Below are positions 1-64,000 of a stretch of 64,000 bases of DNA, one piece after another; positions within the stretch are counted from its first letter, which is position 1, and each line of letters opens with the position of its first letter. The position numbers were made by a program, and so were the translations under genes. The stretch lies in NCBI RefSeq assembly GCF_021028995.1, contig NZ_JAJJZG010000003.1, positions 124,001 through 188,000 of the forward strand, given 5' to 3'. The notes under the pieces are model-generated. The model was not told the DNA's origin. It made no database searches and saw nothing but the letters and a program-made list of their open reading frames with translations. Source of the stretch: Halobacterium sp. KA-4. Lineage in GTDB: Archaea; Halobacteriota; Halobacteria; Halobacteriales; Halobacteriaceae.

Positions 1-532
1 GCGTCTCGCGGTTCTGGTCGTCGTAGTTCCACTCGCCGCCCTCGGGGTCGCCGTCGGTAATCAGGTATCCCGTCTCGCGGCGCATCGAGCGGTAGAACGC
101 CTCGTGGCTGTAGGCGTCGCCGTCGCGGTTGTCGGCCCACTCGTCGAACGCCGCGGGCGAGCAAAGGAACTGCTCATTCTGGACGACGCGCAGGCTGCCG
201 CCACGTGCGTCGACGAGTTGCCGAAGGCGGTCGGCGGCACCGTGGGTCACGGGCCGCTGGACGACCAACTCGTCGCCGGGGTGGGCGTCGAAGTACGCGT
301 CGAGGCCGTCGCCGAAGGAGTCCGCGCGCTCGTAGACGACGTCCACGCCGTCCGCGCGCAGGTCGTCGGCGAGGTTGCGCATCGCGGCGAACACGAGCGT
401 GAGCTTCTGGGGGTGGTAGCGATGCCGGCGCGCGAAGTCGCTGGCTTCCACGAAGAGGACGCGGTCGGGGTCGTCAGCGAGCGGGCCGCGCTCCCGGGAG
501 AGTTGGTCGCCGAGCACCCAGGCGGCAGTCAT
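1..532 (-). CDS. Cryptochrome/photolyase-related protein (FeS-BCP/PhrB type), truncated by window edge
   Basis: The minus-strand frame stays open from an ATG at 532 to the window edge (about 177 codons), so only the N-terminal part is visible. The protein begins MTAAWVLGDQL, has the Rossmann-like N-terminal half of the deoxyribodipyrimidine photolyase-related family, and reaches the conserved GGEWNYD stretch, which in this family precedes the FAD-binding helical half. PhrB-type members repair (6-4) photoproducts using FAD, a lumazine-type antenna and a 4Fe-4S cluster. The cluster cysteines and FAD site lie outside the window, so activity cannot be judged. It is divergent from the membrane protein at 634. 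Confidence 0.8.
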   Translation of the reverse strand, partial: MTAAWVLGDQLSRERGPLADDPDRVLFVEASDFARRHRYHPQKLTLVFAAMRNLADDLRADGVDVVYERADSFGDGLDAYFDAHPGDELVVQRPVTHGAADRLRQLVDARGGSLRVVQNEQFLCSPAAFDEWADNRDGDAYSHEAFYRSMRRETGYLITDGDPEGGEWNYDDQNRET

Positions 533-633
533 GGCGGGAGCGTCGGACGGAGCCGGCAAATGTCTGTGGGCGTCTTGCTGGGGCTACCCGGAGACAGGAA
601 AATTGTTTGTCGGGGCCGGCCGATGCCGTCGGT

Positions 634-1455
634 ATGCCCGAGTCCCTCCTCGACAGTGCGGCCCGCGTCGCGGGTCGCGTGGCGCCCTACGCGGTCGTTC
701 CCGCACTGCTGACGCTGCTCGCGTTCGACAACGTCACCACAACTGCCGCCAGCGGTGGCGGGCTCAGTTTCTCCATGAAGTTCTCACTCCCGACTGCCGT
801 CCCGACGCTGTGGACGGTCTTCGACCCGCCGACGACCGGCGTCTCGTTCGTCACGCCAACCTCGCTGAGCGTCCTCCCCGTCTACCTGGTCGTCGACGCG
901 GTGCTCACGGCGGGCTACCTCGGCGGCATCTACGACGCCGCCCACGACGTTGAGCCGGACTTCGCGGAGAACGTTTCGTCGTACGCGCTGCCTGTGCTCG
1001 GCGTCCGCGTCGTCGAGTTCCTGACCGTCGGCGCGTTCGGGTTCCTGCTCGTCACGGGCGGGAACATCCTGCTGGCGTTCCTGGGCTTCCCGCTTGTGCT
1101 GCTCGCGGGCTACCTGCTCTGGGGCGCGCCGTTCCTCGTGGTCGCCCGCGACCGCGGCGTCGTCGACGCGCTCGCTGAGAGCGTCTCGCTGGCGCTGGAC
1201 GGCGGCCACTACCTCTACTTCTCCGTGGTGTTCGCGGTCGGCGTCGCCGTCGTCTCGCTGTTCGTCTCGGCCGTGCTCGCCGCAGGCGGCTTCGTGACCA
1301 TCGTCATGATGGCCGTCGTCGTCGCGTACCCCGCGCTAATCGGGTCGGCGGCTGCGATGCTCGTCGTGGACGAGGTGGCAGACCAGCCAGCACGCGACCA
1401 GCGAGGCCGCAACGAGCCAGCGCACGGCAACGACGGCCAGTCTCGCGACGCTTAA
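634..1455 (+). CDS. Multi-pass membrane protein, unknown function
   Basis: A 273-aa protein starting MPESLLDSA at an ATG; a TTG 27 bases upstream only adds a non-conserved-looking leader. It has about five or six hydrophobic segments, with long runs of Leu, Val and Ala between residues 85 and 250, and a short charged tail rich in Arg, Asn and Asp. No catalytic motif or transporter signature is visible. The layout resembles haloarchaeal integral membrane proteins of unknown function (DUF7544-like, not certain). It is followed 25 bases later by the UDG-like gene on the same strand. Confidence 0.7.
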   Translation: MPESLLDSAARVAGRVAPYAVVPALLTLLAFDNVTTTAASGGGLSFSMKFSLPTAVPTLWTVFDPPTTGVSFVTPTSLSVLPVYLVVDAVLTAGYLGGIYDAAHDVEPDFAENVSSYALPVLGVRVVEFLTVGAFGFLLVTGGNILLAFLGFPLVLLAGYLLWGAPFLVVARDRGVVDALAESVSLALDGGHYLYFSVVFAVGVAVVSLFVSAVLAAGGFVTIVMMAVVVAYPALIGSAAAMLVVDEVADQPARDQRGRNEPAHGNDGQSRDA

Positions 1456-1480
1456 GTCAGACAGTCGCCTACGCCGCATC

Positions 1481-2098
1481 GTGCAGAACGTCACGGACCG
1501 CACGAGCAACCCGTTCGGCATGCAGCCGCCCTGCGATTCGTTCGTCCCGGGCTATGGCGACGCGAACGCCGACTTCCACGTCGTCGGCGACCACCCGGGC
1601 GTCCACGGCGGCGGCGACACCGGCGTGCCGTTCACGGGGACGCCAGGTGCCGAGCGCCTCCGTCACGCGCTGACGGCCGCAGGGCTGCTCGACGACGACG
1701 GCGAGCCGGTCGAACTCTTCCTCTCGTACCTCCACTCCTGCGTCCCTGACGACGAACCAACGGAGCGCGACTACACGGAGATGGAGCCGTTCTTCGACGC
1801 GGAGCTGCGCGCCATCACCGCCCACGTGCTGTTGCCGGTCGGGGAGCGCGCGACCCGCCACGTCCTCGAAACGTACACCGCCATCGTCGCCGACGAGGTC
1901 GACCTCGCGGACGTCCACGGCGAGGAACTCCACGGCAGCGGCTGGCTGGTCGTGCCCGCGCTTGACCCCGGCGAGTGGACCGACGACGACGAGGCCGCGT
2001 ACGTCGGCGCGCTCCGCAGCCTCCGGGCGACGGACTATCACCGCGAGGCGGACCTCGGGCGGTTCCTCGTCGGTCCCGAGTCCTACCGCGTCCGGTAG
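1481..2098 (+). CDS. Uracil-DNA glycosylase superfamily protein
   Basis: A 205-aa protein from a GTG start. The N-terminal region reads VPGYGDANADFHVVGDHPG followed by TGVPFTGTPGAERL, which matches the motif-A region of family 4/5-like uracil-DNA glycosylases, where a Gly-Pro-Gly-rich loop binds the base. The middle part has the SYLHSCVP stretch at the place of the usual N-R-R/C-N-P motif. The four cluster cysteines of family 4 enzymes are not evident, so this is a divergent haloarchaeal branch and base specificity is unknown. Expected role: excision of uracil or a related damaged base. It lies 43 bases before the MBL hydrolase. Confidence 0.65.
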   Translation: MQNVTDRTSNPFGMQPPCDSFVPGYGDANADFHVVGDHPGVHGGGDTGVPFTGTPGAERLRHALTAAGLLDDDGEPVELFLSYLHSCVPDDEPTERDYTEMEPFFDAELRAITAHVLLPVGERATRHVLETYTAIVADEVDLADVHGEELHGSGWLVVPALDPGEWTDDDEAAYVGALRSLRATDYHREADLGRFLVGPESYRVR

Positions 2099-2140
2099 CC
2101 AGCAGGTACGCATTTGTCGGGGTGCCGCGTACGGGGTGGT

Positions 2141-3088
2141 GTGCACCACATCCAGTTGTCGAACACCGCCTTCGAGGGCCATAACAGCGTCTACCTCCTC
2201 GGGGACGGCGACGCGGACGCGCCGACGACGCTCGTCGACACGGGCGTCGCGACACCGGCGGTGGAATCCGAACTGCGGGCCGCGCTCGACGCGCGCGGCG
2301 TCGCGTTCGCCGACGTGGACCGCGTGTTGCTCACGCACTGGCACCACGACCACGCGGGGCTCGCGGGCGCGATTCAGAACGAGAGCGGCGCGACCGTCTT
2401 CGTCCACGAGGCCGACGCGGACCTCGTCTCACAACGCGGGCACGCCCGCGAGGACCTTCAAGAGGCGCAGGAAGCCGCGCTCTACGACTGGGGGCTCCCC
2501 GACGACGAACGCGAGGGGCTGCTCGCGTTCAACGCCGAGCACCGCGGCCTGCGTGGCGAGCCGGTGAACGTGACGGAAGTCGCGGACGGCAATGCTGTCG
2601 CGCTCGGCCCGTTGGAGGCCGAAGTCGTCCACCTCCCCGGGCATGCCGCCGGCCTCGTCGCGTACGTCGTCGAACGCGAAGGCCGCCGCGAGGCGTTCGT
2701 CGGGGACGCCGTGCTCCCGAAGTACACGCCGAACGTCGGCGGCGCGGACGTCCGCGTCGACCGACCGCTCGCGAAGTACCTCGACAGCCTGGAGCGCGTC
2801 GAAGCGCTCGAACTGGACCGCGCGTGGCCCGGGCACCGCGGCCCGATAATCGCGCCCAGCGAGCGCGCCCGCGACATCGCGGGCCACCACGAAGAACGCA
2901 CCGCTCGCGTCGAGAAGGCCGTCGCCGACCTCGCGCCCGCGACGGCGTGGGAGGTCAGCGCCGAACTGTTCGGCTCGCTGGCCGGCATCCACGTCCTCCA
3001 CGGCCCCGGCGAGGCGTACGCCCATCTCGACCACCTCGTCCGCGAGAGACTGCTCGAAGCGACTGCGGACGGCTACGTGCCGGCCTGA
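2141..3088 (+). CDS. MBL-fold metallo-hydrolase
   Basis: A 315-aa protein. The GTG at 2141 (VHHIQLSNTAF) is preferred over a TTG at 2114 because homologous MBL proteins start just before the first beta strand. The zinc ligands are visible: THWHHDHAG near residue 65, LPGHAAG near 165, the Asp in VGDAV near 187, and PGHRGPI near 229. The C-terminal 80 residues form an alpha-helical extension ending in a winged-helix-like segment, as in the LACTB2/glyoxalase-II-like branch. The substrate is unknown; thioester or phosphodiester hydrolysis would fit the family. Confidence 0.85.
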   Translation: MHHIQLSNTAFEGHNSVYLLGDGDADAPTTLVDTGVATPAVESELRAALDARGVAFADVDRVLLTHWHHDHAGLAGAIQNESGATVFVHEADADLVSQRGHAREDLQEAQEAALYDWGLPDDEREGLLAFNAEHRGLRGEPVNVTEVADGNAVALGPLEAEVVHLPGHAAGLVAYVVEREGRREAFVGDAVLPKYTPNVGGADVRVDRPLAKYLDSLERVEALELDRAWPGHRGPIIAPSERARDIAGHHEERTARVEKAVADLAPATAWEVSAELFGSLAGIHVLHGPGEAYAHLDHLVRERLLEATADGYVPA

Positions 3089-3138
3089 GCGCGTGCCGCA
3101 ACCCCGGCTACTTTGCCGCTCGCGGCCGTAATTTGGGT

Positions 3139-3708
3139 ATGGTCGAGATGGAATCCGAGACGGAACTGGATGCGGGCGACCCCGCGCCCGACTTCCAGTT
3201 GGAGGGAACGGACGGCGAAACGTACGGCCTCGACGACTTCGCCGACTACGACGCGGTCCTGCTGGTGTTCACGTGCAACCACTGTCCGTACGCGAAGGCA
3301 AAGTTCGATGTGCTCAACGACATCGCGGCGGACTATGACGACGCCGCGGTCGTCGGCGTCAACCCTAACAACGCCGAGGAGTACCCCGACGACTCCTTCG
3401 AGCGCATGCAGGAGTTAGTGGACGAGGGCACCATCCAGTACGACGCCTACCTCCGCGACGAATCCCAGGAGGTCGCTCGCGCGTACGGCGCGGTCTGCAC
3501 CCCGGACCCGTTCCTCCTGCGGAACACCGACGACGGCTTCGAAGTGGCCTACCACGGCCGCCTCGACGACGCGCTCAACCCCAGCGACGAGCCCACGCGG
3601 CCCGGCGGCGACGTCCGCGACGCCATCGACAGCATCCTCGCCGGCGAGCAGATCGAAAAGGAGTGGCAGCCGTCCCGCGGTTGCTCCATCAAGTGGACCG
3701 ACGAGTAG
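3139..3708 (+). CDS. Thioredoxin-fold redox protein (AhpC/TSA-like, CxxC)
   Basis: A 189-aa protein starting MVEMESETELDAGDPAPDF. The N-terminal PAPDFQLEGTDGETYGLDDF segment is the peroxiredoxin/TlpA entry strand, and the active site is CNHCPYAKA at about residues 46-54, a CxxC redox pair. The C-terminal part has LNPSDEPTRPGGDVRDAI and PSRGCSIKW, features of the ResA/AhpC-like thioredoxin family whose members act as cytoplasmic disulfide reductases or peroxidases. It has no signal peptide or membrane anchor, so it is cytosolic. Its electron donor is not evident from its neighbours. Confidence 0.85.
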   Translation: MVEMESETELDAGDPAPDFQLEGTDGETYGLDDFADYDAVLLVFTCNHCPYAKAKFDVLNDIAADYDDAAVVGVNPNNAEEYPDDSFERMQELVDEGTIQYDAYLRDESQEVARAYGAVCTPDPFLLRNTDDGFEVAYHGRLDDALNPSDEPTRPGGDVRDAIDSILAGEQIEKEWQPSRGCSIKWTDE

Positions 3709-3748
3709 TGGACGGTAGTTCTTTGAGCGGGCGGGCCGTCCGTCCGGC

Positions 3749-4696
3749 GTGACTCGACGCGCGACAGTCCTCGTTCTCGCAGCGCTGGCCTGCGGCGTGC
3801 TCTCAGCAGCGACGCCCGAACTCGTCGGCTCCGCGACCGTGGCTGGCTACCCCATCGCGGTCGTCGTCTCGCGCGTGTTCGCCGTGTTCGGGACGGCGTT
3901 CGCCGTCGCCGCCGCCTACCACGCCGCGGTGTCGCTGGCGCTGTCCTCGACGATGGACAAACGTCGCCGGCACCGCGCGCAGTCCGTGCTCCGACTCGCG
4001 TTCCTCGTCGTCGCCGCCATCGCGGTGCTCGGCGTCGCGACGGACCGCTGGGTGCCCGCGCTCGTCTCGCTGGGCGTCGCTGGCGTCGCGGTGTCGCTGG
4101 CGCTCCAGCAGCCGCTGTTGAGCCTGCTCGGATGGGTGTACGTGATGACCAAGCAGCCCTACCAGGTGGGGGACCGCGTGCGCATCGACGACTCGAAGGG
4201 TGACGTCATCGACGTCGACTACCTCGTGACGACGCTGTGGGAGGTCAACGGCGAACTCGTCACGACGAACCAGCCCTCCGGCCGACACATCACGGTCCCC
4301 AACAGCGTCGTGCTGACCAGCCACATCGTGAATTTCAGCCGCGAGGAGTTCCCGTACGTCTGGAACGAACTCCCCGTGCAGGTCGCCTACGAGACCGACC
4401 TCGAGTTCGCGAAGACACTCCTCCGAGAGACCACCGAGGAGTACCTCGGCGAGACGATGGCTCGCGAGGTCGAGCGCTTCCGGCGCCAGCTCGCGGAGAC
4501 GCCGGTCGAACTGGAAGTCCAGGACCGCCCGAGCGTGAACGTCAAACAAGGAGAATCCTGGGTCGAACTCCGCGTGCGCTACCTCGTCAGCCCGAAGCGC
4601 GCACAGCGCGTCCGCAATGACCTCTACGGGCGCGTGCTGAAGGCGTTCAACGAGCATCCCGAGCGCGTGAAGTTCCCCGTCAGTCGGAACCGTTGA
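3749..4696 (+). CDS. MscS-family small-conductance mechanosensitive channel
   Basis: A 315-aa protein from a GTG start with three or four N-terminal transmembrane segments. These lead into the pore-lining helix and beta domain typical of MscS: VSLALQQPLLSLLGWV, then PYQVGDRVRIDD, then VTTLWEVNGELVTTNQPSG with PNSVVLTS. The C-terminal alpha/beta domain covers the last 130 residues. Members open under membrane tension and release osmolytes on hypo-osmotic shock, which suits a haloarchaeon. The O-methyltransferase gene starts 40 bases downstream on the same strand. Confidence 0.9.
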   Translation: MTRRATVLVLAALACGVLSAATPELVGSATVAGYPIAVVVSRVFAVFGTAFAVAAAYHAAVSLALSSTMDKRRRHRAQSVLRLAFLVVAAIAVLGVATDRWVPALVSLGVAGVAVSLALQQPLLSLLGWVYVMTKQPYQVGDRVRIDDSKGDVIDVDYLVTTLWEVNGELVTTNQPSGRHITVPNSVVLTSHIVNFSREEFPYVWNELPVQVAYETDLEFAKTLLRETTEEYLGETMAREVERFRRQLAETPVELEVQDRPSVNVKQGESWVELRVRYLVSPKRAQRVRNDLYGRVLKAFNEHPERVKFPVSRNR

Positions 4697-4736
4697 CTCC
4701 GGTACCGCTATGGGCCGCGCTCCCGACGGCGCACCC

Positions 4737-5390
4737 ATGAACCGCGTGTTGAGCGACACCATCGACGCCTTCCTCGACGCCGCGAACCCCGAACCGGCCG
4801 AACTGCTCCAGGAGATGACCGCGTACGGCCGCGAGCAGAACTTCCCCATTGTGGGGCCGGACGTCGGCCAGTTCTTCCGCGTGGCGGCGACGCTCGCGGA
4901 CGCCGAGCGCGTCTTCGAGTTCGGCTCGGGCTTCGGCTACTCGGCGGCGTGGTTCCGCACGGCGCTCCCCGAGAACGGCAAAATCGTGCTCACGGACTAC
5001 GACGAGTCGAACCTCGCGACCGCCCGGGAGTTCCTCGACCGACAGGATGGCGCGACCGCCCACTACGAGGCCGGCGACGCGATGGCGACGTTTGAGCGCT
5101 ACGACGGCCCCTTCGACGTCGTGCTGCTCGACCACGACAAACCACAGTACGTCGACGCATTCGAGGACGCGCGCGAGAAACTCTCCGATGGCGGCGTCGT
5201 CGTCGCGGACAACGTGATGGCGGGGCCGGTCGAACCCGAGAACGTCACGGCCGCGCTCGACGGCGCGGAGCCCGTCGACGACCACACGGCGGCAATCGCG
5301 GCGTACGTCGAACACGTCCGCGACGACCCCGGCTTCGAGACGGCGTTCGTGCCGCTCGGAGAGGGTATCTCGGTCAGCGTGAAGAGATAG
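4737..5390 (+). CDS. SAM-dependent O-methyltransferase, family 3
   Basis: A 217-aa protein; the internal ATG at 4737 (MNRVLSDTID) matches the family start better than the codon at 4710. The SAM-binding motif I is FEFGSGFGYSAAW near residue 61, the acidic residue after strand 2 is in LTDYDES, and the catalytic metal-ligand region reads LLDHDKPQY near 130 with VVADNVM near 158. This is the catechol/caffeoyl-CoA O-methyltransferase-like fold (class I, divalent metal). The methyl acceptor is unknown. It is convergent with the PGF-CTERM protein, with five bases between the stops. Confidence 0.88.
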   Translation: MNRVLSDTIDAFLDAANPEPAELLQEMTAYGREQNFPIVGPDVGQFFRVAATLADAERVFEFGSGFGYSAAWFRTALPENGKIVLTDYDESNLATAREFLDRQDGATAHYEAGDAMATFERYDGPFDVVLLDHDKPQYVDAFEDAREKLSDGGVVVADNVMAGPVEPENVTAALDGAEPVDDHTAAIAAYVEHVRDDPGFETAFVPLGEGISVSVKR

Positions 5391-5395
5391 GTGCG

Positions 5396-6097
5396 TCAGT
5401 CGCGGTACGCGAGCAGGGCGGCTCCGGCAATCGCGAGCGCGGCGACGGCGATCCCGAAGCCGGGCAAGTTGGCGTTCGAGTCGTCGGTCGTGTCGACGGC
5501 CGTCGTGCCGTCGCTGTCACCGGTCGTGGACGCTGGCGTCTGCTCGTCGCCCTCGGTGGTCGGCGTGTCGTCGCTGGTGCCGGAGCCGACGGTCAGCGTC
5601 GCGGTCGTCTCGCCGCCGCTGGACTGCGGGTTGATGTCGAGTGGCGTCACGTAGCTGCCGGCTTCCTCGGGGTGCTGGACGTCCTCGTAGACGACGACAA
5701 CTTCGTCGCCCTCGTCGACGTCGTAACTGCCGCCGAGGCCGATGGTGAGGACTTCGCCGTTGCTGGATGCGCCGACGCTGTCGACGTCGTCGGAGACGTT
5801 CACGTCGATGGTGTCGCCCGAGGCGTCGTCGCCGCGGTCGATGCCGATCTTCGCGACGTCGTTCTGGTCGACGTTACTGGCGTCCGCGCCGGACTCGGAG
5901 TAGTCAACTTCGAAGCCGTTCCACGAGCCGGCGGTGTCGGCGCCGGCGGTCGCGGTCACGAGGTGCGTGGAGGTTTCACCGGGACCTTTCGGGTCGGGGA
6001 CGAGCGAGCCGTCGGTCGCGGCGCTTGCGACACCGGCGGTGGCGCCGGTGACGACTGCGAGCGTGACCAGGGCGACCGCAAGGCGGTTAGCATTCAT
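5396..6097 (-). CDS. Secreted surface protein with PGF-CTERM anchor
   Basis: A 233-aa protein with a Sec signal peptide (MNANRLAVALVTLAVVTGATAG, cut near ASAA). A beta-rich domain of about 130 residues contains VVVVYEDVQHPEEAGSY. A Thr/Ser/Asp-rich linker of some 40 residues follows, the usual O-glycosylated wall-spanning stalk. The C-terminus reads NLPGFG, then a hydrophobic helix and a basic end (YRD). That is the PGF-CTERM signal cut by archaeosortase A before lipid attachment. The protein therefore sits on the cell surface. Its ligand or partner is unknown. It is transcribed divergently from the tautomerase. Confidence 0.85.
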   Translation of the reverse strand: MNANRLAVALVTLAVVTGATAGVASAATDGSLVPDPKGPGETSTHLVTATAGADTAGSWNGFEVDYSESGADASNVDQNDVAKIGIDRGDDASGDTIDVNVSDDVDSVGASSNGEVLTIGLGGSYDVDEGDEVVVVYEDVQHPEEAGSYVTPLDINPQSSGGETTATLTVGSGTSDDTPTTEGDEQTPASTTGDSDGTTAVDTTDDSNANLPGFGIAVAALAIAGAALLAYRD

Positions 6098-6187
6098 TGT
6101 TGCGTTCGGCGGATACGCAGGGGAATAAAAGTGTCTTGTGGCGCGACGAGCGACAGGAACTCGTAGCCGGCGGCCGTCGGTGGGAAC

Positions 6188-6550
6188 GTGCCACTGCTCC
6201 AATTCGACACCGACTTCCCGGTCGCCGACGCCGAGGCCGACGCATTCGCCGACGCCGTCACCGACCTGTACGTCGAGACGATGGACGCCGACCGGTCGTA
6301 CGTCGCAGTCGTCGTGCGCGACGACGGCCACCTCTCGCTCGGTCGCGCGGTCGCTGGCCGGCGGGTGTTCTGTTCGGCGGACGTGCGCGAGGGACGCGAC
6401 GAGGAGACGAAGCGCGCGTTCGCGACGGCCGTGATGGCCGAGACCGCCAAGCGCTTCGGCGTCCCCGAGGAGAATCTCAAAGTCGTGTTCACGGAGCACG
6501 CCGGCGCACAGATGCACGGCGTCGACCGCGTCGGCGGCGACTGGGGTTAG
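6188..6550 (+). CDS. Tautomerase/MIF-family protein
   Basis: A 120-aa protein starting with GTG directly followed by a Pro codon, so that Met removal leaves the catalytic N-terminal proline of the tautomerase superfamily (PLLQFDTDF). The length and the two beta-alpha-beta halves (second half near ETKRAFATAVMAETAKRFG with VVFTEH) fit the MIF/phenylpyruvate tautomerase or 5-carboxymethyl-2-hydroxymuconate isomerase-like groups. The substrate is unknown. Its stop codon overlaps that of the convergent peroxiredoxin by four bases. Confidence 0.78.
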   Translation: MPLLQFDTDFPVADAEADAFADAVTDLYVETMDADRSYVAVVVRDDGHLSLGRAVAGRRVFCSADVREGRDEETKRAFATAVMAETAKRFGVPEENLKVVFTEHAGAQMHGVDRVGGDWG

Positions 6551-7002
6551 TCGATTACTTCGAGGACTTCGTCGGCGTGCTCCTCGGGGTCGACGCCCTC
6601 GAACGCCGCGACGATGTCGCCGTCCGGCCCGACGACGTACGTGTTCCGGAAGACGCCCTCGACCTCGTTGCCGAAGACATTCTTCTCACCGTAGGAGTCG
6701 TAGGCACTGGAGACCGAGCCGTCCTCGTCGCTCAACAGGTCGAAGGGGAGGTCGTACTTCTCCGCGAAGTCCTTGAGGTCCTCGACGGGGTCGTCGCTGA
6801 TGCCGAGCACGGGGACGTCGCGCTGCTCGTACTCGTCCCAGTTGTCGCGGAAACTGCACGCTTCCGTGGTGCAACCCGGGGTGTCGGCGCGCGGGTAGAA
6901 GTACACCACGACGTACTGGTCGTCGTAGTCGGACAGCGCGACGGGTTCGCCGTCCTGATTCGGCAACTCGAAGTCGGGTGCGGGTTCGCCTTCCGAGAGC
7001 AT
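6547..7002 (-). CDS. bcp: Peroxiredoxin, Bcp/PrxQ type
   Basis: A 151-aa thiol peroxidase. The peroxidatic cysteine is C44 in DTPGCTTEACSFRD and the resolving cysteine is C49, the C-x4-C arrangement of atypical two-Cys Bcp/PrxQ enzymes. The N-terminus (EGEPAPDFELPNQDGEPV) and length match the family exactly. It reduces hydrogen peroxide and organic peroxides in the cytosol, usually with thioredoxin as donor. It lies downstream of the AzlCD exporter on the same strand, 31 bases after the AzlD stop, and may be cotranscribed with it. Confidence 0.93.
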   Translation of the reverse strand: MLSEGEPAPDFELPNQDGEPVALSDYDDQYVVVYFYPRADTPGCTTEACSFRDNWDEYEQRDVPVLGISDDPVEDLKDFAEKYDLPFDLLSDEDGSVSSAYDSYGEKNVFGNEVEGVFRNTYVVGPDGDIVAAFEGVDPEEHADEVLEVID

Positions 7003-7033
7003 ACCTGCGATTCGTCCTCATCCGGTGAAGCAG

Positions 7034-7351
7034 TTACGGTACCAGCGAGAGCGCGTACAGGACCCCCATCCCGACGGCGACAGTCGCGAGCATATCCTCG
7101 GTCCGCCACGCGACCACGGCCGCTATCGCACCCGCGAGGAGGCGGTCATTCCCGAGAGAGACGGCGAGCACGGCGTCGCTGAGCACGAGTTCCGGAAGGA
7201 CGAGTGCCGCGAGCACGGCCGGCGGCACGTACGAGAGCACGCGCTCGACGCGCGGCGGCACGTCATCAAGCCGACCTAACAACGCGATGAACGACACCCG
7301 CAGAGCGTACGTGCCGGCCGCGGCCGCGAGGACGACCAACCAGAGGCTCAC
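7034..7351 (-). CDS. azlD: AzlD-family branched-chain amino acid exporter small subunit
   Basis: A 105-aa protein with about four hydrophobic segments. The N-terminal WLVVLAAAAGTYALRVSF is typical of AzlD, the small partner that works with AzlC to export branched-chain amino acids. It overlaps the end of azlC by four bases (7348-7351), so the two are translationally coupled. A PPRVERVLSYVPPAVLAALV stretch, with the conserved Pro pair, also matches the family. No regulator of the Lrp type is adjacent. Confidence 0.9.
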   Translation of the reverse strand: MSLWLVVLAAAAGTYALRVSFIALLGRLDDVPPRVERVLSYVPPAVLAALVLPELVLSDAVLAVSLGNDRLLAGAIAAVVAWRTEDMLATVAVGMGVLYALSLVP

Positions 7352-8034
7352 TGTCCCACCCCCATCTCGCTCACGAGCACGGCGGCAGTCACACCCGAGA
7401 GGCCGGCGACAATGATGCCGAGGTTCATCGGCGCGCCGACCGCCACGACGGCGACAAAACCGCCGACCGTGGCCGCGACGGCCGTCGGTTCGTCGCTAAT
7501 CGACGGGACGAGCAACGCGAGGAACAGCAGCGGCACCGCGAAATCCAACTGGAGGCCGCCGGGCATGCGGTCGCCGAACACCACGCCCGCGACCGTCCCG
7601 GCGAGGTACGTCACGTAGACGGCTGCGGCAGTGCCGAGGTAGTACGCCAGCCGGTCGGTGTCCTCGTTGCGCTCGAACTCCGTGACGGAAATTGCGAACG
7701 TCGTGTCCAAGAGGAACTGCGCGCAGACGAGTCGCCAGCGCTCGGACAGACGGCGGAAGTGCGGCGCGATGGCCGCGCTGTACATCGTGTACCGGAGGTT
7801 CACGACGACCGCCGTAAGCGCGACGACGGCGAGCGGTGCGTTGCTGGCCAGAAGGTCGATGGCCGCGAGCTGCGACGCGCCGCCGAACACCGTCGCGGAC
7901 ATCGCGACAATCTGCACGCCGGAGAAGCCCGCCTGCACGGCCGCCGCGCCGACAACGAACCCGAACGGAATGTTGGCCGGAAGCGTCGGAAAGGTGTCCC
8001 ACACGCCAGCCACGAAGTCCTCGCGTTGGCTCAC
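7348..8034 (-). CDS. azlC: AzlC-family branched-chain amino acid exporter large subunit
   Basis: A 228-aa membrane protein from a GTG start (MSQREDFVAGVWDTFP). It has about six hydrophobic segments and the family signatures PANIPFGFVVGAAAVQAGFS, VNLRYTMYSAAIAPHFR and the FLLDTTFAISV stretch. AzlC forms the export channel with AzlD. In bacteria the pair removes excess branched-chain amino acids or their toxic analogues, and that role is inferred here. It is the first gene of an azlC-azlD-(bcp) unit. The 66 bases upstream would have to hold the promoter. Confidence 0.92.
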   Translation of the reverse strand: MSQREDFVAGVWDTFPTLPANIPFGFVVGAAAVQAGFSGVQIVAMSATVFGGASQLAAIDLLASNAPLAVVALTAVVVNLRYTMYSAAIAPHFRRLSERWRLVCAQFLLDTTFAISVTEFERNEDTDRLAYYLGTAAAVYVTYLAGTVAGVVFGDRMPGGLQLDFAVPLLFLALLVPSISDEPTAVAATVGGFVAVVAVGAPMNLGIIVAGLSGVTAAVLVSEMGVGQ

Positions 8035-8100
8035 TAACTCGGAGTAGGCGGCGACGCCCGCTTGAACGTTCCGACGCTGTGGCGGCCCGCAGCTACAGGG

Positions 8101-9474
8101 TCACAGCGAGTAGTCGCCTTCACGAATCTGGGCGTACTTGCGCTTCCGGTAGCGGAACTTCGCGCGCTTGTAGCGTGTGTACAGGCGAATGCCGCCCGCG
8201 GCCGAGCGCGCGTTCGACTTCGAGATGATCTTTCCGCTGTCGCTGGACTCGAGCATCTGCCGGGTGATGCGGATGGTCTTGTCCCAGTCGGCGGGCCCGA
8301 ACTCCCCGACGACGTCGGCCATCGCGACGTTCCGCCGGATCTCGTCGCCGATGGCGTCGTGCCACGCGGCGTTGTACTCGTCGAGGTTGCCCTCGGCGGC
8401 GAGGCGGCCCGCTAGTTTCCCGGTTCGGTGGGCGACGTGGTCGCCGCCCTCGTGGAACGACGACGTCGCGCCCATCGCGCCGCCGACGACCGCGATGCCG
8501 GCGTCGGTCGGGGACTCGATGGGGCGCGTCGAGGAGATGGCGTACGTCTCCGTGCTGTTGGACTTCCCGTGGCCGTCCACGAGCGGGAAGTCCTCGTCGA
8601 CGTCGTACTCGTCGCCGTACAGTTCGTCGAGGAGACGCTGGAGGTACACCTTCCCTGAGGGGATGCGCTCGTCGTCCTCCCGGAGGAGTCGCCACTCACT
8701 GGCGTCGAAGTCGTCGACGTCCAGGCCGATGGGCATCGTGAGGCCGACGCGCGCGACGCCGTCCCGGTTCGGGAACACCCACGGGTAGGCAGTCTCGCCG
8801 GGCATCCAGCCCCACCAAAACTTCAGCGTGTCCTCGTCGAACAGTTCCTCGGGGAACTGGCGGTACTCCTGGTAGGCGATGTGGTTGGCGGAGGGCGGGC
8901 TGAGCAGTTCGCTGGCACGCTTGCCGTCGGGGAGCAGCGGGTCGAGCACGCGCATCGTCACCTGGCGTTGCGGGCCGTCCGCGAGCACGAGGTACTCCGC
9001 TGTGACCTCCTCGCCATCCCCGAGCGTCAGCGTGTGCTCGTGGCCGCCCGAGAGATCCGAGTCGACGCCCTTGACGCTGGTGCCAGCGACGTAGTCGGCA
9101 CCGGCGACTTCGGCGCGGTCGCGCAGCCAGTCGTCGAACTTCGCGCGGTGGAACGTGAACCCGAAGTTGTCGTAGTCAGCGTCGATACCCGTGCGATCTA
9201 CGACGACCTTCTCGTCGGGGCCAATGAACGCCGCGTCTGCGAGTTCCTGCTCGACGACGTCGTCGGGAATGTCCGCGAAGTCGAGGTCCGCGATCTCCAG
9301 CCAGTAGTCCAGAAAGCCCGCAGCGTCCGTCGAGTCCGGGCCGAGGCGGTTGCGGTCGGCCCGCGGAACGCCCTTCTCGTAGACGACGGCGTCCGCGCCC
9401 CGGTCGGCGGCCGCATACGCGGCTGCCGACCCCGCCGGCCCGCCGCCCACGATGGCCACGTCTACGTCGGTCAT
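8101..9474 (-). CDS. FAD-dependent geranylgeranyl reductase-family oxidoreductase
   Basis: A 457-aa flavoprotein with the dinucleotide motif GGGPAGSAAAYAAA at residues 9-22. A second FAD-contact region reads DAGIAVVGGAMGATSSFHEGG, and a PWVFPNRDGVARVG strand is typical of geranylgeranyl reductases and electron-transfer-flavoprotein dehydrogenase-like enzymes. In archaea such enzymes saturate isoprenoid side chains of membrane lipids or quinones. The C-terminal 40 residues are very basic (YKRAKFRYRKRKYAQ), unusual for an otherwise acidic protein and perhaps for membrane contact. Which isoprenoid is reduced cannot be told. Confidence 0.78.
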   Translation of the reverse strand: MTDVDVAIVGGGPAGSAAAYAAADRGADAVVYEKGVPRADRNRLGPDSTDAAGFLDYWLEIADLDFADIPDDVVEQELADAAFIGPDEKVVVDRTGIDADYDNFGFTFHRAKFDDWLRDRAEVAGADYVAGTSVKGVDSDLSGGHEHTLTLGDGEEVTAEYLVLADGPQRQVTMRVLDPLLPDGKRASELLSPPSANHIAYQEYRQFPEELFDEDTLKFWWGWMPGETAYPWVFPNRDGVARVGLTMPIGLDVDDFDASEWRLLREDDERIPSGKVYLQRLLDELYGDEYDVDEDFPLVDGHGKSNSTETYAISSTRPIESPTDAGIAVVGGAMGATSSFHEGGDHVAHRTGKLAGRLAAEGNLDEYNAAWHDAIGDEIRRNVAMADVVGEFGPADWDKTIRITRQMLESSDSGKIISKSNARSAAGGIRLYTRYKRAKFRYRKRKYAQIREGDYSL

Positions 9475-9613
9475 AGTACTCTCGTCACCGCGCTGGCGTT
9501 AAAGTGCTTCGAGTTTTCATGCCGAGATTGACGGAGTCCCCGACGGAGTCGCGCGTTCCCGGCGACGCCAGTCCAATCCGAACATATAAGTCCTTCAACA
9601 GTAGTGTCGGCGT

Positions 9614-9817
9614 ATGGACCGCGTGCGCGTCGCCTACGACGTCGTGCGAGCGTACGTGTACACGCTCCTTCTCGTGTCCGGTGCCACGGTCGTCTGGCTG
9701 CTCGCACCCCAGATTGCAGAAGCGCCGCAGGTCACGGGCCTGTGGTTCGCCGTCGGCGGGTTCGGCGTGCTCGTGCTCGTCACGTTCCTGCTCGCACAGT
9801 ACGCGCGCCACGTCTGA
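9614..9817 (+). CDS. Small two-helix membrane protein
   Basis: A 67-aa protein starting MDRVRVAYDVVRAYVY with two predicted transmembrane helices, about residues 13-31 and 42-61. A short charged N-terminus and the end QYARHV suggest an in-in topology. No conserved functional motif is recognised. It starts 140 bases from the flavoprotein start (divergent) and stops 11 bases from the HalX stop (convergent). An ACATATAAGTCC TATA-like box at about 9581-9592 lies some 25 bases upstream of the ATG, supporting leaderless transcription. Confidence 0.65.
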   Translation: MDRVRVAYDVVRAYVYTLLLVSGATVVWLLAPQIAEAPQVTGLWFAVGGFGVLVLVTFLLAQYARHV

Positions 9818-9828
9818 GCACGGCCACG

Positions 9829-10446
9829 TCAGTCGTCCGCGACGCCGTTCGGCGATGAGAACGAGTAGAACTGCGCGTCGAAGTCCGCCGGCTCGAACTC
9901 GTCGACGAGGCCGTCTAGGTTCACCTCGACGGCCTCGATTTCCGTGCGGAGTTCGTCGTACTCCGGGTGCTCGGCGAGATCGCCGACTTCGTGCTCCAGA
10001 GCGGCGCGCTTCGAGAGCAACCGGAAGTACCGCTGCACGTAGGCGTCGTACTGCTTGCGGTCGACGAGCGACGCCACCACGCTCCGTATGTCCTCCCGGG
10101 AGGCGGGCTTCGTAACGTAGTCGTCGAACCCCATTTCGAGAACGTCGAGGCCCGGCTCGACGGCGGTTACCATCGCGACCTGGCAGTCGTCGTACTGCTC
10201 GCGAATCGCGGTCAGCACTTCCCGGCCGGAGAGGCCCGGGAGCCGCCGGTCGAGCAACACGACGTCAACCGTCACGTCCAGCAGGTCGAGGGCGTCTCGG
10301 CCCGTGTGCGCGATGCGGACGTCGTAGTCGTCACCCAGCCACGCGTCGTAGAGGCTGGCGAGCGCTCGCTCATCCTCGACGACGAGGACCGTAATCGCGT
10401 CGCTTCGTGAGTCGTCCGCGGAGCCGCCTGCATCCCGCTCAGGCAT
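9829..10446 (-). CDS. HalX-domain response regulator
   Basis: A 205-aa protein; the ATG at 10446 (MPERDAGG) is chosen because upstream codons encode non-conserved basic residues. The receiver domain has the acidic pair in VLVVEDERALASLY, the phospho-acceptor Asp in VVLLDRRLPGLSG, the switch Thr in MVTAVE and the Lys in YVTKPAS. The C-terminal 70 residues are the HalX alpha-helical domain (YVQRYFRLLSKRAALEHEV and the EPADFDAQF end), found only in haloarchaeal regulators. No cognate kinase is adjacent. The output mechanism of HalX proteins is not known. Confidence 0.9.
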   Translation of the reverse strand: MPERDAGGSADDSRSDAITVLVVEDERALASLYDAWLGDDYDVRIAHTGRDALDLLDVTVDVVLLDRRLPGLSGREVLTAIREQYDDCQVAMVTAVEPGLDVLEMGFDDYVTKPASREDIRSVVASLVDRKQYDAYVQRYFRLLSKRAALEHEVGDLAEHPEYDELRTEIEAVEVNLDGLVDEFEPADFDAQFYSFSSPNGVADD

Positions 10447-10591
10447 CGTCGACTCGTATCCCAGACATACGCTACCTCGGAGTGCCGATAGGAAAGGCGG
10501 TCTACCTCGATAGAGTGATATGAACCATGCCACCGACAGGCGTGGTACGTACAGCCGTGATAGCCACTGTCAGCAGTAATTTCGACGGAAT

Positions 10592-11266
10592 CTAGCCCTC
10601 GAAGACGACGTCGAAGACCTTCCAGATGGCGGCGTGGAGGTGCTGGCTGAACGTCTTCTGGGAGATATCCATCGCGGCCGCGAGTTCCGCTTGTGAGCAG
10701 CGCCGGGGCTCGTCGAAGTAGCCCCGTTCGTAGGCGAGGTACGCCGCCTCCCACTGTCGGTCGGTGAGCGCGTCGGCAACCAGCGACCGCACGCCGCTCT
10801 CCGTGACGAACGGCGCGACGATATCGCAACTACGCTTGCCCACGAACGCGGCAGACGGGTGGGCGTCCTGCACGCGCTCAACGATACGCTGGAGATCCGC
10901 GTCTGCGGGCACGACGGCCGTGATGCGAGCCGCGTTGTCGGTGGTAGTCGCCGTCTGCGTCAGCACGCCGAGGCGCGCCAACGTCCCAACCACGGATTCA
11001 GTTGGGGAGAACTCCGCGATTACCTCGTCGCCGACGGTCTGGAGCGCGTCGATTTCTCCGTCGAGGGTGGCGGCAGTGGCTCGCTCGGCCAGTTCGCCCC
11101 CAGCGCTGTCGGCTAGACGCACGAACATAACGAGGCCGTCGTCGGTCCACAGCGAGTCCAGCAACTCCAGCTGGCAGTCCAGCGTCCGCGACACCCGGAC
11201 GGCTGGGTAGGCCGTGTCCTCGACTTCGAATTCGAGTTCCGCGAACGCGGCTGGTTCGTCGGCCAT
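10592..11266 (-). CDS. Bacterio-opsin-activator type HTH-10 transcription regulator
   Basis: A 224-aa protein. Residues 1-155 form a sensor-like alpha/beta region with no recognised ligand site. The C-terminal 60 residues are the HTH-10 DNA-binding domain: LTDRQWEAAYLAYERGYFDEPRRCSQ-type spacing, then AAAMDISQKTFSQHLHAA. Regulators of this family (Bat relatives) often control genes next to them or stress-linked genes. An AAATATT box at about 11282-11288 lies upstream on the minus strand. It could lie in one transcription direction with halX, 145 bases downstream. Confidence 0.85.
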   Translation of the reverse strand: MADEPAAFAELEFEVEDTAYPAVRVSRTLDCQLELLDSLWTDDGLVMFVRLADSAGGELAERATAATLDGEIDALQTVGDEVIAEFSPTESVVGTLARLGVLTQTATTTDNAARITAVVPADADLQRIVERVQDAHPSAAFVGKRSCDIVAPFVTESGVRSLVADALTDRQWEAAYLAYERGYFDEPRRCSQAELAAAMDISQKTFSQHLHAAIWKVFDVVFEG

Positions 11267-11375
11267 CCCGTGTCCGGTAGGAAATATTGCTGGGGGTCAC
11301 TTCACTTCTGGGCGAAAGTTAGGGAAAAGAACACGTCCGTTCCGCGTGGCCGCCGACTGCGTCAGGTCGCGCCGG

Positions 11376-12626
11376 TCACGGGAACAGGCCGCGGTACTCG
11401 TGGGCGTCCGCGGTGCGTTCGAGCGCGAGGGTGTACGCGGCGGTCCGCAGGTCCGGGATGTCCTTCTGCTCGTAGGCCGCGAGCATCTCGTCGAATGCCG
11501 TCGTCAGGCGCGCTTCGAGGTCGCGGTTGACCTCCTCGAGTTCCCAGGAGTACTGCTGGCTGTTCTGCACCCACTCCAGGTACGAGACGATGACGCCGCC
11601 CGCGTTCGCCAGGATGTCCGGCACAACGGGGACGTCGCGCTCCTTGAGGACGTTCGCGGCGTCGAACGTCGTCGGCCCGTTCGCGGCCTCCACGACGACG
11701 TCGGCCTGCAGGCGTTCGGCAACATCGACCGTGATGACGTCCTCGATGGCCGCGGGGATAAGTGCGTCCACGTTCATCGTTAGGAGGTCGTCGTTGCTGA
11801 TGTGCTCGTGGGCGTCGTAGTCTTCGAGTCGGCCGTCGTTGGCGACGTGCGCGCCGACGGCCTCGACGTCGAGGCCGTCTGGGTCGTAGATGGCCCCCGT
11901 GACGTCAGACACCGCGACGACGTTCGCGTCGCGCTCGGCGAGCAGTTGGGCGGTCACGCTGCCGACGTTCCCGAACCCCTGGATGGCGATGTCGGCGTCC
12001 GCGATGTCCGTGCCGAGGTACTCGAAAGTCTCCTCGGTGACGATGGTGACGCCGCGGCCGGTCGCCTCCACGCGCCCCGCGGTCCCGCCGACCTCGGGGG
12101 GTTTCCCCGTGACGACCTCGGGGACGGCGTAGCCTTGGTAGACGGAGTACGTGTCCATAATCCACGCCATCGTGCGCGGATTCGTGTTCACGTCCGGCGC
12201 CGGGATGTCCGTGTCCGGGCCGATGATGCGCCGGATGCCCTCAGTGTAGCGGCGGGTGAGCTGCTCGATTTCGGACTGCGAGAGCTCTTTCGGGTTGCAG
12301 ATGATGCCACCCTTCGCGCCACCGAACGGCAGGTCCACGAGCGCGGTCTTCCACGTCATCCACCCCGCGAGCGCGGAGACCTCCTCCTCGGAGACGTTAG
12401 GGTGGTATCGGATGCCGCCCTTGAACGGGCCGCGCGCGCCGTCGAACTGGCAGCGGTAGGCCTCGAACACTTCCACGGAGCCGTCGTCCATCTCCACGGG
12501 GAGACTCACGGACAGCGTCCGCTCGGGGTACTTCAGCCGCTCGAAGATGCCGTCGTCGATGTCCACGTACTCTCGCGCCTGCTCCATCTGCGCGAGCATG
12601 TTGTCCAGCGGACCAGTCTCTGTCAT
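11376..12626 (-). CDS. gdhA: Glutamate dehydrogenase
   Basis: A 416-aa hexameric-type glutamate dehydrogenase starting MTETGPLDNMLAQM. It has the substrate-binding GPFKGGIRYHP and catalytic-lysine region LPFGGAKGGI, the catalytic Asp in PAPDVNTN, and the Rossmann motif IQGFGNVGSV. It interconverts glutamate and 2-oxoglutarate with ammonia, linking nitrogen assimilation and amino-acid catabolism. Whether it uses NAD or NADP cannot be read reliably. The box ACTACATAAGG at 12646-12656 lies about 25 bases from the ATG, which supports a leaderless transcript from 12626. Confidence 0.95.
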   Translation of the reverse strand: MTETGPLDNMLAQMEQAREYVDIDDGIFERLKYPERTLSVSLPVEMDDGSVEVFEAYRCQFDGARGPFKGGIRYHPNVSEEEVSALAGWMTWKTALVDLPFGGAKGGIICNPKELSQSEIEQLTRRYTEGIRRIIGPDTDIPAPDVNTNPRTMAWIMDTYSVYQGYAVPEVVTGKPPEVGGTAGRVEATGRGVTIVTEETFEYLGTDIADADIAIQGFGNVGSVTAQLLAERDANVVAVSDVTGAIYDPDGLDVEAVGAHVANDGRLEDYDAHEHISNDDLLTMNVDALIPAAIEDVITVDVAERLQADVVVEAANGPTTFDAANVLKERDVPVVPDILANAGGVIVSYLEWVQNSQQYSWELEEVNRDLEARLTTAFDEMLAAYEQKDIPDLRTAAYTLALERTADAHEYRGLFP

Positions 12627-12740
12627 GTCTCGGCAGTATTTGCGCACTACATAAGGAGATGCCGCATCGCGGCCGCCGTGAGACACGTTCGCGGTGGACA
12701 GTGTCCGTGAACCGTGCCCTCGCCTCACTCGGGCACGCGC

Positions 12741-13895
12741 CTACTCCTCGCTGATGTCCGCGTCCGGGAGCTTCAGGACGTTCTCGCGGCCGATGCGGAA
12801 CGACTCCAATTCGTCGCTCTCGCGCATGTCCTTGACGACCTGGCTGGTCTTGGCTTCCGTCCATCCCATCGCCTCCACGACGTCCTGCTGTTTCGCGCGG
12901 CCGCCCTGCTCGCGGAGGAACCGCTTGACGCGCTCCTCGTTGCTCAACAGCTCCTCGGGTGGCTCCGTCCCCGCCGCTGCACTCGCGGCCGCGCCCGCGC
13001 CTGCTTCCTCCGCAGACTCCTCGACGCCCGTCGCTGCTTCACCCGCACCGCCGCCCCCGCCACCTCCGCCAGCGGTTTCGGTCGGTTCGGTAGCGCCACC
13101 TGTGCCGCCGCCTTCACGACGGAAGTAGAGCCAGCCTGCGCCCGCGACAACGAGCACTGCCACGAGCGCGCCGACGAGCGCGGGAAGCACGACGTTGCTC
13201 TCGCCGCTGGACGCGGCAGTCGTCTCCGTCGGCTCGGTCGTCCCGGTCGCGTCGCTCGGCTCGATGACGAGGTGCGGCTGGTCGGTGCCGAAGTCCGCCG
13301 GGCCGCTCCACCGCACGGACGTCGCCGTCTCCTTGGCGGGCACCGGGTCGACGTCCGTGGCCGCATAGCCGTCCGGCCACGAGAACTGCAGCGACGTCTC
13401 GTTGTTCAGGTAGAACCCCTCCAGGGAGTCCCCAGCGACGATTTGTTCGCCGTCAGTCGCGGCGAAGCCGCCCCACTCGAAGGTGTAAACGACGAACCCG
13501 TAGGAGTCGGCGAACTCCGCGCTCGTCTGCTGGAACGCCCGCACGGAGACGTTCTCGACACTCATGTTGCGACCCGTGACGTTCTCCGCGGACGCCACCG
13601 TCGACTCGATGCGGGTGCGGAACCGGTCGACGTACCGCGACCGGTTCGCCTCGATGTCCGCCTGCAACTCCTCGAACGCCTGCGTCTCGTTCTCAGTCGT
13701 CAGTTCCATCCGGTACTTGAACGACCACGCGGCGCTGCCGTCCTCCTCGAGCGCCGCGGACAACGTCACGTCGTCCGGGTCGAACTCCTGTGCGACGCCG
13801 AACGGGCCGTCCGGCGCACCGGTACCCGCCGCTGGCGCGGCGACCGCCGCCACGACGAGCAACCCGACCACCCAACACGCCAGACCGCGGTCCAT
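12741..13895 (-). CDS. Membrane-anchored protein with C-terminal winged-helix domain
   Basis: A 384-aa protein starting MDRGLACWVVGLLVV with a signal peptide. The extracellular N-terminal domain of about 200 residues has the FEELQADIEANRSRYVDRF helix. A Thr-rich linker leads to a transmembrane helix (LPALVGALVAVLVVAGAGWLY). A Gly/Ala-rich cytosolic linker is followed by an 80-residue winged-helix domain (SNEERVKRFLREQGGRAKQQ). The order is outside sensor, one helix, cytosolic DNA-binding domain. It suggests one-component signalling across the membrane, perhaps released by proteolysis (inference). It matches haloarchaeal DUF7343/DUF7345 proteins in layout. Confidence 0.82.
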   Translation of the reverse strand: MDRGLACWVVGLLVVAAVAAPAAGTGAPDGPFGVAQEFDPDDVTLSAALEEDGSAAWSFKYRMELTTENETQAFEELQADIEANRSRYVDRFRTRIESTVASAENVTGRNMSVENVSVRAFQQTSAEFADSYGFVVYTFEWGGFAATDGEQIVAGDSLEGFYLNNETSLQFSWPDGYAATDVDPVPAKETATSVRWSGPADFGTDQPHLVIEPSDATGTTEPTETTAASSGESNVVLPALVGALVAVLVVAGAGWLYFRREGGGTGGATEPTETAGGGGGGGGAGEAATGVEESAEEAGAGAAASAAAGTEPPEELLSNEERVKRFLREQGGRAKQQDVVEAMGWTEAKTSQVVKDMRESDELESFRIGRENVLKLPDADISEE

Positions 13896-14032
13896 ACGCT
13901 CACTCCGGTCGGTGCGCTTGAAAACGTTGTTATCGCTCGCCCGCGGTCGTGTCACTCTGTTTTGAGGTCCGCGTGACGAAGCCACAGTCCACGCCGAGCG
14001 ACGCGAAAATGAGAGAAAATCGCGGCTGGCCG

Positions 14033-14161
14033 TCAGGCCGACGCCGCGCTGACGGGCTCGCCACAGGTCGGGCACGCCGACCCCGACGGCGTCTCGTCGA
14101 GGTCGCTTGCGTGCCCCGTCCAGCCGCAAATCGGACACTGAACCGGCTCGCTCCGGGACAT
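14033..14161 (-). CDS. 42-aa double CPxC zinc-finger microprotein
   Basis: A 42-aa open frame read directly from the minus strand, from ATG 14161 to TGA 14033. It has two CPxC knuckles, C9-P-I-C12 and C30-P-T-C33, followed by Gly, spaced to bind one zinc ion. The start MSRSEPVQCPICGW and the GEPVSAASA end are compact with no membrane part. Such CPxCG-type small zinc fingers are common and often conserved in haloarchaea. Several affect growth, biofilm or stress responses, but no role can be set for this one. The frame is closed on both sides by genes on the same strand. Confidence 0.8.
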   Translation of the reverse strand: MSRSEPVQCPICGWTGHASDLDETPSGSACPTCGEPVSAASA

Positions 14162-14208
14162 ACTTCGTCTAGGTGTGTGTGCGCCCGCCCGAAAAGCGTG
14201 GTGCCGGG

Positions 14209-14622
14209 TCAGCCGTCCGCGGACTGCTCGGGCGCCGCCAGCGCCGTGAATTCGACGTCGTGGTCGAGCATGTACTCGCGGAACTCCCCGACCATCGCTG
14301 GCAGCACACCGAGAATCCCGCGCTCGAAGGAGACGACGACCACCTCATTCTCGATGAATCCCGTGAACAGCACCATGTCGTCGGCGACCTTCACGAGTTG
14401 GGTGACGTTCTCGGCGCCCATCTGAGCCTCGTAGGCGGTCTTCGCGACGAGCTCCTGGAGCTCGGAGTCGGCGGCGTCGGCGTCCGCGTCGGTCCAATCG
14501 AGGTCCTCGCGCTCGTGGAGCACGTCCTGCTCGCGGGTGTCCGGATCGATGCGAACGAAAAAGCGCACCTTCTGGCCGGCGTGTGAGACGACGATGTCGC
14601 ACATGTCCTCAGCGTAGCCCAT
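14209..14622 (-). CDS. Conserved haloarchaeal small protein, unknown function
   Basis: A 137-aa acidic protein starting MGYAEDMCDIVV (a second in-frame ATG at 14604 is possible). It has an alpha/beta pattern: strand VVVSFERGILGVLP, helix PAMVGEFREYMLDHD and strand VEFTALAAPE. A strongly acidic loop (DWTDADADAADSE) interrupts the first half. No catalytic residues or binding motif are recognised, and there is no signal peptide. It lies between the zinc-finger gene and the deaminase on the same strand, 54 bases from the latter. Confidence 0.7.
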   Translation of the reverse strand: MGYAEDMCDIVVSHAGQKVRFFVRIDPDTREQDVLHEREDLDWTDADADAADSELQELVAKTAYEAQMGAENVTQLVKVADDMVLFTGFIENEVVVVSFERGILGVLPAMVGEFREYMLDHDVEFTALAAPEQSADG

Positions 14623-14675
14623 ACCCCGGTGTGCGAGTGGGTGCCAAATAGAACTGTGGGCGAACCGCCGAGTAA

Positions 14676-15971
14676 TCAGTAGGCGTCGGCGAACTCGCGG
14701 GCGCACTCCCGGATGCCCGCGTCGTCCAGCCGGACGTGCTCGCCGCCCCGGTAAAGGACTTCGCCATCAACCATCGTGAACGTCACGTCGTCGCCGTGCG
14801 CCGCGAACGCTAGATGCGAGTAGGGGTCGTGAATCGGCGTCGAGCGCGCGTTGTCCGTCGTGAGCCCAACGACATCCGCCGTCCACCCCTCGCGGAGTTT
14901 GCCGACCTTCTCGAAGCCCGCGGCCTTCGCGCCGTTCCGGGTCGCCATCTCGAAGACGGTGCGCGCGGGAATCGCCGTCGGGTCCAGTTCCTCGACTTTC
15001 CCGAGGAGGCTGGCCTGGCGCATCTCCGTGAACGCGTCCAGCGTGTTGTTGCAGGGCGGGCCGTCGTTGCCCAGCGCGACGTTGATGCCGCGGTCGAGGT
15101 AGTCCCGAATCGGCGCGACGCCGGAGGCGAGTTTCATGTTCGAGGACGGGCAGTGCGTGACGTGCGTGCCCGTCTCGGCGAGCACCTCGCGCTCGGTCTC
15201 GTCGGTCCACACGCAGTGCGCCAGCACCACGTCCTCGCCCGTCAGCCCGACTTCATCAAGCCAGTGGACGTTGCGCATCCCCGTCTCGTCCTCGACGGTC
15301 TCGATTTCGCCGCGGTTCTCGCTGGCGTGCGTGTGGATGCGCACGTCGTACTCGTCGGCGAGGCTGCGACAGCCACGGAGACACGCCTCGGTGCAGGAGA
15401 CGGCGAATCTGGGCGTGACGGCGTACCGGATGCGGTCGTTCCGGATGCCGTCGTACTGCTGGATGAGGTCCTCTGTCTCAGCGAGCGCGGCGTCGGTGTC
15501 CTCCAGCAGGTCGTCCGGGGAGTCCTTGTCCATTAGGACCTTCCCCATCAGCGCGCGGACGCCGGCGTCGGCCGCGGCGTCGAACGCCTCGTCGGCGTGC
15601 GCGACCGAGAGGTGGTCGATTGCCGTGGTCGTCCCCGACTCGATTAGTTCGAGGTAGCCGAGGTCCGCGGCCGCGCGCATCTCGTCGGGCCCCATCGACG
15701 CCTCCATCGGGAGCACGTGGTCGAACAGCCAATCCAGCAGCTCCTCGTCGTCGGCGATGCCGCGGCCGAGGCTCTGCACGGAGTGGATGTGCGCGCCGAC
15801 GAGCCCGGGGGCGAGCAGGTCGCAGTCGACGCGCTCGTGGTCCGGGTACGCGTCCGCGAGGTCCGCGCGGTCGCCGACCGCCTCGATGCGGTCGCCAGCG
15901 ACGACGACCGCGCCGTCGTCGATGCTCCGGTCGGCGTCACAGACGACAGTGTCGGCGCACAGTAGCGTCAT
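14676..15971 (-). CDS. Amidohydrolase: SAH/5'-deoxyadenosine-type deaminase
   Basis: A 431-aa protein of the TRZ/ATZ/MtaD amidohydrolase group. The metal ligands are the HxH pair in LVGAHIHSVQ, His in IHTHASENRGE, His in VLAHCVWTD and the Asp in LGNDGPPCNNTLD. In archaea, related enzymes deaminate 5'-deoxyadenosine, S-adenosylhomocysteine or methylthioadenosine as part of purine salvage of SAM by-products. The length and motif order match. The exact nucleoside cannot be determined, and guanine or pterin deaminases share these motifs. Confidence 0.85.
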   Translation of the reverse strand: MTLLCADTVVCDADRSIDDGAVVVAGDRIEAVGDRADLADAYPDHERVDCDLLAPGLVGAHIHSVQSLGRGIADDEELLDWLFDHVLPMEASMGPDEMRAAADLGYLELIESGTTTAIDHLSVAHADEAFDAAADAGVRALMGKVLMDKDSPDDLLEDTDAALAETEDLIQQYDGIRNDRIRYAVTPRFAVSCTEACLRGCRSLADEYDVRIHTHASENRGEIETVEDETGMRNVHWLDEVGLTGEDVVLAHCVWTDETEREVLAETGTHVTHCPSSNMKLASGVAPIRDYLDRGINVALGNDGPPCNNTLDAFTEMRQASLLGKVEELDPTAIPARTVFEMATRNGAKAAGFEKVGKLREGWTADVVGLTTDNARSTPIHDPYSHLAFAAHGDDVTFTMVDGEVLYRGGEHVRLDDAGIRECAREFADAY

Positions 15972-16076
15972 GCCGTCACCACGTACGCCGCCTCCGCCCC
16001 TAACGCGTTGCGGTCTCGCCCCTCACCGCGCACGACTCGCCGCTACGTTGAAGCCGCCAGCACGAAATCAGGCAGT

Positions 16077-16448
16077 ATGAGCGCTCTCTCGCGGTTCCGG
16101 TCATGGCTCGGCAGCGTCGACTTCGCGGTGACGGCCACCTCCGTCGTCGTCGCGCTCGCCGGTGTCTCATTGGTCTTCTCGCACGTGCCGGGCGAGCGGG
16201 ACGCGTTCGCCCTCGTGATTCCCGCTGGCGTCGCGGTTCCGAACATCTACGCGGACTCATGGACCGAGCGCCTCGACAGCCGGCTCGCTGGCGTCGCGTG
16301 GGCGCTGGCGGCCTGTGGTGCTGTCGGCGCGTGCTACCTGCTCGTGTCGACTGGCGTGCGCGCGGTCGCCGGGGAGACGGCCGCGACCGTCACGGGGTTC
16401 GTGGTCACGTGGCTGCTCGGACTGGTGGCGTCGCGCGCCACGACGTAG
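16077..16448 (+). CDS. Small integral membrane protein
   Basis: A 123-aa protein; the ATG at 16077 (MSALSRFRSWLG) is chosen because upstream codons are hydrophilic and unlike a coding start. It has four hydrophobic segments, approximately residues 14-33, 44-56, 70-91 and 99-119, and ends SRATT. No motif is recognised. It is divergent from the deaminase and convergent with the next membrane protein, with only two bases between the stops. Confidence 0.7.
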   Translation: MSALSRFRSWLGSVDFAVTATSVVVALAGVSLVFSHVPGERDAFALVIPAGVAVPNIYADSWTERLDSRLAGVAWALAACGAVGACYLLVSTGVRAVAGETAATVTGFVVTWLLGLVASRATT

Positions 16449-16450
16449 AC

Positions 16451-16876
16451 TCAGGGTCGGTGATTCGCGGCATACCCGCCGACGAGCCCGCCAGCGGCGA
16501 ACGCGACGGCGACGACGAGCGCTCCGCCAGCGACGACGAGGCGCGGCACGACCGTGAGAAGGTCAACGAGCGCGGTCGTCGTCACGAGCGCGTAGTGGAA
16601 GTGGTGGAAAATGCCCACCGTGTCGCCGTAGAAGACGAGCCACCAGAACCCCGCGCCGACGCCGACACCCGCGAGGCTACCGGTCGCAGCGCCCGCGCGG
16701 AACGGCGCGTGGTCGGCAGCGACCGCCGCGACGAACCCGCCGACGGCGCCGACCGAGAGCACGCGGAACGCAATCGTCCCGACGCTCGGATGGTGGTGTG
16801 GCAACCCGGAGACGGCCGCGAGAAGCGCAGCCTGGACAAGTGAGCCGGCGACGACGGCGAGCGCGATTCGACGCAC
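16451..16876 (-). CDS. Small integral membrane protein
   Basis: A 141-aa frame if the GTG at 16876 (VRRIALAVVAGSLVQ) is the start, which places the first transmembrane helix at the N-terminus after two arginines. The frame is open much further upstream (to 17065), but that part has no hydrophobic or conserved character. It also runs through a palindromic non-coding region. It has about four membrane segments with His-rich turns (LPHHHP, IFHHFHY) that could bind metal or face the membrane edge. Function unknown. Confidence 0.6.
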   Translation of the reverse strand: MRRIALAVVAGSLVQAALLAAVSGLPHHHPSVGTIAFRVLSVGAVGGFVAAVAADHAPFRAGAATGSLAGVGVGAGFWWLVFYGDTVGIFHHFHYALVTTTALVDLLTVVPRLVVAGGALVVAVAFAAGGLVGGYAANHRP

Positions 16877-17583
16877 GAGGAGGCGTACGGGCCGGACGGA
16901 CTGAAGCCTTCCGACGATCGTTCGCGGGACGGGCCGGCTATCTGTCTTCGAGGAGGGAATCCCGCCGTTTACGGCGTTGACGACACGCGTTGGGTCTCGT
17001 TCGCACACCAAAACGCTCCGCGTTTTGGGGACGGGCGTGAATCCGACAATTCCTCCACGAATCACGTGCTGACGCCGATACGGCTATTTACGTAGCATCA
17101 ACTCGTCGCATGACGTACACCGAGGCGGTTCGCCGCCACCTAAATGCACAATATCGGGACTCCGAGGCCCAGAACGTTCGAGACACCCTCTCGAAGGGCT
17201 GTGGTGTCTCACCCAAGATAACTCCGAGTCCCCTTTCGGGAATAGGAGTAACGGCGGTGTGACCCCGCCAGTAGCCTAGTCATGCCGACTGGGCTACAAA
17301 CCAGCAAATATCCCAAACCAGCGTTGCGGTGCGGACGTGGGGAGCCTCGCCGTTCGCGGCGAGGAGGAGGTCACCGAATACACTACTCGCGACCGACCGG
17401 TTTTAAATCCATTACTGGGCAGGACAGAGGTTCATCTGAGTCGCAGTGCGACGGGGTGCTGTTCGCAGTCGTCCACGCGTCTCGCTCATGGATGCGCCGC
17501 TGGAACTTCTATTCTACTGCCGACGCTCGCCATCGGAAATAACAACCGTTTGATGTATCTGTCATCGGGTTCTGAGTGAATAC
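16877..17583. other. Gene-poor 707-bp region with multiple hairpins (IS200/IS605-like relics)
   Basis: No protein gene is convincing here. From left to right it holds a hairpin CGCCG-TTTA-CGGCG at 16963-16976 preceded by GAGGGAAT. A perfect 9-bp hairpin (CCAAAACGC-TCC-GCGTTTTGG) follows at 17008-17028. The folded block at 17101-17374 is listed separately. A canonical TATA-like TTTTAAAT lies at 17401-17408. It can serve either strand. Short frames such as the 86-aa one at 17282 overlap the hairpins and have no protein-like composition. Confidence 0.6.
17101..17374 (+). ncRNA. Strongly folded RNA-like block ending in an IS200/IS605-type right-end hairpin (tnpB-less)
   Basis: Six consecutive inverted repeats can be read on the plus strand. 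Stem 1 is GGCGG-TTCG-CCGCC at 17124-17137. Stem 2 is GAGACACC (17180-17187) with GGTGTCTC (17203-17210). Stem 3 is ACTCC/GGAGT (17221-17249) around CCC-TTTC-GGG. Stem 4 is GGCGG/CCGCC (17253-17269). Stem 5 is GTAGCCTAGTC-ATGCC-GACTGGGCTAC (17271-17297). Stem 6 is CCTCGCCG-TTCG-CGGCGAGG (17345-17364) followed by AGGAGGTCAC. The last hairpin plus AGGAGGTCA resembles the right end of haloarchaeal IS1341-type elements, whose 3' part forms the TnpB guide RNA. No tnpB is present. Identity as an omega-RNA relic is inference; the stems are seen directly. Confidence 0.5.
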
Positions 17584-18225
17584 GTGGGGGTCATCGCTGA
17601 ATTCACGTTCCGGCACCCGGGACTGCCGCTGATGCCGACGCTCGAAGAGAGCGGCGTGCAACTCGACGTCGAGCAAGCCGTCGCTGCCGACCCCGACGAG
17701 CCCGTCCTGTTCGTGTGGGCGTCCGACGGCGACCTCGACGACTTCGAAACCGCCGCCGAGCACGACCCGACGGTCGCGGACTTCACGCTCGTCGAGGACG
17801 CCGGCGACCGCCGGCTCTATCGGGTGGCCATCAACGGCGAGACGCCCGTGTCGCTGTACCCGATCGACGACCGCATGGAGGCATCGCGCCTCGATGTCTC
17901 CTCGACGGCGGACGGTGTGGAGGCGCGGCTCCGGTTCCCGGACCGGGAGAGTCTCTCGGAGTTCCAGCCGCGCGTCGAAGTGCGCGGCGTCGACGTCACC
18001 CTGCGCGGCGTCTACAGCGACACCGAGACCGCGCTCGGCGACGAGTACGGACTCTCCGCGAAACAGCGCGAGGCCCTCGTGACGGCTGCGGAACTGGGAT
18101 ACTACGACATCCCCCGGCAAGCGTCGCTATCCGACGTCGCCGACGAGATCGGCATCTCCTCGCAAGCGGTCAGTGAGCGCCTCCGGCGCGGCATCAAGAC
18201 GTTCGTGCGGGAAGAACTGGACTGA
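17584..18225 (+). CDS. Bacterio-opsin-activator type HTH-10 transcription regulator
   Basis: A 213-aa protein from a GTG start (VGVIAEFTFRHPGLPL), a typical N-terminus for this haloarchaeal group. Residues 1-150 are the alpha/beta sensor part. The HTH-10 domain is at the C-terminus: LSAKQREALVTAAELGYYDIP, then ASLSDVADEIGISSQAVSERL. A GATGTATC box around 17552-17559 is about 26 bases upstream. Its stop codon coincides with the edge of a right-end-like element (18226 on). Folded relic sequence flanks the gene on both sides. Targets unknown. Confidence 0.88.
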   Translation: MGVIAEFTFRHPGLPLMPTLEESGVQLDVEQAVAADPDEPVLFVWASDGDLDDFETAAEHDPTVADFTLVEDAGDRRLYRVAINGETPVSLYPIDDRMEASRLDVSSTADGVEARLRFPDRESLSEFQPRVEVRGVDVTLRGVYSDTETALGDEYGLSAKQREALVTAAELGYYDIPRQASLSDVADEIGISSQAVSERLRRGIKTFVREELD

Positions 18226-18572
18226 AGTAATCCTGACCTCCTCCCACTCTTTCAGGGGTGGGATTCCTCACGCGGTGGGCAATCCCGCTTGATTGCCGCA
18301 CTCGGAGGCAAATTTCCCCTCTTTTCGGGGTACTCCGGTCTGCGGGTTCCGCTTCGGCCCCTGAACGGGGGTCGTGGTGTGCCTTTCCCCTTGCCGGGGT
18401 ATCCGCTCGCGGCAGAGCGCCTCGTGTTGCCACGAGAGCGTCTCTCCCCGTCGTGTTCTCTCGGGGAGCCGGCGGGCCGGGCCATCGGCCCAACCACCGC
18501 TATGGTGGTGAACAAGTGCGGGGTGGGCTTCCGCTCGCAACGTGTCATATTGCTGGTGCGCGACGCGCAGCT
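18226..18572 (-). repeat. Probable IS200/IS605-type element relic, right end next to the HTH-10 stop
   Basis: Read on the minus strand, this gene-free stretch ends with TCCCAC(18263-18258)-loop-GTGGGA(18247-18242), followed by GGAGGTCA (18241-18234) and GGATTACTTC. The hairpin-plus-GGAGGTCA order is the same as at 17345-17373, but on the opposite strand. The remaining 300 bases carry further short inverted repeats, such as CCCC-TCTTTT-GGGG-like and CCACC-GCTAT-GGTGG. No TnpB zinc-finger codons are present. A 95-aa plus-strand frame at 18292 is not protein-like. Element class is inferred from the shared terminus. Confidence 0.45.
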
Positions 18573-19098
18573 GTGACCCCTCGCACAATCGGACTGGTGC
18601 TCGCCGTCGTCGTCCTACTGAGCGGCTGCACCGCGCCGCCCGTGGACCGAACACCCAGTGCACGGGAGCGACGTTCGCGTGCACGTCGTCGACGATCACG
18701 CAGATGCATCGGTCGTTACAGTCAGCGCCGCGCCCGCCGGCCACAAAGGGCTCGCCGTCGAACTCGTGAACAGCACGGTACTGGAGTACCCGGACGCCCG
18801 CGACATCGAGGACATCCCGGAGACAGTCGTTCCACGAACGGTTTCCCTCCGACCAATCGGTGACGGCGTGGAGTCGCGGACGTACCGTTGGAACGGCACG
18901 CAGAACACGACCGCGCTGTTCGAGAATGTCCCGCGGAACACCATGGTCTTCTACTCGGTCGGGAAGCCGACCGGCAACGAGCCGATGCAGATGCTCGGCC
19001 GGCTCACCTGCGGGCCCGAAACCACGCTCACCGAAGTCACCATCCGCATCAACGTGGACGGCAGCATCGCCGCGGGCAACAACTGCCAGATCGACTGA
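18573..19098 (+). pseudogene. Frameshifted lipoprotein gene
   Basis: The GTG at 18573 opens a clean lipoprotein signal (MTPRTIGLVLAVVVLLSGC, lipobox Cys19), but that frame turns into Arg-rich nonsense after about residue 28. A second frame, from 18658 to the TGA at 19098, encodes an acidic beta-rich domain of about 146 aa (VHGSDVRVHVVDDHADASV onward, ending AAGNNCQID). Joining them needs a one-base change near 18640-18660. The intact product would be a membrane-anchored extracellular protein of about 174 aa. An internal GTG start at 18658 would give a protein without a signal peptide, which is less likely. Could be a sequencing error. Confidence 0.6.
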
Positions 19099-19161
19099 CG
19101 CGAACACGACCGTGACCGCGGGACCGCGACGCCTTTGTACCGCAGGCACCCACCGAGTAGT

Positions 19162-19908
19162 ATGCGCGTCGAGAACTCCTTCATCCCCGCACCCGGCGTC
19201 GGCGAGACCACCGAGCGACGCCTCTGGCAGCACGGCGTCACGCACTGGGACGACTTCGACGCGAGCGCGCCCGGCGTCGGCGAGACCACCGCCGCGAACG
19301 TCCACGCGTTCATCGACGACGCCCGGGCGGCGCTCGACACGGGCAACACCCAGTTCTTCGCCGATGCGTTCCCGAACAACGCCCTCTGGCGGCTCTACGA
19401 GAACGTCGCCGACGACGTCGCGTTCTTCGACATCGAGACCACCGGCCTGGACAAGCGCGGCAGCGACGTGACGACGGTGAGCGTCCACCACGGAGGGAGC
19501 ACGGAGACGCTCGTGCGCGGCGACGACCTCACTAGCGAGAATCTCACGGAACTGCTGGACGCCTCGCTCGTGGTGTCGTTCAACGGGAAGCGCTTCGACC
19601 AGCCGTTCGTCGAGCACAACTACGACGTCAACGTGGACGCTCCCCACCTCGACTTAATGTACCTCTGCCGGCGACTCGAATTGACCGGGGGGCTCAAGCA
19701 GGTCGAGCAGGATCTCGGCATCGACCGCGGCGGGATGGACGTCGACGGCCGCGAGGCGGTCCGGCTCTGGCACCGCTACGAGGACGGCGACGAGGCCGCC
19801 CTCGACAAGCTCGTAGAGTACAACCGCTACGACACCCAGAACCTCGAGACACTTCTCGATACGGTTACCGGCCGGCTTCACGAGGAAGTCTTCGAGCCGC
19901 ACGCCTGA
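19162..19908 (+). CDS. RNase H-like exonuclease domain protein (YprB type)
   Basis: A 248-aa protein starting MRVENSFIPAPGVGE. Residues 1-75 hold a helix-hairpin-helix-like repeat (APGVGETTERRLW and APGVGETTAANV), a DNA-binding feature. From about residue 88 a DEDD-type nuclease begins: FFDIETTGLD, then VSFNGKRFDQPF, then YDTQNLETLL. Members of the YprB/RNase H-like group are predicted 3'-5' exonucleases that need two metal ions. The natural substrate and partners are not known. It stands alone, 85 bases before thiC. Confidence 0.85.
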   Translation: MRVENSFIPAPGVGETTERRLWQHGVTHWDDFDASAPGVGETTAANVHAFIDDARAALDTGNTQFFADAFPNNALWRLYENVADDVAFFDIETTGLDKRGSDVTTVSVHHGGSTETLVRGDDLTSENLTELLDASLVVSFNGKRFDQPFVEHNYDVNVDAPHLDLMYLCRRLELTGGLKQVEQDLGIDRGGMDVDGREAVRLWHRYEDGDEAALDKLVEYNRYDTQNLETLLDTVTGRLHEEVFEPHA

Positions 19909-19961
19909 GGCGACGCAGTTCTCCCGACGTTTTCCTGCCTCGAGCCTCGGCCACCACCACG

Positions 19962-19993
19962 TTTTATTACCTAGTTTTACAACCTAGTTATTC
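19962..19993 (+). promoter_or_regulatory. thiC promoter with direct-repeat operator
   Basis: A TATA-like TTTTATTA at 19962-19969 lies about 25 bases before the thiC ATG, implying a leaderless transcript. Two exact copies of ACCTAGTT (19969-19976 and 19982-19989), 13 bases apart, fill the space between TATA and start. A protein bound there would block initiation. Archaeal thiamine genes are controlled by ThiR-type repressors, so a ThiR operator is a reasonable guess; the repeat itself is what is seen. There is no room for a TPP riboswitch. Confidence 0.55.
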
Positions 19994-21436
19994 ATGCCGA
20001 CGCAGCTCGAACACGCCCGCGACGGGACGGTCACGCCCGCCATGGAACGAGTCGCCGAACGGGAAAACCGCGACCCCGAGTTCGTCCGCCAGCAGGTCGC
20101 CGAAGGGCAGGCAGTCGTCCCGAACAATCACGGACACGCCTCGCTTGACCCGATGGTCGTCGGCCGCGAGTTCGCCACGAAAGTCAACGCCAACATCGGG
20201 AACAGCGAGACCACTAGCAGCCGCGAGGAGGAACTCCAGAAGCTCCACACTGCAGTCCACTACGGCGCGGACACCGTGATGGACCTATCGACGGGCGCAA
20301 ACCTCGACGAAATCCGCGAGATGCAGGTTGAGCACTCGCCGGTACCTGTCGGCACGGTTCCAATCTACGAGGCCGTCACGCGCGTTGACGACGTCCCCGA
20401 CATCACGCCCAGTCTCCTGCTGGACGTCATCGAGAAGCAGGCCGAGCAGGGCGTCGACTACATGACGATACACGCGGGCGTGCTCGCCGAACACCTCCCT
20501 CTGACCGACGGCCGCACTACCGGCATCGTCTCGCGCGGCGGGTCGATTCTTGCGCAGTGGATGGAGGAGAACGGCGCGCAGAATCCGCTGTTCACGCACT
20601 TCGAGGACATCTGCGAGATATTCCGCGAGCACGACGTGACGTTCTCGCTGGGCGACGGCCTCCGCCCAGGGTCGCTGGCGGACGCCAGTGACGACGCCCA
20701 GTTCGCGGAACTGGAGACGCTCGGGAACCTCACGCAGGTCGCGTGGGACCACGGCGTCCAAGTGATGGTCGAAGGGCCGGGTCACATCCCGATGGACGAG
20801 ATTCAGGAGAACGTCGGGCGCCAGCAGGAGGTCTGCGACGGCGCGCCGTTCTACGTGCTCGGGCCGCTGGTGACGGACGTCGCGCCCGGCTATGACCACG
20901 TTACGAGCGCCATCGGCGCGACCGAAGCGGCGCGGGCGGGCGCTGCGATGCTGTGTTACGTCACGCCGAAAGAACATCTCGGCCTTCCGGACACTGAGGA
21001 CGTCCGCGAGGGGATGGCCGCCTACCGCATCGCCGCGCACGCCGGCGACGTCGCCGCCGGCCTCCCGGGTGCTCGTGACTGGGACGACGCGCTCTCGGAG
21101 GCGCGGTACGAGTTCGACTGGTCGCGGCAGTTCGACCTCGCGCTCGACCCCGAGCGCGCCCGCGACTACCACGATCAGACGCTCCCCGGCGACAACTACG
21201 AGGACGCGCGGTTCTGCTCGATGTGTGGCGTGGAGTTCTGTTCGATGCGCATCGACCAGGACGCCCGCGACGCCGACGGCGAGATGGAGGGCATCGACAG
21301 CGAGACCGATCTCGGAGCGTCGCCCGCTGCCGACGTGAACCTCCCGCCGGTCGGCGTCCACGACACCAGTGACGTGCCCGAGAGTGCGGAGTTCAAGGAG
21401 CACGACCACGCCGACGATCTCGCGGCGGACGACTAG
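19994..21436 (+). CDS. thiC: Phosphomethylpyrimidine synthase
   Basis: A 480-aa radical-SAM enzyme that rearranges 5-aminoimidazole ribotide to hydroxymethylpyrimidine phosphate, the pyrimidine half of thiamine. It has the 4Fe-4S motif C-x2-C-x4-C in [13 protein letters not shown] near residue 408, the metal-ligand region [12 protein letters not shown], and [18 protein letters not shown]. The length matches archaeal ThiC. It is monocistronic here, with no thiD or thiE beside it, and its stop overlaps the next, convergent gene by four bases. The operator repeats upstream suggest thiamine-dependent repression. Confidence 0.96.
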
Positions 21437-21933
21437 GAACTGGCGTCGACGACCGTCTCGAACAGTGGTTCGACGACTTCGGCGAGGTCGTCGTCGGCGT
21501 CAACGGCGAGGTGGGCGTGACAGCGGCCGTTCGCGGTGCCGACGCGGTGCGTGACGGCGAGGAGGAACTGGACGAGCTGCTGGCGGCCGGTCTCGTCCGT
21601 CGGCCGCGGCAGCCCGTCCACGCAGACGATAAGCCGGTTCGACTCCGGAACGTCGGCGTCGAGGTTCGCAATCGTGTCCGAGACGACGATGCCAGCCTCC
21701 GAGAGCGCGAGGTCGTCGTAGACGCCCGTGTTGTACAGGTGGTCCACACTCGTGCAGCACTGCCCCGACTCTGCGTCGGCGGTCGCGCGGACGCGATGCG
21801 CGTCGTCGGCACTCTGGTCGGCGAGCCGGCGACAGGCGTCGTCGTGACTAGTTTCGCCGAGAATGAGCGTCGTCCCAGCCCGGGCCTCGCCAGTGTCTGG
21901 GTCGCTAGCGGAGCGCCCTGCGTCGCCGCTCAT
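21433..21933 (-). CDS. Haloarchaeal DUF7504-like protein
   Basis: A 166-aa acidic protein starting [13 protein letters not shown]. The middle reads [19 protein letters not shown] and [29 protein letters not shown], an alpha/beta pattern like a RecA-fold remnant without a Walker A lysine motif. The C-terminal half ([21 protein letters not shown]) fits the haloarchaeal DUF7504 family, often found near signalling genes. No enzyme activity can be assigned. It is convergent with thiC and shares the CTAG bases in both stop codons. Confidence 0.65.
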
Positions 21934-21959
21934 CGATAATCCTATCTATAGGTTGACGG

Positions 21960-22982
21960 TTAATCGTTGTGGCTCTTGTCGCCCGCGAGCATCGCCGCCT
22001 CGTTAGTGTACTCCGCGATGGCGGCGCGGTCACCGGTCAGTCCCGTGCCGACGTAGTACGACGCACACGCGTTCGCGAGCCACAGCGACGGCTCCCACCC
22101 CCACTCGCAAGCCCGCGCGAAGCCGAGCGCCGCCGAAAAACGGTCGCCACCGCCCGTGAACCGGGAGACGTCCGCCGTCTCGAAGTTCGGCACGTCGACG
22201 ACGTCCTCACGCGTGGCGGCGACCGCGCGCTCTTCGCCGTGCATCACGACCCCCGTGATGCCCGCGAATTCACGGAGATCGCGGGCTTCCTCGACGACGC
22301 TTCCCTTGACGCCGACTGCCGACGCCAGCGACTCGAGTTCCTCGTCGTTCGAGCTCACGATTACGTCGTAGCGGTCCGCGAGCGCGCCCAGCGCGTCCAC
22401 GAATCCCGCGCGCTCGGCTGGCGTCCGCACCGCGACGCCGCCCGGGTCAAGCACGAGCACGCCGCCCTCGCCAGGGCGGTCGGCTGCGCGGTGGAGCGCG
22501 TCCGTTGAGTTCGCCAGCGACGACCAGTTCGTCCAGACAACCGCGTCCGCGTCCAGCGCTGCGTCCCCGCCCGCGGCGACGAGGTCGTCGTACGTCCACG
22601 TGCGGATGTCCGTCGACTCCGTGGTCAACATCATCGCGGAGTCCTCGAACTCGTAGACGTTCACGGACGCGGGCGCGCCCATCGAGTGGGCGTCCGCGTC
22701 GAGCACCCCGAACACCTCGTGGTCGAGGTGGCCGTACAGTTCGACGTCCGCGCCCAATTCGCGGCCCTGTATCGCCGCGTTCACAGCCTGTCCGCCGGGT
22801 TCGACGCCGCGGTGCTCGGTGACGAACGAGCGCTGTCCGCCCGACAACTGCTCGACGAACACGCTGCGGCTCTCGGTGGCGTGCCCGCGGTCGAGCACGC
22901 CGAACCGCCGGTCGACGCTCCCGTCCGGCAGCATCGTCATCGTCGGAGAGGGGGCGTCCGCGAGCCGCGCGGCCAAGTCCAT
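21960..22982 (-). CDS. PfkB-family sugar/nucleoside kinase
   Basis: A 340-aa protein starting MDLAARLADAPSP; the upstream in-frame region is not conserved-like, and the ATG sits after a short gap. The ribokinase-type signatures are PGGQAVNAAIQGRELGADV near the N-terminus and SRFTGGGDRFSAALGFA near residue 282. The latter holds the anion hole and the catalytic Asp; the usual GAGD is GGGD here. The family phosphorylates sugars or nucleosides; the substrate cannot be read. It lies 43 bases downstream of the phosphoglycolate phosphatase on the same strand, probably one transcript. Confidence 0.87.
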   Translation of the reverse strand: MDLAARLADAPSPTMTMLPDGSVDRRFGVLDRGHATESRSVFVEQLSGGQRSFVTEHRGVEPGGQAVNAAIQGRELGADVELYGHLDHEVFGVLDADAHSMGAPASVNVYEFEDSAMMLTTESTDIRTWTYDDLVAAGGDAALDADAVVWTNWSSLANSTDALHRAADRPGEGGVLVLDPGGVAVRTPAERAGFVDALGALADRYDVIVSSNDEELESLASAVGVKGSVVEEARDLREFAGITGVVMHGEERAVAATREDVVDVPNFETADVSRFTGGGDRFSAALGFARACEWGWEPSLWLANACASYYVGTGLTGDRAAIAEYTNEAAMLAGDKSHND

Positions 22983-23025
22983 GTCACGTGGTTCGTGTGG
23001 CGCCACTAAACGGTTCCCCGATTCG

Positions 23026-23697
23026 CTACTCGGCACGGATGCGTCGCGTCGCCGCGAGGAACCCGTCGGCGTACGACTCGTCGAGCACCGCATCTGCGGC
23101 GTCGCGCGCGGCGTCGTCGGCGTTCGCCACGGCGTAGGACTCACCGGCCACGTCGAACAGTTCCACGTCGTTCGCGGAGTCCCCGACAGCGGCGAAGTCC
23201 TCGGGCTCGTAGCCGAGTTCCGTGGCGACGACCTCCAGCGCCGCGCCCTTGCTCGGCTCGGTGGCCTTCACGTGGTACGCGAACCCCGTGTCCACGACGC
23301 TCAGGCCGTGCTCGTCGGCGAGGTCCGTGAGCACGTCAAGCGGGCGCTCGCGGTTCACCGCCAATTCGGTCTCCCGCCAGCGGTTCACGAGGTCTGACTC
23401 CCCCCAACCGAGGTCGAAGCCCGCATCCGCGAACGCCTCGCGGACGTCCGCGGCGGCGTCCCTGTCGCCGAAGTAGAACAGTTCGTCGTTCACGTACGCG
23501 ACGCCACCATTCTCCGCAATGACGCGTTCTTCGACGCCGACGAACTGAGAGAGAGCGACCGGGTACGGCAGCGCCTTCCCCGTCGCAATCACGACCGGCG
23601 CCTCCCACTCCCGGAGCACGTCCAGCACACGGCTGTCGATGGACCGGTCCGGGCGACTCAACGTCCCGTCGATGTCGACGGCGAGCGGCGCGTCCAT
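23026..23697 (-). CDS. Phosphoglycolate phosphatase, archaeal HAD type
   Basis: A 223-aa HAD hydrolase (Cof/SPP type IIB cap). The catalytic aspartates are in LAVDIDGTLSRPDRS near residue 8, the phosphate-binding Lys is in KATEPSKGAAL, and motif IV reads VGDSANDVELFD. The length and the EPSKG stretch match archaeal phosphoglycolate phosphatase, which hydrolyses 2-phosphoglycolate; sucrose-6-phosphatase-like substrates are an alternative. It is cytosolic. The PfkB kinase follows, so the pair may act on related phosphorylated sugars (inference from position). Confidence 0.88.
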   Translation of the reverse strand: MDAPLAVDIDGTLSRPDRSIDSRVLDVLREWEAPVVIATGKALPYPVALSQFVGVEERVIAENGGVAYVNDELFYFGDRDAAADVREAFADAGFDLGWGESDLVNRWRETELAVNRERPLDVLTDLADEHGLSVVDTGFAYHVKATEPSKGAALEVVATELGYEPEDFAAVGDSANDVELFDVAGESYAVANADDAARDAADAVLDESYADGFLAATRRIRAE

Positions 23698-23752
23698 ACC
23701 CGGAAAAAGTAGTGCTGGCGTAAATGCCGTACTCTTCGCGGGCGCTCACGCG

Positions 23753-24211
23753 TCAGGGAGCGTACGTACCTTCGAGGAGCGCGTCGTCGAGGACGTGACC
23801 CTCGACTGCGGCTTCGACCTCCTCCCGGCCCGCCGACTCGGGCAGGTCGAGTTCGGTGTCGAGCGCGTACAGTTTGAATTGGTATGTGTGCTCGCGGTCC
23901 GGCGGGGCCGGCCCGCCGTAGCCGCGCTCGTCGAAGTCATTCGTCCCCTCGGTCGTGCCGTCGGCGCTTGCGTCCCAGTTCTCGGGAATCTCCTCAACAC
24001 TCGGCGGGACATTCCACACCGTCCAGTGGTCCCAGATTTTTCCGGCGGGCTTCCGGGCGTCCGGGTCGTCCATGACGAGTGCCAGCGATACCGCGTCGTC
24101 GGGCACCCCCGAAATCGACAGCGGCGGGTTGACGTTCGCGGCGTCGTGGCCGTACTGCTCGGGAATCCGGTCGCCGTCGTCGAACACGGGGCTGGACACG
24201 GACAGACTCAC
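23753..24211 (-). CDS. YbhB/YbcL (PEBP/Raf kinase inhibitor-like) protein
   Basis: A 152-aa protein; the GTG at 24211 (VSLSVSSPVFDDGDRI) is preferred over one at 24256 because the family begins at this strand. The signature DPDARKPAGKIWDHWTVWN and the C-terminal PPDREHTYQFKLYALD form the anion-binding pocket of the phosphatidylethanolamine-binding protein fold. Prokaryotic members are small cytosolic proteins of unclear role, some needed for growth on certain carbon sources. No neighbour clarifies its ligand. Confidence 0.85.
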   Translation of the reverse strand: MSLSVSSPVFDDGDRIPEQYGHDAANVNPPLSISGVPDDAVSLALVMDDPDARKPAGKIWDHWTVWNVPPSVEEIPENWDASADGTTEGTNDFDERGYGGPAPPDREHTYQFKLYALDTELDLPESAGREEVEAAVEGHVLDDALLEGTYAP

Positions 24212-24376
24212 GCGCGACCACTCCGGTGCATTATCGGCTGCTCGCTCGGCACACACAAAAAGCTCGTCGCCGGCCCCGGGAGGCCACGTGTGGCCCGTCC
24301 CGAAGTCGGGCGGCGAAGCCGGCGGGTATCAAAGGGGTTATTTCGTCGTTGGCTGTACGTTGAGGTGGCGACGCGC

Positions 24377-24449
24377 GCCGTGGTAGCTCAGTGGCCAGAG
24401 CAGTCGATTTGTAATCGACCGGTCGGGGGTTCAACTCCCCCCCACGGCT
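24377..24449 (+). tRNA. tRNA-Thr (anticodon UGU)
   Basis: A full cloverleaf can be drawn: acceptor GCCGTGG/CCACGGC, D stem GCTC/GAGC, anticodon stem GTCGA/TCGAC around the loop TTTGTAA (anticodon TGT), and T stem GGGGG/CCCCC. Discriminator is T. There is no encoded CCA and no intron. It reads ACA (and by wobble ACG) threonine codons. No integrase or attachment repeat lies next to it. Confidence 0.95.
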
Positions 24450-24456
24450 TCCCTTC

Positions 24457-25893
24457 TCAGTCGTCGGTCGCGGCTTCCGGCCGATAGCCCCGGCTGATGG
24501 CCTTCCACTTCCCCGTGGCGAAGCGGTAGTAGTTGATGACCGCGGGCGCGACCGTCTCCGCGAAGAACGCGAGGTAGACGCCGAGAAGCCCCAGCGAGGT
24601 CGTCGCGCCGAGGTAGACCAGCGGAATCGCGAGCCCAAACATGCCGAAGACGCGGCTGTAGAACGGCCAGCGAGTGTCGCCCGTGGCGTCAAGCGCCCCC
24701 GCGACGGCGCTCGTGACGCCCTGTGGAACGATGGCGAGCGCGGCTGCGTACACCATCCCGACTGCGATGGGGACGCTCGCGGACGTCGGGTCCTCGACGA
24801 ACAGCACGACGATGTCCCGGGCAAAGATGGCGACGAGCGCGGCGAACAGCGCGTACGTGGCGACGGAAAACACGACGATTTCACGGCCGTAGGCTTCCGC
24901 GGTGGACTCGTCGCCGCGGCCGAGTTCCTGACCGACAAGGCTGGACGCGGCGAGGCCGAACCCCCAGCCGGGCGCGTTCATGATACCCCAGATGCGCCGC
25001 GTGACGACGTACGCGGCGACAACCTCGGATCCGAGCAGGCCGACGAACGCCAGCAGGGGGAAGCGCGCGCCCGTCCAGACGGAGTTCCGGCCCACGACCG
25101 GCAGGCCAATAGTGACGACGTCGCGGCACGTTTCGCGGTCCCAGTAGCCGCCGAACGGGGAGACGGTGACGGGGAACGCGCCGACGAGCGGGAGGCGGCC
25201 GCGCGTGATGCCGACGACGAACGCCGCGACGATGACGACGTTGCTGACGACGGTGCCGAGCGCCGCGCCCTCGACGCCCCAGCCGAGCGCGAAGATGAAC
25301 ACGGCGTTGAGGCCGATGTTGACGACGGCGCCGCCTGCGCGCAACACCATCGCGGTCCACGCGTCGTCGGCACCGATGAGCGAGCGGCTCCCGACGAGGT
25401 TGAGGCCGGCGAACGGGACGCCGAACGCGAGCACGCGGAGGTAATCTGCGCCGTACGTGACGGCCGCGGGGTCGTCGGTCAGCAGGTCGATGAGTTCGAC
25501 GGGGAAGAGGTAGAACAGCGCGGCGACCGGGAGCGTCGTCGCGAACACGAGCAGCGTGCTCGAGCGGATGGCTTGCCCGAGTTCGTCGTAGGCTTCGGCG
25601 CTGAAGCGCTGGGAGACGAGCGCGATGGTCCCCGCCGCGAGCCCGCCGCCGAGGCTGAACGCGGCGCCCCAGAACGGGCCGGCGAACCCGACGCCGGCGA
25701 TGGCGGAGCTGCCGAGGACGACGCCCACCATAGCGACGTCCGCGGCGCTCTTGGACATGCGCGCGACGCCGGTGACGATGCGCGGCCACGCGAGGTCCGA
25801 GGTCCGGCGCGCGCGCTCCTCGGAGATGAGCCCGAGGCGCGCCAGTGCCAGCCCGATTTCGCGGAGGAGCCGACTGAACGGGTTCGGGACCAC
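24457..25893 (-). CDS. MATE-family multidrug/metabolite exporter
   Basis: A 478-aa integral membrane protein from a GTG start (VPNPFSRLLREIG). It has about twelve transmembrane segments in two six-helix halves. The family signatures are visible in DLAWPRIVTGVARMSKSAAD, GPFWGAAFSLGGGLAAGTIA and ETCRDVVTIGLPVVGRN. MATE proteins export cationic drugs or metabolites against Na+ or H+ flow. A Na+ gradient is likely in a haloarchaeon (inference). It is convergent with tRNA-Thr, seven bases apart. Confidence 0.92.
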   Translation of the reverse strand: MVPNPFSRLLREIGLALARLGLISEERARRTSDLAWPRIVTGVARMSKSAADVAMVGVVLGSSAIAGVGFAGPFWGAAFSLGGGLAAGTIALVSQRFSAEAYDELGQAIRSSTLLVFATTLPVAALFYLFPVELIDLLTDDPAAVTYGADYLRVLAFGVPFAGLNLVGSRSLIGADDAWTAMVLRAGGAVVNIGLNAVFIFALGWGVEGAALGTVVSNVVIVAAFVVGITRGRLPLVGAFPVTVSPFGGYWDRETCRDVVTIGLPVVGRNSVWTGARFPLLAFVGLLGSEVVAAYVVTRRIWGIMNAPGWGFGLAASSLVGQELGRGDESTAEAYGREIVVFSVATYALFAALVAIFARDIVVLFVEDPTSASVPIAVGMVYAAALAIVPQGVTSAVAGALDATGDTRWPFYSRVFGMFGLAIPLVYLGATTSLGLLGVYLAFFAETVAPAVINYYRFATGKWKAISRGYRPEAATDD

Positions 25894-25985
25894 GACTACC
25901 TCGTGCTCGGCGTGGGCCGGACAAAAACGCAACTATTTCGGAACGAAATACAGACCGGGCCGAACGTCGTGGGTCGCTCGCCGCG

Positions 25986-27092
25986 CTACGCCTGCCAGCC
26001 GCGCGGCGTGTCGTTGAGGCGCTCGCAGCCGTCCGCGGTGACGACCACGAGGTCCTCGACGCGCACGCCGAACTCGCCGTCGAGGTAGACGCCGGGCTCT
26101 ATCGAGAACACCATACCCTCTGCCAGCGGCCGGTCGTTGCCGCCGACGATGTACGGCTCCTCGTGGACGTCGAGTCCCACACCGTGGCCCGTGCGGTGGA
26201 CGAACGCCTCGCCGTAGCCCGCCTCTTCGATGACCTCGCGCGCGGCGGCGTCCACGTCCTCCGCGGGGACGCCCGGTTCGACCGCTTCGACCGCAGCCTG
26301 CTGTGCTTCGCGGACGACGTCGTGGACGCGCTCGAATTCGGCCGGCGGGTCGCCCATGAACACGACTGTGCGCGTCTGGTCGCTGGGGTAGCCGTCGACG
26401 CGCGTCCCGAAGTCCAACACGACGGGGTCGCCGCGTTCGACTTCGCGCTCGGAGCGGTGGTGGTGTGGTTTCGCGCCGTTCGGCCCGCTCCCGACGATGG
26501 TCTTAAAGGAGGTGCCGTCGCCACCGTGCGCGACGAGACGGTCCTCAACGAACGTCGCGAGTTCCCGCTCCGTTATTCCAATCGCGTCCGTGCCGAGGTC
26601 GCGGACATCTTCCATCGCGGCGTCGGCGGCGTCCGCGGCGCGCCAGAGCGCGTCCAACTCGGCGTCGTCCTTCTGCACGCGCAGCGGCCCGAGCACCTCG
26701 TCCGCCAGCCCCCACGTCGCGTCCGGGAGCGTCGCGCGGAGGTTCTGCGTGAAGCGCGCCCACATTGTCGGATCCACGAGCAGTTCGCCGTCGGTCATCC
26801 CGAGGTCGCTAGCGGTCTCGGCGACCAACTCGGTCGGATCCTCGACGTCAGTCCACAGCCGGACATCCTCGACCCACGTCGCCTCCCGGAGCTGTTCGCC
26901 GTACAGTTCGGGTGCGACGAACGCCGGGTCGCCCGCCGCGGGCACGAACAGGAAGAGGTGGCGCTCGCCGGGCTCCTCGCGGAACCCACCGAGATAGTAG
27001 AGATTCGGGCTCGGGAACAGGACGACGCCGCTAGCGCCGCGCTCCCGGAGTCGCTGCTGGCACTCGCGGGTGCGCGCTTGGAACGCTGACAT
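25986..27092 (-). CDS. M24-family Xaa-Pro peptidase
   Basis: A 368-aa protein starting MSAFQARTRECQQRL. The N-terminal half is the creatinase/prolidase N-domain (VVLFPSPNLYYLGGFREEPG). The C-terminal pita-bread domain has all metal ligands: Asp in VLDFGTRVDGYPSDQTRTVV (two aspartates), His in HRTGHGVGLDVHEEP, Glu in SIEPGVYLDGEFG and Glu in VRVEDLVV. It cleaves X-Pro bonds in dipeptides or oligopeptides using two divalent metals. It is cytosolic with no signal peptide and stands alone between the exporter and the cold-shock gene. Confidence 0.9.
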   Translation of the reverse strand: MSAFQARTRECQQRLRERGASGVVLFPSPNLYYLGGFREEPGERHLFLFVPAAGDPAFVAPELYGEQLREATWVEDVRLWTDVEDPTELVAETASDLGMTDGELLVDPTMWARFTQNLRATLPDATWGLADEVLGPLRVQKDDAELDALWRAADAADAAMEDVRDLGTDAIGITERELATFVEDRLVAHGGDGTSFKTIVGSGPNGAKPHHHRSEREVERGDPVVLDFGTRVDGYPSDQTRTVVFMGDPPAEFERVHDVVREAQQAAVEAVEPGVPAEDVDAAAREVIEEAGYGEAFVHRTGHGVGLDVHEEPYIVGGNDRPLAEGMVFSIEPGVYLDGEFGVRVEDLVVVTADGCERLNDTPRGWQA

Positions 27093-27235
27093 GCCGGGAA
27101 CTCGCTCGTGGACGCCCTTAACAGTAGTCGAGTGGGACGCTGGCCGGCTGGAATCGGCGACGAACACCCCCGAAGGTCCGTGGTAACTCGACTCTCGGAA
27201 GCGTTATCCCCGAAGCGGCCCTACGATTGTTTGTA

Positions 27236-27442
27236 ATGGCAGAAGGCAAGGTTGACTTCTTCAACGACACTGGCGGCTACGGTTTCATTTCGACTGACAG
27301 CGACGACGTGGACGACGACGAGGACGTGTTCTTCCACATGGAGGACATCGGCGGTCCCGACCTCGAAGAGGGTCAGGAAGTCGAGTTCGACATCGAGTCC
27401 TCCCCGAAGGGCCCGCGCGCGACGAACCTCGTCCGCAACTAA
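27236..27442 (+). CDS. cspA: Cold-shock-domain protein CspA
   Basis: A 68-aa single cold-shock domain. RNP-1 is visible as GGYGFIS and RNP-2 as EDVFFHMED; it ends with GPRATNLVRN. It binds single-stranded nucleic acid and melts RNA structure. A run of acidic residues (DSDDVDDDED) is inserted in the first loop, a haloadaptation. The start ATG directly follows TTTGTA. The transcript appears to end at the hairpin and T-run at about 27451-27489. Confidence 0.95.
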   Translation: MAEGKVDFFNDTGGYGFISTDSDDVDDDEDVFFHMEDIGGPDLEEGQEVEFDIESSPKGPRATNLVRN

Positions 27443-27450
27443 GTCCTATC

Positions 27451-27489
27451 CGCCGTCGCTTTCAGTGACGGCCGACGTTCCAATTTTTT
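27451..27489 (+). terminator. Hairpin and T-run after cspA
   Basis: GCCGTC and GACGGC (about 27452-27472) can pair across a short loop, and a run of six T (ATTTTTTG) follows at 27483-27488. T-rich tracts are the main archaeal termination signal. The hairpin adds a bacterial-like look. It lies nine bases after the cspA stop. Confidence 0.55.
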
Positions 27490-27599
27490 GAGACGCTACA
27501 CGACGTAGCGACCGCTGTGTGTACGCACGCATCCGAAGTCCGAATAGCGAGTCGCTCGACTACGGACGGTTTTTCTAGTGGCGGCGCCTCCACTCGCGT

Positions 27600-27851
27600 A
27601 TGGGAATTACGGAGGCTCTCGGGAACGCTCTGGCGGACCGAGCGTACCAGTTAGTCGGTGTGGTGTTCGGCGTGGCAGCGATAGCGCACTTCGCGCTGTG
27701 GGCGCAGGCACCCGGCCAGACGCTGGACACCGCGGTCGCGACGGGTGACGTGAGCGCGGCGCTGCCGGAGGCGATAGCGTACGCGCAGGGCCACCCCGCG
27801 TACCTGCTGGCGTTCGTCGTCGGCGCGGTGTTGCTCGTGCGCCAGCCCTGA
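27600..27851 (+). CDS. Small two-helix membrane protein
   Basis: An 83-aa protein starting MGITEALGNALADRAY with hydrophobic segments at about residues 18-35 and 66-80, separated by a polar stretch with VATGDVSAALPEAIAYAQ. It ends VRQP. No family is recognised. An upstream GGTTTTTCTAG lies about 30 bases before the ATG and could be a promoter. It is followed 45 bases later by the YdjM-like gene on the same strand. Confidence 0.6.
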   Translation: MGITEALGNALADRAYQLVGVVFGVAAIAHFALWAQAPGQTLDTAVATGDVSAALPEAIAYAQGHPAYLLAFVVGAVLLVRQP

Positions 27852-27895
27852 GTCGCTCTCGGAACCCTCTACTTGCTCGAAGCCGACGATAGGCT

Positions 27896-28399
27896 GTGTA
27901 CCGGAGTGGCCACTACGGCGTCGCGTTGCTCGCGTACGCACCCGTCCTGTACGTACTGGGCTCGCTGGGCCGCGTCGTCGCGGCCGGGGCGGGGCTGGCG
28001 CTCGTGCTCGCGCTGACGCCGCTGCCCGACGCCGACCACGACGTCCCGCTGATTTCGCACCGCGGCGTCACGCACACGCTGCTGTTCGCTGGCGTCGTCG
28101 GCGCCCTCGTCGGTGGCGCAGCGTGGCTCCTCACTGGTCCGGCCGGGCTCGCGCTCGCACCCGACCAGGCAGTCGAGGTTACTGTGGGTGCGGGTGGGTT
28201 CGCGGCATTCGCAATTCTCGCGCACCTGCTGGCGGACGCGCTCACGCCGATGGGCGTCGCCGCGCTCTGGCCGGTGTCGAGCAAGCGCTACTCGCTGGGG
28301 CTGACCCCCGCCGACAGCACCGTCTGGAACGTCGGACTGTTCGCCCTCGGCGTGTTCGCGACGGCGGCCGCTGTTGTGTCGTCGACTCCTCTCGCGTAA
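27896..28399 (+). CDS. YdjM-like membrane-bound metal-dependent hydrolase
   Basis: A 167-aa protein from a GTG start (VYRSGHYGVALLAYAP). It has four hydrophobic segments and the family signature of acidic and His residues at membrane faces: PLPDADHD, then LISHRGVTHTLLF, then LAHLLADALTPMG. The DADHD and HRG-THT motifs are thought to bind metal. Family members are annotated as membrane-bound hydrolases and are linked in some bacteria to LexA-controlled genes; the substrate is unknown. Confidence 0.82.
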   Translation: MYRSGHYGVALLAYAPVLYVLGSLGRVVAAGAGLALVLALTPLPDADHDVPLISHRGVTHTLLFAGVVGALVGGAAWLLTGPAGLALAPDQAVEVTVGAGGFAAFAILAHLLADALTPMGVAALWPVSSKRYSLGLTPADSTVWNVGLFALGVFATAAAVVSSTPLA

Positions 28400-28455
28400 G
28401 TTACATAATCGAATTTTTGCGAGGGCTTATGCCTCGTGTCCGTGTATGTCCGCGC

Positions 28456-29397
28456 ATGAGCGGCTCCGACACGCCTCTCGACGGCGCGCCCCTCGACCCA
28501 GACGGCAGCCTCGACGACAGCCTGCCGCCCGCCGAGGCGTTCGCGTTGCTCGGGAACGAGACCCGAATCACCATCCTGCAGGAGCTGTGGCTCGCGCCCG
28601 ACCACCCCGTCGCGTTCTCGGACCTCCGCAAGCGCGTCGGGATGAAAGACAGCGCGCAGTTCAACTACCACCTCTCGAAGCTCACCGACCACTTCGTGCG
28701 GCAGGTTGAGGGCGGCTACGAGTTCCAGTACGCCGGCGAGAAGGTCGTCCGCGCCATCCTCGCAGGGACGTTCACCGAGCGCGTCGAACTGGAGTTCCCG
28801 GTAACCGGCGACTGCTTCGACTGCGGTGGCTCGCTCGAAGCCGCGTACGCCGACGAGCGCCTCACCGTCCGGTGTACGGACTGCGGGAGTGTCTACGGCC
28901 GGTACGCGTTCCCGCCGGGCGGGCTCCGCGACCGCTCGACGACCGAAATCGAGGCGGCGTTTGACCAGCGCGTGCGCCACCTCCACTGCCTCGCCGCCGA
29001 CGGCGTCTGCCCGGAGTGTGGCGGGCGCGTGGACACCGCCGTCGTCCCCGACGACGACGACCTGCTCGGGCTGGACGTGCGCGTCGACCACACGTGCGTG
29101 CAGTGCCAGCACACCATCTCCTCGCCGGTCGGACTGTCGCTTTTGGACAACTCCAACGTGGTGGCGTTCCACGCCGACCACGGCGTCGAACTCGACACGC
29201 GCAAGCACTGGACGCTCCCGTGGTGCGTGACCGACGCGTCGACGACGTACGACGCCGACCCGACGCGCGTGACGGTGACGATAGTGCTGGACGGCGAGGC
29301 AATGGACGTCACGCTCGACGGCGACCTCCGCGTCGTGGACACGGAGCGCCGCTGTGCGGACGCCGCCGACGACGCGGGCCGCGTCTCCGCGGACTGA
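28456..29397 (+). CDS. ArsR-like winged-helix regulator with zinc-ribbon C-terminal part
   Basis: A 313-aa protein starting MSGSDTPLDGA; an earlier ATG at 28429 is possible but adds a basic stretch. Residues 25-105 form a winged helix: EAFALLGNETRITILQEL, then KDSAQFNYHLSKLTDHFV. The remaining 200 residues carry cysteine pairs (CFDCGG, CTDCGS, CPECGG, CVQCQ) for two zinc ribbons, followed by a beta-rich tail. The arrangement is that of haloarchaeal DUF7347/DUF7351 regulators. TTACATAATC at 28401-28410 is a probable TATA box. Effector and targets unknown. Confidence 0.85.
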   Translation: MSGSDTPLDGAPLDPDGSLDDSLPPAEAFALLGNETRITILQELWLAPDHPVAFSDLRKRVGMKDSAQFNYHLSKLTDHFVRQVEGGYEFQYAGEKVVRAILAGTFTERVELEFPVTGDCFDCGGSLEAAYADERLTVRCTDCGSVYGRYAFPPGGLRDRSTTEIEAAFDQRVRHLHCLAADGVCPECGGRVDTAVVPDDDDLLGLDVRVDHTCVQCQHTISSPVGLSLLDNSNVVAFHADHGVELDTRKHWTLPWCVTDASTTYDADPTRVTVTIVLDGEAMDVTLDGDLRVVDTERRCADAADDAGRVSAD

Positions 29398-29558
29398 GTG
29401 AATCGTTCGGCCACGAACAACAGGAAACGTATTCCGGTTCGTCGATTCTTATCTCTTCTCGACACAACGAGCCGGTGCCGGCGGTCAGGGGCACAGCCAC
29501 GACGTTACTGTGCGCGGAGACGGACGGCCTTATCCCTTCTCGCGCGCAATCTCGGCGC

Positions 29559-30161
29559 ATGGAGACTACGACGGAGAGCACGTTCCGCGTGCTCGGCGCC
29601 GCCCCCGAGCACGCCGACGACCTCCTGCTGCTCGACCGGGCCGACCACGAGCCAGTCCGCGTCGCCGCCGACGGCTACGATGACCTCGCAGTCGACGCGC
29701 TCCGACCCGGCTACCTCGTCGACGCGACGCTCTCGTGGGACGACGGCGACGCGCGCTTCGCCGAACTCGACGTCCGCAAGCGCACGCTGTTCACGTACGC
29801 CGACGCCGTCTCGGGCCTGTTCGAGGCCGCCCTCGACACGATGGAGCAAGCCCACCAGGAGGGCGCGGGCGTACAGGGCCGGCCGACGTTCAGCGCGGAC
29901 GGTGAACCCAACGGCGCGGTGTACGCGTTCGCCGAACAGCCCGGCGAGCGCGACGTCTTCGAGGAGATACAGACCGGGGCGCTCCCACTTGAGCCGCTCA
30001 TCGACCGCCTGAACGAGGAGGAGGACTGCGAGCACGAGGTGTTCGTCTTCCGGCCGCTCGAACACGACTTCGTCGTCGTCTACCTCGTCCTGCACAAGGA
30101 CTCAATTCTCGCCGACACCGTCCGCGACACCTACGACTGTCCGCGCCCCTCGGAAGCCTAA
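29559..30161 (+). CDS. DUF6663-like haloarchaeal protein
   Basis: A 200-aa acidic, soluble protein starting METTTESTFRVLG. The N-terminal third is beta-rich (LLLLDRADHEPVRVAADGYD, GYLVDATLSWDDG). The middle is a long helix (LFTYADAVSGLFEAALDTME), and the end is LEHDFVVVYLVLHKDSI. It corresponds in length and order to the haloarchaeal DUF6663 proteins, whose function is unknown. ATG follows about 24 bases after a TTATCCC stretch. No operon partner is evident. Confidence 0.7.
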   Translation: METTTESTFRVLGAAPEHADDLLLLDRADHEPVRVAADGYDDLAVDALRPGYLVDATLSWDDGDARFAELDVRKRTLFTYADAVSGLFEAALDTMEQAHQEGAGVQGRPTFSADGEPNGAVYAFAEQPGERDVFEEIQTGALPLEPLIDRLNEEEDCEHEVFVFRPLEHDFVVVYLVLHKDSILADTVRDTYDCPRPSEA

Positions 30162-30327
30162 CGTCGGACGGCCGTCGCACCCACAAGAGTCTGTCGGCGG
30201 TTCTATCGGCGTTTGACCTAACCGAACTACTAATAGTCGACCATCCGACAGTCCCGACGCTGGTCCCCGCGAGCCCCTGATTGGTACCGCGACATAGCGA
30301 CAGCGCTGCCGGGACTGGCAGGTACAC

Positions 30328-31584
30328 ATGAACGCGCGAACGATTACCGCCGTCGCCATCGCTGCCGCCCTCGTCGTCTCGGCAGCGGGCGCCACGGCAC
30401 TCGCTCAGCCGAATAGCCCCGCCGCCGACTCGCCCGCGACCGCCGACACTGACGCGGACGCAGTCCAGCAGTCGGACGGCGAGACGAACTACACGCGACT
30501 GTACGTCGACGAACAGTATCGCAACCTCCGCCTCAAACCCGGCGAGAGCAAGACCGTCACGATAACCGTCGAGAACGGCGAAGACGAGGGTGTGACACTC
30601 TCTCCGCACCTGTTCGTGCCGCCGCGCGGCGAGCGCCCCGTCGAGGAGTCGTGGGTCTCCATCGGCACCTCCGACCTCCAGCTCGACGCCGGTGAGGAGC
30701 GCGAGTTCAACGTCACCGTCTCCGTCTCCGAGGACGCCGAACTCAACCGGTACGCCGGGGCAATCGCGCTCACGAACGAGACGATTTCCTACCCCGGTCG
30801 CCCCGCGCAGCCCGCCAACGGCATCTCCCTGAACGTCGAAGTCTGGCAGGAGCCCACCGTGCGCGTCGTCTCGGACACGTACATGCACTCGCAGGTGCAG
30901 GCCGGCGACTCGTTCACCCGCGAATTCGTCGTGGAGAACACCGGCGACCAGGCCGTCCCGGTGAGCCCCGAACTCGTCACCGAGGACCGCTACCGGCCCC
31001 ACGCCGCCCGCGACACGCTCGAACGCTCGTGGGTGGAAATCGACGCGCCCAACGAGATTTCCCCGGGAGAGACGGCGACCATCGAAGTCACCGTCACGCC
31101 GCCGAGTGACGCCGACCGCGGCGACTACCGCGCCGAACTCGACCTCGGGCTGAAAGACCCGGCGCGCCCCGATCGTTCGTCGTACTGGCAGCGCGTCAGC
31201 CTCCGCTTCCAGGTGTGGACGCAGCCCGACCAGCCCTTCCAGACGTCGTTCGAAGTGAGCGACGCCACCGAGAACGTGACCCTCGACCTGTCCGCGAGCC
31301 GCTACCGGAGCGCGGACAGTGAGCCGGCGAGCTTCGACGTGACGTTCGTCTCGCCGAACGGCACGGAGGTCGCAGCCGAGCGCGTCAGCGTGACGAACCG
31401 CGGCACCGTCGACCTCGGATCGTCCCGCCGGCAGGCGACAACTGATGGAACGTACGCCGACAGCGGCGAACACCAGACATTCCGGTACCGACTCGACGAC
31501 CCCGACGCGGGAGCGTGGTCGGTGAAGATCATGCCGGAGAACGCGATGCAGTTCTCCTACGAAGTCACGCGCAACGAGGAGTAG
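30328..31584 (+). CDS. Secreted protein with tandem Ig-like (COG1470-type) domains
   Basis: A 418-aa protein with a Sec signal peptide (MNARTITAVAIAAALVVSAA, cleavage near ALA). Two or three beta-sandwich domains follow with repeats of the NEW3/alpha-galactosidase-associated type: LRLKPGESKTVTITVENGED, then INAPNEISPGETATIEVTV-like spacing near residue 240. It has no membrane anchor or PGF-CTERM end, so it is probably released or bound to another surface protein. The role is unknown; an adhesion or archaellum/pilus-associated role is possible. Confidence 0.78.
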   Translation: MNARTITAVAIAAALVVSAAGATALAQPNSPAADSPATADTDADAVQQSDGETNYTRLYVDEQYRNLRLKPGESKTVTITVENGEDEGVTLSPHLFVPPRGERPVEESWVSIGTSDLQLDAGEEREFNVTVSVSEDAELNRYAGAIALTNETISYPGRPAQPANGISLNVEVWQEPTVRVVSDTYMHSQVQAGDSFTREFVVENTGDQAVPVSPELVTEDRYRPHAARDTLERSWVEIDAPNEISPGETATIEVTVTPPSDADRGDYRAELDLGLKDPARPDRSSYWQRVSLRFQVWTQPDQPFQTSFEVSDATENVTLDLSASRYRSADSEPASFDVTFVSPNGTEVAAERVSVTNRGTVDLGSSRRQATTDGTYADSGEHQTFRYRLDDPDAGAWSVKIMPENAMQFSYEVTRNEE

Positions 31585-31593
31585 TCCGCGACC

Positions 31594-32502
31594 CTACTTT
31601 TCTTCGGCGAGCCGCACTAGGTCCGCCAGCGTCTCGTTGACCGACGTCTCCACGCCGTGGGTCGCGCCGCGCCGGACGAGCGCACCGTTCAGCGCCTCGA
31701 TTTCGGTGCGCCGACCGCGTTCGACGTCCTGCCGCATCGAGGACGGGTTCGTCGCCGTGCGTTCGGCAACCTCGCGCGTGCGCTCGACGGCGTCCCGCGG
31801 CACCGCGATTCCCTCGGCGCGCGCGACTGCGACGCCCTCCTCAACCGCGCGCCTGAGCACGCGCTCGCCGCTCTCGGACTCGACGAGCGCGCCGTTCGGC
31901 ACGCGCGCAAGCGCCGTCGCCGCGTTGATGCCCGCGTTCACGATCACCTTCGTCCACACCGCGGCCTCGGGGTCGTCGGTCACACTCGTCTCGATACCCG
32001 CCGCAGTCAAGCAGTCGGCGACGGCCTCGACGCGGGCGTCGTTCTCCACGAAGTAGCGGCCGATAGTGGTGTTGCCGCGGCCCGCGTGTCGTACGTGACC
32101 GGGCGCTTCGAGGACCGCGCCGTGCGTCGTCGTCCCCGCGAGCACGCGTTTTCGGGGGACGTGGTCAACGATTACTTCGGCGTTTCCGAGGCCGTTCTGG
32201 AGCGTGAGCACGTCCGCGTCGTCGAGGCGGGGCGCGACGTCGGCGAGCGCGTCGCCGGTGTCGTAGCTCTTCACGCAGACGACGAGCAGGTCGGCGTCCG
32301 TGGCGGCCGCGTGTTCCGTGGACACGTCCAGCGAAATCTGCTCTTCGCGGCCGTCCGGATGCGTGAATCGGAGGCCGTGCTCCCGGACGCGACGGACGTG
32401 GTCGCCGTCGCGACCGAGCAGTGTCACGTCCACGTCCGCCGTGGCGAGCGCTCCCGCGAGCAGCGACCCGAGCGACCCCGCGCCGAGGACGACCACGCGC
32501 AT
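31594..32502 (-). CDS. panE: Ketopantoate reductase-family protein (PanE/ApbA)
   Basis: A 302-aa protein with the NADP motif GAGSLGSLLAGALA at residues 7-20. The catalytic Lys lies in VWTKVIVNAGINAATALARV, and the conserved Glu/Ser follows in GALVESESGE. It reduces 2-dehydropantoate to pantoate for coenzyme A synthesis, using NADPH. Archaeal versions of this length are usually ketopantoate reductase. It is convergent with the secreted protein gene, nine bases apart. Confidence 0.9.
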   Translation of the reverse strand: MRVVVLGAGSLGSLLAGALATADVDVTLLGRDGDHVRRVREHGLRFTHPDGREEQISLDVSTEHAAATDADLLVVCVKSYDTGDALADVAPRLDDADVLTLQNGLGNAEVIVDHVPRKRVLAGTTTHGAVLEAPGHVRHAGRGNTTIGRYFVENDARVEAVADCLTAAGIETSVTDDPEAAVWTKVIVNAGINAATALARVPNGALVESESGERVLRRAVEEGVAVARAEGIAVPRDAVERTREVAERTATNPSSMRQDVERGRRTEIEALNGALVRRGATHGVETSVNETLADLVRLAEEK

Positions 32503-32579
32503 GGGCGGCGGTACGGGGAGTGTCGGTAAAGCCTCCCGGGGTTCGATGGGACTTAGGGGGCGGGCGTCCGCGAGCGACT

Positions 32580-33458
32580 ATGGGACTCCGAGACGCCGCC
32601 GCGCCGCTGGCCGCCGCCGGCCTCTGGGGCGGGATGTACGTCGTCAGCAAGTGGGGGTTCGCCTCCGTGCCGCCCGTGACGCTGGCGTTCCTCCGAATCG
32701 TGGTCGGCGGCGTCGCGCTCTACGTGGCGCTGCGCGCGCTCGGAACGGAGGCGTCGTTCTCGTCGCGGGACCGCCGCGGCTTCCTCCGACTGGGCGCGTG
32801 GGTGGCGCTCACGCTGGCGACGCAGTTCGTCGGCACCGACCGCACCACCGCCAGTCAGGGGTCGCTGTTGACGATGCTGACGCCCGTGTTCACGCTGTTG
32901 CTCGGCGTCACGATGTTGAACGAACGATTGACGTGGCGCTCCACCGGCGGGATGGCGCTCGCCGGCGTCGGCACCGCGCTCGTGGTCGCGGGCCAGTACG
33001 GGCTCTCCATCGGCGGCGGGAGCGCGGTCGGCGTCGCGGTGCTGTTCGTGGCGAGCGCAGCGTGGGCCGCTTACACCGTGGACGGCGCGCGCCTCGTCCG
33101 AAAGCACGGCGCGCTCGTCGCGGCAACGTACAGTTCGCTCGCCGCGGTGCCCGTGCTCGGCGTGCTCGCCGCCGTCGAACTCGCGATGACCGGCGCGACC
33201 GTCCCCCTCACGCCGGGCGTCGTCGGTGCGGTCGCGTACCTCGGACTCGCGAGCACGGCGGCCGCGTGGTTCCTCTGGTACCGCGGCGTCGAACGCACCA
33301 CTGCGACCGTAGTCGCAGCGTGCTTCTTCGCGCAGCCGCTGGTCGGGGGCGTGCTAGGCGCGCTCCTGCTCGGCGAGACGCTGGGCCCGGGATTCGCCGT
33401 CGGCGGCGTCGTGATGGGCGTCGGCGTCGCGCTCGTCAGCACCGCGCGCACCAGGTAG
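32580..33458 (+). CDS. DMT-superfamily (EamA) transporter
   Basis: A 292-aa protein with ten predicted membrane helices in two EamA halves. It begins MGLRDAAAPLAAAGLWGG. The conserved GSLLTMLTPVFTLLLGVTML and the second-half LGLASTAAAWFLWYRGVERT match the family, as does the PLVGGVLGALLLGE glutamate helix. Members export amino acids, purines or small metabolites; the substrate is not predictable. A 77-base gap separates it from the divergent panE start. Confidence 0.92.
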   Translation: MGLRDAAAPLAAAGLWGGMYVVSKWGFASVPPVTLAFLRIVVGGVALYVALRALGTEASFSSRDRRGFLRLGAWVALTLATQFVGTDRTTASQGSLLTMLTPVFTLLLGVTMLNERLTWRSTGGMALAGVGTALVVAGQYGLSIGGGSAVGVAVLFVASAAWAAYTVDGARLVRKHGALVAATYSSLAAVPVLGVLAAVELAMTGATVPLTPGVVGAVAYLGLASTAAAWFLWYRGVERTTATVVAACFFAQPLVGGVLGALLLGETLGPGFAVGGVVMGVGVALVSTARTR

Positions 33459-33502
33459 CCGCGCGACAATCCTTTTGTACGCCGCCCACTTCTCCCGGAG
33501 AT

Positions 33503-34444
33503 ATGAACCGGGACCGCGGCCAGCTGTTGCTCGTCGCGGGGCTCGGACTCGCGCTCGCGTTCGTGGTGCTCGCGCTGGTGTTGAACGCGGTCGTGTTCAC
33601 GGAGAACCTCGCCACCCGGAACCACGGCGAGACCGACGACGTGGTCGGCTACGAGCGCGCGACCGAGGCCGGCGTCGGCGGGTTGCTCGTCCAGACGAAC
33701 ACGTACGACGACGCCGACTACGCGACCCTCCGAAGCGCGCTGGAGTCGGATGTCGGAACGTGGGACGCGAACGCGTCACTACTGTCCGCGAGCAGCGGCA
33801 CTATCACGGCTGCGTCCGTCCGGAGCGTCGAGAACGGGACGCGCATCGTGCAGGCCGACGAGCGGAACTTCTCGGACGACAGTGGCGCGGACAATTGGAC
33901 GGCGGCCGTGGACGTAAGCGAAACGCGGCGCTTCGAGGCGGTCGTCACGCCGACGAGCAGCAGCCCCGTGGCATTCACGTTCTCGGACGGAACGGCGTCG
34001 TGGCGCGTGGAAGTCTCGGAGAACACCTCGAACTCCGGCTACACCGACGTCGATGTGTGGAACGAGACCGGCGACGTGCTCGCAGAGACCTACGTCGAGT
34101 CCGACACCGCTTCCATCGACATCACCAAGGGCAGGTTGAACGGGACGCGGGTCCCGGGCTGGACGTTCGCCGAGAACGTCAGCACACCCTACAACGTCAG
34201 CGTCGTGAACGGCGGGAACGCGAACGGCAAGTACGGGTTCGTCGTGGACGTGCCGAACGCCGAGGACGACGTTCCCAGCGACACGTACACGGACCGAAGC
34301 AACGGGTCGCCGACGGCAGTCCCGGCGCTCTACAGCGCGACCGTGGCCGTCTACGTGCAGGACGCGCGCGTGACCTACGAGACGAACGTCACCGTCGCGC
34401 CCGAGTCGTCGCCGGCGGCACCGTGGAAGAGCCCGGCGGAGTAG
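33503..34444 (+). CDS. Type IV pilin-like/DUF7261-type surface protein
   Basis: A 313-aa protein starting MNRDRGQLLLVAGLGLA. One N-terminal transmembrane helix directly follows a short basic segment, as in haloarchaeal pilin-linked DUF7261/DUF7288 proteins. The rest is an extracellular beta-rich domain with many Asn-x-Ser/Thr sites (NASLLS, NGTRI, NTSNSG, NVSTPY), suited to N-glycosylation. A GGAG Shine-Dalgarno-like sequence lies six bases before the ATG. Secreted or anchored to the outer face; function unknown. Confidence 0.72.
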   Translation: MNRDRGQLLLVAGLGLALAFVVLALVLNAVVFTENLATRNHGETDDVVGYERATEAGVGGLLVQTNTYDDADYATLRSALESDVGTWDANASLLSASSGTITAASVRSVENGTRIVQADERNFSDDSGADNWTAAVDVSETRRFEAVVTPTSSSPVAFTFSDGTASWRVEVSENTSNSGYTDVDVWNETGDVLAETYVESDTASIDITKGRLNGTRVPGWTFAENVSTPYNVSVVNGGNANGKYGFVVDVPNAEDDVPSDTYTDRSNGSPTAVPALYSATVAVYVQDARVTYETNVTVAPESSPAAPWKSPAE

Positions 34445-34454
34445 TCTAATTCTT

Positions 34455-34524
34455 CACTCGTAATCGAGTGGCAATATGTCGGGTCGACCCGTGTTTTGAA
34501 AACCCCACACGACCACCTGTGTGG
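34455..34524 (+). promoter_or_regulatory. Three inverted repeats in the ppc leader
   Basis: CACTCG-TAAT-CGAGTG (34455-34470), the perfect palindrome CGGGTCGACCCG (34480-34491) and CCACAC-N8-GTGTGG (34505-34524) lie in the 81 bases between the previous stop and the ppc ATG. The first may serve as a terminator for the upstream gene, as it starts 11 bases after that stop. The last two would sit around the transcription start, where a repressor or RNA hairpin could act. GCAATATG at 34471-34478 is a weak TATA candidate. Confidence 0.5.
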
Positions 34525-34525
34525 T

Positions 34526-37207
34526 ATGGATTTGCACAGTAGGAGCGTCCGCGAGGACGTCCGTGAACTCGGCGCCACGCTCGGCGACGCGATGCGCGCC
34601 CACGAGTCCCCGGCGGCCTACGACGCCGTCGAGGCCGCGCGCACGGCCGCCATCGACTACCGACGCGGCGACAGCGACGACCGCGACGCGCTCCGCGAGG
34701 TCGTCGCCGAAGCCGACGTGGACGGCTACGAGGACCTCGCGCGGGCGTTCGCTGGCTACTTCGAACTCGTGAACCTCGCAGAGGAGCGCGAGCGCGTCCG
34801 CGAACTCCGCCGCAGCGAGGCCGAGGGCACGCTCGCGGACAGCGTTCGCGGAGCAGTCGACGTGCTCGCCGACGCGGGCGCCAGCGCCGACGACGTCGCC
34901 GAGATTCTCGACGACGTCCACGTCGTCCCGACGTTCACCGCGCACCCGACCGAAGCGCGGCGGAAGACCGTCAAGGCGCACCTCAAGCGCATCCGCGAAC
35001 TGCTCGAAGAACTCGACGAGCGCCGGCTCACGCCCCGCGAGCGCGAGCGGACGTGGCGCCGCATCGAGGCGAACGTCGAGTCGCTGTGGACGACGCGGCG
35101 CGTGCGCGAGCGCCAGCCGACGCCGTTCGACGAGGCGCGCGACGTCCAGTTCTACCTCGCGAACGCCGTCTACGACGTCGTGCCGGAGGTGTACGCGGAC
35201 CTCGACGACGCGCTCGCCGAGCGCTACGACGACCCACCCGAAATTCCGGAGGTGCTGGCGTTCCGGTCGTGGGCTGGCTCGGACCGCGACGGCAACCCCT
35301 ACGTCACCACCGAGACCACCGAGCGCGTGCTCGACCGGCAGCGCCGGCTCGTCACGGAGCGCTACCTCGACGACCTCGATGACCTGCTCGGCGCGCTCTC
35401 GATGGACGGCACGCGCGTGGACAGCGAGGCGGCCGCGGACCTCCTTGACGAGGCCAGCGAGGACGTGCCCCGAGTCGTCGAGCAGGTCGCCGAGCGTTAT
35501 CCGGACGAACTGTTCCGGCAGGTCGTCGCCGTCGTGCGGGAGCGCGTCGACCGCGTGACCGACGTCCAGCCGGGCGGCTACGCGGACGCCGAGAGCCTGC
35601 TCGAGGACGTTCGCGCGCTCGAAACCGGCCTGCGGGAGGGCGGGCTCGGGAAGGTCGCCGACGAGCACGTCGCGCCGTTCGTGCGGCGCGTGGAGACGTT
35701 CGGCTTCCACCTCGCAGCCCTGGACCTCCGCGACCACCGCGAGAAGCACACGCACGCGGTCGGCGAGGCGCTCGACCGCGAGGGCATCGACTACGCGGGG
35801 ATGAGCGAGGACGAGCGCGTGGAGTTCCTCACGGAAGCAGTTCTGCAGGACGACCCCGTGGTGGACCTCGAAGACACGGAGAGCGTCGACGACGAGACGG
35901 CGCGCGTGCTCGGGCGCTTCGACGCGCTCGCGGACTGGCACCGCGAGTACGGCCCGGACGCAATCGACGCGTACTGCATCAGCATGACCGAGGAACCTAG
36001 TCACGTGCTGGAGGTCGTCTTCCTCGCGGACCAGGCAGGCGTGATCTCGCTGCCCGACCACGCCGGCCTCGACGTTGTCCCCCTCCTGGAGACGCGGTCT
36101 GCGCTGTCGAACGCCCGCGACATCCTGGGGACGCTGTTCGAGAACGAGGCGTACGGCGCGCTCGTGGACGCTCGCGACAGCACCCAGGAGATTATGCTGG
36201 GGTACTCCGACTCCAACAAGGAGAACGGCTTCCTCGCGGCGAACTGGCAACTCGACCGCGCGCAGCGCCGGCTCGCCGCCATCTGCGACGACCACGACGT
36301 CGACGTGCGCTTCTTCCACGGCCGGGGCGGCTCCATCTCGCGGGGCGGCGGCCCGATGAACGAGGCGCTGCTCGCGCTCCCCAAGGAGACGGTGACGGGC
36401 GACGTGAAGTTCACCCAGCAGGGCGAGTCCATCGCGGAGACGTACGGCAACCCCCGCATCGCGGAGCGCGAAGTCGAACAGATGCTGAACGCCCAAGTGC
36501 GCGCGCGCCACGCCGCCATCGCCGAGGACGACCCGGACGTCCCCGACGAGTGGGTCGACGCGATGGAGGAGATGGCCGAGACGGCCCGTGAGGCGTACCG
36601 CGACCTCCTCGACTCGGAAGGGTTCGTCTCGTACTTCGAGGCGATAACGCCCATCGACGTCGTCGAAGACCTCAACCTTGGGTCGCGGCCCGCCTCCCGG
36701 ACGGGCGAGCGCGCGGTCGAGGACCTGCGGGCGATTCCGTGGGTGTTCTCGTGGACGCAGACGCGGTGTGTCATCCCCGGCTGGTACGGCCTCGGCACGG
36801 GGCTGGCGGCCTGCGAGGACGACGACCTCCTCGAAGAAATGTACGAGGAGTGGCCGTTCTTCCGAACGACGCTCGACAACGCGGCGCTCGCGATCGCGCG
36901 CAGCGAACCCGAAATCACTCACGAGTACGCCGCGCTCGCGCCCGACGACCTCCGCGAGCGCTTCCAGCCGCGCATCGACGACGAGTACGAACAGGCCCGC
37001 GACGAGGTGCTAGCGGTGACGGGCCGCGACGACCTCGTGGACCGCGCGTGGCTCCGCGAGAGCCTCGACCGCCGCAACCCCTACGTCGACCCCCTGAACT
37101 TCCTGCAAGTGGAACTCTTGGACCGCAAACACCGGAGTCCCAGCGCCGAGCGCGCGCTCCGACTCTCCGTAATGGGCGTCGCCGCGGGCATGCAGAACAC
37201 GGGCTGA
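34526..37207 (+). CDS. ppc: Phosphoenolpyruvate carboxylase
   Basis: An 893-aa bacterial-type enzyme that carboxylates PEP to oxaloacetate with bicarbonate, refilling the TCA cycle. The start MDLHSRSVREDV is chosen over a TTG 30 bases upstream. Catalytic regions: HPTEARRKT near residue 141 (His), GYSDSNKENGF near 559, FHGRGGSISRGGGP near 597, and the glycine-loop relative QQGESIAETYG. The C-terminus QNTG is the fully conserved end of the family. The allosteric Lys/Arg sites were not examined. It is a single-gene unit behind an unusual leader with inverted repeats. Confidence 0.96.
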   Translation: MDLHSRSVREDVRELGATLGDAMRAHESPAAYDAVEAARTAAIDYRRGDSDDRDALREVVAEADVDGYEDLARAFAGYFELVNLAEERERVRELRRSEAEGTLADSVRGAVDVLADAGASADDVAEILDDVHVVPTFTAHPTEARRKTVKAHLKRIRELLEELDERRLTPRERERTWRRIEANVESLWTTRRVRERQPTPFDEARDVQFYLANAVYDVVPEVYADLDDALAERYDDPPEIPEVLAFRSWAGSDRDGNPYVTTETTERVLDRQRRLVTERYLDDLDDLLGALSMDGTRVDSEAAADLLDEASEDVPRVVEQVAERYPDELFRQVVAVVRERVDRVTDVQPGGYADAESLLEDVRALETGLREGGLGKVADEHVAPFVRRVETFGFHLAALDLRDHREKHTHAVGEALDREGIDYAGMSEDERVEFLTEAVLQDDPVVDLEDTESVDDETARVLGRFDALADWHREYGPDAIDAYCISMTEEPSHVLEVVFLADQAGVISLPDHAGLDVVPLLETRSALSNARDILGTLFENEAYGALVDARDSTQEIMLGYSDSNKENGFLAANWQLDRAQRRLAAICDDHDVDVRFFHGRGGSISRGGGPMNEALLALPKETVTGDVKFTQQGESIAETYGNPRIAEREVEQMLNAQVRARHAAIAEDDPDVPDEWVDAMEEMAETAREAYRDLLDSEGFVSYFEAITPIDVVEDLNLGSRPASRTGERAVEDLRAIPWVFSWTQTRCVIPGWYGLGTGLAACEDDDLLEEMYEEWPFFRTTLDNAALAIARSEPEITHEYAALAPDDLRERFQPRIDDEYEQARDEVLAVTGRDDLVDRAWLRESLDRRNPYVDPLNFLQVELLDRKHRSPSAERALRLSVMGVAAGMQNTG

Positions 37208-37267
37208 CCCAGAACCGGCCGCCGACTTCCGTGGCCTTAACCGCGTCACGCGACTTCCGTATTTTAA

Positions 37268-38248
37268 ATGCCGCCAGCGATACGCACCGACGACCTCGTC
37301 AAGGAGTACGGGGACGTCCGCGCGCTCAACGGCCTCTCGCTGTCCGTCCCCGAGGGTTCGTTCTTCGGGTTGCTCGGACCGAACGGCGCGGGGAAGACGA
37401 CGTTCATCAACACGCTCGTCGGGCTCGCCCGCAAGACCAGTGGCACCGCCGAAGTGTTCGGCCACGACGTCGAGGACGACTACCGGGAAGCCCGGGACGC
37501 CATCGGGCTCGCGCCCCAGGAGTACAACGTCGACCGCTTCTTCCCGATTCGAGAGGTGCTGATGCACAAGGCCGGCTACCACGGCGTCTCTGACGAGGAA
37601 GCCGCCGAGCGCGCCGCCGAAGCCCTCGAAACCGTCGGATTGGGTGGGAAGGCCGAGACGCGCTTCGACTGGCTCTCCGGCGGGATGAAGCGCCGGTTCA
37701 TGCTCGCGCGAGCGATGGTCACCGACCCCGACCTCCTCATCCTCGACGAACCCACCGCGGGGGTGGACGTCGAATTGCGCCACGACCTCTGGGAGGTGAT
37801 CCGCGGGCTCAACGACGACGGCACCACCATCCTCCTCACCACTCACTACATCGAGGAAGCCGAGCGCCTCTGCGACGAGGTCGCCATCATCGACTCCGGG
37901 CAGAAAGTGACCGTCGCGACGCCCGACGACCTCACCGAGCGCGGCACCGACGAGGTGACGCTCACGCTCGACGCCGCGCCCGCGGCGACACCGACCATCG
38001 ACGACGACCGCGTCGATAGGGTGACCGTCGACGGGAGCACGCTGACGCTGCGCGCGAGCAGCGGGAGCGAGGTCGTCCCGGTCGCCGTCCGCCAACTCGA
38101 GGCCGCAGGCCACCGCGTCCTCGACGTCGACGTCGCGCGCACCAGCCTCGAAGACGTCTTCGTGGACATCACCCGCACCGGCGGCGACGCCACGGACGGC
38201 AGCAGCGGCGACCACGAGGACAGCGAGACACAAGAGGTGGCGCCGTGA
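37268..38248 (+). CDS. ABC-2 type exporter, ATP-binding subunit
   Basis: A 326-aa ATPase of the CcmA/NodI/drug-exporter family. Walker A is GPNGAGKTTF near residue 40, the signature is WLSGGMKRR, Walker B is LLILDEPTAGVD, and the switch His is in ILLTTHYIEEAERL. The C-terminal 90 residues form the usual regulatory extension ending in an acidic tail. It overlaps the permease by four bases, so the two form one exporter. CCTTAACC at 37235-37242 is the likely TATA box, about 26 bases upstream of the ATG. Confidence 0.95.
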   Translation: MPPAIRTDDLVKEYGDVRALNGLSLSVPEGSFFGLLGPNGAGKTTFINTLVGLARKTSGTAEVFGHDVEDDYREARDAIGLAPQEYNVDRFFPIREVLMHKAGYHGVSDEEAAERAAEALETVGLGGKAETRFDWLSGGMKRRFMLARAMVTDPDLLILDEPTAGVDVELRHDLWEVIRGLNDDGTTILLTTHYIEEAERLCDEVAIIDSGQKVTVATPDDLTERGTDEVTLTLDAAPAATPTIDDDRVDRVTVDGSTLTLRASSGSEVVPVAVRQLEAAGHRVLDVDVARTSLEDVFVDITRTGGDATDGSSGDHEDSETQEVAP

Positions 38249-39012
38249 ATCTCTCGACGGGACTGAAGGCGCTGACGCGCCGCGAGATTCTGCGATTCGT
38301 CCGCCGGCCGTACAACACGTTCCTGCCGCCGCTCATCACGAACGTGCTCTACTTCAGCGTGTTCGGCGTCATCCTCGGCGCGCGCATCAGCGACATCGGC
38401 GGCGTCCCCTACATCCAATTCATCCTCCCCGGGCTGGCCGTGCTGGGCGCGGTCTCGAACGCCTTCGAGAACGCTTCGTTCTCCATCTTCCACGGGCGCT
38501 GGAACGAGTACATTCACGAAGCGCTCACTAGCCCGATGGCGTACTGGGAGATGGTCGTCGCGTATGTCGTCTCCTCGGCGCTCCGTGGCGTGCTCATCGG
38601 CATCCTCATCGCCGTCATCGGCGCGCTGTTCACGCCCGTACGAACGCTCGCCCACCCGTTCTACGCGGTGGCGTTCCTCGGGGTCATCACCACGCTGTTC
38701 GCGGCGTTCGGCGTCATCGGCGGGCTCGTCGCGGAGGACTTCGACCACCTCACGGTGCTCAACCAGTTCATCCTCCGGCCGCTGGTGTTCTTCGGCGGCG
38801 TCTTCTACAGCCTCGACGCCCTCGACGGGCTCGCGCGCACCGCGAGCTACCTGAACCCGATGGTGTACATGGTCAACGGCGTGCGCTACGGCATCATCGG
38901 CGTCTCTGACATCGAACCCGACACCGCGCTCGTCGTGCTGTCGGCGCTCACCGTGGTCGTGCTCGCTATCGACGTCTGGCTGTTCCAGCGCGGCTACGGC
39001 CTCACCGACTAA
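38245..39012 (+). CDS. ABC-2 type exporter, permease subunit
   Basis: A 255-aa protein from a GTG start overlapping the ATPase stop (GTGA). It has six membrane helices and the ABC-2 signature in the periplasmic side: LNQFILRPLVFFGGVFYSLDAL followed by ASYLNPMVYMVNGVRYG. The layout matches NodJ/daunorubicin-type permeases that export lipid-linked or hydrophobic molecules. The cargo is unknown; no biosynthetic genes adjoin. Confidence 0.93.
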   Translation: MNLSTGLKALTRREILRFVRRPYNTFLPPLITNVLYFSVFGVILGARISDIGGVPYIQFILPGLAVLGAVSNAFENASFSIFHGRWNEYIHEALTSPMAYWEMVVAYVVSSALRGVLIGILIAVIGALFTPVRTLAHPFYAVAFLGVITTLFAAFGVIGGLVAEDFDHLTVLNQFILRPLVFFGGVFYSLDALDGLARTASYLNPMVYMVNGVRYGIIGVSDIEPDTALVVLSALTVVVLAIDVWLFQRGYGLTD

Positions 39013-39042
39013 CTTTTTCCGACCCGCGTTCTCGCTTGCTGC

Positions 39043-39513
39043 ATGCCGAGCAATCGCGCGTTCGCCGCCAGCGTCGCTGCCGTCGGCCTCGTCGCACTCG
39101 CGCACGCCGTGCTGACGTGGCCGCCGGTCGCCGTGCTCGCGTTCTTCGGCGGCGGCGCTGCCGTCTCGTTCGTCGCGGAAGCAGTCGTCATCAATCTGGG
39201 CTGGCTCGAACACCACGTCGGCCCGAAAGTCCTCGGCGTCCCGGTCTACGTGCTGTTCGGGTGGACGGGCGCGGTCTACGTCGCGTTCCGCGCGGCGCTC
39301 CTCGTCACCGAGGGCTGGCTGGCGGTCGCGCTCGCGGCCGTACTCGCAACTGGTTACGACGTGCTCGTCGACCACCGCGGCGTCGTGGACGGCCGCTGGA
39401 CGTACACCGACGACCTCCCCGGGCCGCGCGTCCGCGGGGTGCCGTGGTGGAACTTCGCCGGCTGGCTCGCCATCAGCGCCGTGACTGCCGGTCTCGCGAT
39501 ACTCGTCCTGTAG
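39043..39513 (+). CDS. Short CruF-like carotenoid hydratase-family membrane protein
   Basis: A 156-aa protein with five membrane segments starting MPSNRAFAASVAAVG. The C-terminal half carries signature residues of the CruF/DUF422 family (GYDVLVDHRGVVDGRWTY, then GVPWWNFAGW). CruF hydrates carotenoid psi-ends during bacterioruberin synthesis in haloarchaea. The usual protein is near 270-280 aa, so this is a half-length relative with only the C-terminal core. A direct carotenoid role is therefore uncertain. Confidence 0.6.
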   Translation: MPSNRAFAASVAAVGLVALAHAVLTWPPVAVLAFFGGGAAVSFVAEAVVINLGWLEHHVGPKVLGVPVYVLFGWTGAVYVAFRAALLVTEGWLAVALAAVLATGYDVLVDHRGVVDGRWTYTDDLPGPRVRGVPWWNFAGWLAISAVTAGLAILVL

Positions 39514-39528
39514 AAAAGCGAATCGCGG

Positions 39529-40548
39529 TTACGCCGACAGCAGGACCGTGTCGCCGTCTTCCTCGACGTCGACCTCGTAGCCGAACTCCGCGAGGAGGTC
39601 GATGCAGGTCTCGACGTGCGTCGTCACTTCGGGCGCGCGGACCTCGCCGCCCGCGAGCGCGATGAACGGGAGCAGCTGGTCGGCGAGATACTCGTCGACG
39701 GCAGCGTCGCCGTCCTCGAACGCCTCGAAGCGCTCAACGGCCTTCTCGCCGACTGTCTCGGGTTCGACGCCCATCTCGCCGAGCTCCGCGAAGCCAGCGC
39801 GGGAGTGCTCGTACTCCGCCGCGAGCACGAACGCCGACCCCGAGCAGTCCGCCTCGACGTACTCGGTCTCGACGTCGGCCGCATCGGGTGCAGGTTCGGC
39901 CTGGCGCTCCGCGACGTCGTCCTCGGCCTCGGACTCCTCGGCGACGGAGTACGCGGTCAGCGACTCGCGCTCGCCGCGTTCGGTGACGTCGAGCGCGTCA
40001 AGCGTGGACGGCTCGATGGTCAGCGTCGCCTTCCCGCCGCCGCGCGGGTAGAAGCCACGGCGGTTCAGGGTGACGTCAGCGTCGAGGCCGTGCTCCTGCA
40101 GGACGGGGAGTTTGACGTGCTGGAAGTAGTCGAACGGCGGCGCCCACTTCGCGTCGGTGCCGCCCTCCAGTCGCGCGGTGAAGGATTCGTCGAGCGCGAT
40201 GGCGACCGGGAGCAGCGCGTCGAACACCAGCGGGACGCTGCCCGCGGTGCCGACCTCGACAGAGACGCTGCCGCCGAGAATCCCCTGGTCCGCCGGGTCG
40301 GCGTCCTCGTCGATGTCCTCGTTCGGCTCGAACGTGAACGACTCCGACCCCACTTCGACGCCCCCCGTCTCGGCGTTGCAGACGGCCGCGACTGCTTCGA
40401 TTGCCGCGCAGTGCTGGGCCTGCAAGCCCGGGTTCGCGCGAGCGCGCCGGACGTGTCGCATCCGGAACGGTTCGCCTGTGACCGCGGACAGCGCGAGCGC
40501 GGTGCGGACCAACTGGCCGCCGCCCTCGCCCCCGTCGAGAATGTTCAT
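39529..40548 (-). CDS. rtcA: RNA 3'-terminal phosphate cyclase
   Basis: A 339-aa protein starting [20 protein letters not shown]. The RtcA signature is [14 protein letters not shown] near residue 158, and the C-terminal HVETCIDLL carries the catalytic His. It converts RNA 3'-phosphate into 2',3'-cyclic phosphate with ATP. An acidic insert of about 35 residues ([20 protein letters not shown]) interrupts the middle, as in other haloarchaeal versions. Its partner RtcB is not in the window. It is divergent from the DUF1684 gene. Confidence 0.93.
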
Positions 40549-40635
40549 ACCGGTACGAGACGTTCGGAGGTGAAAAGGGATTCGTCACCTCGCGGAGTCG
40601 CCACAGTTACCACGCTCCCAGCCACACCACCAGCC

Positions 40636-41193
40636 ATGACCGACGAGCCCGCGTTCGACGAGGCGGCGTGGCGCGAGCGTGTCCGCGAGCACCGCGCCGA
40701 GAAAGACGAGTTCTTCGCGGAGCACCCACAGTCCCCGATTCCAGTCGGCGACCGCGAGGACTTCGACGGGCTGTCGTACTTCGAGCCCGACCCCGACTAC
40801 CGCGTCGTCGCACGCTTCGGACGCGCGCAGACCCCCGAGCCGGTCTCGCTGGAGACCACGCAGGGCCCGCCCGCGGAGTACGACCGCGTCGGCGTGCTCG
40901 GGTTCACGCTCGACGGCGAGCACCGCACCCTCGAAGCGTTCCGCGTGGAGGGCGAGGACTCGCTGTTCGTCCCGTTCGCCGATGAGACGAACGGCGACGA
41001 GACGTACCACCGCGGCCGCTACCTCGACGTGGACGCCGCGGACGCCGAACAGGGCGACGACGTCGTCGTGGACTTCAACCTCGCGTACAACCCCTTCTGC
41101 GCGTACGCCGACCAGTTCTCGTGTGCGCTCCCGCCCGCCGAGAACCGTCTCGACGTGGCGGTTCGAGCCGGCGAGAGAGCCTACGACGCGTAA
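40636..41193 (+). CDS. DUF1684-family protein
   Basis: A 185-aa soluble protein starting [16 protein letters not shown]. The conserved core is visible as [16 protein letters not shown], then [13 protein letters not shown], then [14 protein letters not shown]. It ends with the [22 protein letters not shown] stretch, with cysteines and Pro-Pro-Ala-Glu-Asn-Arg typical of DUF1684. The fold resembles a beta barrel; the function is unknown in all organisms. It has no signal peptide. Confidence 0.9.
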
Positions 41194-41273
41194 TCGGCGA
41201 GCCGCCGGCTACGCGGCGTGAAGAACAGAAAAACCGTCAGCAGTGACGCCACCAGTGACCGCAGTCGGCCGCG

Positions 41274-42260
41274 TTAGGCCGCGACTTCCGTCGCTTCCAG
41301 GAGCTCCTGGTAGCGGTTCCGGATGGTGACCTCGCTGACGTCCGTGACCTCGCTGACCTCGCTCTGGGTCACCTTGTGGTTGGTGAGCAGGCTCGAGGCA
41401 TAGATCGCGGCGGCCGCGAGGCCGACCGGCGACTTCCCGCTCGTGACGCCGTCCTCTTTGGCGTTGTCGAGCAGTTCGCGGGCGCGGCGCTCGACCTCGT
41501 CCGGAAGGTCGAGTTCGGAGGCGAACCGCGGGACGTAGCTGGCGGGGTCGGCGGGCGCGACTTCGAGGCCGAGTTCGCGGACGATGTAGCGGTACGTTCG
41601 TTTGAACTCCATCGCGTCGATGCGGCTGACGTTGGCCACTTCGTCGATGGAGCGCGGTGTCTGCATCTGCCGGGCTGCAGCGTACAGCGCGCTCGTCGCG
41701 ACGCCTTCGATGGAGCGGCCGGGGAGCAGGTCTTCGCTGAGGGCGCGGCGATAGATGACCGAGGCGGTCTCTCGGACCTCCTTCGGGAGGCCGAGCGCGG
41801 AGGCCATCCGTTCGATTTCGCCGAGCGCCTGCTTGAGGTTGCGCTCCTTGCTGTTGCGGGTGCGGAAGCGCTCGTTCCACTTGCGGAGCCGCTGCATCTT
41901 CTGACGCTGGCTGCTGGACAGGGAGTTACCGTAGGCGTCTTTGTCCTGCCAGCCGATGTTCGTCGACAGCCCCTTGTCGTGCATCATGTTCGTGGTCGGG
42001 GCGCCGACGCGGCTCTTGTTGTCCTTCTCGGTGGAGTTGAACGCGCGCCACTCGGGGCCGCGGTCGATGCTGTCCTCCTCGATGACGAGGCCACAGTCCG
42101 CACAGATGGACTCGCCGTGTTCCTCGTCGTTGACGACGCGGCCGCCACACTCGGGGCAGCTGAGCCGCTCGTCGGAGGACTCTACCTCTACCTCGGACTC
42201 GGATTCGTTCTCGTTCTGCTGTCGGTCACTGGAGTACGTACGGATTGTGGTGTCACTCAT
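41274..42260 (-). CDS. tfb: Transcription initiation factor IIB
   Basis: A 328-aa TFB. The N-terminal zinc ribbon (CPECGG near 35 and CADCGL near 54) binds RNA polymerase, followed by the B-reader/linker segment DSIDRGPEWRAFN. Two cyclin-like repeats hold AGRQMQTPRSIDEVANVS-type helix spacing and the final YQELLEATEVAA. The acidic leader (ESESEVEVESS) before the ribbon is a haloarchaeal feature. It recruits polymerase to TBP-bound TATA boxes. Haloarchaea have several TFBs; which one this is cannot be told. Its own promoter has TTTAAGTA at 42340-42333. Confidence 0.95.
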   Translation of the reverse strand: MSDTTIRTYSSDRQQNENESESEVEVESSDERLSCPECGGRVVNDEEHGESICADCGLVIEEDSIDRGPEWRAFNSTEKDNKSRVGAPTTNMMHDKGLSTNIGWQDKDAYGNSLSSSQRQKMQRLRKWNERFRTRNSKERNLKQALGEIERMASALGLPKEVRETASVIYRRALSEDLLPGRSIEGVATSALYAAARQMQTPRSIDEVANVSRIDAMEFKRTYRYIVRELGLEVAPADPASYVPRFASELDLPDEVERRARELLDNAKEDGVTSGKSPVGLAAAAIYASSLLTNHKVTQSEVSEVTDVSEVTIRNRYQELLEATEVAA

Positions 42261-42593
42261 GATGGTGGAAACGTCGGGTGGAGGGCGCACGAGGCTGCCC
42301 GACTCGTTGTACTCAGTAGTAGGAGCGATAAGTACTTAAACCTTTTGCAGTTTTGCACATCGTTGACACACTCTCTTTCGGCCACAGAGACGAAAAGAAG
42401 CGAGAATAGCCGACTTTTGGGGAAACCTAACGATTCGGCCACGATAACCGAAGGGTAGGGGGGATACTGAAAGGTGTTTCGGTGGTAGTCAGTACCACGA
42501 CCGGTGCCGTCGGGGTATTTTGAGGGGAAAGTGCCGACTGGAGAAACCTTTAACCCGGGTGACTATCGATACAGCACAGACCGACTCCCACGC
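42261..42593. promoter_or_regulatory. Divergent control region between tfb and halX (333 bp, no gene)
   Basis: Minus strand: AAAGGTTTAAGTACTT (42346-42331) is a strong BRE/TATA-like element, giving tfb a leader of roughly 45-50 bases. Plus strand: GAAACCTTTAACCCG (42543-42557) is a BRE/TATA-like element for halX with a start about 20 bases before the ATG. Between them lie AT-rich and purine-rich stretches near 42380-42460 but no open frame or repeat of note. Confidence 0.6.
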
Positions 42594-43178
42594 ATGACAG
42601 ACGAAGGGGCACGCGTACTCGTGGTCGACGACGACGAAGCGCTCACCGACGTGTACGCCGAGTGGCTCTCCGAGCGGTACGCCGTCCAGACCGCGACCAC
42701 CGGCGAAGCCGCCCTGCGCGACCTCGACGACGGCGTCGACGTCGTACTCCTCGACCGTCGGATGCCGGGGCTCTCCGGCGAGGACGTCCTCGACCGCATC
42801 CGCCACGCGGAGTACAACTGCCGCGTCGCGATGGTCACGGGCGTGCGCCCGAACACCGATGTCGTCGAATTGGGCTTCGACGAGTACCTCCTCAAGCCCG
42901 TCGACCGCGACGACCTCCACGACGTCGTCGACACCCTCCTCGACCGCTCCGCGTACGACGACCGCCTCCAGGAGCTGTACGCCCTCGCCTCGAAGCGCGC
43001 GCTGCTCGAATCCGAAGCCGAGGACGGCGACCTCGAACTCGACGAGTCCTACCAGGAGCTCGTCGCTCGCATCCAGGAGCTCCGGGACCGCATCGACGAC
43101 ACGATGGACGGCTTCGGGTTCGACGACTTCCGCGTCGCGTTCCGCGACGTCCCCGACCGGAACACGGGCAGCGACTGA
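42594..43178 (+). CDS. HalX-domain response regulator
   Basis: A 194-aa protein starting MTDEGARVLVVDDDEALTD. The receiver domain has the acidic cluster DDD, phospho-acceptor Asp in VVLLDRRMPGLSG, Thr in MVTGV and Lys in LLKPVD. The HalX domain follows (LQELYALASKRALLESEAE) and ends FGFDDFRVAFRDVPD. It lies four bases before the decayed histidine kinase, its likely former partner, and about 1.4 kb before a second HalX gene. Confidence 0.92.
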   Translation: MTDEGARVLVVDDDEALTDVYAEWLSERYAVQTATTGEAALRDLDDGVDVVLLDRRMPGLSGEDVLDRIRHAEYNCRVAMVTGVRPNTDVVELGFDEYLLKPVDRDDLHDVVDTLLDRSAYDDRLQELYALASKRALLESEAEDGDLELDESYQELVARIQELRDRIDDTMDGFGFDDFRVAFRDVPDRNTGSD

Positions 43179-43182
43179 CCAG

Positions 43183-44533
43183 ATGTCGCCGGAGCGCCCT
43201 CTCGTCGGTACCGTGACGCGAGCCGTCCAGCGAGCCGACATGTCCCCGCCCTCCGAAGTGGCGTCTTCGACGCCGTCGTCGACGTCGGCCACGAGTTCGC
43301 CTGTTTCTGTGGCACCGACGGTGGCTCCGTGACTGTAAGCCAGGCCGCAGTCGAACCGCCCGACCCACAGACCGTCACGCCGACGTTTCGGGGCGCAGCG
43401 AGCGGCCCGACCCCGTCCGGGTCCGACGAGGGAGGCGGCGTGTCCGAGCCACTCGACGACGCACACGCACCGACGGCGGACGAACACACCGTGACGAGGG
43501 TCGCGTACGACGACGCGTACGCCGCCGCAGTCCCCGTCGTGGACGCCGGCGACTACTACGGGACGCTCGCGTTCGGGCCGGACAGGCGTGCCGACACCGA
43601 CGCCGAGCGCGAGCGCCTCGCCACCGTCGGCAGAGTCGTCGGCCAGGGGTTCACGCGGCTGGACGCCATCTGGGAGCGTGACCGGCTGCGGGACTCCCTC
43701 CAGACCGAGCGCCGGCAGTTCGAGAAACTCCACAGCGTCGCCGCCGGGATGGTCGGCTGCGAGGACGCCACGAGCATCGACTACGAGGGCGACGTGGCGG
43801 TGCTCGCCTCGATTCGGGACATCACCGAGCGCAAGGCCCGCGAGCGCGAACTCGAACGGCAGAACGAGCGCTTGGACGAGTTCGCGAGCGTCGTCAGCCA
43901 CGACCTCCGTAGCCCCATCAACGTCGCGCGCGGGAGTCTCGACCTCGCGACGGACACCGGCGACCACGACCACCTCGACCGCGCCATCAGCGCCCTCGAC
44001 CGCATGGAGAGCCTCGTCGAGGACGTGCTGGAACTCGCCCGGCAGGGCCGGCTCGCGGACGAAACCGAGCGCGTCGCGCTTGCCGACGTCGCGATGGACG
44101 CGTGGGACTGCGTCGGCGCAGGAGACGCGACGCTCGCGGTCGAAACCGACGACAGCGTGGAAGCGGACGCCTCGCGGCTCCAAGAGTTGTTCGAGAACCT
44201 CTTCCGAATGCTGTGGAACACGGCTCCACGAACCCTCGTTCGCACGCTCACGAGGACTCTGTCGAGCACGCCGGGGACGGCGTCTCAGTTACAGTCACGT
44301 CGCACGCGGACGGCTTCGCCGTCACCGACGACGGCCCGGGACTGCCCGAGGACAGCCACGACGAGGTGTTCGAGCGCGGGTACACGTCCGTGGACGGCGG
44401 CACCGGGTTCGGGCTCGCAATCGTGGAACGCATCGCCGACGCCCATGGCTGGACCGTCGACGCCGTTCCGCCCGACGAGGGCGAGTCGGACCGCGGTGCT
44501 CGGTTCGAAGTCACCGGCTGTCGTGGTGAGTAG
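43183..44533 (+). pseudogene. Decayed GAF-PAS sensor histidine kinase
   Basis: Three frames must be joined. The first (MSPERPLVGTVTRAVQRAD from ATG 43183) ends in nonsense near 43250. The second runs to 44207 with a GAF-like part (VDAGDYYGTLAFG) and dimerisation H-box FASVVSHDLRSPINVARG. The third begins with the N-box NAVEHG and carries DDGPGLPED and GGTGFGLAIVERI. The second shift fits loss of one A in CGAATGCTG at 44207. A PAS-like stretch is also missing: EKLHSVAAGMVGCEDATSI jumps directly to DYEGDVAVLASIRDITER. A working product is unlikely unless these are sequence errors; the missing segment argues for real decay. Confidence 0.8.
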
Positions 44534-44578
44534 GACAACACTTACAGCACCTGACGTTGGCTGTCAGTACGACTAGCC

Positions 44579-45106
44579 ATGAGCCGGGGGCGTGACGACG
44601 TGACTGTGCTCGCCGTCGACGACCTACAGGACTACCTCGACGTCTACGAGCACCGACTCGGCGACCGGTACGACGTGCGGACGGCCAACGGCGGCGAGGC
44701 GGCGCTCGACGCGCTCTCGTCGGACGTGGACGTCGTGCTCCTCGACAGAGACATGCCCGACGTCTCGGGCGACGACGTGCTGGCGGCGATTCGGGACGCT
44801 GACTACGACTGCCGGGTGGCGATGGTGACGGCGAACGAGCCAGACGAGGATATTGTCGGACTCGGCTACGACGCCTACCTCAGAAAACCCGTCTCGGCGG
44901 ACGACCTGACCGACGTCGTCGAGCGCTTGCGCTCGTTGTCGGCGTACGTCGACGCCGTCGAAGCGTTCCACGAGGCCAGCGAGCGCCGCGCGGCCGGCGA
45001 GCACGCCGACGCCGAGCGCGTGCGCGAACTCCGCGAGCGCGCCGACGACATCGCGGACGGCTTCGACGCGCGGGACTACCGCATCGTCTTCCGCGACCTG
45101 GAGTGA
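44579..45106 (+). CDS. HalX-domain response regulator
   Basis: A 175-aa protein starting MSRGRDDVTVLAVDDLQDYL. It has the receiver Asp pair VDD, phospho-acceptor in VVLLDRDMPDVSG, Thr in MVTANE and Lys in YLRKPVS. The HalX region is shortened, with a distinctive RAAGEHADAERVREL segment before the common end GFDARDYRIVFRDLE. It is a divergent paralogue of the regulator at 42594. With the kinase broken, its phosphate donor must be another kinase. Confidence 0.9.
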   Translation: MSRGRDDVTVLAVDDLQDYLDVYEHRLGDRYDVRTANGGEAALDALSSDVDVVLLDRDMPDVSGDDVLAAIRDADYDCRVAMVTANEPDEDIVGLGYDAYLRKPVSADDLTDVVERLRSLSAYVDAVEAFHEASERRAAGEHADAERVRELRERADDIADGFDARDYRIVFRDLE

Positions 45107-45538
45107 CTACTCGTCGAGGGAGTCGGCGATGGCCGAGAGGCTCGAATCCGGCGGCTGGGTCGCGGCGTACGTCGCGGACTCGCCGGGGACGCGGACGCCG
45201 TACTTGAAGCCGGGTTCGACGACGTCGACGTGCACAGAGCGCCCAGCCTCCAGCGGGCCGTCGTCGAGCCACTCCGCGAGGTGGTTGGTGGCGCTCCCGG
45301 GGTCGCGGGCGAGCGACGGCGTGTCGTACGCGCCGCGAATCACGGGCGTGCCGTCGTCGTGGTGGCGGAGTTGCGCGTGGTACTCGTCACCGTCGAGAAC
45401 GATACGGACGACCTCGCCCGCAGGGAAGTCGTCGGCTGCGTCCGCGGGCAGGCGGAGTTCGTGGCGGCGCGTCCCTCCGGCGCGGGCGACCGTCCCGGTC
45501 ACCGTCTCGACGGTCTCCTCGGAGACGTAGTCGGGCAT
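45107..45538 (-). CDS. DUF7112-like haloarchaeal protein
   Basis: A 143-aa beta-rich acidic protein starting MPDYVSEETVETVTGTVA. Signature-like stretches are GGTRRHELRLPADAADDFP, then GEVVRIVLDGDEYHAQL, then GRSVHVDVVEPGFKYGVRVPG. The order fits the haloarchaeal DUF7112 family of unknown function. It is convergent with the second HalX gene, stop codons abutting without a gap, and is followed after 38 bases upstream by the small membrane protein on the same strand. Confidence 0.7.
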   Translation of the reverse strand: MPDYVSEETVETVTGTVARAGGTRRHELRLPADAADDFPAGEVVRIVLDGDEYHAQLRHHDDGTPVIRGAYDTPSLARDPGSATNHLAEWLDDGPLEAGRSVHVDVVEPGFKYGVRVPGESATYAATQPPDSSLSAIADSLDE

Positions 45539-45576
45539 ACGCGAACGGACGGCGTTCGCGCCTAAAAGCCGGCCGG

Positions 45577-45873
45577 TTACTCGTAGTCGTAGCGGCGCTG
45601 CTGGATGGCCCCGAAAAGCCTGATAACGCCGCCGAGCAGCGCGCTACAGGCGGCGAAGATGATGGTGAACCAGATGGCAATCGAGAGCAGTATCTCGACG
45701 TTCGGGCCGCTGGCCACCCGCCGCGCGAGCACACCGCCAGCGAGCACGACGGCGTAGAACGCCGCGACTTTGAGCGGGAGGGCGTTCTGATCGACGAATC
45801 GCCCAACCCCCTCCGTCCCCGTGCCGGCCGCCGTACCGTGGGCTCCGCGGTTCTCGGAGTCGAAGCGAGACAT
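45577..45873 (-). CDS. Small membrane protein with basic tail
   Basis: A 98-aa protein starting MSRFDSENRGAHGTAAG. A 30-residue polar N-terminus is followed by two transmembrane segments at about residues 34-50 and 60-88 (LLSIAIWFTIIFAACSALLGG). It ends with a charged QQRRYDYE. No family is recognised. It is the first gene of a short minus-strand unit with the DUF7112-like gene, separated by 38 bases. Confidence 0.65.
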   Translation of the reverse strand: MSRFDSENRGAHGTAAGTGTEGVGRFVDQNALPLKVAAFYAVVLAGGVLARRVASGPNVEILLSIAIWFTIIFAACSALLGGVIRLFGAIQQRRYDYE

Positions 45874-46102
45874 CGTGTATCCGGTCGTGAGTGGCGACTC
45901 GCGGAAGAGGGTTGGGTCGAGTTGTGCGCGACCATCCCGTTACAAACTACAGCCGAACGGCCACCGAAACGAACCGTCGAGCGAACCGCCGCGTTGCGCG
46001 AGCGCGGCTACGAAGCCTGATAGGTCGCTTTGCGGGGATGCCGTCGCGGTCGGCGAACGCGCAAAGCGTGGGCTTTTGGTCACCGCTCGCGAACCACCGA
46101 CT

Positions 46103-46342
46103 ATGGACGCGCCGATACCGACGCCGACCGACGACGCCGGCGGGAGCCGGCGGTACGCGTTCCTCGCCATCCTCCCGTTCCTCCTGCTCGGCATCGCGGA
46201 CGTCGTCCTCCTGCTCGTCTGGGGGTTGAACCCGCTGTGGGGGTTCGTCATCCTCCCGCCGATTCTGTTCATCAGCGTGCTCGGCTGGATCGCGTTCAAG
46301 TCCGGGTTCGTCGAGGACCGCGGCGCCGCCGACCAGGCCTAG
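46103..46342 (+). CDS. Small two-helix membrane protein
   Basis: A 79-aa protein starting MDAPIPTPTDDAGGSRRY. Two membrane helices cover about residues 20-41 and 45-66 (WGFVILPPILFISVLGWIAF), with an acidic end (EDRGAADQA). It shows no recognised motif; similar short two-helix proteins are common in haloarchaea. A GGGCTTTTGG stretch at about 46070-46079 may hold its promoter. Its stop shares CTAG with the stop of the convergent cyclase gene. Confidence 0.65.
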   Translation: MDAPIPTPTDDAGGSRRYAFLAILPFLLLGIADVVLLLVWGLNPLWGFVILPPILFISVLGWIAFKSGFVEDRGAADQA

Positions 46343-46965
46343 TCGTCGGCGACCGCTCGCACGGGCGCGCCGTCCGCGTCCACGGGCAGCGGGTACGCAC
46401 GAATCGTACACCGCTGTGGGAGCGCGTCGAGGTTCCGTAAATTCTCCAGAATCAGTCGCCCGTCGCCGAGCAGCGCATGGTGAGCCGGATAACCCGTCGG
46501 CTCGTCGTCCGTCGCGCGCTCGGAGGGCGACGGGTCGACGCTCGGCGCGTCGAGGCCGACGTGACAGCCGAGGTCCGCACAGCGCGCTGCCGCGCTCGTA
46601 GTGAGGTAGGGGTGGTCGAAGTAGCGCTGGTCGCCCCAGTGCTCGCTCCAGCCGGTGTGGAAGACGACGAGGTTAGCGTCGGTGTCGGGGACGCGGTCGG
46701 CGGGAATCTGTTCGCGCGAACCGAACGCCGTGCAGTCCATGATTCGCGCGTCGAACGCGAACGTCTCGACGTCGTACGCGCCGAGCGTCGCGCCGTCGGC
46801 GAGCAGGTGCGCGGGCGCGTCGACGTGCGTTCCCGAGTGCGTCGAGCACGCGACTTCGGCGACCCGGTAGCCATCCTCGTCGAAGGTCGCGTGCGGCGTC
46901 ACGCCCGCCTGCGGGTCGCCGGGGTACGGCAGCCCGGATCCGATTTCGTGCGTGAGGTCCCACAT
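46339..46965 (-). CDS. Cyclase-family metal-dependent hydrolase (kynurenine formamidase-like)
   Basis: A 208-aa protein starting MWDLTHEIGSGLPYPGDP (a GTG 15 bases upstream is less likely). The metal-binding signature is HSGTHVDAPAHLL near residue 44, which defines the cyclase/KynB family, with the later ADLGCHVGLDAPSVDPSP and HHALL positions also typical. Members hydrolyse N-formylkynurenine or related cyclic amides and esters. No kynureninase gene is nearby, so the true substrate is uncertain. It is cytosolic. Confidence 0.88.
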   Translation of the reverse strand: MWDLTHEIGSGLPYPGDPQAGVTPHATFDEDGYRVAEVACSTHSGTHVDAPAHLLADGATLGAYDVETFAFDARIMDCTAFGSREQIPADRVPDTDANLVVFHTGWSEHWGDQRYFDHPYLTTSAAARCADLGCHVGLDAPSVDPSPSERATDDEPTGYPAHHALLGDGRLILENLRNLDALPQRCTIRAYPLPVDADGAPVRAVADD

Positions 46966-47059
46966 GGCGACGGCTACCACCGCCGCGGGGTAAACGTTCG
47001 CGGTCGTGCGTTCGTGTAAAATCAGTAAACATTAAGCCCGCCCTCGGGCAGTACGACGT

Positions 47060-47362
47060 ATGGGACTGGTCGCCGGCGCGATCTACGGCGCTCTCGGGGT
47101 CGTGCTCGTCGGCGCAGGACTGGTGCTGCGCCGCCAGGAGTCGATGGACGACGTCCCGCTGTACGACCCCGACGCCGCCGAGGACCCCGCCGCGCTCGCG
47201 CGCCTGCTCGGGCTGTCGCTGGCCGTCTTCGGCCTCGTCACGCTCGCGTTCGGCGTCGCAGAGACGTTCGACCGCGCGACCGGCGTCGTCGTGGGCGGCT
47301 ACGCGCTCGTCGTGCTGTTCGTCGCGCTCGTGACCGCCGTGCGCTCGCGGCGCTACGAGTGA
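47060..47362 (+). CDS. Small haloarchaeal membrane protein
   Basis: A 100-aa protein starting MGLVAGAIYGALGVVLV with three membrane helices, at about residues 4-22, 45-66 and 72-93, and a cytosolic loop rich in Asp and Pro (DDVPLYDPDAAEDP). It ends RSRRYE. No functional family is recognised. AGTAAACATTAAG at 47026-47038 is a possible TATA element some 25-30 bases upstream. Its stop precedes the convergent amidohydrolase stop by one base. Confidence 0.65.
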   Translation: MGLVAGAIYGALGVVLVGAGLVLRRQESMDDVPLYDPDAAEDPAALARLLGLSLAVFGLVTLAFGVAETFDRATGVVVGGYALVVLFVALVTAVRSRRYE

Positions 47363-47363
47363 C

Positions 47364-48584
47364 TCAGACGTCCAGCCGCCGGCCGTCCACGTAGGTCTCC
47401 TCGACGCGCCGCACCGCCGAGATGTCTGCCAGCGGGTCGTCCGCGAGGACCGCGAAGTCCGCGCGAGCACCCTCCGTCAGCGTCCCGACGTCGTTCCGCG
47501 GGAGGGTGCGCGCGGCGACCCGCGTCCCGGCCTGGATGGCGTCCATCTCCGAAAACCCGATTTCGTCCACGAGCAGCTCCATCTCCAGGACGTTCTCGCC
47601 GTGCGGGACCAACTTCGGCCCCATGAAGTCCGTGCCGGCGGCGATGGCGGCGTTCGCCTCGTACGCGCGCTCGACGGCTTCGACGTGGGGGTCGCGTGCT
47701 TTGCGAGCCTTCTCCAGCGCCCACTCGGGGACGCCGTGGTCGTCGCCGCGCTCGGTGAGGCGGTACATAATCGAGAGCGTCGGGACGAACGTCCCGCCGC
47801 ACTCCTTCAGGAGGCTGACGCAGTCGTCGTCCAGGTAGAAGCCGTGCTCGATGGTCGTCGCGCCGTTCCGCAACGCGGCCCTGATGCCCGCGCTGCCCTG
47901 CGCGTGGGCGGCGACGTCGACGCCGGCGCGGTCGGCCTCCCGCGTCATCGCCGTGATTTCGTCGTCCGTGAATTGGCGGCGGTCGGGTGCGTCGCGCTCG
48001 CTCAACACGCCGCCCGTGGTCATGATCTTCAGGCAATCGACGCCGTCCCGGACTCGCTTGCGGGCTTCCCGCCGGCACTCGTCGGCGCCGTCCGCGAGCG
48101 TGGACAGCGGCGTGCCGTCGGCGACCCACTCGTGGGGGAACCCATGGATGTCACCGTGGCCGGCGGTCTGGGAGATGGCGCGGCCACTCGTGAACACGCG
48201 CGGACCCGAAACCTCACCGTCTGCGACCGCGTCGCGGAGCCCGAGGCCGACCGTGCTCCCGAGATCGCGGACGCTCGTGAACCCCGCGTCGGCCAACTTC
48301 CGCAGGTCCGCGGTGGCGCGGGCGGCCGCCAGCGAAACAGGTGTGGTCGTCCAGTCGACGACGTCCATCGAGCGCGCGCCCTGGAGGTGGACGTGGGCAT
48401 CGACGAACCCGGGGACGATTGTGCGGTCCGGGAACTCAACGTGCTCGGTGTCTGGCGGCGCGTCGACGGACTCGCGGGGACCGACCGCGGCGATGGTGCC
48501 GTCGTCCTCGACGACGAGGCGGGCGTCGTCCACGGCGTCGTCGCGTTGACCGTCGACGAGTCGTGCGACGTCGAACACTCGCAT
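47364..48584 (-). CDS. Amidohydrolase (imidazolonepropionase/prolidase-like)
   Basis: A 406-aa protein starting MRVFDVARLVDGQRDD. The metal site is HVH in VDAHVHLQGARS, the carboxylated-Lys position is in DCLKIMTTGGV, the histidines are in DVAAHAQGS and TIEHGFYLDD, and the Asp is in AAGTDFMG. The order matches the amidohydrolases that cleave Xaa-Pro or Xaa-Arg dipeptides and related amides (COG1228). The substrate is unknown. It is cytosolic. It is separated by 42 bases from the upstream DICT gene on the same strand. Confidence 0.88.
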   Translation of the reverse strand: MRVFDVARLVDGQRDDAVDDARLVVEDDGTIAAVGPRESVDAPPDTEHVEFPDRTIVPGFVDAHVHLQGARSMDVVDWTTTPVSLAAARATADLRKLADAGFTSVRDLGSTVGLGLRDAVADGEVSGPRVFTSGRAISQTAGHGDIHGFPHEWVADGTPLSTLADGADECRREARKRVRDGVDCLKIMTTGGVLSERDAPDRRQFTDDEITAMTREADRAGVDVAAHAQGSAGIRAALRNGATTIEHGFYLDDDCVSLLKECGGTFVPTLSIMYRLTERGDDHGVPEWALEKARKARDPHVEAVERAYEANAAIAAGTDFMGPKLVPHGENVLEMELLVDEIGFSEMDAIQAGTRVAARTLPRNDVGTLTEGARADFAVLADDPLADISAVRRVEETYVDGRRLDV

Positions 48585-48626
48585 GGCCGGGCGTTCGCGC
48601 GCCACCGGGAAAGCGTTACCCTCCGT

Positions 48627-49331
48627 TCAGGCCGACCGACGCGCCGCGCCGAGCGCGTCCAGCGCGTCGTCGACGAGGCTCGTGTCGTACGTCCAGAAGC
48701 CGTAGAAGCCGTCGCTGTGTTCCTCCGCGAGCAGCGCGCACGCCTGCCGTGGGTCGTCGCCGCCGTCGAAGACCACGAACCACGACGACGTGACGTCCGG
48801 AATCGTGCTGCCGTGGAAGGTCACGTCGTCGGGCACGTCCACGGTGTCGTCGGGGACGCCGTAGACGTGGACGTCGAGGTCGGTGCTGGCGAGCCGTTCG
48901 TAGGTCCCGCGTTCGCCCGCGAAGTTCGACAACCGCTGGAAGCCCGCGAACAGCCGCCCGTCGCCCGTGCGCCACGCGCGGTCCTCGATTTCGCGGGAGG
49001 CTTCCAGCATCTGGCGGTGGTTGTACGACGTGAACGTGGTGCGGTCGAGGTGTGAGAGGAGGCGGCTGTACGCGGCGTCCTCACCGACCGAGCGCGGACT
49101 CCCGTGGGTCAGCGAACGTAGCGCGTCGATGCCGACCGCGGTGAGGAACTCACCGTCGTCGGACAGCACCGCGTGCTCGGGATCGCTGCCGGCGTCGGCT
49201 TCCTCGATGGCGACGTTCTGGGACGCGAAGTACTCCCGGAGTTCGGGCACGACGTTCGTCCCGGGTTCCGTGTACACCGTGAGCGTCTTCTCGCGCCCCC
49301 GGACCGTCGCGACCACCTCGCGGAGGCTCAT
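48627..49331 (-). CDS. DICT-domain sensory protein
   Basis: A 234-aa protein starting MSLREVVATVRGREKTL. Residues 90-225 match the DICT domain of haloarchaeal sensors: TTFTSYNHRQMLEASREIED, RLFAGFQRLSNF, and GFYGFWTYDTSLVDDALDAL. DICT modules usually sit in light- or redox-linked two-component proteins. Here the domain stands with only an N-terminal MEDS/REC-like alpha/beta region and no kinase or DNA-binding part. Its partner is unknown. It is divergent from the stress-protein pseudogene. Confidence 0.82.
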   Translation of the reverse strand: MSLREVVATVRGREKTLTVYTEPGTNVVPELREYFASQNVAIEEADAGSDPEHAVLSDDGEFLTAVGIDALRSLTHGSPRSVGEDAAYSRLLSHLDRTTFTSYNHRQMLEASREIEDRAWRTGDGRLFAGFQRLSNFAGERGTYERLASTDLDVHVYGVPDDTVDVPDDVTFHGSTIPDVTSSWFVVFDGGDDPRQACALLAEEHSDGFYGFWTYDTSLVDDALDALGAARRSA

Positions 49332-49406
49332 ACTCCGACCGTTCCACCCCTGGTATAAATGCGTTCGGCTGGTGTGTGCCAACCCGCGAGAGGGCCCGCG
49401 AGATTT

Positions 49407-49881
49407 ATGGTGGGACGACGGCGGCGGTGGAACACGGAACGCGTCATCGCCGTCGTGGAAGCCTCCGACTCCGCGAGAGCCCTCGTCGAAGAAGCCGGCG
49501 AACTCGCCGCGGGCGTCGACGCGGAACTCCTCTTGGTCCACGTGACGACCGACGATGAGTACGCCGAGCGCCGCGAGTCGATGATGAGCGTCCCGAGCCT
49601 CGACGTCAACTACACCGTCGACGAGGCCCGCGACGGCGCCGAGAAGTTCGCGGACGTCGGTCGGCCGCGACGTCCTCGCCGACGTTGACGTCGACTACGA
49701 GCCGGTCGGGCGGCTCGGCGAGAAGGGCGACGAGATTCTGGCACTCGCCGAGGAGCGCAACGCCGACCACATCTTCCTCGCCGGCCGCAAGCGCTCTCCT
49801 GCTGGAAAAGCCATCTTCGGGGACGTCACGCAACGCATCATTCTCGAATTCGACGGCGCTGTCACCGTCGTCACGACGTGA
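49407..49881 (+). pseudogene. Universal stress protein gene broken by a 4-bp duplication
   Basis: The first frame (from ATG 49407) gives RVIAVVEASDSARALVEEAG and EYAERRESMMSVPSLD, a UspA N-terminal half, and runs off into a stop at 49688. The rest is in another frame: RDVLADVDVDYEPVGRLG and then AGRKRSPAGKAIFGDVTQRI with the ATP-binding glycine loop, ending VTVVTT at 49881. Between them GTCG is present twice in tandem (49656-49663); removing one copy restores a 156-aa protein. The product as sequenced would lack the nucleotide-binding site. Sequencing error is possible but a duplication is a normal mutation type. Confidence 0.82.
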
Positions 49882-49934
49882 ATTGGACCCCGTCCGACGA
49901 TAGTGTTATGTGGTAGCACGACCCACGAATCGGT

Positions 49935-50189
49935 ATGCACGAGGCAGCGCCGGGCCGACCAGCGTGGAGCCGTCCCGCGGACGTCGCCATCCTGACGTTC
50001 CTCGCGGGCCGCAGCGCCGAGTACCCCGCCATCGTCGCGAACCGCATCGGGATGCACACGCCGTACGTCGAGACTCGCTTCGAGGCGCTCGCCGAGCGCG
50101 ACCTCGTCGAACCCGTCTCCGGGGAGGTCGTCTACCGCATCACCGAACGCGGGGAGCGCGCGCTCGACGCCGGCGTCTTGCCAGAGTGA
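49935..50189 (+). CDS. Winged-helix DNA-binding protein (phage PhiH1 repressor-like)
   Basis: An 84-aa protein starting MHEAAPGRPAWSRPADVAIL. It is a single winged helix: ILTFLAGRSAEYPAIVANR, recognition helix THTPYVETRFEALAER-like segment (HTPYVETRFEALAER), and wing EVVYRITERGERAL. The size and layout match haloarchaeal small MarR/PhiH1-repressor type regulators. No ligand domain is present, so it acts by binding alone or with a partner. ATAGTGTTATG at 49899-49909 is the likely TATA region. Confidence 0.82.
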   Translation: MHEAAPGRPAWSRPADVAILTFLAGRSAEYPAIVANRIGMHTPYVETRFEALAERDLVEPVSGEVVYRITERGERALDAGVLPE

Positions 50190-50224
50190 ACGGCCATATA
50201 CGTCCCCGCGCCGAACGTCACAGT

Positions 50225-50941
50225 ATGAACCACGAGTCCTACCTCCGGGCCGTGGACCTCCCGGAGTACACCGACCACGCGACGAACGCCGCCGAACGCG
50301 GCGCGGCGCTCGTCGCCCGCCCGCCACACGCGACCGTCGACGCCGACACCGTCGAGGACTGCTACGTCTACCCCGTTCCCGAGCTCGGACCGGACGAGGC
50401 CTGCGGCGTGGGTCTCGCGGACGACCCGTACAATCTCGCGCCCATCTGCGGGCTGGAGTACGAGCCCGAACGCCTCCGCGACCACCCCAACACTGCGCGC
50501 CTAGTCGCGCTCAACGAGACGGTGCGCCGCCTCGCCGAGGAGACCAACCCCGACTGGCTCGGCGTCTACCGTCGCGCCACCAACCCGGACGGCGAGGAAG
50601 TGCTCGTCAAGGAGGCGTACGTCGGCGAGCACTCCCGCGCGGAGTTCCCGCTCACCGAGTCGTTCGCCGAGCGCTCGAACAACTCCACCGTCGGGCTCGC
50701 CGGCGAAGCCGTACTCGTCGAGGACGTCGGCGACTACGACGGCCCCTACTACGAGTGCGACGACAGCGTCCAGAGCGAGTTCTGCTGTCCAATCCTCGCA
50801 GACGGCGACGTCGTCGGCATCATCGACGCGGAAGCCCACGAACCGGACTTCTTCACGCCCGACCGCGTGCTCGCCATCGGCGGCGCGTGCGCTGCGCTCG
50901 CCGAATCGGACCTCCTGACACCGCCGCGCGTCGAGGCCTGA
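50225..50941 (+). CDS. GAF-domain protein, free methionine-R-sulfoxide reductase-like without the full Cys set
   Basis: A 238-aa protein starting MNHESYLRAVDLPEYTD. The first 85 residues are a separate N-terminal part with Cys46, Cys60 and Cys75. Residues 90-225 are a GAF domain related to fRMsr: WLGVYRR, then STVGLAGEAVLVEDV, then YYECDDSVQSEFCCPI and GIIDAEAHEPDFF. Of the three reductase cysteines only the catalytic-site equivalent (C178) is present. The two resolving positions are replaced, while C187/C188 are new. Reductase activity is therefore unsure; ligand sensing is an alternative. Confidence 0.7.
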   Translation: MNHESYLRAVDLPEYTDHATNAAERGAALVARPPHATVDADTVEDCYVYPVPELGPDEACGVGLADDPYNLAPICGLEYEPERLRDHPNTARLVALNETVRRLAEETNPDWLGVYRRATNPDGEEVLVKEAYVGEHSRAEFPLTESFAERSNNSTVGLAGEAVLVEDVGDYDGPYYECDDSVQSEFCCPILADGDVVGIIDAEAHEPDFFTPDRVLAIGGACAALAESDLLTPPRVEA

Positions 50942-51021
50942 TTCGGCCGCTCTCGCGGGTTTTCCGAGACGGCGTGGCCACCGAACTTAATACGATACCG
51001 GACCTCGCCTGAATCAGAACC

Positions 51022-51339
51022 ATGGACGACCTCACCGGCTTCCAACGCGACCTCCTCGTCGTGACGGCGGGCCTCGAGGACCCCAACGGGCTCGACATCA
51101 AGGACGAACTCGAACAGTACTACGAGTCGGACATCAACCACGGCCGCCTCTACCCGAACCTCGACACGCTCGTCGAGAAGGGGCTCATCGAGAAGGGGCA
51201 GCACGACGAGCGCACCAACGAGTACGGGGTCACCCCGCGAGGGGACCGCGAACTCCGCGCGCGCCGCAAGTGGGAGAATCGCTACGTACAGGACGTCGTC
51301 AAGGAACTCGACGACGACCACCTGCTACTGGCAAACTGA
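51022..51339 (+). CDS. PadR-family transcription regulator
   Basis: A 105-aa winged-helix protein starting MDDLTGFQRDLLVVTAG. It has the PadR core: LDIKDELEQYYESDINHGRLYPN-type recognition helix (DINHGRLYPNLDTLVEKG) and wing GVTPRGDRELRARR, followed by a short C-terminal dimer helix. It stops one base before the ATG of the YqeC-like gene, so the two form one transcript. That points to control of the following genes or of itself (inference). AACTTAATACGATACC at 50983-50998 is a good TATA region. Confidence 0.87.
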   Translation: MDDLTGFQRDLLVVTAGLEDPNGLDIKDELEQYYESDINHGRLYPNLDTLVEKGLIEKGQHDERTNEYGVTPRGDRELRARRKWENRYVQDVVKELDDDHLLLAN

Positions 51340-52059
51340 ATGGAGCTCGCTGACGCCGTCGACGCCGAGGGAGTCGTCTGCGCGGTCGGGGCGGGTGGGA
51401 AGAAGTCGCTCTTGTACGCGCTCGCCGGACGGGTCGACCGCGCGGTCGTCACCGCGACCGTCCGCATCCCGATTTTCGACGAACACGTCTCCCGGGTCGT
51501 CGTCACGGACGACCCGGCCACCGCCGTCCACGATACGACCGAGTGGCCGCTCGGCGTGGTCCCCGAGCGCGAGCGCGAGGACCGCTACCGCGGCTACGAA
51601 CCGGAGCGAATCGCGAGCATCGCCGACGCCGGCGCGAACGCAGTCCTCGTGAAAGCCGACGGCGCGCGCACCCGCCGGCTGAAAGCACCGGGCGAGCACG
51701 AGCCACAGATTCCGGACTGCGCGGATGTCGTGGTGCCGATTGCGAGCGTGCGCGCGGTCGGCGAACCGCTCTCGGAAGCCGTCGCCCACCGCCCCGAGCG
51801 CGTCGCCGCCATCACGGACCTCGCGGGCGGCGACGAGATTCGCCCCGAGGACGTCGCACGCGTGCTCGCCCACCCGGAAGGTGGGATGAAAGACGTTCCC
51901 GGGGGCGCGACCGTGATTCCGCTCGTGAACATGGCCGACGACACTGCGCTCGTCCAGACCGCCACCGAAATCGCGGAGGGCGTCCACGACCGCGTGGACG
52001 TGCCCCGCGTTGTCGTCACGTCGCTGAAAGCCGACGAGCCGGTGAAGACCGTCGTCTAG
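51340..52059 (+). CDS. YqeC-like molybdenum-enzyme accessory protein
   Basis: A 239-aa protein whose ATG follows the padR TGA directly. The Walker-A-like start VGAGGKKSLLYALAG near residue 17 and the ADGARTRRLKAPGEHEPQIP stretch near 110 are diagnostic for YqeC, the putative accessory protein of selenium-dependent molybdenum hydroxylases. No selenium genes and no hydroxylase adjoin it, but MobA and an AOR-family gene lie 1.2-2 kb downstream, in line with a Mo/W cofactor role. The chemical step is not known in any organism. Confidence 0.78.
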   Translation: MELADAVDAEGVVCAVGAGGKKSLLYALAGRVDRAVVTATVRIPIFDEHVSRVVVTDDPATAVHDTTEWPLGVVPEREREDRYRGYEPERIASIADAGANAVLVKADGARTRRLKAPGEHEPQIPDCADVVVPIASVRAVGEPLSEAVAHRPERVAAITDLAGGDEIRPEDVARVLAHPEGGMKDVPGGATVIPLVNMADDTALVQTATEIAEGVHDRVDVPRVVVTSLKADEPVKTVV

Positions 52060-52130
52060 CGGCCATCCGTCCGTTCTCGTCGCTCGTCTTCCAGGATAGT
52101 CTTACGTGCTAACAGTACGAATCCTGCACA

Positions 52131-52139
52131 ATTATTTAT
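52131..52139 (+). promoter_or_regulatory. TATA box of the PAS kinase gene
   Basis: ATTATTTAT lies 25-33 bases upstream of the kinase ATG at 52164, the standard archaeal TATA-to-start distance. It favours the leaderless start at 52164 over the in-frame GTG at 52140, which would fall inside the promoter. Confidence 0.6.
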
Positions 52140-52163
52140 GTGGCTGTCCGCCGTGTTGGTCGT

Positions 52164-53210
52164 ATGGAAGGCGAAGCGCTTGACCAGCAGGCGGACTTCC
52201 GGTCGCTGGTCGACCACCTCGACGGCGTCGCGGTCTGGGTCGCGTCCGAACGAGGCGGGTTCGACTACATCAGCGACGGCTTCGAGGACGTGTGGGGAAT
52301 CCCGCCCGAGGAAATCGAGAACGACCCCGAGCGCCTCGTCGATACGATTCACCCCGACGACCGCGAGCGCGTCCGCTCGAATTTCGAACAGTCCGACCCG
52401 GACGCAATCGAGGACACCTATCAGGGACGAATCGTTCGTCCGGACGGGTCGATTCGCTGGCTGCAGAACCGCCAGATTCCGATTCGTGACGACGACGGCA
52501 ACGTCGTCAGGGTCGTCGGCATCTCGACGGACATCACCGAGCAGAAGCGCCGCGAGAACGAGCTCGACGCGCTCAATCGGATTCTCCGCCACGACATCCG
52601 CAACGACGTGAACGTCGTCGCCGGGTGGGCGGAACTACTCGAGCCCCACGTCACCGAGGAGGGACGCCCACACCTCGAGCGAATCGCCGACGCCGCCGAG
52701 CACGTCCTCGAACTCACGGAGATTGCCGGCGAGTACGCGAGAACAGTGACCGACGACCACGACCTCGAGACGAAGCCTGTTTCGCTGCGCGAGACGCTCC
52801 AGCGGGAAGTCGACGTCCGCCGCGAGTCCTACCCCGACGCCGAATTCGTCGTCGACGGGGAGATTCCGGACGTGGACGTGACGGCTAACGAGATGCTGGG
52901 GTCCGTGTTCCGGAACCTCCTGAACAACGCCGTACAGCACAACGACGAGGACGACCCCGTCGTCAAGATACGCTGCGAGACGGCCGCCGACGCCGTCCAC
53001 GTGCACGTCGCGGACAACGTGCTGGGTATCCCCGACCACCAGAAGCAGGTGATCTTCGAGCAAGGTGAGAAGGGAGCCGGGGGTTCTGGCACGGGGATGG
53101 GACTACACCTCGTCCAAATACTGGTCGAACAGTACAACGGCGACGTCCGAGTCGCGGACAACGACCCGACTGGCAGCGACTTCTCCGTCACGCTCCCGAG
53201 AGCGACGTAA
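52164..53210 (+). CDS. PAS-domain sensor histidine kinase
   Basis: A 348-aa soluble kinase. A PAS domain of the PAS-PAC type covers residues 10-130 (WVASERGGFDYISDGF, WLQNRQIPIRDDDGNVV, VVGISTDITEQKRREN). The phospho-acceptor H143 lies in RILRHDIRNDVNVVAG. The ATPase has N-box LLNNAVQHN and G2-box GTGMGLHLVQ. The G1-box reads DNVLGIPD where DNGPGIPD is usual, so two glycine/proline positions are changed. No response regulator adjoins it. The stimulus is unknown. It is convergent with mobA. Confidence 0.88.
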   Translation: MEGEALDQQADFRSLVDHLDGVAVWVASERGGFDYISDGFEDVWGIPPEEIENDPERLVDTIHPDDRERVRSNFEQSDPDAIEDTYQGRIVRPDGSIRWLQNRQIPIRDDDGNVVRVVGISTDITEQKRRENELDALNRILRHDIRNDVNVVAGWAELLEPHVTEEGRPHLERIADAAEHVLELTEIAGEYARTVTDDHDLETKPVSLRETLQREVDVRRESYPDAEFVVDGEIPDVDVTANEMLGSVFRNLLNNAVQHNDEDDPVVKIRCETAADAVHVHVADNVLGIPDHQKQVIFEQGEKGAGGSGTGMGLHLVQILVEQYNGDVRVADNDPTGSDFSVTLPRAT

Positions 53211-53226
53211 TCCGGAATCCAAGGGA

Positions 53227-53844
53227 TTACTTCGGGGCGAACCGCTCGGCCGCTTCCGCCACGGCTTCGCGGGTGTTGAGATTCTCGAAGGATTCGAGGT
53301 CGCCAGCCGCCGCCACGTCGCTCTCCGGCACCGCAACCCAGTCAAGCGTTTCGAGCGGCGCGAGAATCTTGCGGTCGCCGCGGTCGAGCGCGTCCACGCA
53401 GGCCGCGGCCATGGCGTCGGCGCGGTAGACTGCTTGCGTCGTCTGGTACCAGCCGTCGTCCATCTCGGGAACAGCCGCGTCGTGGCCGGCGGCGCGGTCG
53501 AAGAGGAGATCGATGACGGCCGGGTCGACGAACGGCATGTCGCAGGCGACGACGAGCGCGTACTCGCCGCTGGCTTCCCGGAGGCCCGCGGCAATGCCCG
53601 CCATCGGGCCCTCGTCGGGTTCCGGGTCCTCCGCAACCTTCACGGGGTTCGGGTAGCCGTCAAGGGCGTTGCGATGAGGGCCGCGCTGGTCGTCGCGGCA
53701 ATTCACGACTAGTTCTTCGGTGACGTCGGCGAGGCGGTCGGCGACCCGGCGCAGCATCGGCGTCCCAGCGAGGTCGGCAAGCGCCTTGTCGCCGTCGCCG
53801 TAGCGGGTCGAGCGACCGCCCGCGAGTACGACTGCTGAGCGCAC
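53227..53844 (-). CDS. mobA: Molybdenum cofactor guanylyltransferase
   Basis: A 205-aa protein from a GTG start (VRSAVVLAGGRSTRYGDGDK). This is the MobA nucleotidyltransferase signature LAGGxSxRxGxxK, followed by ALADLAGTPML, PDEGPMAGIAAGLREA and VVACDMPFVDP (metal Asp). It links GMP to molybdopterin, making the bis-MGD cofactor used by the formate dehydrogenase at 60230. Divergent from the AOR-family gene, with 78 bases between starts. Tungsten AORs use plain bis-pterin without GMP, so MobA more likely serves formate dehydrogenase (inference). Confidence 0.9.
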   Translation of the reverse strand: MRSAVVLAGGRSTRYGDGDKALADLAGTPMLRRVADRLADVTEELVVNCRDDQRGPHRNALDGYPNPVKVAEDPEPDEGPMAGIAAGLREASGEYALVVACDMPFVDPAVIDLLFDRAAGHDAAVPEMDDGWYQTTQAVYRADAMAAACVDALDRGDRKILAPLETLDWVAVPESDVAAAGDLESFENLNTREAVAEAAERFAPK

Positions 53845-53922
53845 GAGGAAACGTCGGCGCGCCAGTCGCTTGAACGCTCCGGAGCGGCAACGCTTAACCC
53901 CGCGCGACCGTTGCCTTCGGGC

Positions 53923-55653
53923 ATGGTCGGGGACCACGTGTTGCGCGTGCGGCTCGGCGAGGAGACCGTGTCGCGCGAGGAGATTCCGCCCGAGTGGCGA
54001 CAGCGCTACGTCGGCGGGAAGGGCCTCGCCGCGCGCTACCTGCTCGCGGACACCGACGCGGGCGTCGACCCGCTCGGCCCCGAGAACCTGCTCGCGTTCG
54101 CAGTCGGTCCGCTCACCGGACGTGCACCCGGCGAACCCCGATTCTCGGTCGTGACGAAGTCCCCGCTCACGGACGCCTTTCTGGATTCCTACGCCGGCGG
54201 CGACTTCGCCGCGCGGCTCGCGGGCAGCCTTGACGACTGCCTGCTCGTTCTCGTCGAGGGCGAACGTGACGAACCGGGCGTGCTCGTCGTCGAGGACGGC
54301 ACCGCGCACATCGAGGACGCCCCCGAACTCGCGGGCATGGATGCCGCCGAGACCGACGCCCAGTATCCGGACGCAGCGGTCGCGTGCGTCGGCCCCGCGG
54401 GCGAGCACGGCGTTCGGTTCGCGACGGTCGCGACGGACGGTGGCGACCACCACGCTGGCCGCGGCGGCGCGGGCACCGTGATGGGCGCGAAAGGACTGAA
54501 GGCCGTCGTCGCGCGCGGCGACGCGCCGGAGACGCCGTCGGAACTGGAAGCCGCGAACGAGGAGTTCGCGGACGCGGAAGTCGGGCGCTGGCAAGCCGCC
54601 AGCGAGACCCTCGAATCCGTTGACTTCGCGGACGAAGTCGGCGCGCTCCCGACGCGGGGCTGGCAGTTGGGGACGTTCGACGGTGCCGAGGACGTCGGCA
54701 TCGAGGCCGTCCGCGAAGCCAGCGTCGGGCGAGAGCGACCCGGCGAGGCCGTACCGGGCGGATTCCGCGTGCCCGACGGCGACGGCGAAACTGTCCCACG
54801 GGGCGCGGCGTCCATCACGCTGGGTGCCGGGCTCGGCATCAGCGACTTCGACGCGGTCGCGGAACTCGGCGGGCTCTGCGACCGCCTCGGCGTGGACGTC
54901 ATCAGCGCCGGGAGCGCGGTCGCGTTCGCCGCCCGGGCGAGCGAGCGCGGTTCCCTCGACAGGGACGTTGATTTCGGCGACCCCGAGGGCGCGCGGCGGC
55001 TCATCCGCGAAGTCGCCACCCGGGAAACGGCCCTCGGGGACGCGCTCGCCGACGGCGTCGTCGCAGCCGCCGACCGCCTCGGGTTCGACCAGTTGATACC
55101 CGCGGTGAAGGCGATGGAACTGCCGACGTACGACCCGCGAGCGGCCCCCGCGATGGCGCTGGCGTACGCGACCAGCGACCGCGGGGCGTGCCACCGGCGC
55201 GCCCGCCCCATCGAGGAGGCCGCGGTCGCCGCCGAATCGTGGAGCGATGCGGACCGCGTGCGTGCGGTCGTCAGCGAGCAGAACGCCCGCAGTGCGCGCT
55301 GGTGTCTGGTCGCCGACGACTTCGCGGGCGAAGCGGCACCCGAGCAGGGCGCGCGCTGGCTGCGCGCGGTCGGCGTGGACGCCACGGCGGAGTCGCTGGC
55401 CGACCTCGGCGAGCGCACGTGGAACCTCACGCGGCTGTTCAACGTCCGCGAGGGCCACGACCGACAGGACGACGCGCTCCCCGAAGCGATGACCGTGCCG
55501 CTGCCGGACGGCCCTGCGGAAGGCGCGGCCGTCGACCGGGAACAGTTCGACGCGATGCTGAACGCGTACTACGACGCTCGCGGCTGGTCGGCAGCGGGCG
55601 TCCCGACTGAGGAGACGCTGGACCGACTCGACTTGACGGAGGTTACACAGTGA
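53923..55653 (+). CDS. AOR-family oxidoreductase lacking three of four cluster cysteines
   Basis: A 576-aa protein starting MVGDHVLRVRLGEETVS. Pterin-binding signatures of the tungsten AOR family are intact: YVGGKGLAARYLL, PRFSVVTKSPLTDAFLDSYA, RGGAGTVMGAKGLKAVV, GVDVISAGSAVAFAA and YDPRAAPAMALAYATSDRGA. The CxxCxxxC stretch that holds the 4Fe-4S cluster reads ERPGEAVPGGFRV (residues 270-282), with no cysteine; only the fourth position (ARWC near 461) remains. It probably binds W- or Mo-pterin but cannot hold the usual cluster. It overlaps its partner gene by four bases. TATA: CGCTTAACC at 53891-53899. Confidence 0.85.
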   Translation: MVGDHVLRVRLGEETVSREEIPPEWRQRYVGGKGLAARYLLADTDAGVDPLGPENLLAFAVGPLTGRAPGEPRFSVVTKSPLTDAFLDSYAGGDFAARLAGSLDDCLLVLVEGERDEPGVLVVEDGTAHIEDAPELAGMDAAETDAQYPDAAVACVGPAGEHGVRFATVATDGGDHHAGRGGAGTVMGAKGLKAVVARGDAPETPSELEAANEEFADAEVGRWQAASETLESVDFADEVGALPTRGWQLGTFDGAEDVGIEAVREASVGRERPGEAVPGGFRVPDGDGETVPRGAASITLGAGLGISDFDAVAELGGLCDRLGVDVISAGSAVAFAARASERGSLDRDVDFGDPEGARRLIREVATRETALGDALADGVVAAADRLGFDQLIPAVKAMELPTYDPRAAPAMALAYATSDRGACHRRARPIEEAAVAAESWSDADRVRAVVSEQNARSARWCLVADDFAGEAAPEQGARWLRAVGVDATAESLADLGERTWNLTRLFNVREGHDRQDDALPEAMTVPLPDGPAEGAAVDREQFDAMLNAYYDARGWSAAGVPTEETLDRLDLTEVTQ

Positions 55654-56351
55654 CAGAACGAATCGACCTAGACGACGTCGAGGTGGAGACCGAGGAAGAC
55701 GAGGGCAACGACGGCGACTGGCTGTGGCGTGAGGACGCGTCCGACGACATCGACGGCGACGTCGGTGGCACGGCCCCCGACAGCAGCGGCGACGGCGGGA
55801 CGGGAGCGTCCGCTGACGACGCTGCTGCGGAGTCGTCCGGCGACTCGCAGGGCGACCGCATCCCGCACGTTCCCTACGAGTCCTCGAACAGTCCCGCGGG
55901 CATCCCGAAGGAGCACGGTGGCTCAGGCGGCGGCGCAGGTCCCGCAGAGGACCGCGCGGAAGCGCCCGAGGCCAGCGGCCCGCACGGTGGGGGCGTCGAC
56001 GAGATGGCGACTGCGTACACGTACGAGGCCGTCCAGCGCCTCGTCGACCCGCGCATCGCGCTCGCGGAGACTAACGAGTGGTCTGACTGGGTCGGTCTGG
56101 TGGGCGACGTGCCGGCGCACGCCATCAACTCGTTCCTGCGCGAGCACCAGCTCGACATCGACTTCTTCAACGGCTCCGGGGACGGCCCCGCCGAGCGGCT
56201 CGCGGCCATCGGCAAGCACTCGATGTTCTACTCCGAGCGGATGGTCGTCGTCGGCACCGAGGGCGAGGAATGGATTGCCGAGGAAGCCGGCTGGGAATTC
56301 GTGGACCTCGCCGACGCCGCGGAGAGCGCCGGCTGGGAACTCGACGACTGA
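55650..56351 (+). CDS. DUF7124-like acidic partner of the AOR-family protein
   Basis: A 233-aa protein from a GTG start that overlaps the AOR stop by four bases, so the two are translated together. Residues 1-110 are a disordered, very acidic and Gly/Ser-rich region. Residues 115-233 form a folded part: EMATAYTYEAVQRLVDPRIAL, DVPAHAINSFLREHQLDIDF and GWEFVDLADAAESAGWELDD. The layout matches haloarchaeal DUF7124 proteins found next to AOR genes. It has no cysteines, so it is not an electron carrier; a structural or docking role is a guess. Confidence 0.72.
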   Translation: MTERIDLDDVEVETEEDEGNDGDWLWREDASDDIDGDVGGTAPDSSGDGGTGASADDAAAESSGDSQGDRIPHVPYESSNSPAGIPKEHGGSGGGAGPAEDRAEAPEASGPHGGGVDEMATAYTYEAVQRLVDPRIALAETNEWSDWVGLVGDVPAHAINSFLREHQLDIDFFNGSGDGPAERLAAIGKHSMFYSERMVVVGTEGEEWIAEEAGWEFVDLADAAESAGWELDD

Positions 56352-56406
56352 CGGCGGCGTCTCAGGGTGACGTTCCGCGGGGGAATGATTTTTTACGCGA
56401 GAGCCC

Positions 56407-56682
56407 ATGCCCACGGACATGAGTCTCAGAGAGGCAATCGACCAGACCGGGTGGCTCCCCGTCGCGGTACTGCTGGTCCTTCTGTGGACTATCGTCACTG
56501 CGCTCAACGTAGTGAACCTCACGCAGGCGTACTCGGGCGTTGTCGGCCCCTACGTCGGGCAGACGTTCGTTGGCGGTGCACTCGGGCTGCTCGTGCTGCT
56601 CGGGTTCGCCGCGGGCGTCGTCTACGTCTACGGCGAGGCCGGCGAGAGCGAACCCACTCCCGAGTCGTTCCCGCCGCAATGA
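56407..56682 (+). CDS. Small two-helix membrane protein
   Basis: A 91-aa protein starting MPTDMSLREAIDQTGWLP (an alternative ATG is five codons in). Two membrane helices lie at about residues 18-38 (VAVLLVLLWTIVTALNVVNL) and 55-76, with a PESFPPQ tail. It is the first of three tightly packed genes: its TGA overlaps the ATGATG of the next. GATTTTTTACG at 56387-56397 is a promoter candidate. Function unknown, though its place inside the redox region suggests membrane contact for that system. Confidence 0.68.
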   Translation: MPTDMSLREAIDQTGWLPVAVLLVLLWTIVTALNVVNLTQAYSGVVGPYVGQTFVGGALGLLVLLGFAAGVVYVYGEAGESEPTPESFPPQ

Positions 56683-56819
56683 TGTACGAATGCTCGCAGT
56701 GCGAGAACATGACCCGCATGCCGGGCTGCGAGACGAACGCCACGACCCGTCAGTGCCCCGTCTGTGAGGAAGTGACGACGTGGCAGGTCGCCTTCGAGGG
56801 CGAGGGGTTGAGCTTCTGA
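56679..56819 (+). CDS. 46-aa zinc-ribbon microprotein
   Basis: A 46-aa frame starting at the ATG that overlaps the preceding TGA. Cysteines C5-x2-C8 and C26-x2-C29 form a four-cysteine zinc ribbon, with an extra C17 between them; the second knuckle reads QCPVCEE. The end is VAFEGEGLSF. It shares the overlap pattern TGATG with the next gene, so all three are one transcript. Likely role: zinc-binding helper or nucleic-acid binder, not provable. Confidence 0.78.
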   Translation: MMYECSQCENMTRMPGCETNATTRQCPVCEEVTTWQVAFEGEGLSF

Positions 56820-57160
56820 TGCAGTTCGAAGCCAGCGACCGCCTGCTCGCGGCCGCCGACGAGTGGGCGGACAAGCGCATGACCGACCGAGAGGACGCGC
56901 TAGAGACGAAAGTCGAGCAGGCGCTCCTGGAGGTCGAACACCTCGTTTCCGGCGAGCAGGACGTCGAGTTCGACGTCGACGAGACCACCGTCACCTACGA
57001 GCCGACTGACGAACTCGCGGCGTTCCTCGACCAGCAGGCCGAAGCAGTAGGCGTCAAGCCCGCGGACGTGCTGGCGATGCACGCCGACCTGTTCGCGACG
57101 GTGTTCCTCGACAACTACGACCAGGAGGAGCGCCCGCCGAACGCGCCGCCGACGGAGTAG
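56819..57160 (+). CDS. Helical acidic protein, unknown function
   Basis: A 113-aa protein whose ATG overlaps the preceding stop (TGATG). It is almost wholly alpha-helical (MQFEASDRLLAAADEWADK, DRLDALETKVEQALLEVEHLV-like spacing, then DELAAFLDQQAEAVGVKPADVLAMH) with an acidic beta-hairpin (VEFDVDETTVTYEP). It ends RPPNAPPTE. No family recognised. Being last in the three-gene run after a membrane protein and a zinc ribbon suggests joint action. Confidence 0.72.
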   Translation: MQFEASDRLLAAADEWADKRMTDREDALETKVEQALLEVEHLVSGEQDVEFDVDETTVTYEPTDELAAFLDQQAEAVGVKPADVLAMHADLFATVFLDNYDQEERPPNAPPTE

Positions 57161-57202
57161 GCGACCACAACGTTTTCTACGCTCCTCCCTCTACGGCATA
57201 GC

Positions 57203-57331
57203 ATGGCACACAAAGAGTCCGGCTGGAAACCGAAGGGCCGCGCGATGCAGTACAAAGGCGAGGACGTCACGGACCACGCCGTCGCCCCCGGCGAAATCAA
57301 CGACGGCGAGCAGGAAGCCGACGACGAGTAA
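57203..57331 (+). CDS. 42-aa polar microprotein
   Basis: A 42-aa frame from ATG 57203 to TAA 57331, read directly from the sequence. It is MAHKESGWKPKGRAMQYKG, then EDVTDHAVAPGEINDGEQEADDE: a basic first half and an acidic second half, with no cysteine or hydrophobic stretch. Codon use (mostly G/C third positions) is that of a gene. A T-rich tract (TTTCTTTT, 57333-57340) follows at once, a likely terminator for both strands. Function unknown. Confidence 0.6.
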   Translation: MAHKESGWKPKGRAMQYKGEDVTDHAVAPGEINDGEQEADDE

Positions 57332-57338
57332 GTTTCTT

Positions 57339-57962
57339 TTAGGCGACGAGGTCGCGTTCGAACTCCACGAACCCGCGGAGCACGTGGACCGCGGCGAGGT
57401 AGAACGGCTCGTCGGTGGCTTCGACGACGTCGTCGAGGTACGCGTCCAGCCACGTCGAGAGGTGTTCGTCGAGGAACACCCGCTCGAAGCCGACGGCTTC
57501 CTCCTCGCCGGCCTGCTGGCGGCGCAACAGGTTCCGGAGGAACAGCAGTTCGACGCCGACGTAGTCGGCCTCCTCACTGATCGAGTCGGGCACCTTCCAG
57601 CCGCCGGCGCTGTAGCTGGCGTCGACTTCCGCCAGCCCCGATGAGAGGAAGTCGGTGTCCTCGCGGTAGTACGTCTCGTGGGGCTGGACGGGCGGCCGCG
57701 GCCCGACGAACAGCCGCGTGAACTCCTTGGCGAGGTCGTCGACGACCTCGTCGGTGTCGCGGCCCTCGTTCTCCTCTACGAATTCGTGGAGGTACTCGAA
57801 GCCCGTGTCGAGGTCGTCATTGATGGAGTCGGCGGGCGTGTCGAGGCCGCCGTCGAGGAGTCGTTCGATGAACGCCTTCTCGGGGGTGTCGTAGAGTGCG
57901 TCGACAAGGTAGTCGACGAGTTCGAGTCGTGCGTCGTAGAGTGCCTGCTGGTCCAAGCTCAT
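57339..57962 (-). CDS. TorD/DmsD-family maturation chaperone
   Basis: A 207-aa all-helical protein starting MSLDQQALYDARLELVDYL. The family core is visible: EFTRLFVGPRPPVQPHETYY (Asp/Gly-Pro loop region), then EADYVGVELLFLRNLLRRQ and FERVFLDEHLSTWLDAYLDDV. TorD-like proteins bind the Tat signal of exported molybdoenzymes and help insert the cofactor; its client is very likely the Tat-signal formate dehydrogenase at 60230. It stops two bases from the HdrA-like gene start region and is transcribed with it. Confidence 0.87.
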   Translation of the reverse strand: MSLDQQALYDARLELVDYLVDALYDTPEKAFIERLLDGGLDTPADSINDDLDTGFEYLHEFVEENEGRDTDEVVDDLAKEFTRLFVGPRPPVQPHETYYREDTDFLSSGLAEVDASYSAGGWKVPDSISEEADYVGVELLFLRNLLRRQQAGEEEAVGFERVFLDEHLSTWLDAYLDDVVEATDEPFYLAAVHVLRGFVEFERDLVA

Positions 57963-57964
57963 GG

Positions 57965-60058
57965 TTATCTGTCGTAGACGAGTTTTGCGCGGCAGTCGCT
58001 GCAGTATTCGAAGACGTCGCCGTCGGCGTCGGGTGCGATGCCCGCGACGACGTCTCCGACTTCGTCGCTAATCTTCTGGGCGGAGGCCTCGCTGGTGAAC
58101 GGCTTGCCGCAGCGACGGCACTCCCGCATCTCGCCGTCCGCGACGGTCGTCCACGCGTCCCCGTCGTTGTTCTCGGGGAGCAGGCCGAGTTCGAGGCCGC
58201 CGTCCACGCGGATGGCGTCCTCCATGCAGCCTTCCTCGCAGAGTCCGCAGTTCACGCAGCGCTCGTGGTCGAACTCCAGGCCGGCGTCCTCGCGGCGGAG
58301 CGCGTCCGTCGGGCAGAGGTTCGAACACGTTGGCGTGAACGTGCAGTCCTCGTTGACTTCGACCCGGCCGAACGACTCCAGGCCGCGGATGACGTCCCGG
58401 GGGTCGGTATGCGGGACGATGGCGCGAACGCTCTCGAGCCCCCACTCGTGGGTGTTGAACTCGGGGTTCGCGGTGGTTGCGTCGGCGATGCCGGTGGCCT
58501 CGTGGCCGGTCGGCACCGGCGACGGGTCGAGGCCGAGTTCGACGAACCGGCTGATGTCCTCGACGAACGCCTCCGGCTCGCCGGGTTCGGGCGCGAAGAA
58601 CGCGGTGCGCTTGCCGATCCCGAGGTCCTCGGTCGCCTGGTTCATGCGCGTCACGAGTTCGGCCTTCGGGTCCGGGCCGGAGTGCAGGCAGTCGCCACCA
58701 CAGCCGACGATGGCGACGCCGTCTGCACCCGCTGCGAGCGCGTGCAGGACGTGGGCCTCGCCGACGGTGTCCGCGCACGGTACTTCGACGGGGAGCAGCG
58801 GCGGGTACTCGATGCCGTCCTGCTTGCGGGCGCGGCGCCCGAAGTCGTCGAGCGCACGGGCGGCGCGCTCGTCGCAGACGAACGCTACGACGCCGGTCTC
58901 GATGCCCTCGTCCGAGGAGAGCAGGCCGGAGTCGTCGGTCTCGACGAGCATCGACTCGACCTCGCGGGCGATGCGCTCGTTCGAGGGCTCGCGGGCGCGT
59001 ACTGCGCCAGTCGGGCACGCACTCGTACACGCGCCACAGCCCTCACACGCCACTTCGTCGAACTCCACGCTGTCGATTGTGGGGCGGGAGACGGCACCGT
59101 GCGGGCAGGCGTCCGAACAGACCGTACAGCCCTGCTGGCTGGACCCACCCGCGGCGCAGACGTCCATCTCGACGTCAAGGAACTGCGGTTTCTCGATGCC
59201 GCCGACGAGGTCCTGGACGGCCGCGACCGTCGCAGCGTCGACGGAGCCGGTGTAGAAGCCCATGCGGCCGCCGCGGGTCGCCCGAGACGCGTCCGGGTAG
59301 ATGACCTGGTCGGCCTCGACGGTGCGCTCCTCGGGGTGGATGGCGTCCGTGGGACAGCAGTCCACCCAGTCGCCGTTCGGCGCGCCCGGAAGCACGTCGA
59401 CGGGCTTGCTCGTGACGTACTCGTCGGGCCCCTGCTCGACGCACTCCATGCAGTCGATGCAATCCTCGGTGACGCCGGCCTGCACCTGCAGCTCGAACTC
59501 GCCGTAGACGCCGTCGACGTCCGTGACGCGGCCGCGAGCGAGCGTGACGTCGCGGAGGTCGTAGTCGGCGTCCGAGAAGTCCTTGCCGTCCGCGAGTAGC
59601 GTGACGTCCGCCGAGTCCGAGAGCGCCTCGGCGGCCTCGGGGTCGCCGACGACCACGACGTCGTCGCCGGCCTCCCGGGAGACCGACCGCGGCGGTGCCT
59701 CCTCGCGGATGCCGGCGTACGCGGCGTTGACTTTCCGCGCGACGAGGTCGGTCGCGTCAGTCTCGTTGTGGACCCACGCGCCGCGCTCGCGGTGGTTAAC
59801 GAACGAGATTGCCTCTGGATGGAGCCCGGCGTCGTCGAGCACCGTCCGGTATCGTTGCTTGCAACTGTCGCTTTCGGCCGTGACTATCAGGTGGTCGAGG
59901 TCGTACTCCTCTACGACGTGTCGGACTTTCGGGAGCCCCTCCGTACAGAGGTGCGACCCGCTCGCGACGACGTCGACGTCCCGAACGCCCTCCCGGACGC
60001 CTTCGAGGTCGAGGTCGACCGTACCACCGCAGCCACAGACGAACGCCCCGACGTTCAT
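57965..60058 (-). CDS. HdrA-MvhD iron-sulfur fusion lacking a functional flavin domain
   Basis: A 697-aa protein. Residues 1-115 match the HdrA N-terminal domain (GAFVCGCGGTVDL, HLCTEGLP, VNHRERGAWVHN). The flavin part shrinks to about 50 residues (VVVVGDPEAAEALSDSADV) without GxGxxG. Cluster motifs follow: C200/C203/C206, C301/C311/C314/C318 and C338/C341/C344/C348. Residues 389-505 are an MvhD/FlpD domain (VPCADTVGEAHVL, VGCGGDCLHSG). Two more ferredoxin sets (C572-C582, C601-C611) and a zinc ribbon (C647, C650, C686, C689) end it. A cytosolic electron conduit, probably for formate dehydrogenase (inference); flavin-based bifurcation is unlikely. Confidence 0.82.
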   Translation of the reverse strand: MNVGAFVCGCGGTVDLDLEGVREGVRDVDVVASGSHLCTEGLPKVRHVVEEYDLDHLIVTAESDSCKQRYRTVLDDAGLHPEAISFVNHRERGAWVHNETDATDLVARKVNAAYAGIREEAPPRSVSREAGDDVVVVGDPEAAEALSDSADVTLLADGKDFSDADYDLRDVTLARGRVTDVDGVYGEFELQVQAGVTEDCIDCMECVEQGPDEYVTSKPVDVLPGAPNGDWVDCCPTDAIHPEERTVEADQVIYPDASRATRGGRMGFYTGSVDAATVAAVQDLVGGIEKPQFLDVEMDVCAAGGSSQQGCTVCSDACPHGAVSRPTIDSVEFDEVACEGCGACTSACPTGAVRAREPSNERIAREVESMLVETDDSGLLSSDEGIETGVVAFVCDERAARALDDFGRRARKQDGIEYPPLLPVEVPCADTVGEAHVLHALAAGADGVAIVGCGGDCLHSGPDPKAELVTRMNQATEDLGIGKRTAFFAPEPGEPEAFVEDISRFVELGLDPSPVPTGHEATGIADATTANPEFNTHEWGLESVRAIVPHTDPRDVIRGLESFGRVEVNEDCTFTPTCSNLCPTDALRREDAGLEFDHERCVNCGLCEEGCMEDAIRVDGGLELGLLPENNDGDAWTTVADGEMRECRRCGKPFTSEASAQKISDEVGDVVAGIAPDADGDVFEYCSDCRAKLVYDR

Positions 60059-60191
60059 TCACTCTCCGTTACGTGCGACCACCGAAAGAGGTTGCGGCTG
60101 ACTGCCGCGAAGAACCGGCAGGCCCCACTTCCTTCCGGGAATTCGGAGGACAGAATAGCGACCTAAGGCAGGAACACTAAAGTGGCTGGTC

Positions 60192-60200
60192 CACCATTAA
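60192..60200 (+). promoter_or_regulatory. TATA-like box upstream of formate dehydrogenase
   Basis: CCATTAATC at 60192-60200 lies about 30-35 bases before the ATG at 60230, giving a short leader. The 171-bp gap between the divergent HdrA-like and formate dehydrogenase genes holds no other clear element. Confidence 0.5.
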
Positions 60201-60229
60201 TCGTGTTACACGGTGACAGGCTCTAAACC

Positions 60230-63200
60230 ATGAGTACACAACCGGTCTCTCTGGACCTCGACCGTCGCTCGTTCATGAAGGCGAGCGCCCTCGCGGGCGG
60301 CATCGCCCTCGGCGGCGGGATAACTGGCCAGACGCTCGCTCAGGACGGCGAAAGCGGTGGCGCCGACATCTCCGGCGACGATTCGACGCTCACCAAGACC
60401 ATCTGTAACTTCTGCGCGGTTGGCTGTGGGTTCCGCGGAGAACGTGAAGGTGACGCTTTCGTCGGACAGGAGCCCTGGGAGGAGAACCCGATTAACAACG
60501 GGTCACTCTGCTCGAAGGGGGCTGCCATCTACGGCAGCGAACACTCCGAGCGACGTCTGAAACATCCGATGCGGAAAGAAGACGGCGAGTGGAAGAAAAT
60601 TACGTGGGACGAAGCGTACTCCCACATCACCGAGGAACTCGAGCGCATCTGGGACGAGTACGGCCGCGACAGCCTGATGTTCCTCGGGAGCGCCCACCAC
60701 TGCAACGAGGAGGCGTACGCGTCGCGCAAGCTCGCCTCCTTTATGGGCACGAACAACATCGATCATCAAGCCCGTATCTGCCACTCCACGACCGTCACCG
60801 GTCTCGCGAACACGTGGGGGTACGGTGCGATGACGAACACGGTCAACGACTACCGGAACTTCGACCTCAACATTATCATCGGGCAGAACCCCGCGGAAGC
60901 CCACCCCATCGCGATGCAGCACATCCTCGAGGGGCAGGCCCGCGGCGGCACGGTCGTCTCCGTCGACCCCCGGTACACGAAGACGTCCGCTCACGCGGAC
61001 GACTTCTACCGGCTGCGTCCGGGGACGGACGTCGCGCTGATGATGGGGCTCATGCGGTACCTCCGCGAGCAGGGCGAGCTCGACGACGAGATGCTCGACG
61101 AGCGCGTGCAGGGGTGGCCCGACGTCGACGGCGACCTCGACGACTACGACCCCGAGACCGTCGAGGAGATCACCTGGATTAGCGCGGACCGCCTCCGGGA
61201 GCTCGGCGACCTCATCATCGAGAACAAGCCCAACGTCCAGATCGAGTGGGCGATGGGCGGTACCCAGCACAACAACGGCACGCAGAACATCCGTTCGTAC
61301 GCGCTGACGAGCCTCGCCTCCGGGAGCGCCGCTCACTCGGGCGGCGGCCTGCAGGTGATGCGTGGCCACGCGAACGTGCAGGGTGCGACGGACCTCGGCG
61401 TCGCCAGCCACATTCTCCCCGGCTACTACGGCGTCTCCAGCCGTGGCTCCTGGGAGTACTGGGCGGACGTCTGGAACAAGACGCCGACCACGTCCGGCGA
61501 CGTCAGCTACGACGACCTCTACCAGAAGTTCGAGACGATGCCGCCGGAGCTGTACGAGCAGCAGGGCGGCGACCCGGGCGCCTCCGCAGAGGACCGCTCG
61601 CTGATGTTCCAGAACGGGCTGACGGTCGCCCGCTGGTTCGAGGCGGCGCTCCCGCAGGAGGACCGGCTACTGGAGTCGTCCATCTACCAGGAGAACCCCG
61701 TGAAGGCGGCGTTCTTCTGGGGGCACTCCTCGAACTCCATCTCGGAGATGCCACGGATGCGCCAGGCGATGGAGGAACTGGACATGCTGGTCGTCGTCGA
61801 CCTGTTCCCGTCGCTGGCATCCGTGCTGCCGGACCGCGACGACGGCGTCATCCTGCTGCCGGCGGCCAGCCAGTACGAGCACTGGCGCTCGGTCACGAAC
61901 TCCCACCGCGCGGTGCAGTGGAGCGAGCCCGTGCGGCCGCCGAGCCACGAGGCGAAGCCGGACATGCAGATTATGCAGGAGCTGGCCGACCGCCTCGGCT
62001 TCGGCGAGCACTTCGACTGGGGTTCGGGCCCCGAGATGTTCAACGGGAAGTCCACCTACGAGGAGGCGCTGCGCGAAATCAACCTCGGCGTGCGGACCAT
62101 CGGGTACCAGCAGAGCCCCGAGCGGCTCCAGCAACACCGGGAGTACGACTACGCCTTCTCCGAGGAGGACACGAAGGCCCACGACACGGGGACGCCGGTC
62201 AGCGGCGAGTACTGGAGTCTCCCGTGGCCGTGCTGGGGTGACGGCCACCCGGGCACGCCGATTCTGTGGACCGACGAAGTCGACCCCCGCGAGGGCGGCC
62301 AGGACTTCCGTTCCCGCTGGGGGACGGAGGCGCCGTCGCCCGAGGAATGGGCGTCGATGGACACGGACAAGGAGTACCCGCTCCAAGCAACTTACGACCA
62401 GGGCGGCGACGAAGCCCTGAACATGCTCCGGGCGTCGTTCTCCCCGGACTGGTACGACGGCGAAATCGAGGGCGTCCCCGAGTACCCGGGCTTCGCCACG
62501 GCGCTGCCGGAGGACATCACCGACACCTCGGCGCCGTCGCTCCCGTTCGAGTACGCGCTCAGCGAGGACCACTCGGCGTACGACGCCGCGGTGGCGCTCA
62601 ACGAGCGCGACGAGTTCGACTTCGACCTGGACTTCTGGGAGCAGTTCGACAACGCCCAGCCGGACCCGCCGACGGGGCGCGGTCGGGCTCGTGCGGTCGC
62701 GTGGGAGTTCCTCGACACGACGCCGGTCCACCGGGAGCCCATCGAGAGCCCCGAGCCGGAGCTGACCGAGGAGTGGCCGGCGAACGGCCAGCAGCACAAC
62801 GTCTACCGGCTGGACCAGAACAACGCGGAGGTCCAGACGCAGGCGATGGACCGCATCGCGAACGCCGAACCCGCCATCGACACCATCCTGACGTCCGGCC
62901 GCCAGGTCGAACACCAGGGTGGCGGCTCGGAGACCCGGTCGAACATCTTCACGGCCGACCTGCAGCCGCACATGTACGCCGAGATTCACCCGGACATGGC
63001 CGAGGACCTCGGCGTGGACGGCGGCGACTTGGTGACCGTGGAGACGACGAACCGTGGGTCCGTGCTCGTGAAGGCGCGCGTGACCAACCGGCCGAACGCG
63101 GAAGAGACGTTCCTCCCGTACCACTGGGGCGGCATCTTCCAGGGGGAGAACCTCCTGGACGAGTACCCGGACGGGATGGCCCCGTTCGCCATCGGCGACA

Positions 63201-63412
63201 GCGTGAACTCCATCACGTCGCCGGGGTACGACGTCGAAACCCAGATGCAGGAGACGAAGGCCGCGATGGTTCGCATCCGGAAAGCGACCCAGTCCGTGGT
63301 CGACGAACTCAACATGGACGTCGACCTGTCGACGTTCTCGTTCCCCCAGGACGAGAACGGTATCGGCCGACAGAAAGACTTCGACGTCCGGGAGAACAAA
63401 CCCGTCCAGTAA
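60230..63412 (+). CDS. fdhA: Tat-exported formate dehydrogenase alpha subunit (FdnG type, Cys form)
   Basis: A 1060-aa molybdopterin enzyme. The Tat signal is LDRRSFMKASALAGG (Arg12-Arg13), cut near LAQD. Cluster ligands are C59, C62, C66 and C94 (ICNFCAVGCGFR, GSLCSKGAA). The active site is C184-H185 in ARICHSTTV; the codon is TGC, so Cys replaces the selenocysteine of bacterial FdnG. The substrate Arg lies in MRGHANVQGATDLG, as in RGHSNIQGLTDLG of FdnG. It oxidises formate outside the membrane, passing electrons through the beta subunit. Related perchlorate/nitrate-type enzymes were considered but lack the Cys-His pair. Confidence 0.88.
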   Translation: MSTQPVSLDLDRRSFMKASALAGGIALGGGITGQTLAQDGESGGADISGDDSTLTKTICNFCAVGCGFRGEREGDAFVGQEPWEENPINNGSLCSKGAAIYGSEHSERRLKHPMRKEDGEWKKITWDEAYSHITEELERIWDEYGRDSLMFLGSAHHCNEEAYASRKLASFMGTNNIDHQARICHSTTVTGLANTWGYGAMTNTVNDYRNFDLNIIIGQNPAEAHPIAMQHILEGQARGGTVVSVDPRYTKTSAHADDFYRLRPGTDVALMMGLMRYLREQGELDDEMLDERVQGWPDVDGDLDDYDPETVEEITWISADRLRELGDLIIENKPNVQIEWAMGGTQHNNGTQNIRSYALTSLASGSAAHSGGGLQVMRGHANVQGATDLGVASHILPGYYGVSSRGSWEYWADVWNKTPTTSGDVSYDDLYQKFETMPPELYEQQGGDPGASAEDRSLMFQNGLTVARWFEAALPQEDRLLESSIYQENPVKAAFFWGHSSNSISEMPRMRQAMEELDMLVVVDLFPSLASVLPDRDDGVILLPAASQYEHWRSVTNSHRAVQWSEPVRPPSHEAKPDMQIMQELADRLGFGEHFDWGSGPEMFNGKSTYEEALREINLGVRTIGYQQSPERLQQHREYDYAFSEEDTKAHDTGTPVSGEYWSLPWPCWGDGHPGTPILWTDEVDPREGGQDFRSRWGTEAPSPEEWASMDTDKEYPLQATYDQGGDEALNMLRASFSPDWYDGEIEGVPEYPGFATALPEDITDTSAPSLPFEYALSEDHSAYDAAVALNERDEFDFDLDFWEQFDNAQPDPPTGRGRARAVAWEFLDTTPVHREPIESPEPELTEEWPANGQQHNVYRLDQNNAEVQTQAMDRIANAEPAIDTILTSGRQVEHQGGGSETRSNIFTADLQPHMYAEIHPDMAEDLGVDGGDLVTVETTNRGSVLVKARVTNRPNAEETFLPYHWGGIFQGENLLDEYPDGMAPFAIGDSVNSITSPGYDVETQMQETKAAMVRIRKATQSVVDELNMDVDLSTFSFPQDENGIGRQKDFDVRENKPVQ

Positions 63413-63415
63413 CCA

Positions 63416-64000
63416 ATGTCATCGAACCAACAATCACAACGTGAGGTCTTGAGCCAAGGGGTCATCAGCACCGGCGAAGGTGCCCGCATCTTCCCCGACG
63501 TCGAGGCCTGTATCGACTGCGGTGGCTGTGTCGTCGCGTGCAAGCGCACGTGGGACATCGGCCCGGAGGAACAGCGAATCAGCATCTCCACGATGTTCGA
63601 GGGCGAGCAAGCCGACGAAGGCTACAACGCCAACAGCTCGCAGGCCCTCGACGACGGCGCGTTCCCCGGCGAGACCGCCATCCCGATGCAGTGTTACCAC
63701 TGCGAGAACGCGCCCTGCGTCTCGGTCTGTCCGACCGACGCACTCCAGAAGAACGACGACGACTTCGTACAGGTCAGCGAGGACCTCTGCGTCGGCTGCC
63801 AGTACTGCCTCTCGGCGTGCCCGTTCGGCGCCCCGCAGTTCCCCGACGAGGACGACGGCGGGAACGCGGTCGTCGGCACCGGCGGCATCATGGACAAGTG
63901 TACGATGTGCGAGGAGCGCCAGAACGTCGGGAAGGGCCCGGCGTGCGCCGAAGAGTGTGCGACCGACGCCATCCTCGTCGGTCAGCCCGGCCAAATCGCC
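63416..64000 (+). CDS. Formate dehydrogenase beta (iron-sulfur) subunit, cut by window edge
   Basis: The frame starts four bases after fdhA and stays open to the window end (195 codons). It begins MSSNQQSQREVLSQG and has several ferredoxin motifs: ACIDCGGCVVACKRT, then QCYHCENAPCVSVCPTDAL, then LCVGCQYCLSACPFGAPQ, then KCTMCEERQ with CAEECATDA. That makes four 4Fe-4S sites, as in FdnH. It has no signal peptide and would travel with the alpha subunit. A membrane gamma subunit would be expected beyond the window. Confidence 0.88.
   Translation, partial: MSSNQQSQREVLSQGVISTGEGARIFPDVEACIDCGGCVVACKRTWDIGPEEQRISISTMFEGEQADEGYNANSSQALDDGAFPGETAIPMQCYHCENAPCVSVCPTDALQKNDDDFVQVSEDLCVGCQYCLSACPFGAPQFPDEDDGGNAVVGTGGIMDKCTMCEERQNVGKGPACAEECATDAILVGQPGQIA

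Follow-up and report, generated by a model that had tools for sequence, protein, structure and literature searches.

The window, 64,000 nucleotides of contig NZ_JAJJZG010000003.1 from Halobacterium sp. KA-4, holds at 16942-17374 a locus that, by its sequence, is a copy of a mobile and protein-less element of the IS200/IS605 type (PATE-like, 433 bp). The features recognized there, all on the + strand, are the following.

16938..16941, +: target tetranucleotide CTAT at the left end, presumed TAM of a TnpB (own-genome copies, empty sites)
16942..17374, +: complete protein-less IS200/IS605-type element, PATE-like, 433 bp (precise insertion into tnpB at L124, empty sites, alignment of own-genome copies)
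16957..17044, +: palindrome of the left end, guide tetranucleotide GAAT; a guest insert at about 16976-17029 breaks the 3' half (comparison with L002)
17085..17090, +: TATA-like box TATTTA, shared as TATTTAA/TGTTTTAA by most of the 32 aligned elements, which come from many genera
17110..17212, +: 5' RNA domain (R2 model, 149.5 bits in the window)
17124..17137, +: hairpin GGCGG-TTCG-CCGCC of the 5' domain
17142..17163, +: conserved strand AAATGCACAATATCGGGACTCC of the 5' domain
17156..17162, +: GGGACTC, able to pair at long range with GAGTCCC at 17226-17232 in P1 of the omega-RNA, as the 5' strand of the helix (paired changes)
17177..17195, +: hairpin TTCGAGA-CACCC-TCTCGAA of the 5' domain, with a loop able to pair with GGTG(TC) at 17203-17208
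17213..17374, +: omega-RNA scaffold (R1 model 1-157, 158.8 bits; covariation)
17221..17249, +: P1
17253..17269, +: P2
17259..17264, +: P2 loop GTGACC, pairing with the terminal GGTCAC at 17369-17374 (pseudoknot with the transposon-encoded motif, TEM; covariation)
17271..17297, +: P3
17311..17343, +: P4
17345..17364, +: right-end hairpin P5
17375..17394, +: host flank CGAATACACTACTCGCGACC, presumed guide by analogy with TnpB omega-RNAs

Ends and insertion site of the element

The first-pass annotation had described a densely folded, tnpB-less locus at 17101-17374. The stems are present where it had placed them: GAGACACC/GGTGTCTC (17180-17187/17203-17210, 8 bp), GTAGCCTAGTC/GACTGGGCTAC (17271-17297, 11 bp including one G-T) and the perfect 8-bp stem CCTCGCCG-TTCG-CGGCGAGG (17345-17364), followed by the terminal sequence AGGAGGTCAC at 17365-17374. 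This stretch folds better than its dinucleotide shuffles (z = -3.8; 1 in 200 as good), and neither a tnpB nor any other likely gene overlaps it. The element itself starts about 160 bases further left than had been proposed, at 16942. The presumed IS1341/IS605 right end is not a single degraded one: it closes a member of a mobile family that is present in multiple copies and whose ends are defined.

Eight copies of the element are found in the Halobacterium sp. KA-4 genome. Their alignment gives a common left end, CTAT|CT...GGAGAGAATCCC palindrome, and a common right end, ...GGCGAGGAGGAGGTCAC|, with CTAT directly before the left end in all seven copies whose left end is readable. The mode of insertion is illustrated by L124 (G055:C1, another genus), where a solo element interrupts a tnpB gene and where removal of everything from after CTAT to GTCAC restores an unbroken TnpB frame of 418 aa; the tnpB-like frame at this locus is thus a property of the interrupted host gene. 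Likewise, at the L003 site, G008 and G011, from the same genus as the window, lack the element and read CTAT|CTTTGAAG, the exact join of both flanks, while the L006 site is empty in G015 and G016 and reads CTAT|right flank. Since the L124 excision is precise and these sites are empty, insertion takes place 3' of CTAT and without target duplication, and knowledge of this mode fixes the window element at 16942-17374. For the window copy itself, the search for an exact empty site gave only diverged orthologous intergenic DNA (71%, in G015 and G008).

The element contains neither tnpA nor tnpB between 16942 and 17374 and is therefore not an autonomous IS200/IS605 transposon; at 433 bp, it is also too short for a transposase gene. 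Both of its near-terminal palindromes are shared with the IS605-related elements L019, L061 and L073. The window copy is somewhat worn, with GGAG in place of GAAG as right guide tetranucleotide, an extra A in P1 and three extra bases in P4, and its left-end palindrome is interrupted, unlike that of L002 in the alignment of own-genome copies. The guest insert responsible for this interruption (16976-17029) belongs to a set of small, hairpin-rich sequences (CAGAACGC..GCGTTCTG) that recur in the palindromes or in P2 of elements (P2 of L007, L008, L109 and L187). A similar insert is seen in the left ends of the tnpB elements L019 and L073, and these guests resemble the SMR-A repeats reported in PATEs of Haloquadratum.

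Several observations concern the surroundings. In L004 (G000:C7, from 38322 on), the left two thirds are 97-98% identical to the window and are followed by unrelated sequence, a junction that reflects recent duplication or recombination. A second, weaker IS1341-like right end (GAATCCCACCCCTGAAAGAGTGGGAGGAGGTCAG) lies on the - strand at 18220-18560 (R1 13.6 bits on 18233-18385) and is likely a worn remnant, and a further weak R1 match is found at 5745-5909 (-). The element matched nothing among phage records, and a search of genome contigs with the neighbouring HTH protein returned distant loci only.

A maintained omega-RNA scaffold and its 5' domain

The first-pass annotation had read the whole of 17101-17374 as a possible omega-RNA-like gene. 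This holds for the scaffold at 17213-17374, whereas 17110-17212 is a separate conserved 5' domain. Rfam returned nothing except tRNA at its gathering scores, but at a relaxed threshold the haloarchaeal sot0042 family (RF02656), a TnpB guide RNA, matches the scaffold over its full length (17216-17365) with 48.3 bits and an E of 5.6e-11, short of the 88 bits set as gathering score. In an alignment of 15 sequences, 95.2% of the positions in the P1-P5 and pseudoknot structure are paired and 13 pairs have changed on both sides (35 cells). None of 500 shuffles, which preserve column make-up and not relatedness, and no slid version of the structure was comparable; MAFFT used sequence only for the alignment, but the structure was derived from the same 15 sequences, which biases the slide control towards it. 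The pseudoknot is paired at 98.9% in these sequences, with two pairs exchanged on both sides (G-C to U-A and C-G to A-U). The window group has GTGRCC/GGTCAC at this place, the tnpB element L019 has GTGGCA/TGTCAC, and a second group (group 2), whose elements end in GTCAA and follow TTAC, has TTGGCA/TGTCAA. Comparative sequence analysis thus indicates that the scaffold structure is maintained by compensatory change. Relatives had been proposed as the place to look for uncompensated stem substitutions; what they display is compensation, in the stems as well as in the pseudoknot.

The scaffold displays two hallmarks of haloarchaeal TnpB omega-RNAs, namely the pseudoknot between the P2 loop and the TEM and a right-end hairpin followed by the guide flank (PMC12558985); P5 covaries and the element ends in GTCAC. 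A third one, location at the 3' end of tnpB, is absent from an element that carries no such gene. By analogy, the host sequence after the element end, CGAATACACTACTCGC..., would serve as guide. Distinct insertions have a different guide each, which is simply whatever flanks them, and this speaks against the alternative suggestion of an RNA adapted to another job. The L003 guide, located beside CTAT, matches the empty alleles in G008 and G011. As for L124, its guide (CAACGGTCGGGTTGCCGTGG) would target tnpB genes, as the element sits in a conserved part of tnpB.

Upstream of the scaffold, the TATA-like box is kept in most elements (L151 lacks it) and, from the usual haloarchaeal TATA spacing, we infer a transcription start at about 17108-17115. 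Scans for bacterial promoters and terminators gave nothing, and none were expected in an archaeal host. ATG 17111 was also considered as the start of a small leaderless protein, a reading rejected because the first hairpin varies by one to three bases among copies and the frame is broken by stop codons. Within the 5' domain, the loop of the second hairpin and its downstream partner change together across groups (GACACC/GGTGTC, ACACCC/GGGTGT, GCACCC/GGGTGC and GGAATCC/GGATTCC). In group 1, the 8-bp repeat at 17180-17210 corresponds to this loop/downstream-strand pairing, which may alternate with the hairpin stem because the two overlap. Formal covariation counts on the MAFFT alignment are modest for the 5' domain, partly since groups 2 and 4 are misaligned there.

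The two domains are connected by the long-range helix. Among 48 solo RNAs, 18 have GGGACTC/GAGTCCC and 15 GGGATTC/GAATCCC; 37 pair at all seven positions and four at six, in a count for which L129 and L188 were misread by the script. L170, L180, L183 and L186 have a six-base helix in a different register (judged by eye), and the helix is broken in L005. In L132, which otherwise belongs to the window-like group 1, the helix is switched on both sides, with L107 as a one-sided intermediate. This helix and the inner P1 stem exclude each other; the predicted energies, in which pseudoknots are ignored, are -114.7 kcal/mol for the fold with P1 and -109.6 kcal/mol when the helix is imposed. A fold switch between the long-range helix and P1 is possible on these models.

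Candidate partners and spread among haloarchaea

Proteins able to act on the element in trans would be available in the same genome, which has 43 matches to the TnpB zinc ribbon and five to TnpA. In L061, a complete tnpA+tnpB element, the left end has CTAT and GAAT and the right end GAAG and GTCAC, as in the solo elements, which makes L061 a plausible source of transposase. Among own-genome tnpB elements, the omega-RNA of L019 (TnpB of 416 aa, guided_TnpB 182 bits) is the most similar to the solo RNA by R1; it scores 119.6 bits, partly by construction since it is one of the 15 sequences of R1, and is followed by the tnpB 3' ends of L057 (114.9) and L056 (113.4). In the sample of genomes that carry solo elements, tnpB was found in 20 of 20 and tnpA in 18 of 20. 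TnpBs with solo-like omega-RNAs are without the canonical RuvC-II glutamate (VGDL/AVSW versus VFEDL), and their nuclease activity is uncertain for that reason. The TnpBs of L019, L056, L057, L040, L042 and L047 read VGDL..IRED or AVSWPEDVRES where the others of this genome have V/IAFEDL, and in these six the glutamate is missing or relocated. Relocation of this glutamate has precedents among relatives of TnpB (PMC10711439).

Matches to R2 (promoter and 5' domain) occur in 70 of 292 haloarchaeal genomes and 40 of 77 genera, adjoin R1 scaffold places wherever both sets were compared and, in a phylum-wide draw, are confined to the order of the window. The scaffold model R1 reaches further (246 of the 292 genomes), because it also detects tnpB-linked omega-RNAs. 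None of the best 30 R1 loci has a zinc-ribbon tnpB joined to its RNA, and the 5' domain is present in nearly all of them, in a sample biased to solos as R1 was built mainly from solo copies. Recent near-identical copies are present in G055 and G087. A shorter tnpB-less group with an omega-RNA scaffold and without the 5' domain was also seen, as two near-identical copies in one genome (L115 and L116, G023). Halobacterium salinarum NRC-1 has a group-2 copy on pNRC200 (NC_002608.1, about 267,989-268,286; R2 93.6 and R1 145.8 bits), in the unannotated gap between VNG_RS11705 and VNG_RS11710, whose expression could be checked in existing public RNA-seq reads.

Interpretation and comparison with known systems

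We consider that the element is probably a mobile solo guide-RNA gene, i.e. a non-autonomous IS200/IS605 element whose sole cargo would be a promoter-driven RNA in which the 5' domain is joined to a full omega-RNA scaffold of the TnpB type. The element is mobile, multi-copy and shared by 40 genera, its RNA structure is kept by compensatory change, and tnpB and tnpA are present elsewhere in the genome. Homology, compensatory changes, the promoter-like site and this conservation support the early suggestion of a retained solo omega-RNA with a guide after 17374. Transcription driven by TATTTA would yield an RNA of about 265 nt extended by some 16-20 nt of host flank, to which a TnpB from another element would bind in trans. 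The resulting ribonucleoprotein would recognize CTAT plus guide, which is the same site without the element, and cut it; a copy lost during single-strand transposition would then be regained from the sister copy, ensuring copy retention, while TnpA in trans would mobilize the DNA through the end palindromes. Finally, the 5' domain, linked to the scaffold by GGGAYTC/GARTCCC in competition with inner P1, probably serves to gate folding, or to protect it, until a TnpB is bound, a step that we regard as the least certain of the mechanism. In a bolder version, which we put forward only tentatively, the promoter-driven solo guide RNA alone would constitute an RNA-only selfish element, a parasite of the TnpA and TnpB of others, whose scaffold would be switched by the 5'-domain helix between a locked and a TnpB-competent state.

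The best-surviving alternative is a passive PATE, whose terminal palindromes suffice for TnpA in trans and whose omega-RNA likeness is functionless ancestry. IS605-like end palindromes without a transposase gene are indeed common in haloarchaea (PMC3119063), and ends alone are enough for TnpA. However, compensatory change is seen in P2, P3 and the pseudoknot, distant from the ends, the TATA-like box and the 5' domain are kept across genera although they lie outside the ends, and changes are coupled within the 5' domain, all of which make this explanation unlikely. Slightly less credit goes to a decoy or anti-TnpB RNA, in which the solo RNA would titrate TnpB away from the omega-RNAs of autonomous elements and the 5' domain would block productive loading. 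The overlap of the long-range helix with inner P1 fits such a role, a complete scaffold could occupy TnpB, and omega-RNA decoys have already been raised for circular forms (PMC12558985); against it, the requirements of a real guide are kept (terminal pseudoknot, right-end hairpin, direct join to the flank) and the P1 state has the better predicted energy. Decay of a former tnpB element after loss of its gene would account for ends and scaffold similar to those of L019 and for the few damaging changes of the window copy, but it is highly improbable here and refuted for the family as a whole, as copies from many genera share one 5' domain in the place of tnpB, recent near-identical copies exist and empty sites are exact. 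TldRs are nuclease-dead relatives of TnpB that repress a host gene with a conserved guide, and a fixed-target regulatory RNA of this kind, which the altered RuvC-II residues of the best-matching TnpBs could evoke, is the most improbable of all given that the guide is the flank of each insertion, varies among distinct sites and has no conserved target.

Should the reading as a mobile solo guide-RNA gene be correct, a transposon in its own right would have arisen from the guide RNA of a CRISPR-ancestor nuclease, and it would be selfishly retained through RNA-guided cutting without a nuclease gene of its own. It would also illustrate the separation of guide and nuclease genes into distinct loci, a step towards CRISPR arrays, and provide a reason for the co-residence of many tnpB genes and protein-less palindromic elements in haloarchaea. 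Besides, it would represent a natural cargo of one single RNA, amenable to tests in a model organism.

Bacteria have stand-alone omega-RNAs of IscB, a nuclease different from TnpB, as well as IS605 PATEs. These may be parallel cases, in that the guide RNA lies apart from its nuclease gene or the element has no nuclease and keeps the same ends. In the literature covered by our search, we found no tnpB-less elements that combine a promoter-like site, a 5' domain, a maintained omega-RNA and a long-range helix, nor stand-alone TnpB guides or PATEs bearing omega-RNAs. What is already known are the PATEs of Haloquadratum (PMC3119063) and the omega-RNAs that overlap tnpB (PMC12558985). Like the PATEs of Haloquadratum walsbyi, the solo element has no transposase gene, near-terminal IS605-related palindromes hit by guest repeats, no target duplication and multiple copies; those PATEs were described as non-coding DNA (PMC3119063), whereas the solo element has a promoter-like site, a 5' RNA domain, a complete omega-RNA scaffold and conservation across genera. 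With the sotRNAs or TnpB omega-RNAs of haloarchaeal IS1341-type elements (RF02656 sot0042; PMC12558985), it shares P1, P2 with its loop-TEM pseudoknot, the right-end hairpin and the flank guide, but they overlap the 3' end of tnpB while the solo RNA, which has no tnpB, comes with a 5' domain and a promoter-like site of its own. As in IS200/IS605 transposons (IS608-like TnpA chemistry), guide tetranucleotides precede the end hairpins and insertion occurs 3' of a tetranucleotide, with CTAT as target, or TTAC in group 2, and ends GTCAC or GTCAA; in contrast to these transposons, neither tnpA nor tnpB lies inside. On sequence grounds, the solo element thus appears to unite the features of PATEs with most of those of omega-RNAs, location at tnpB excepted.
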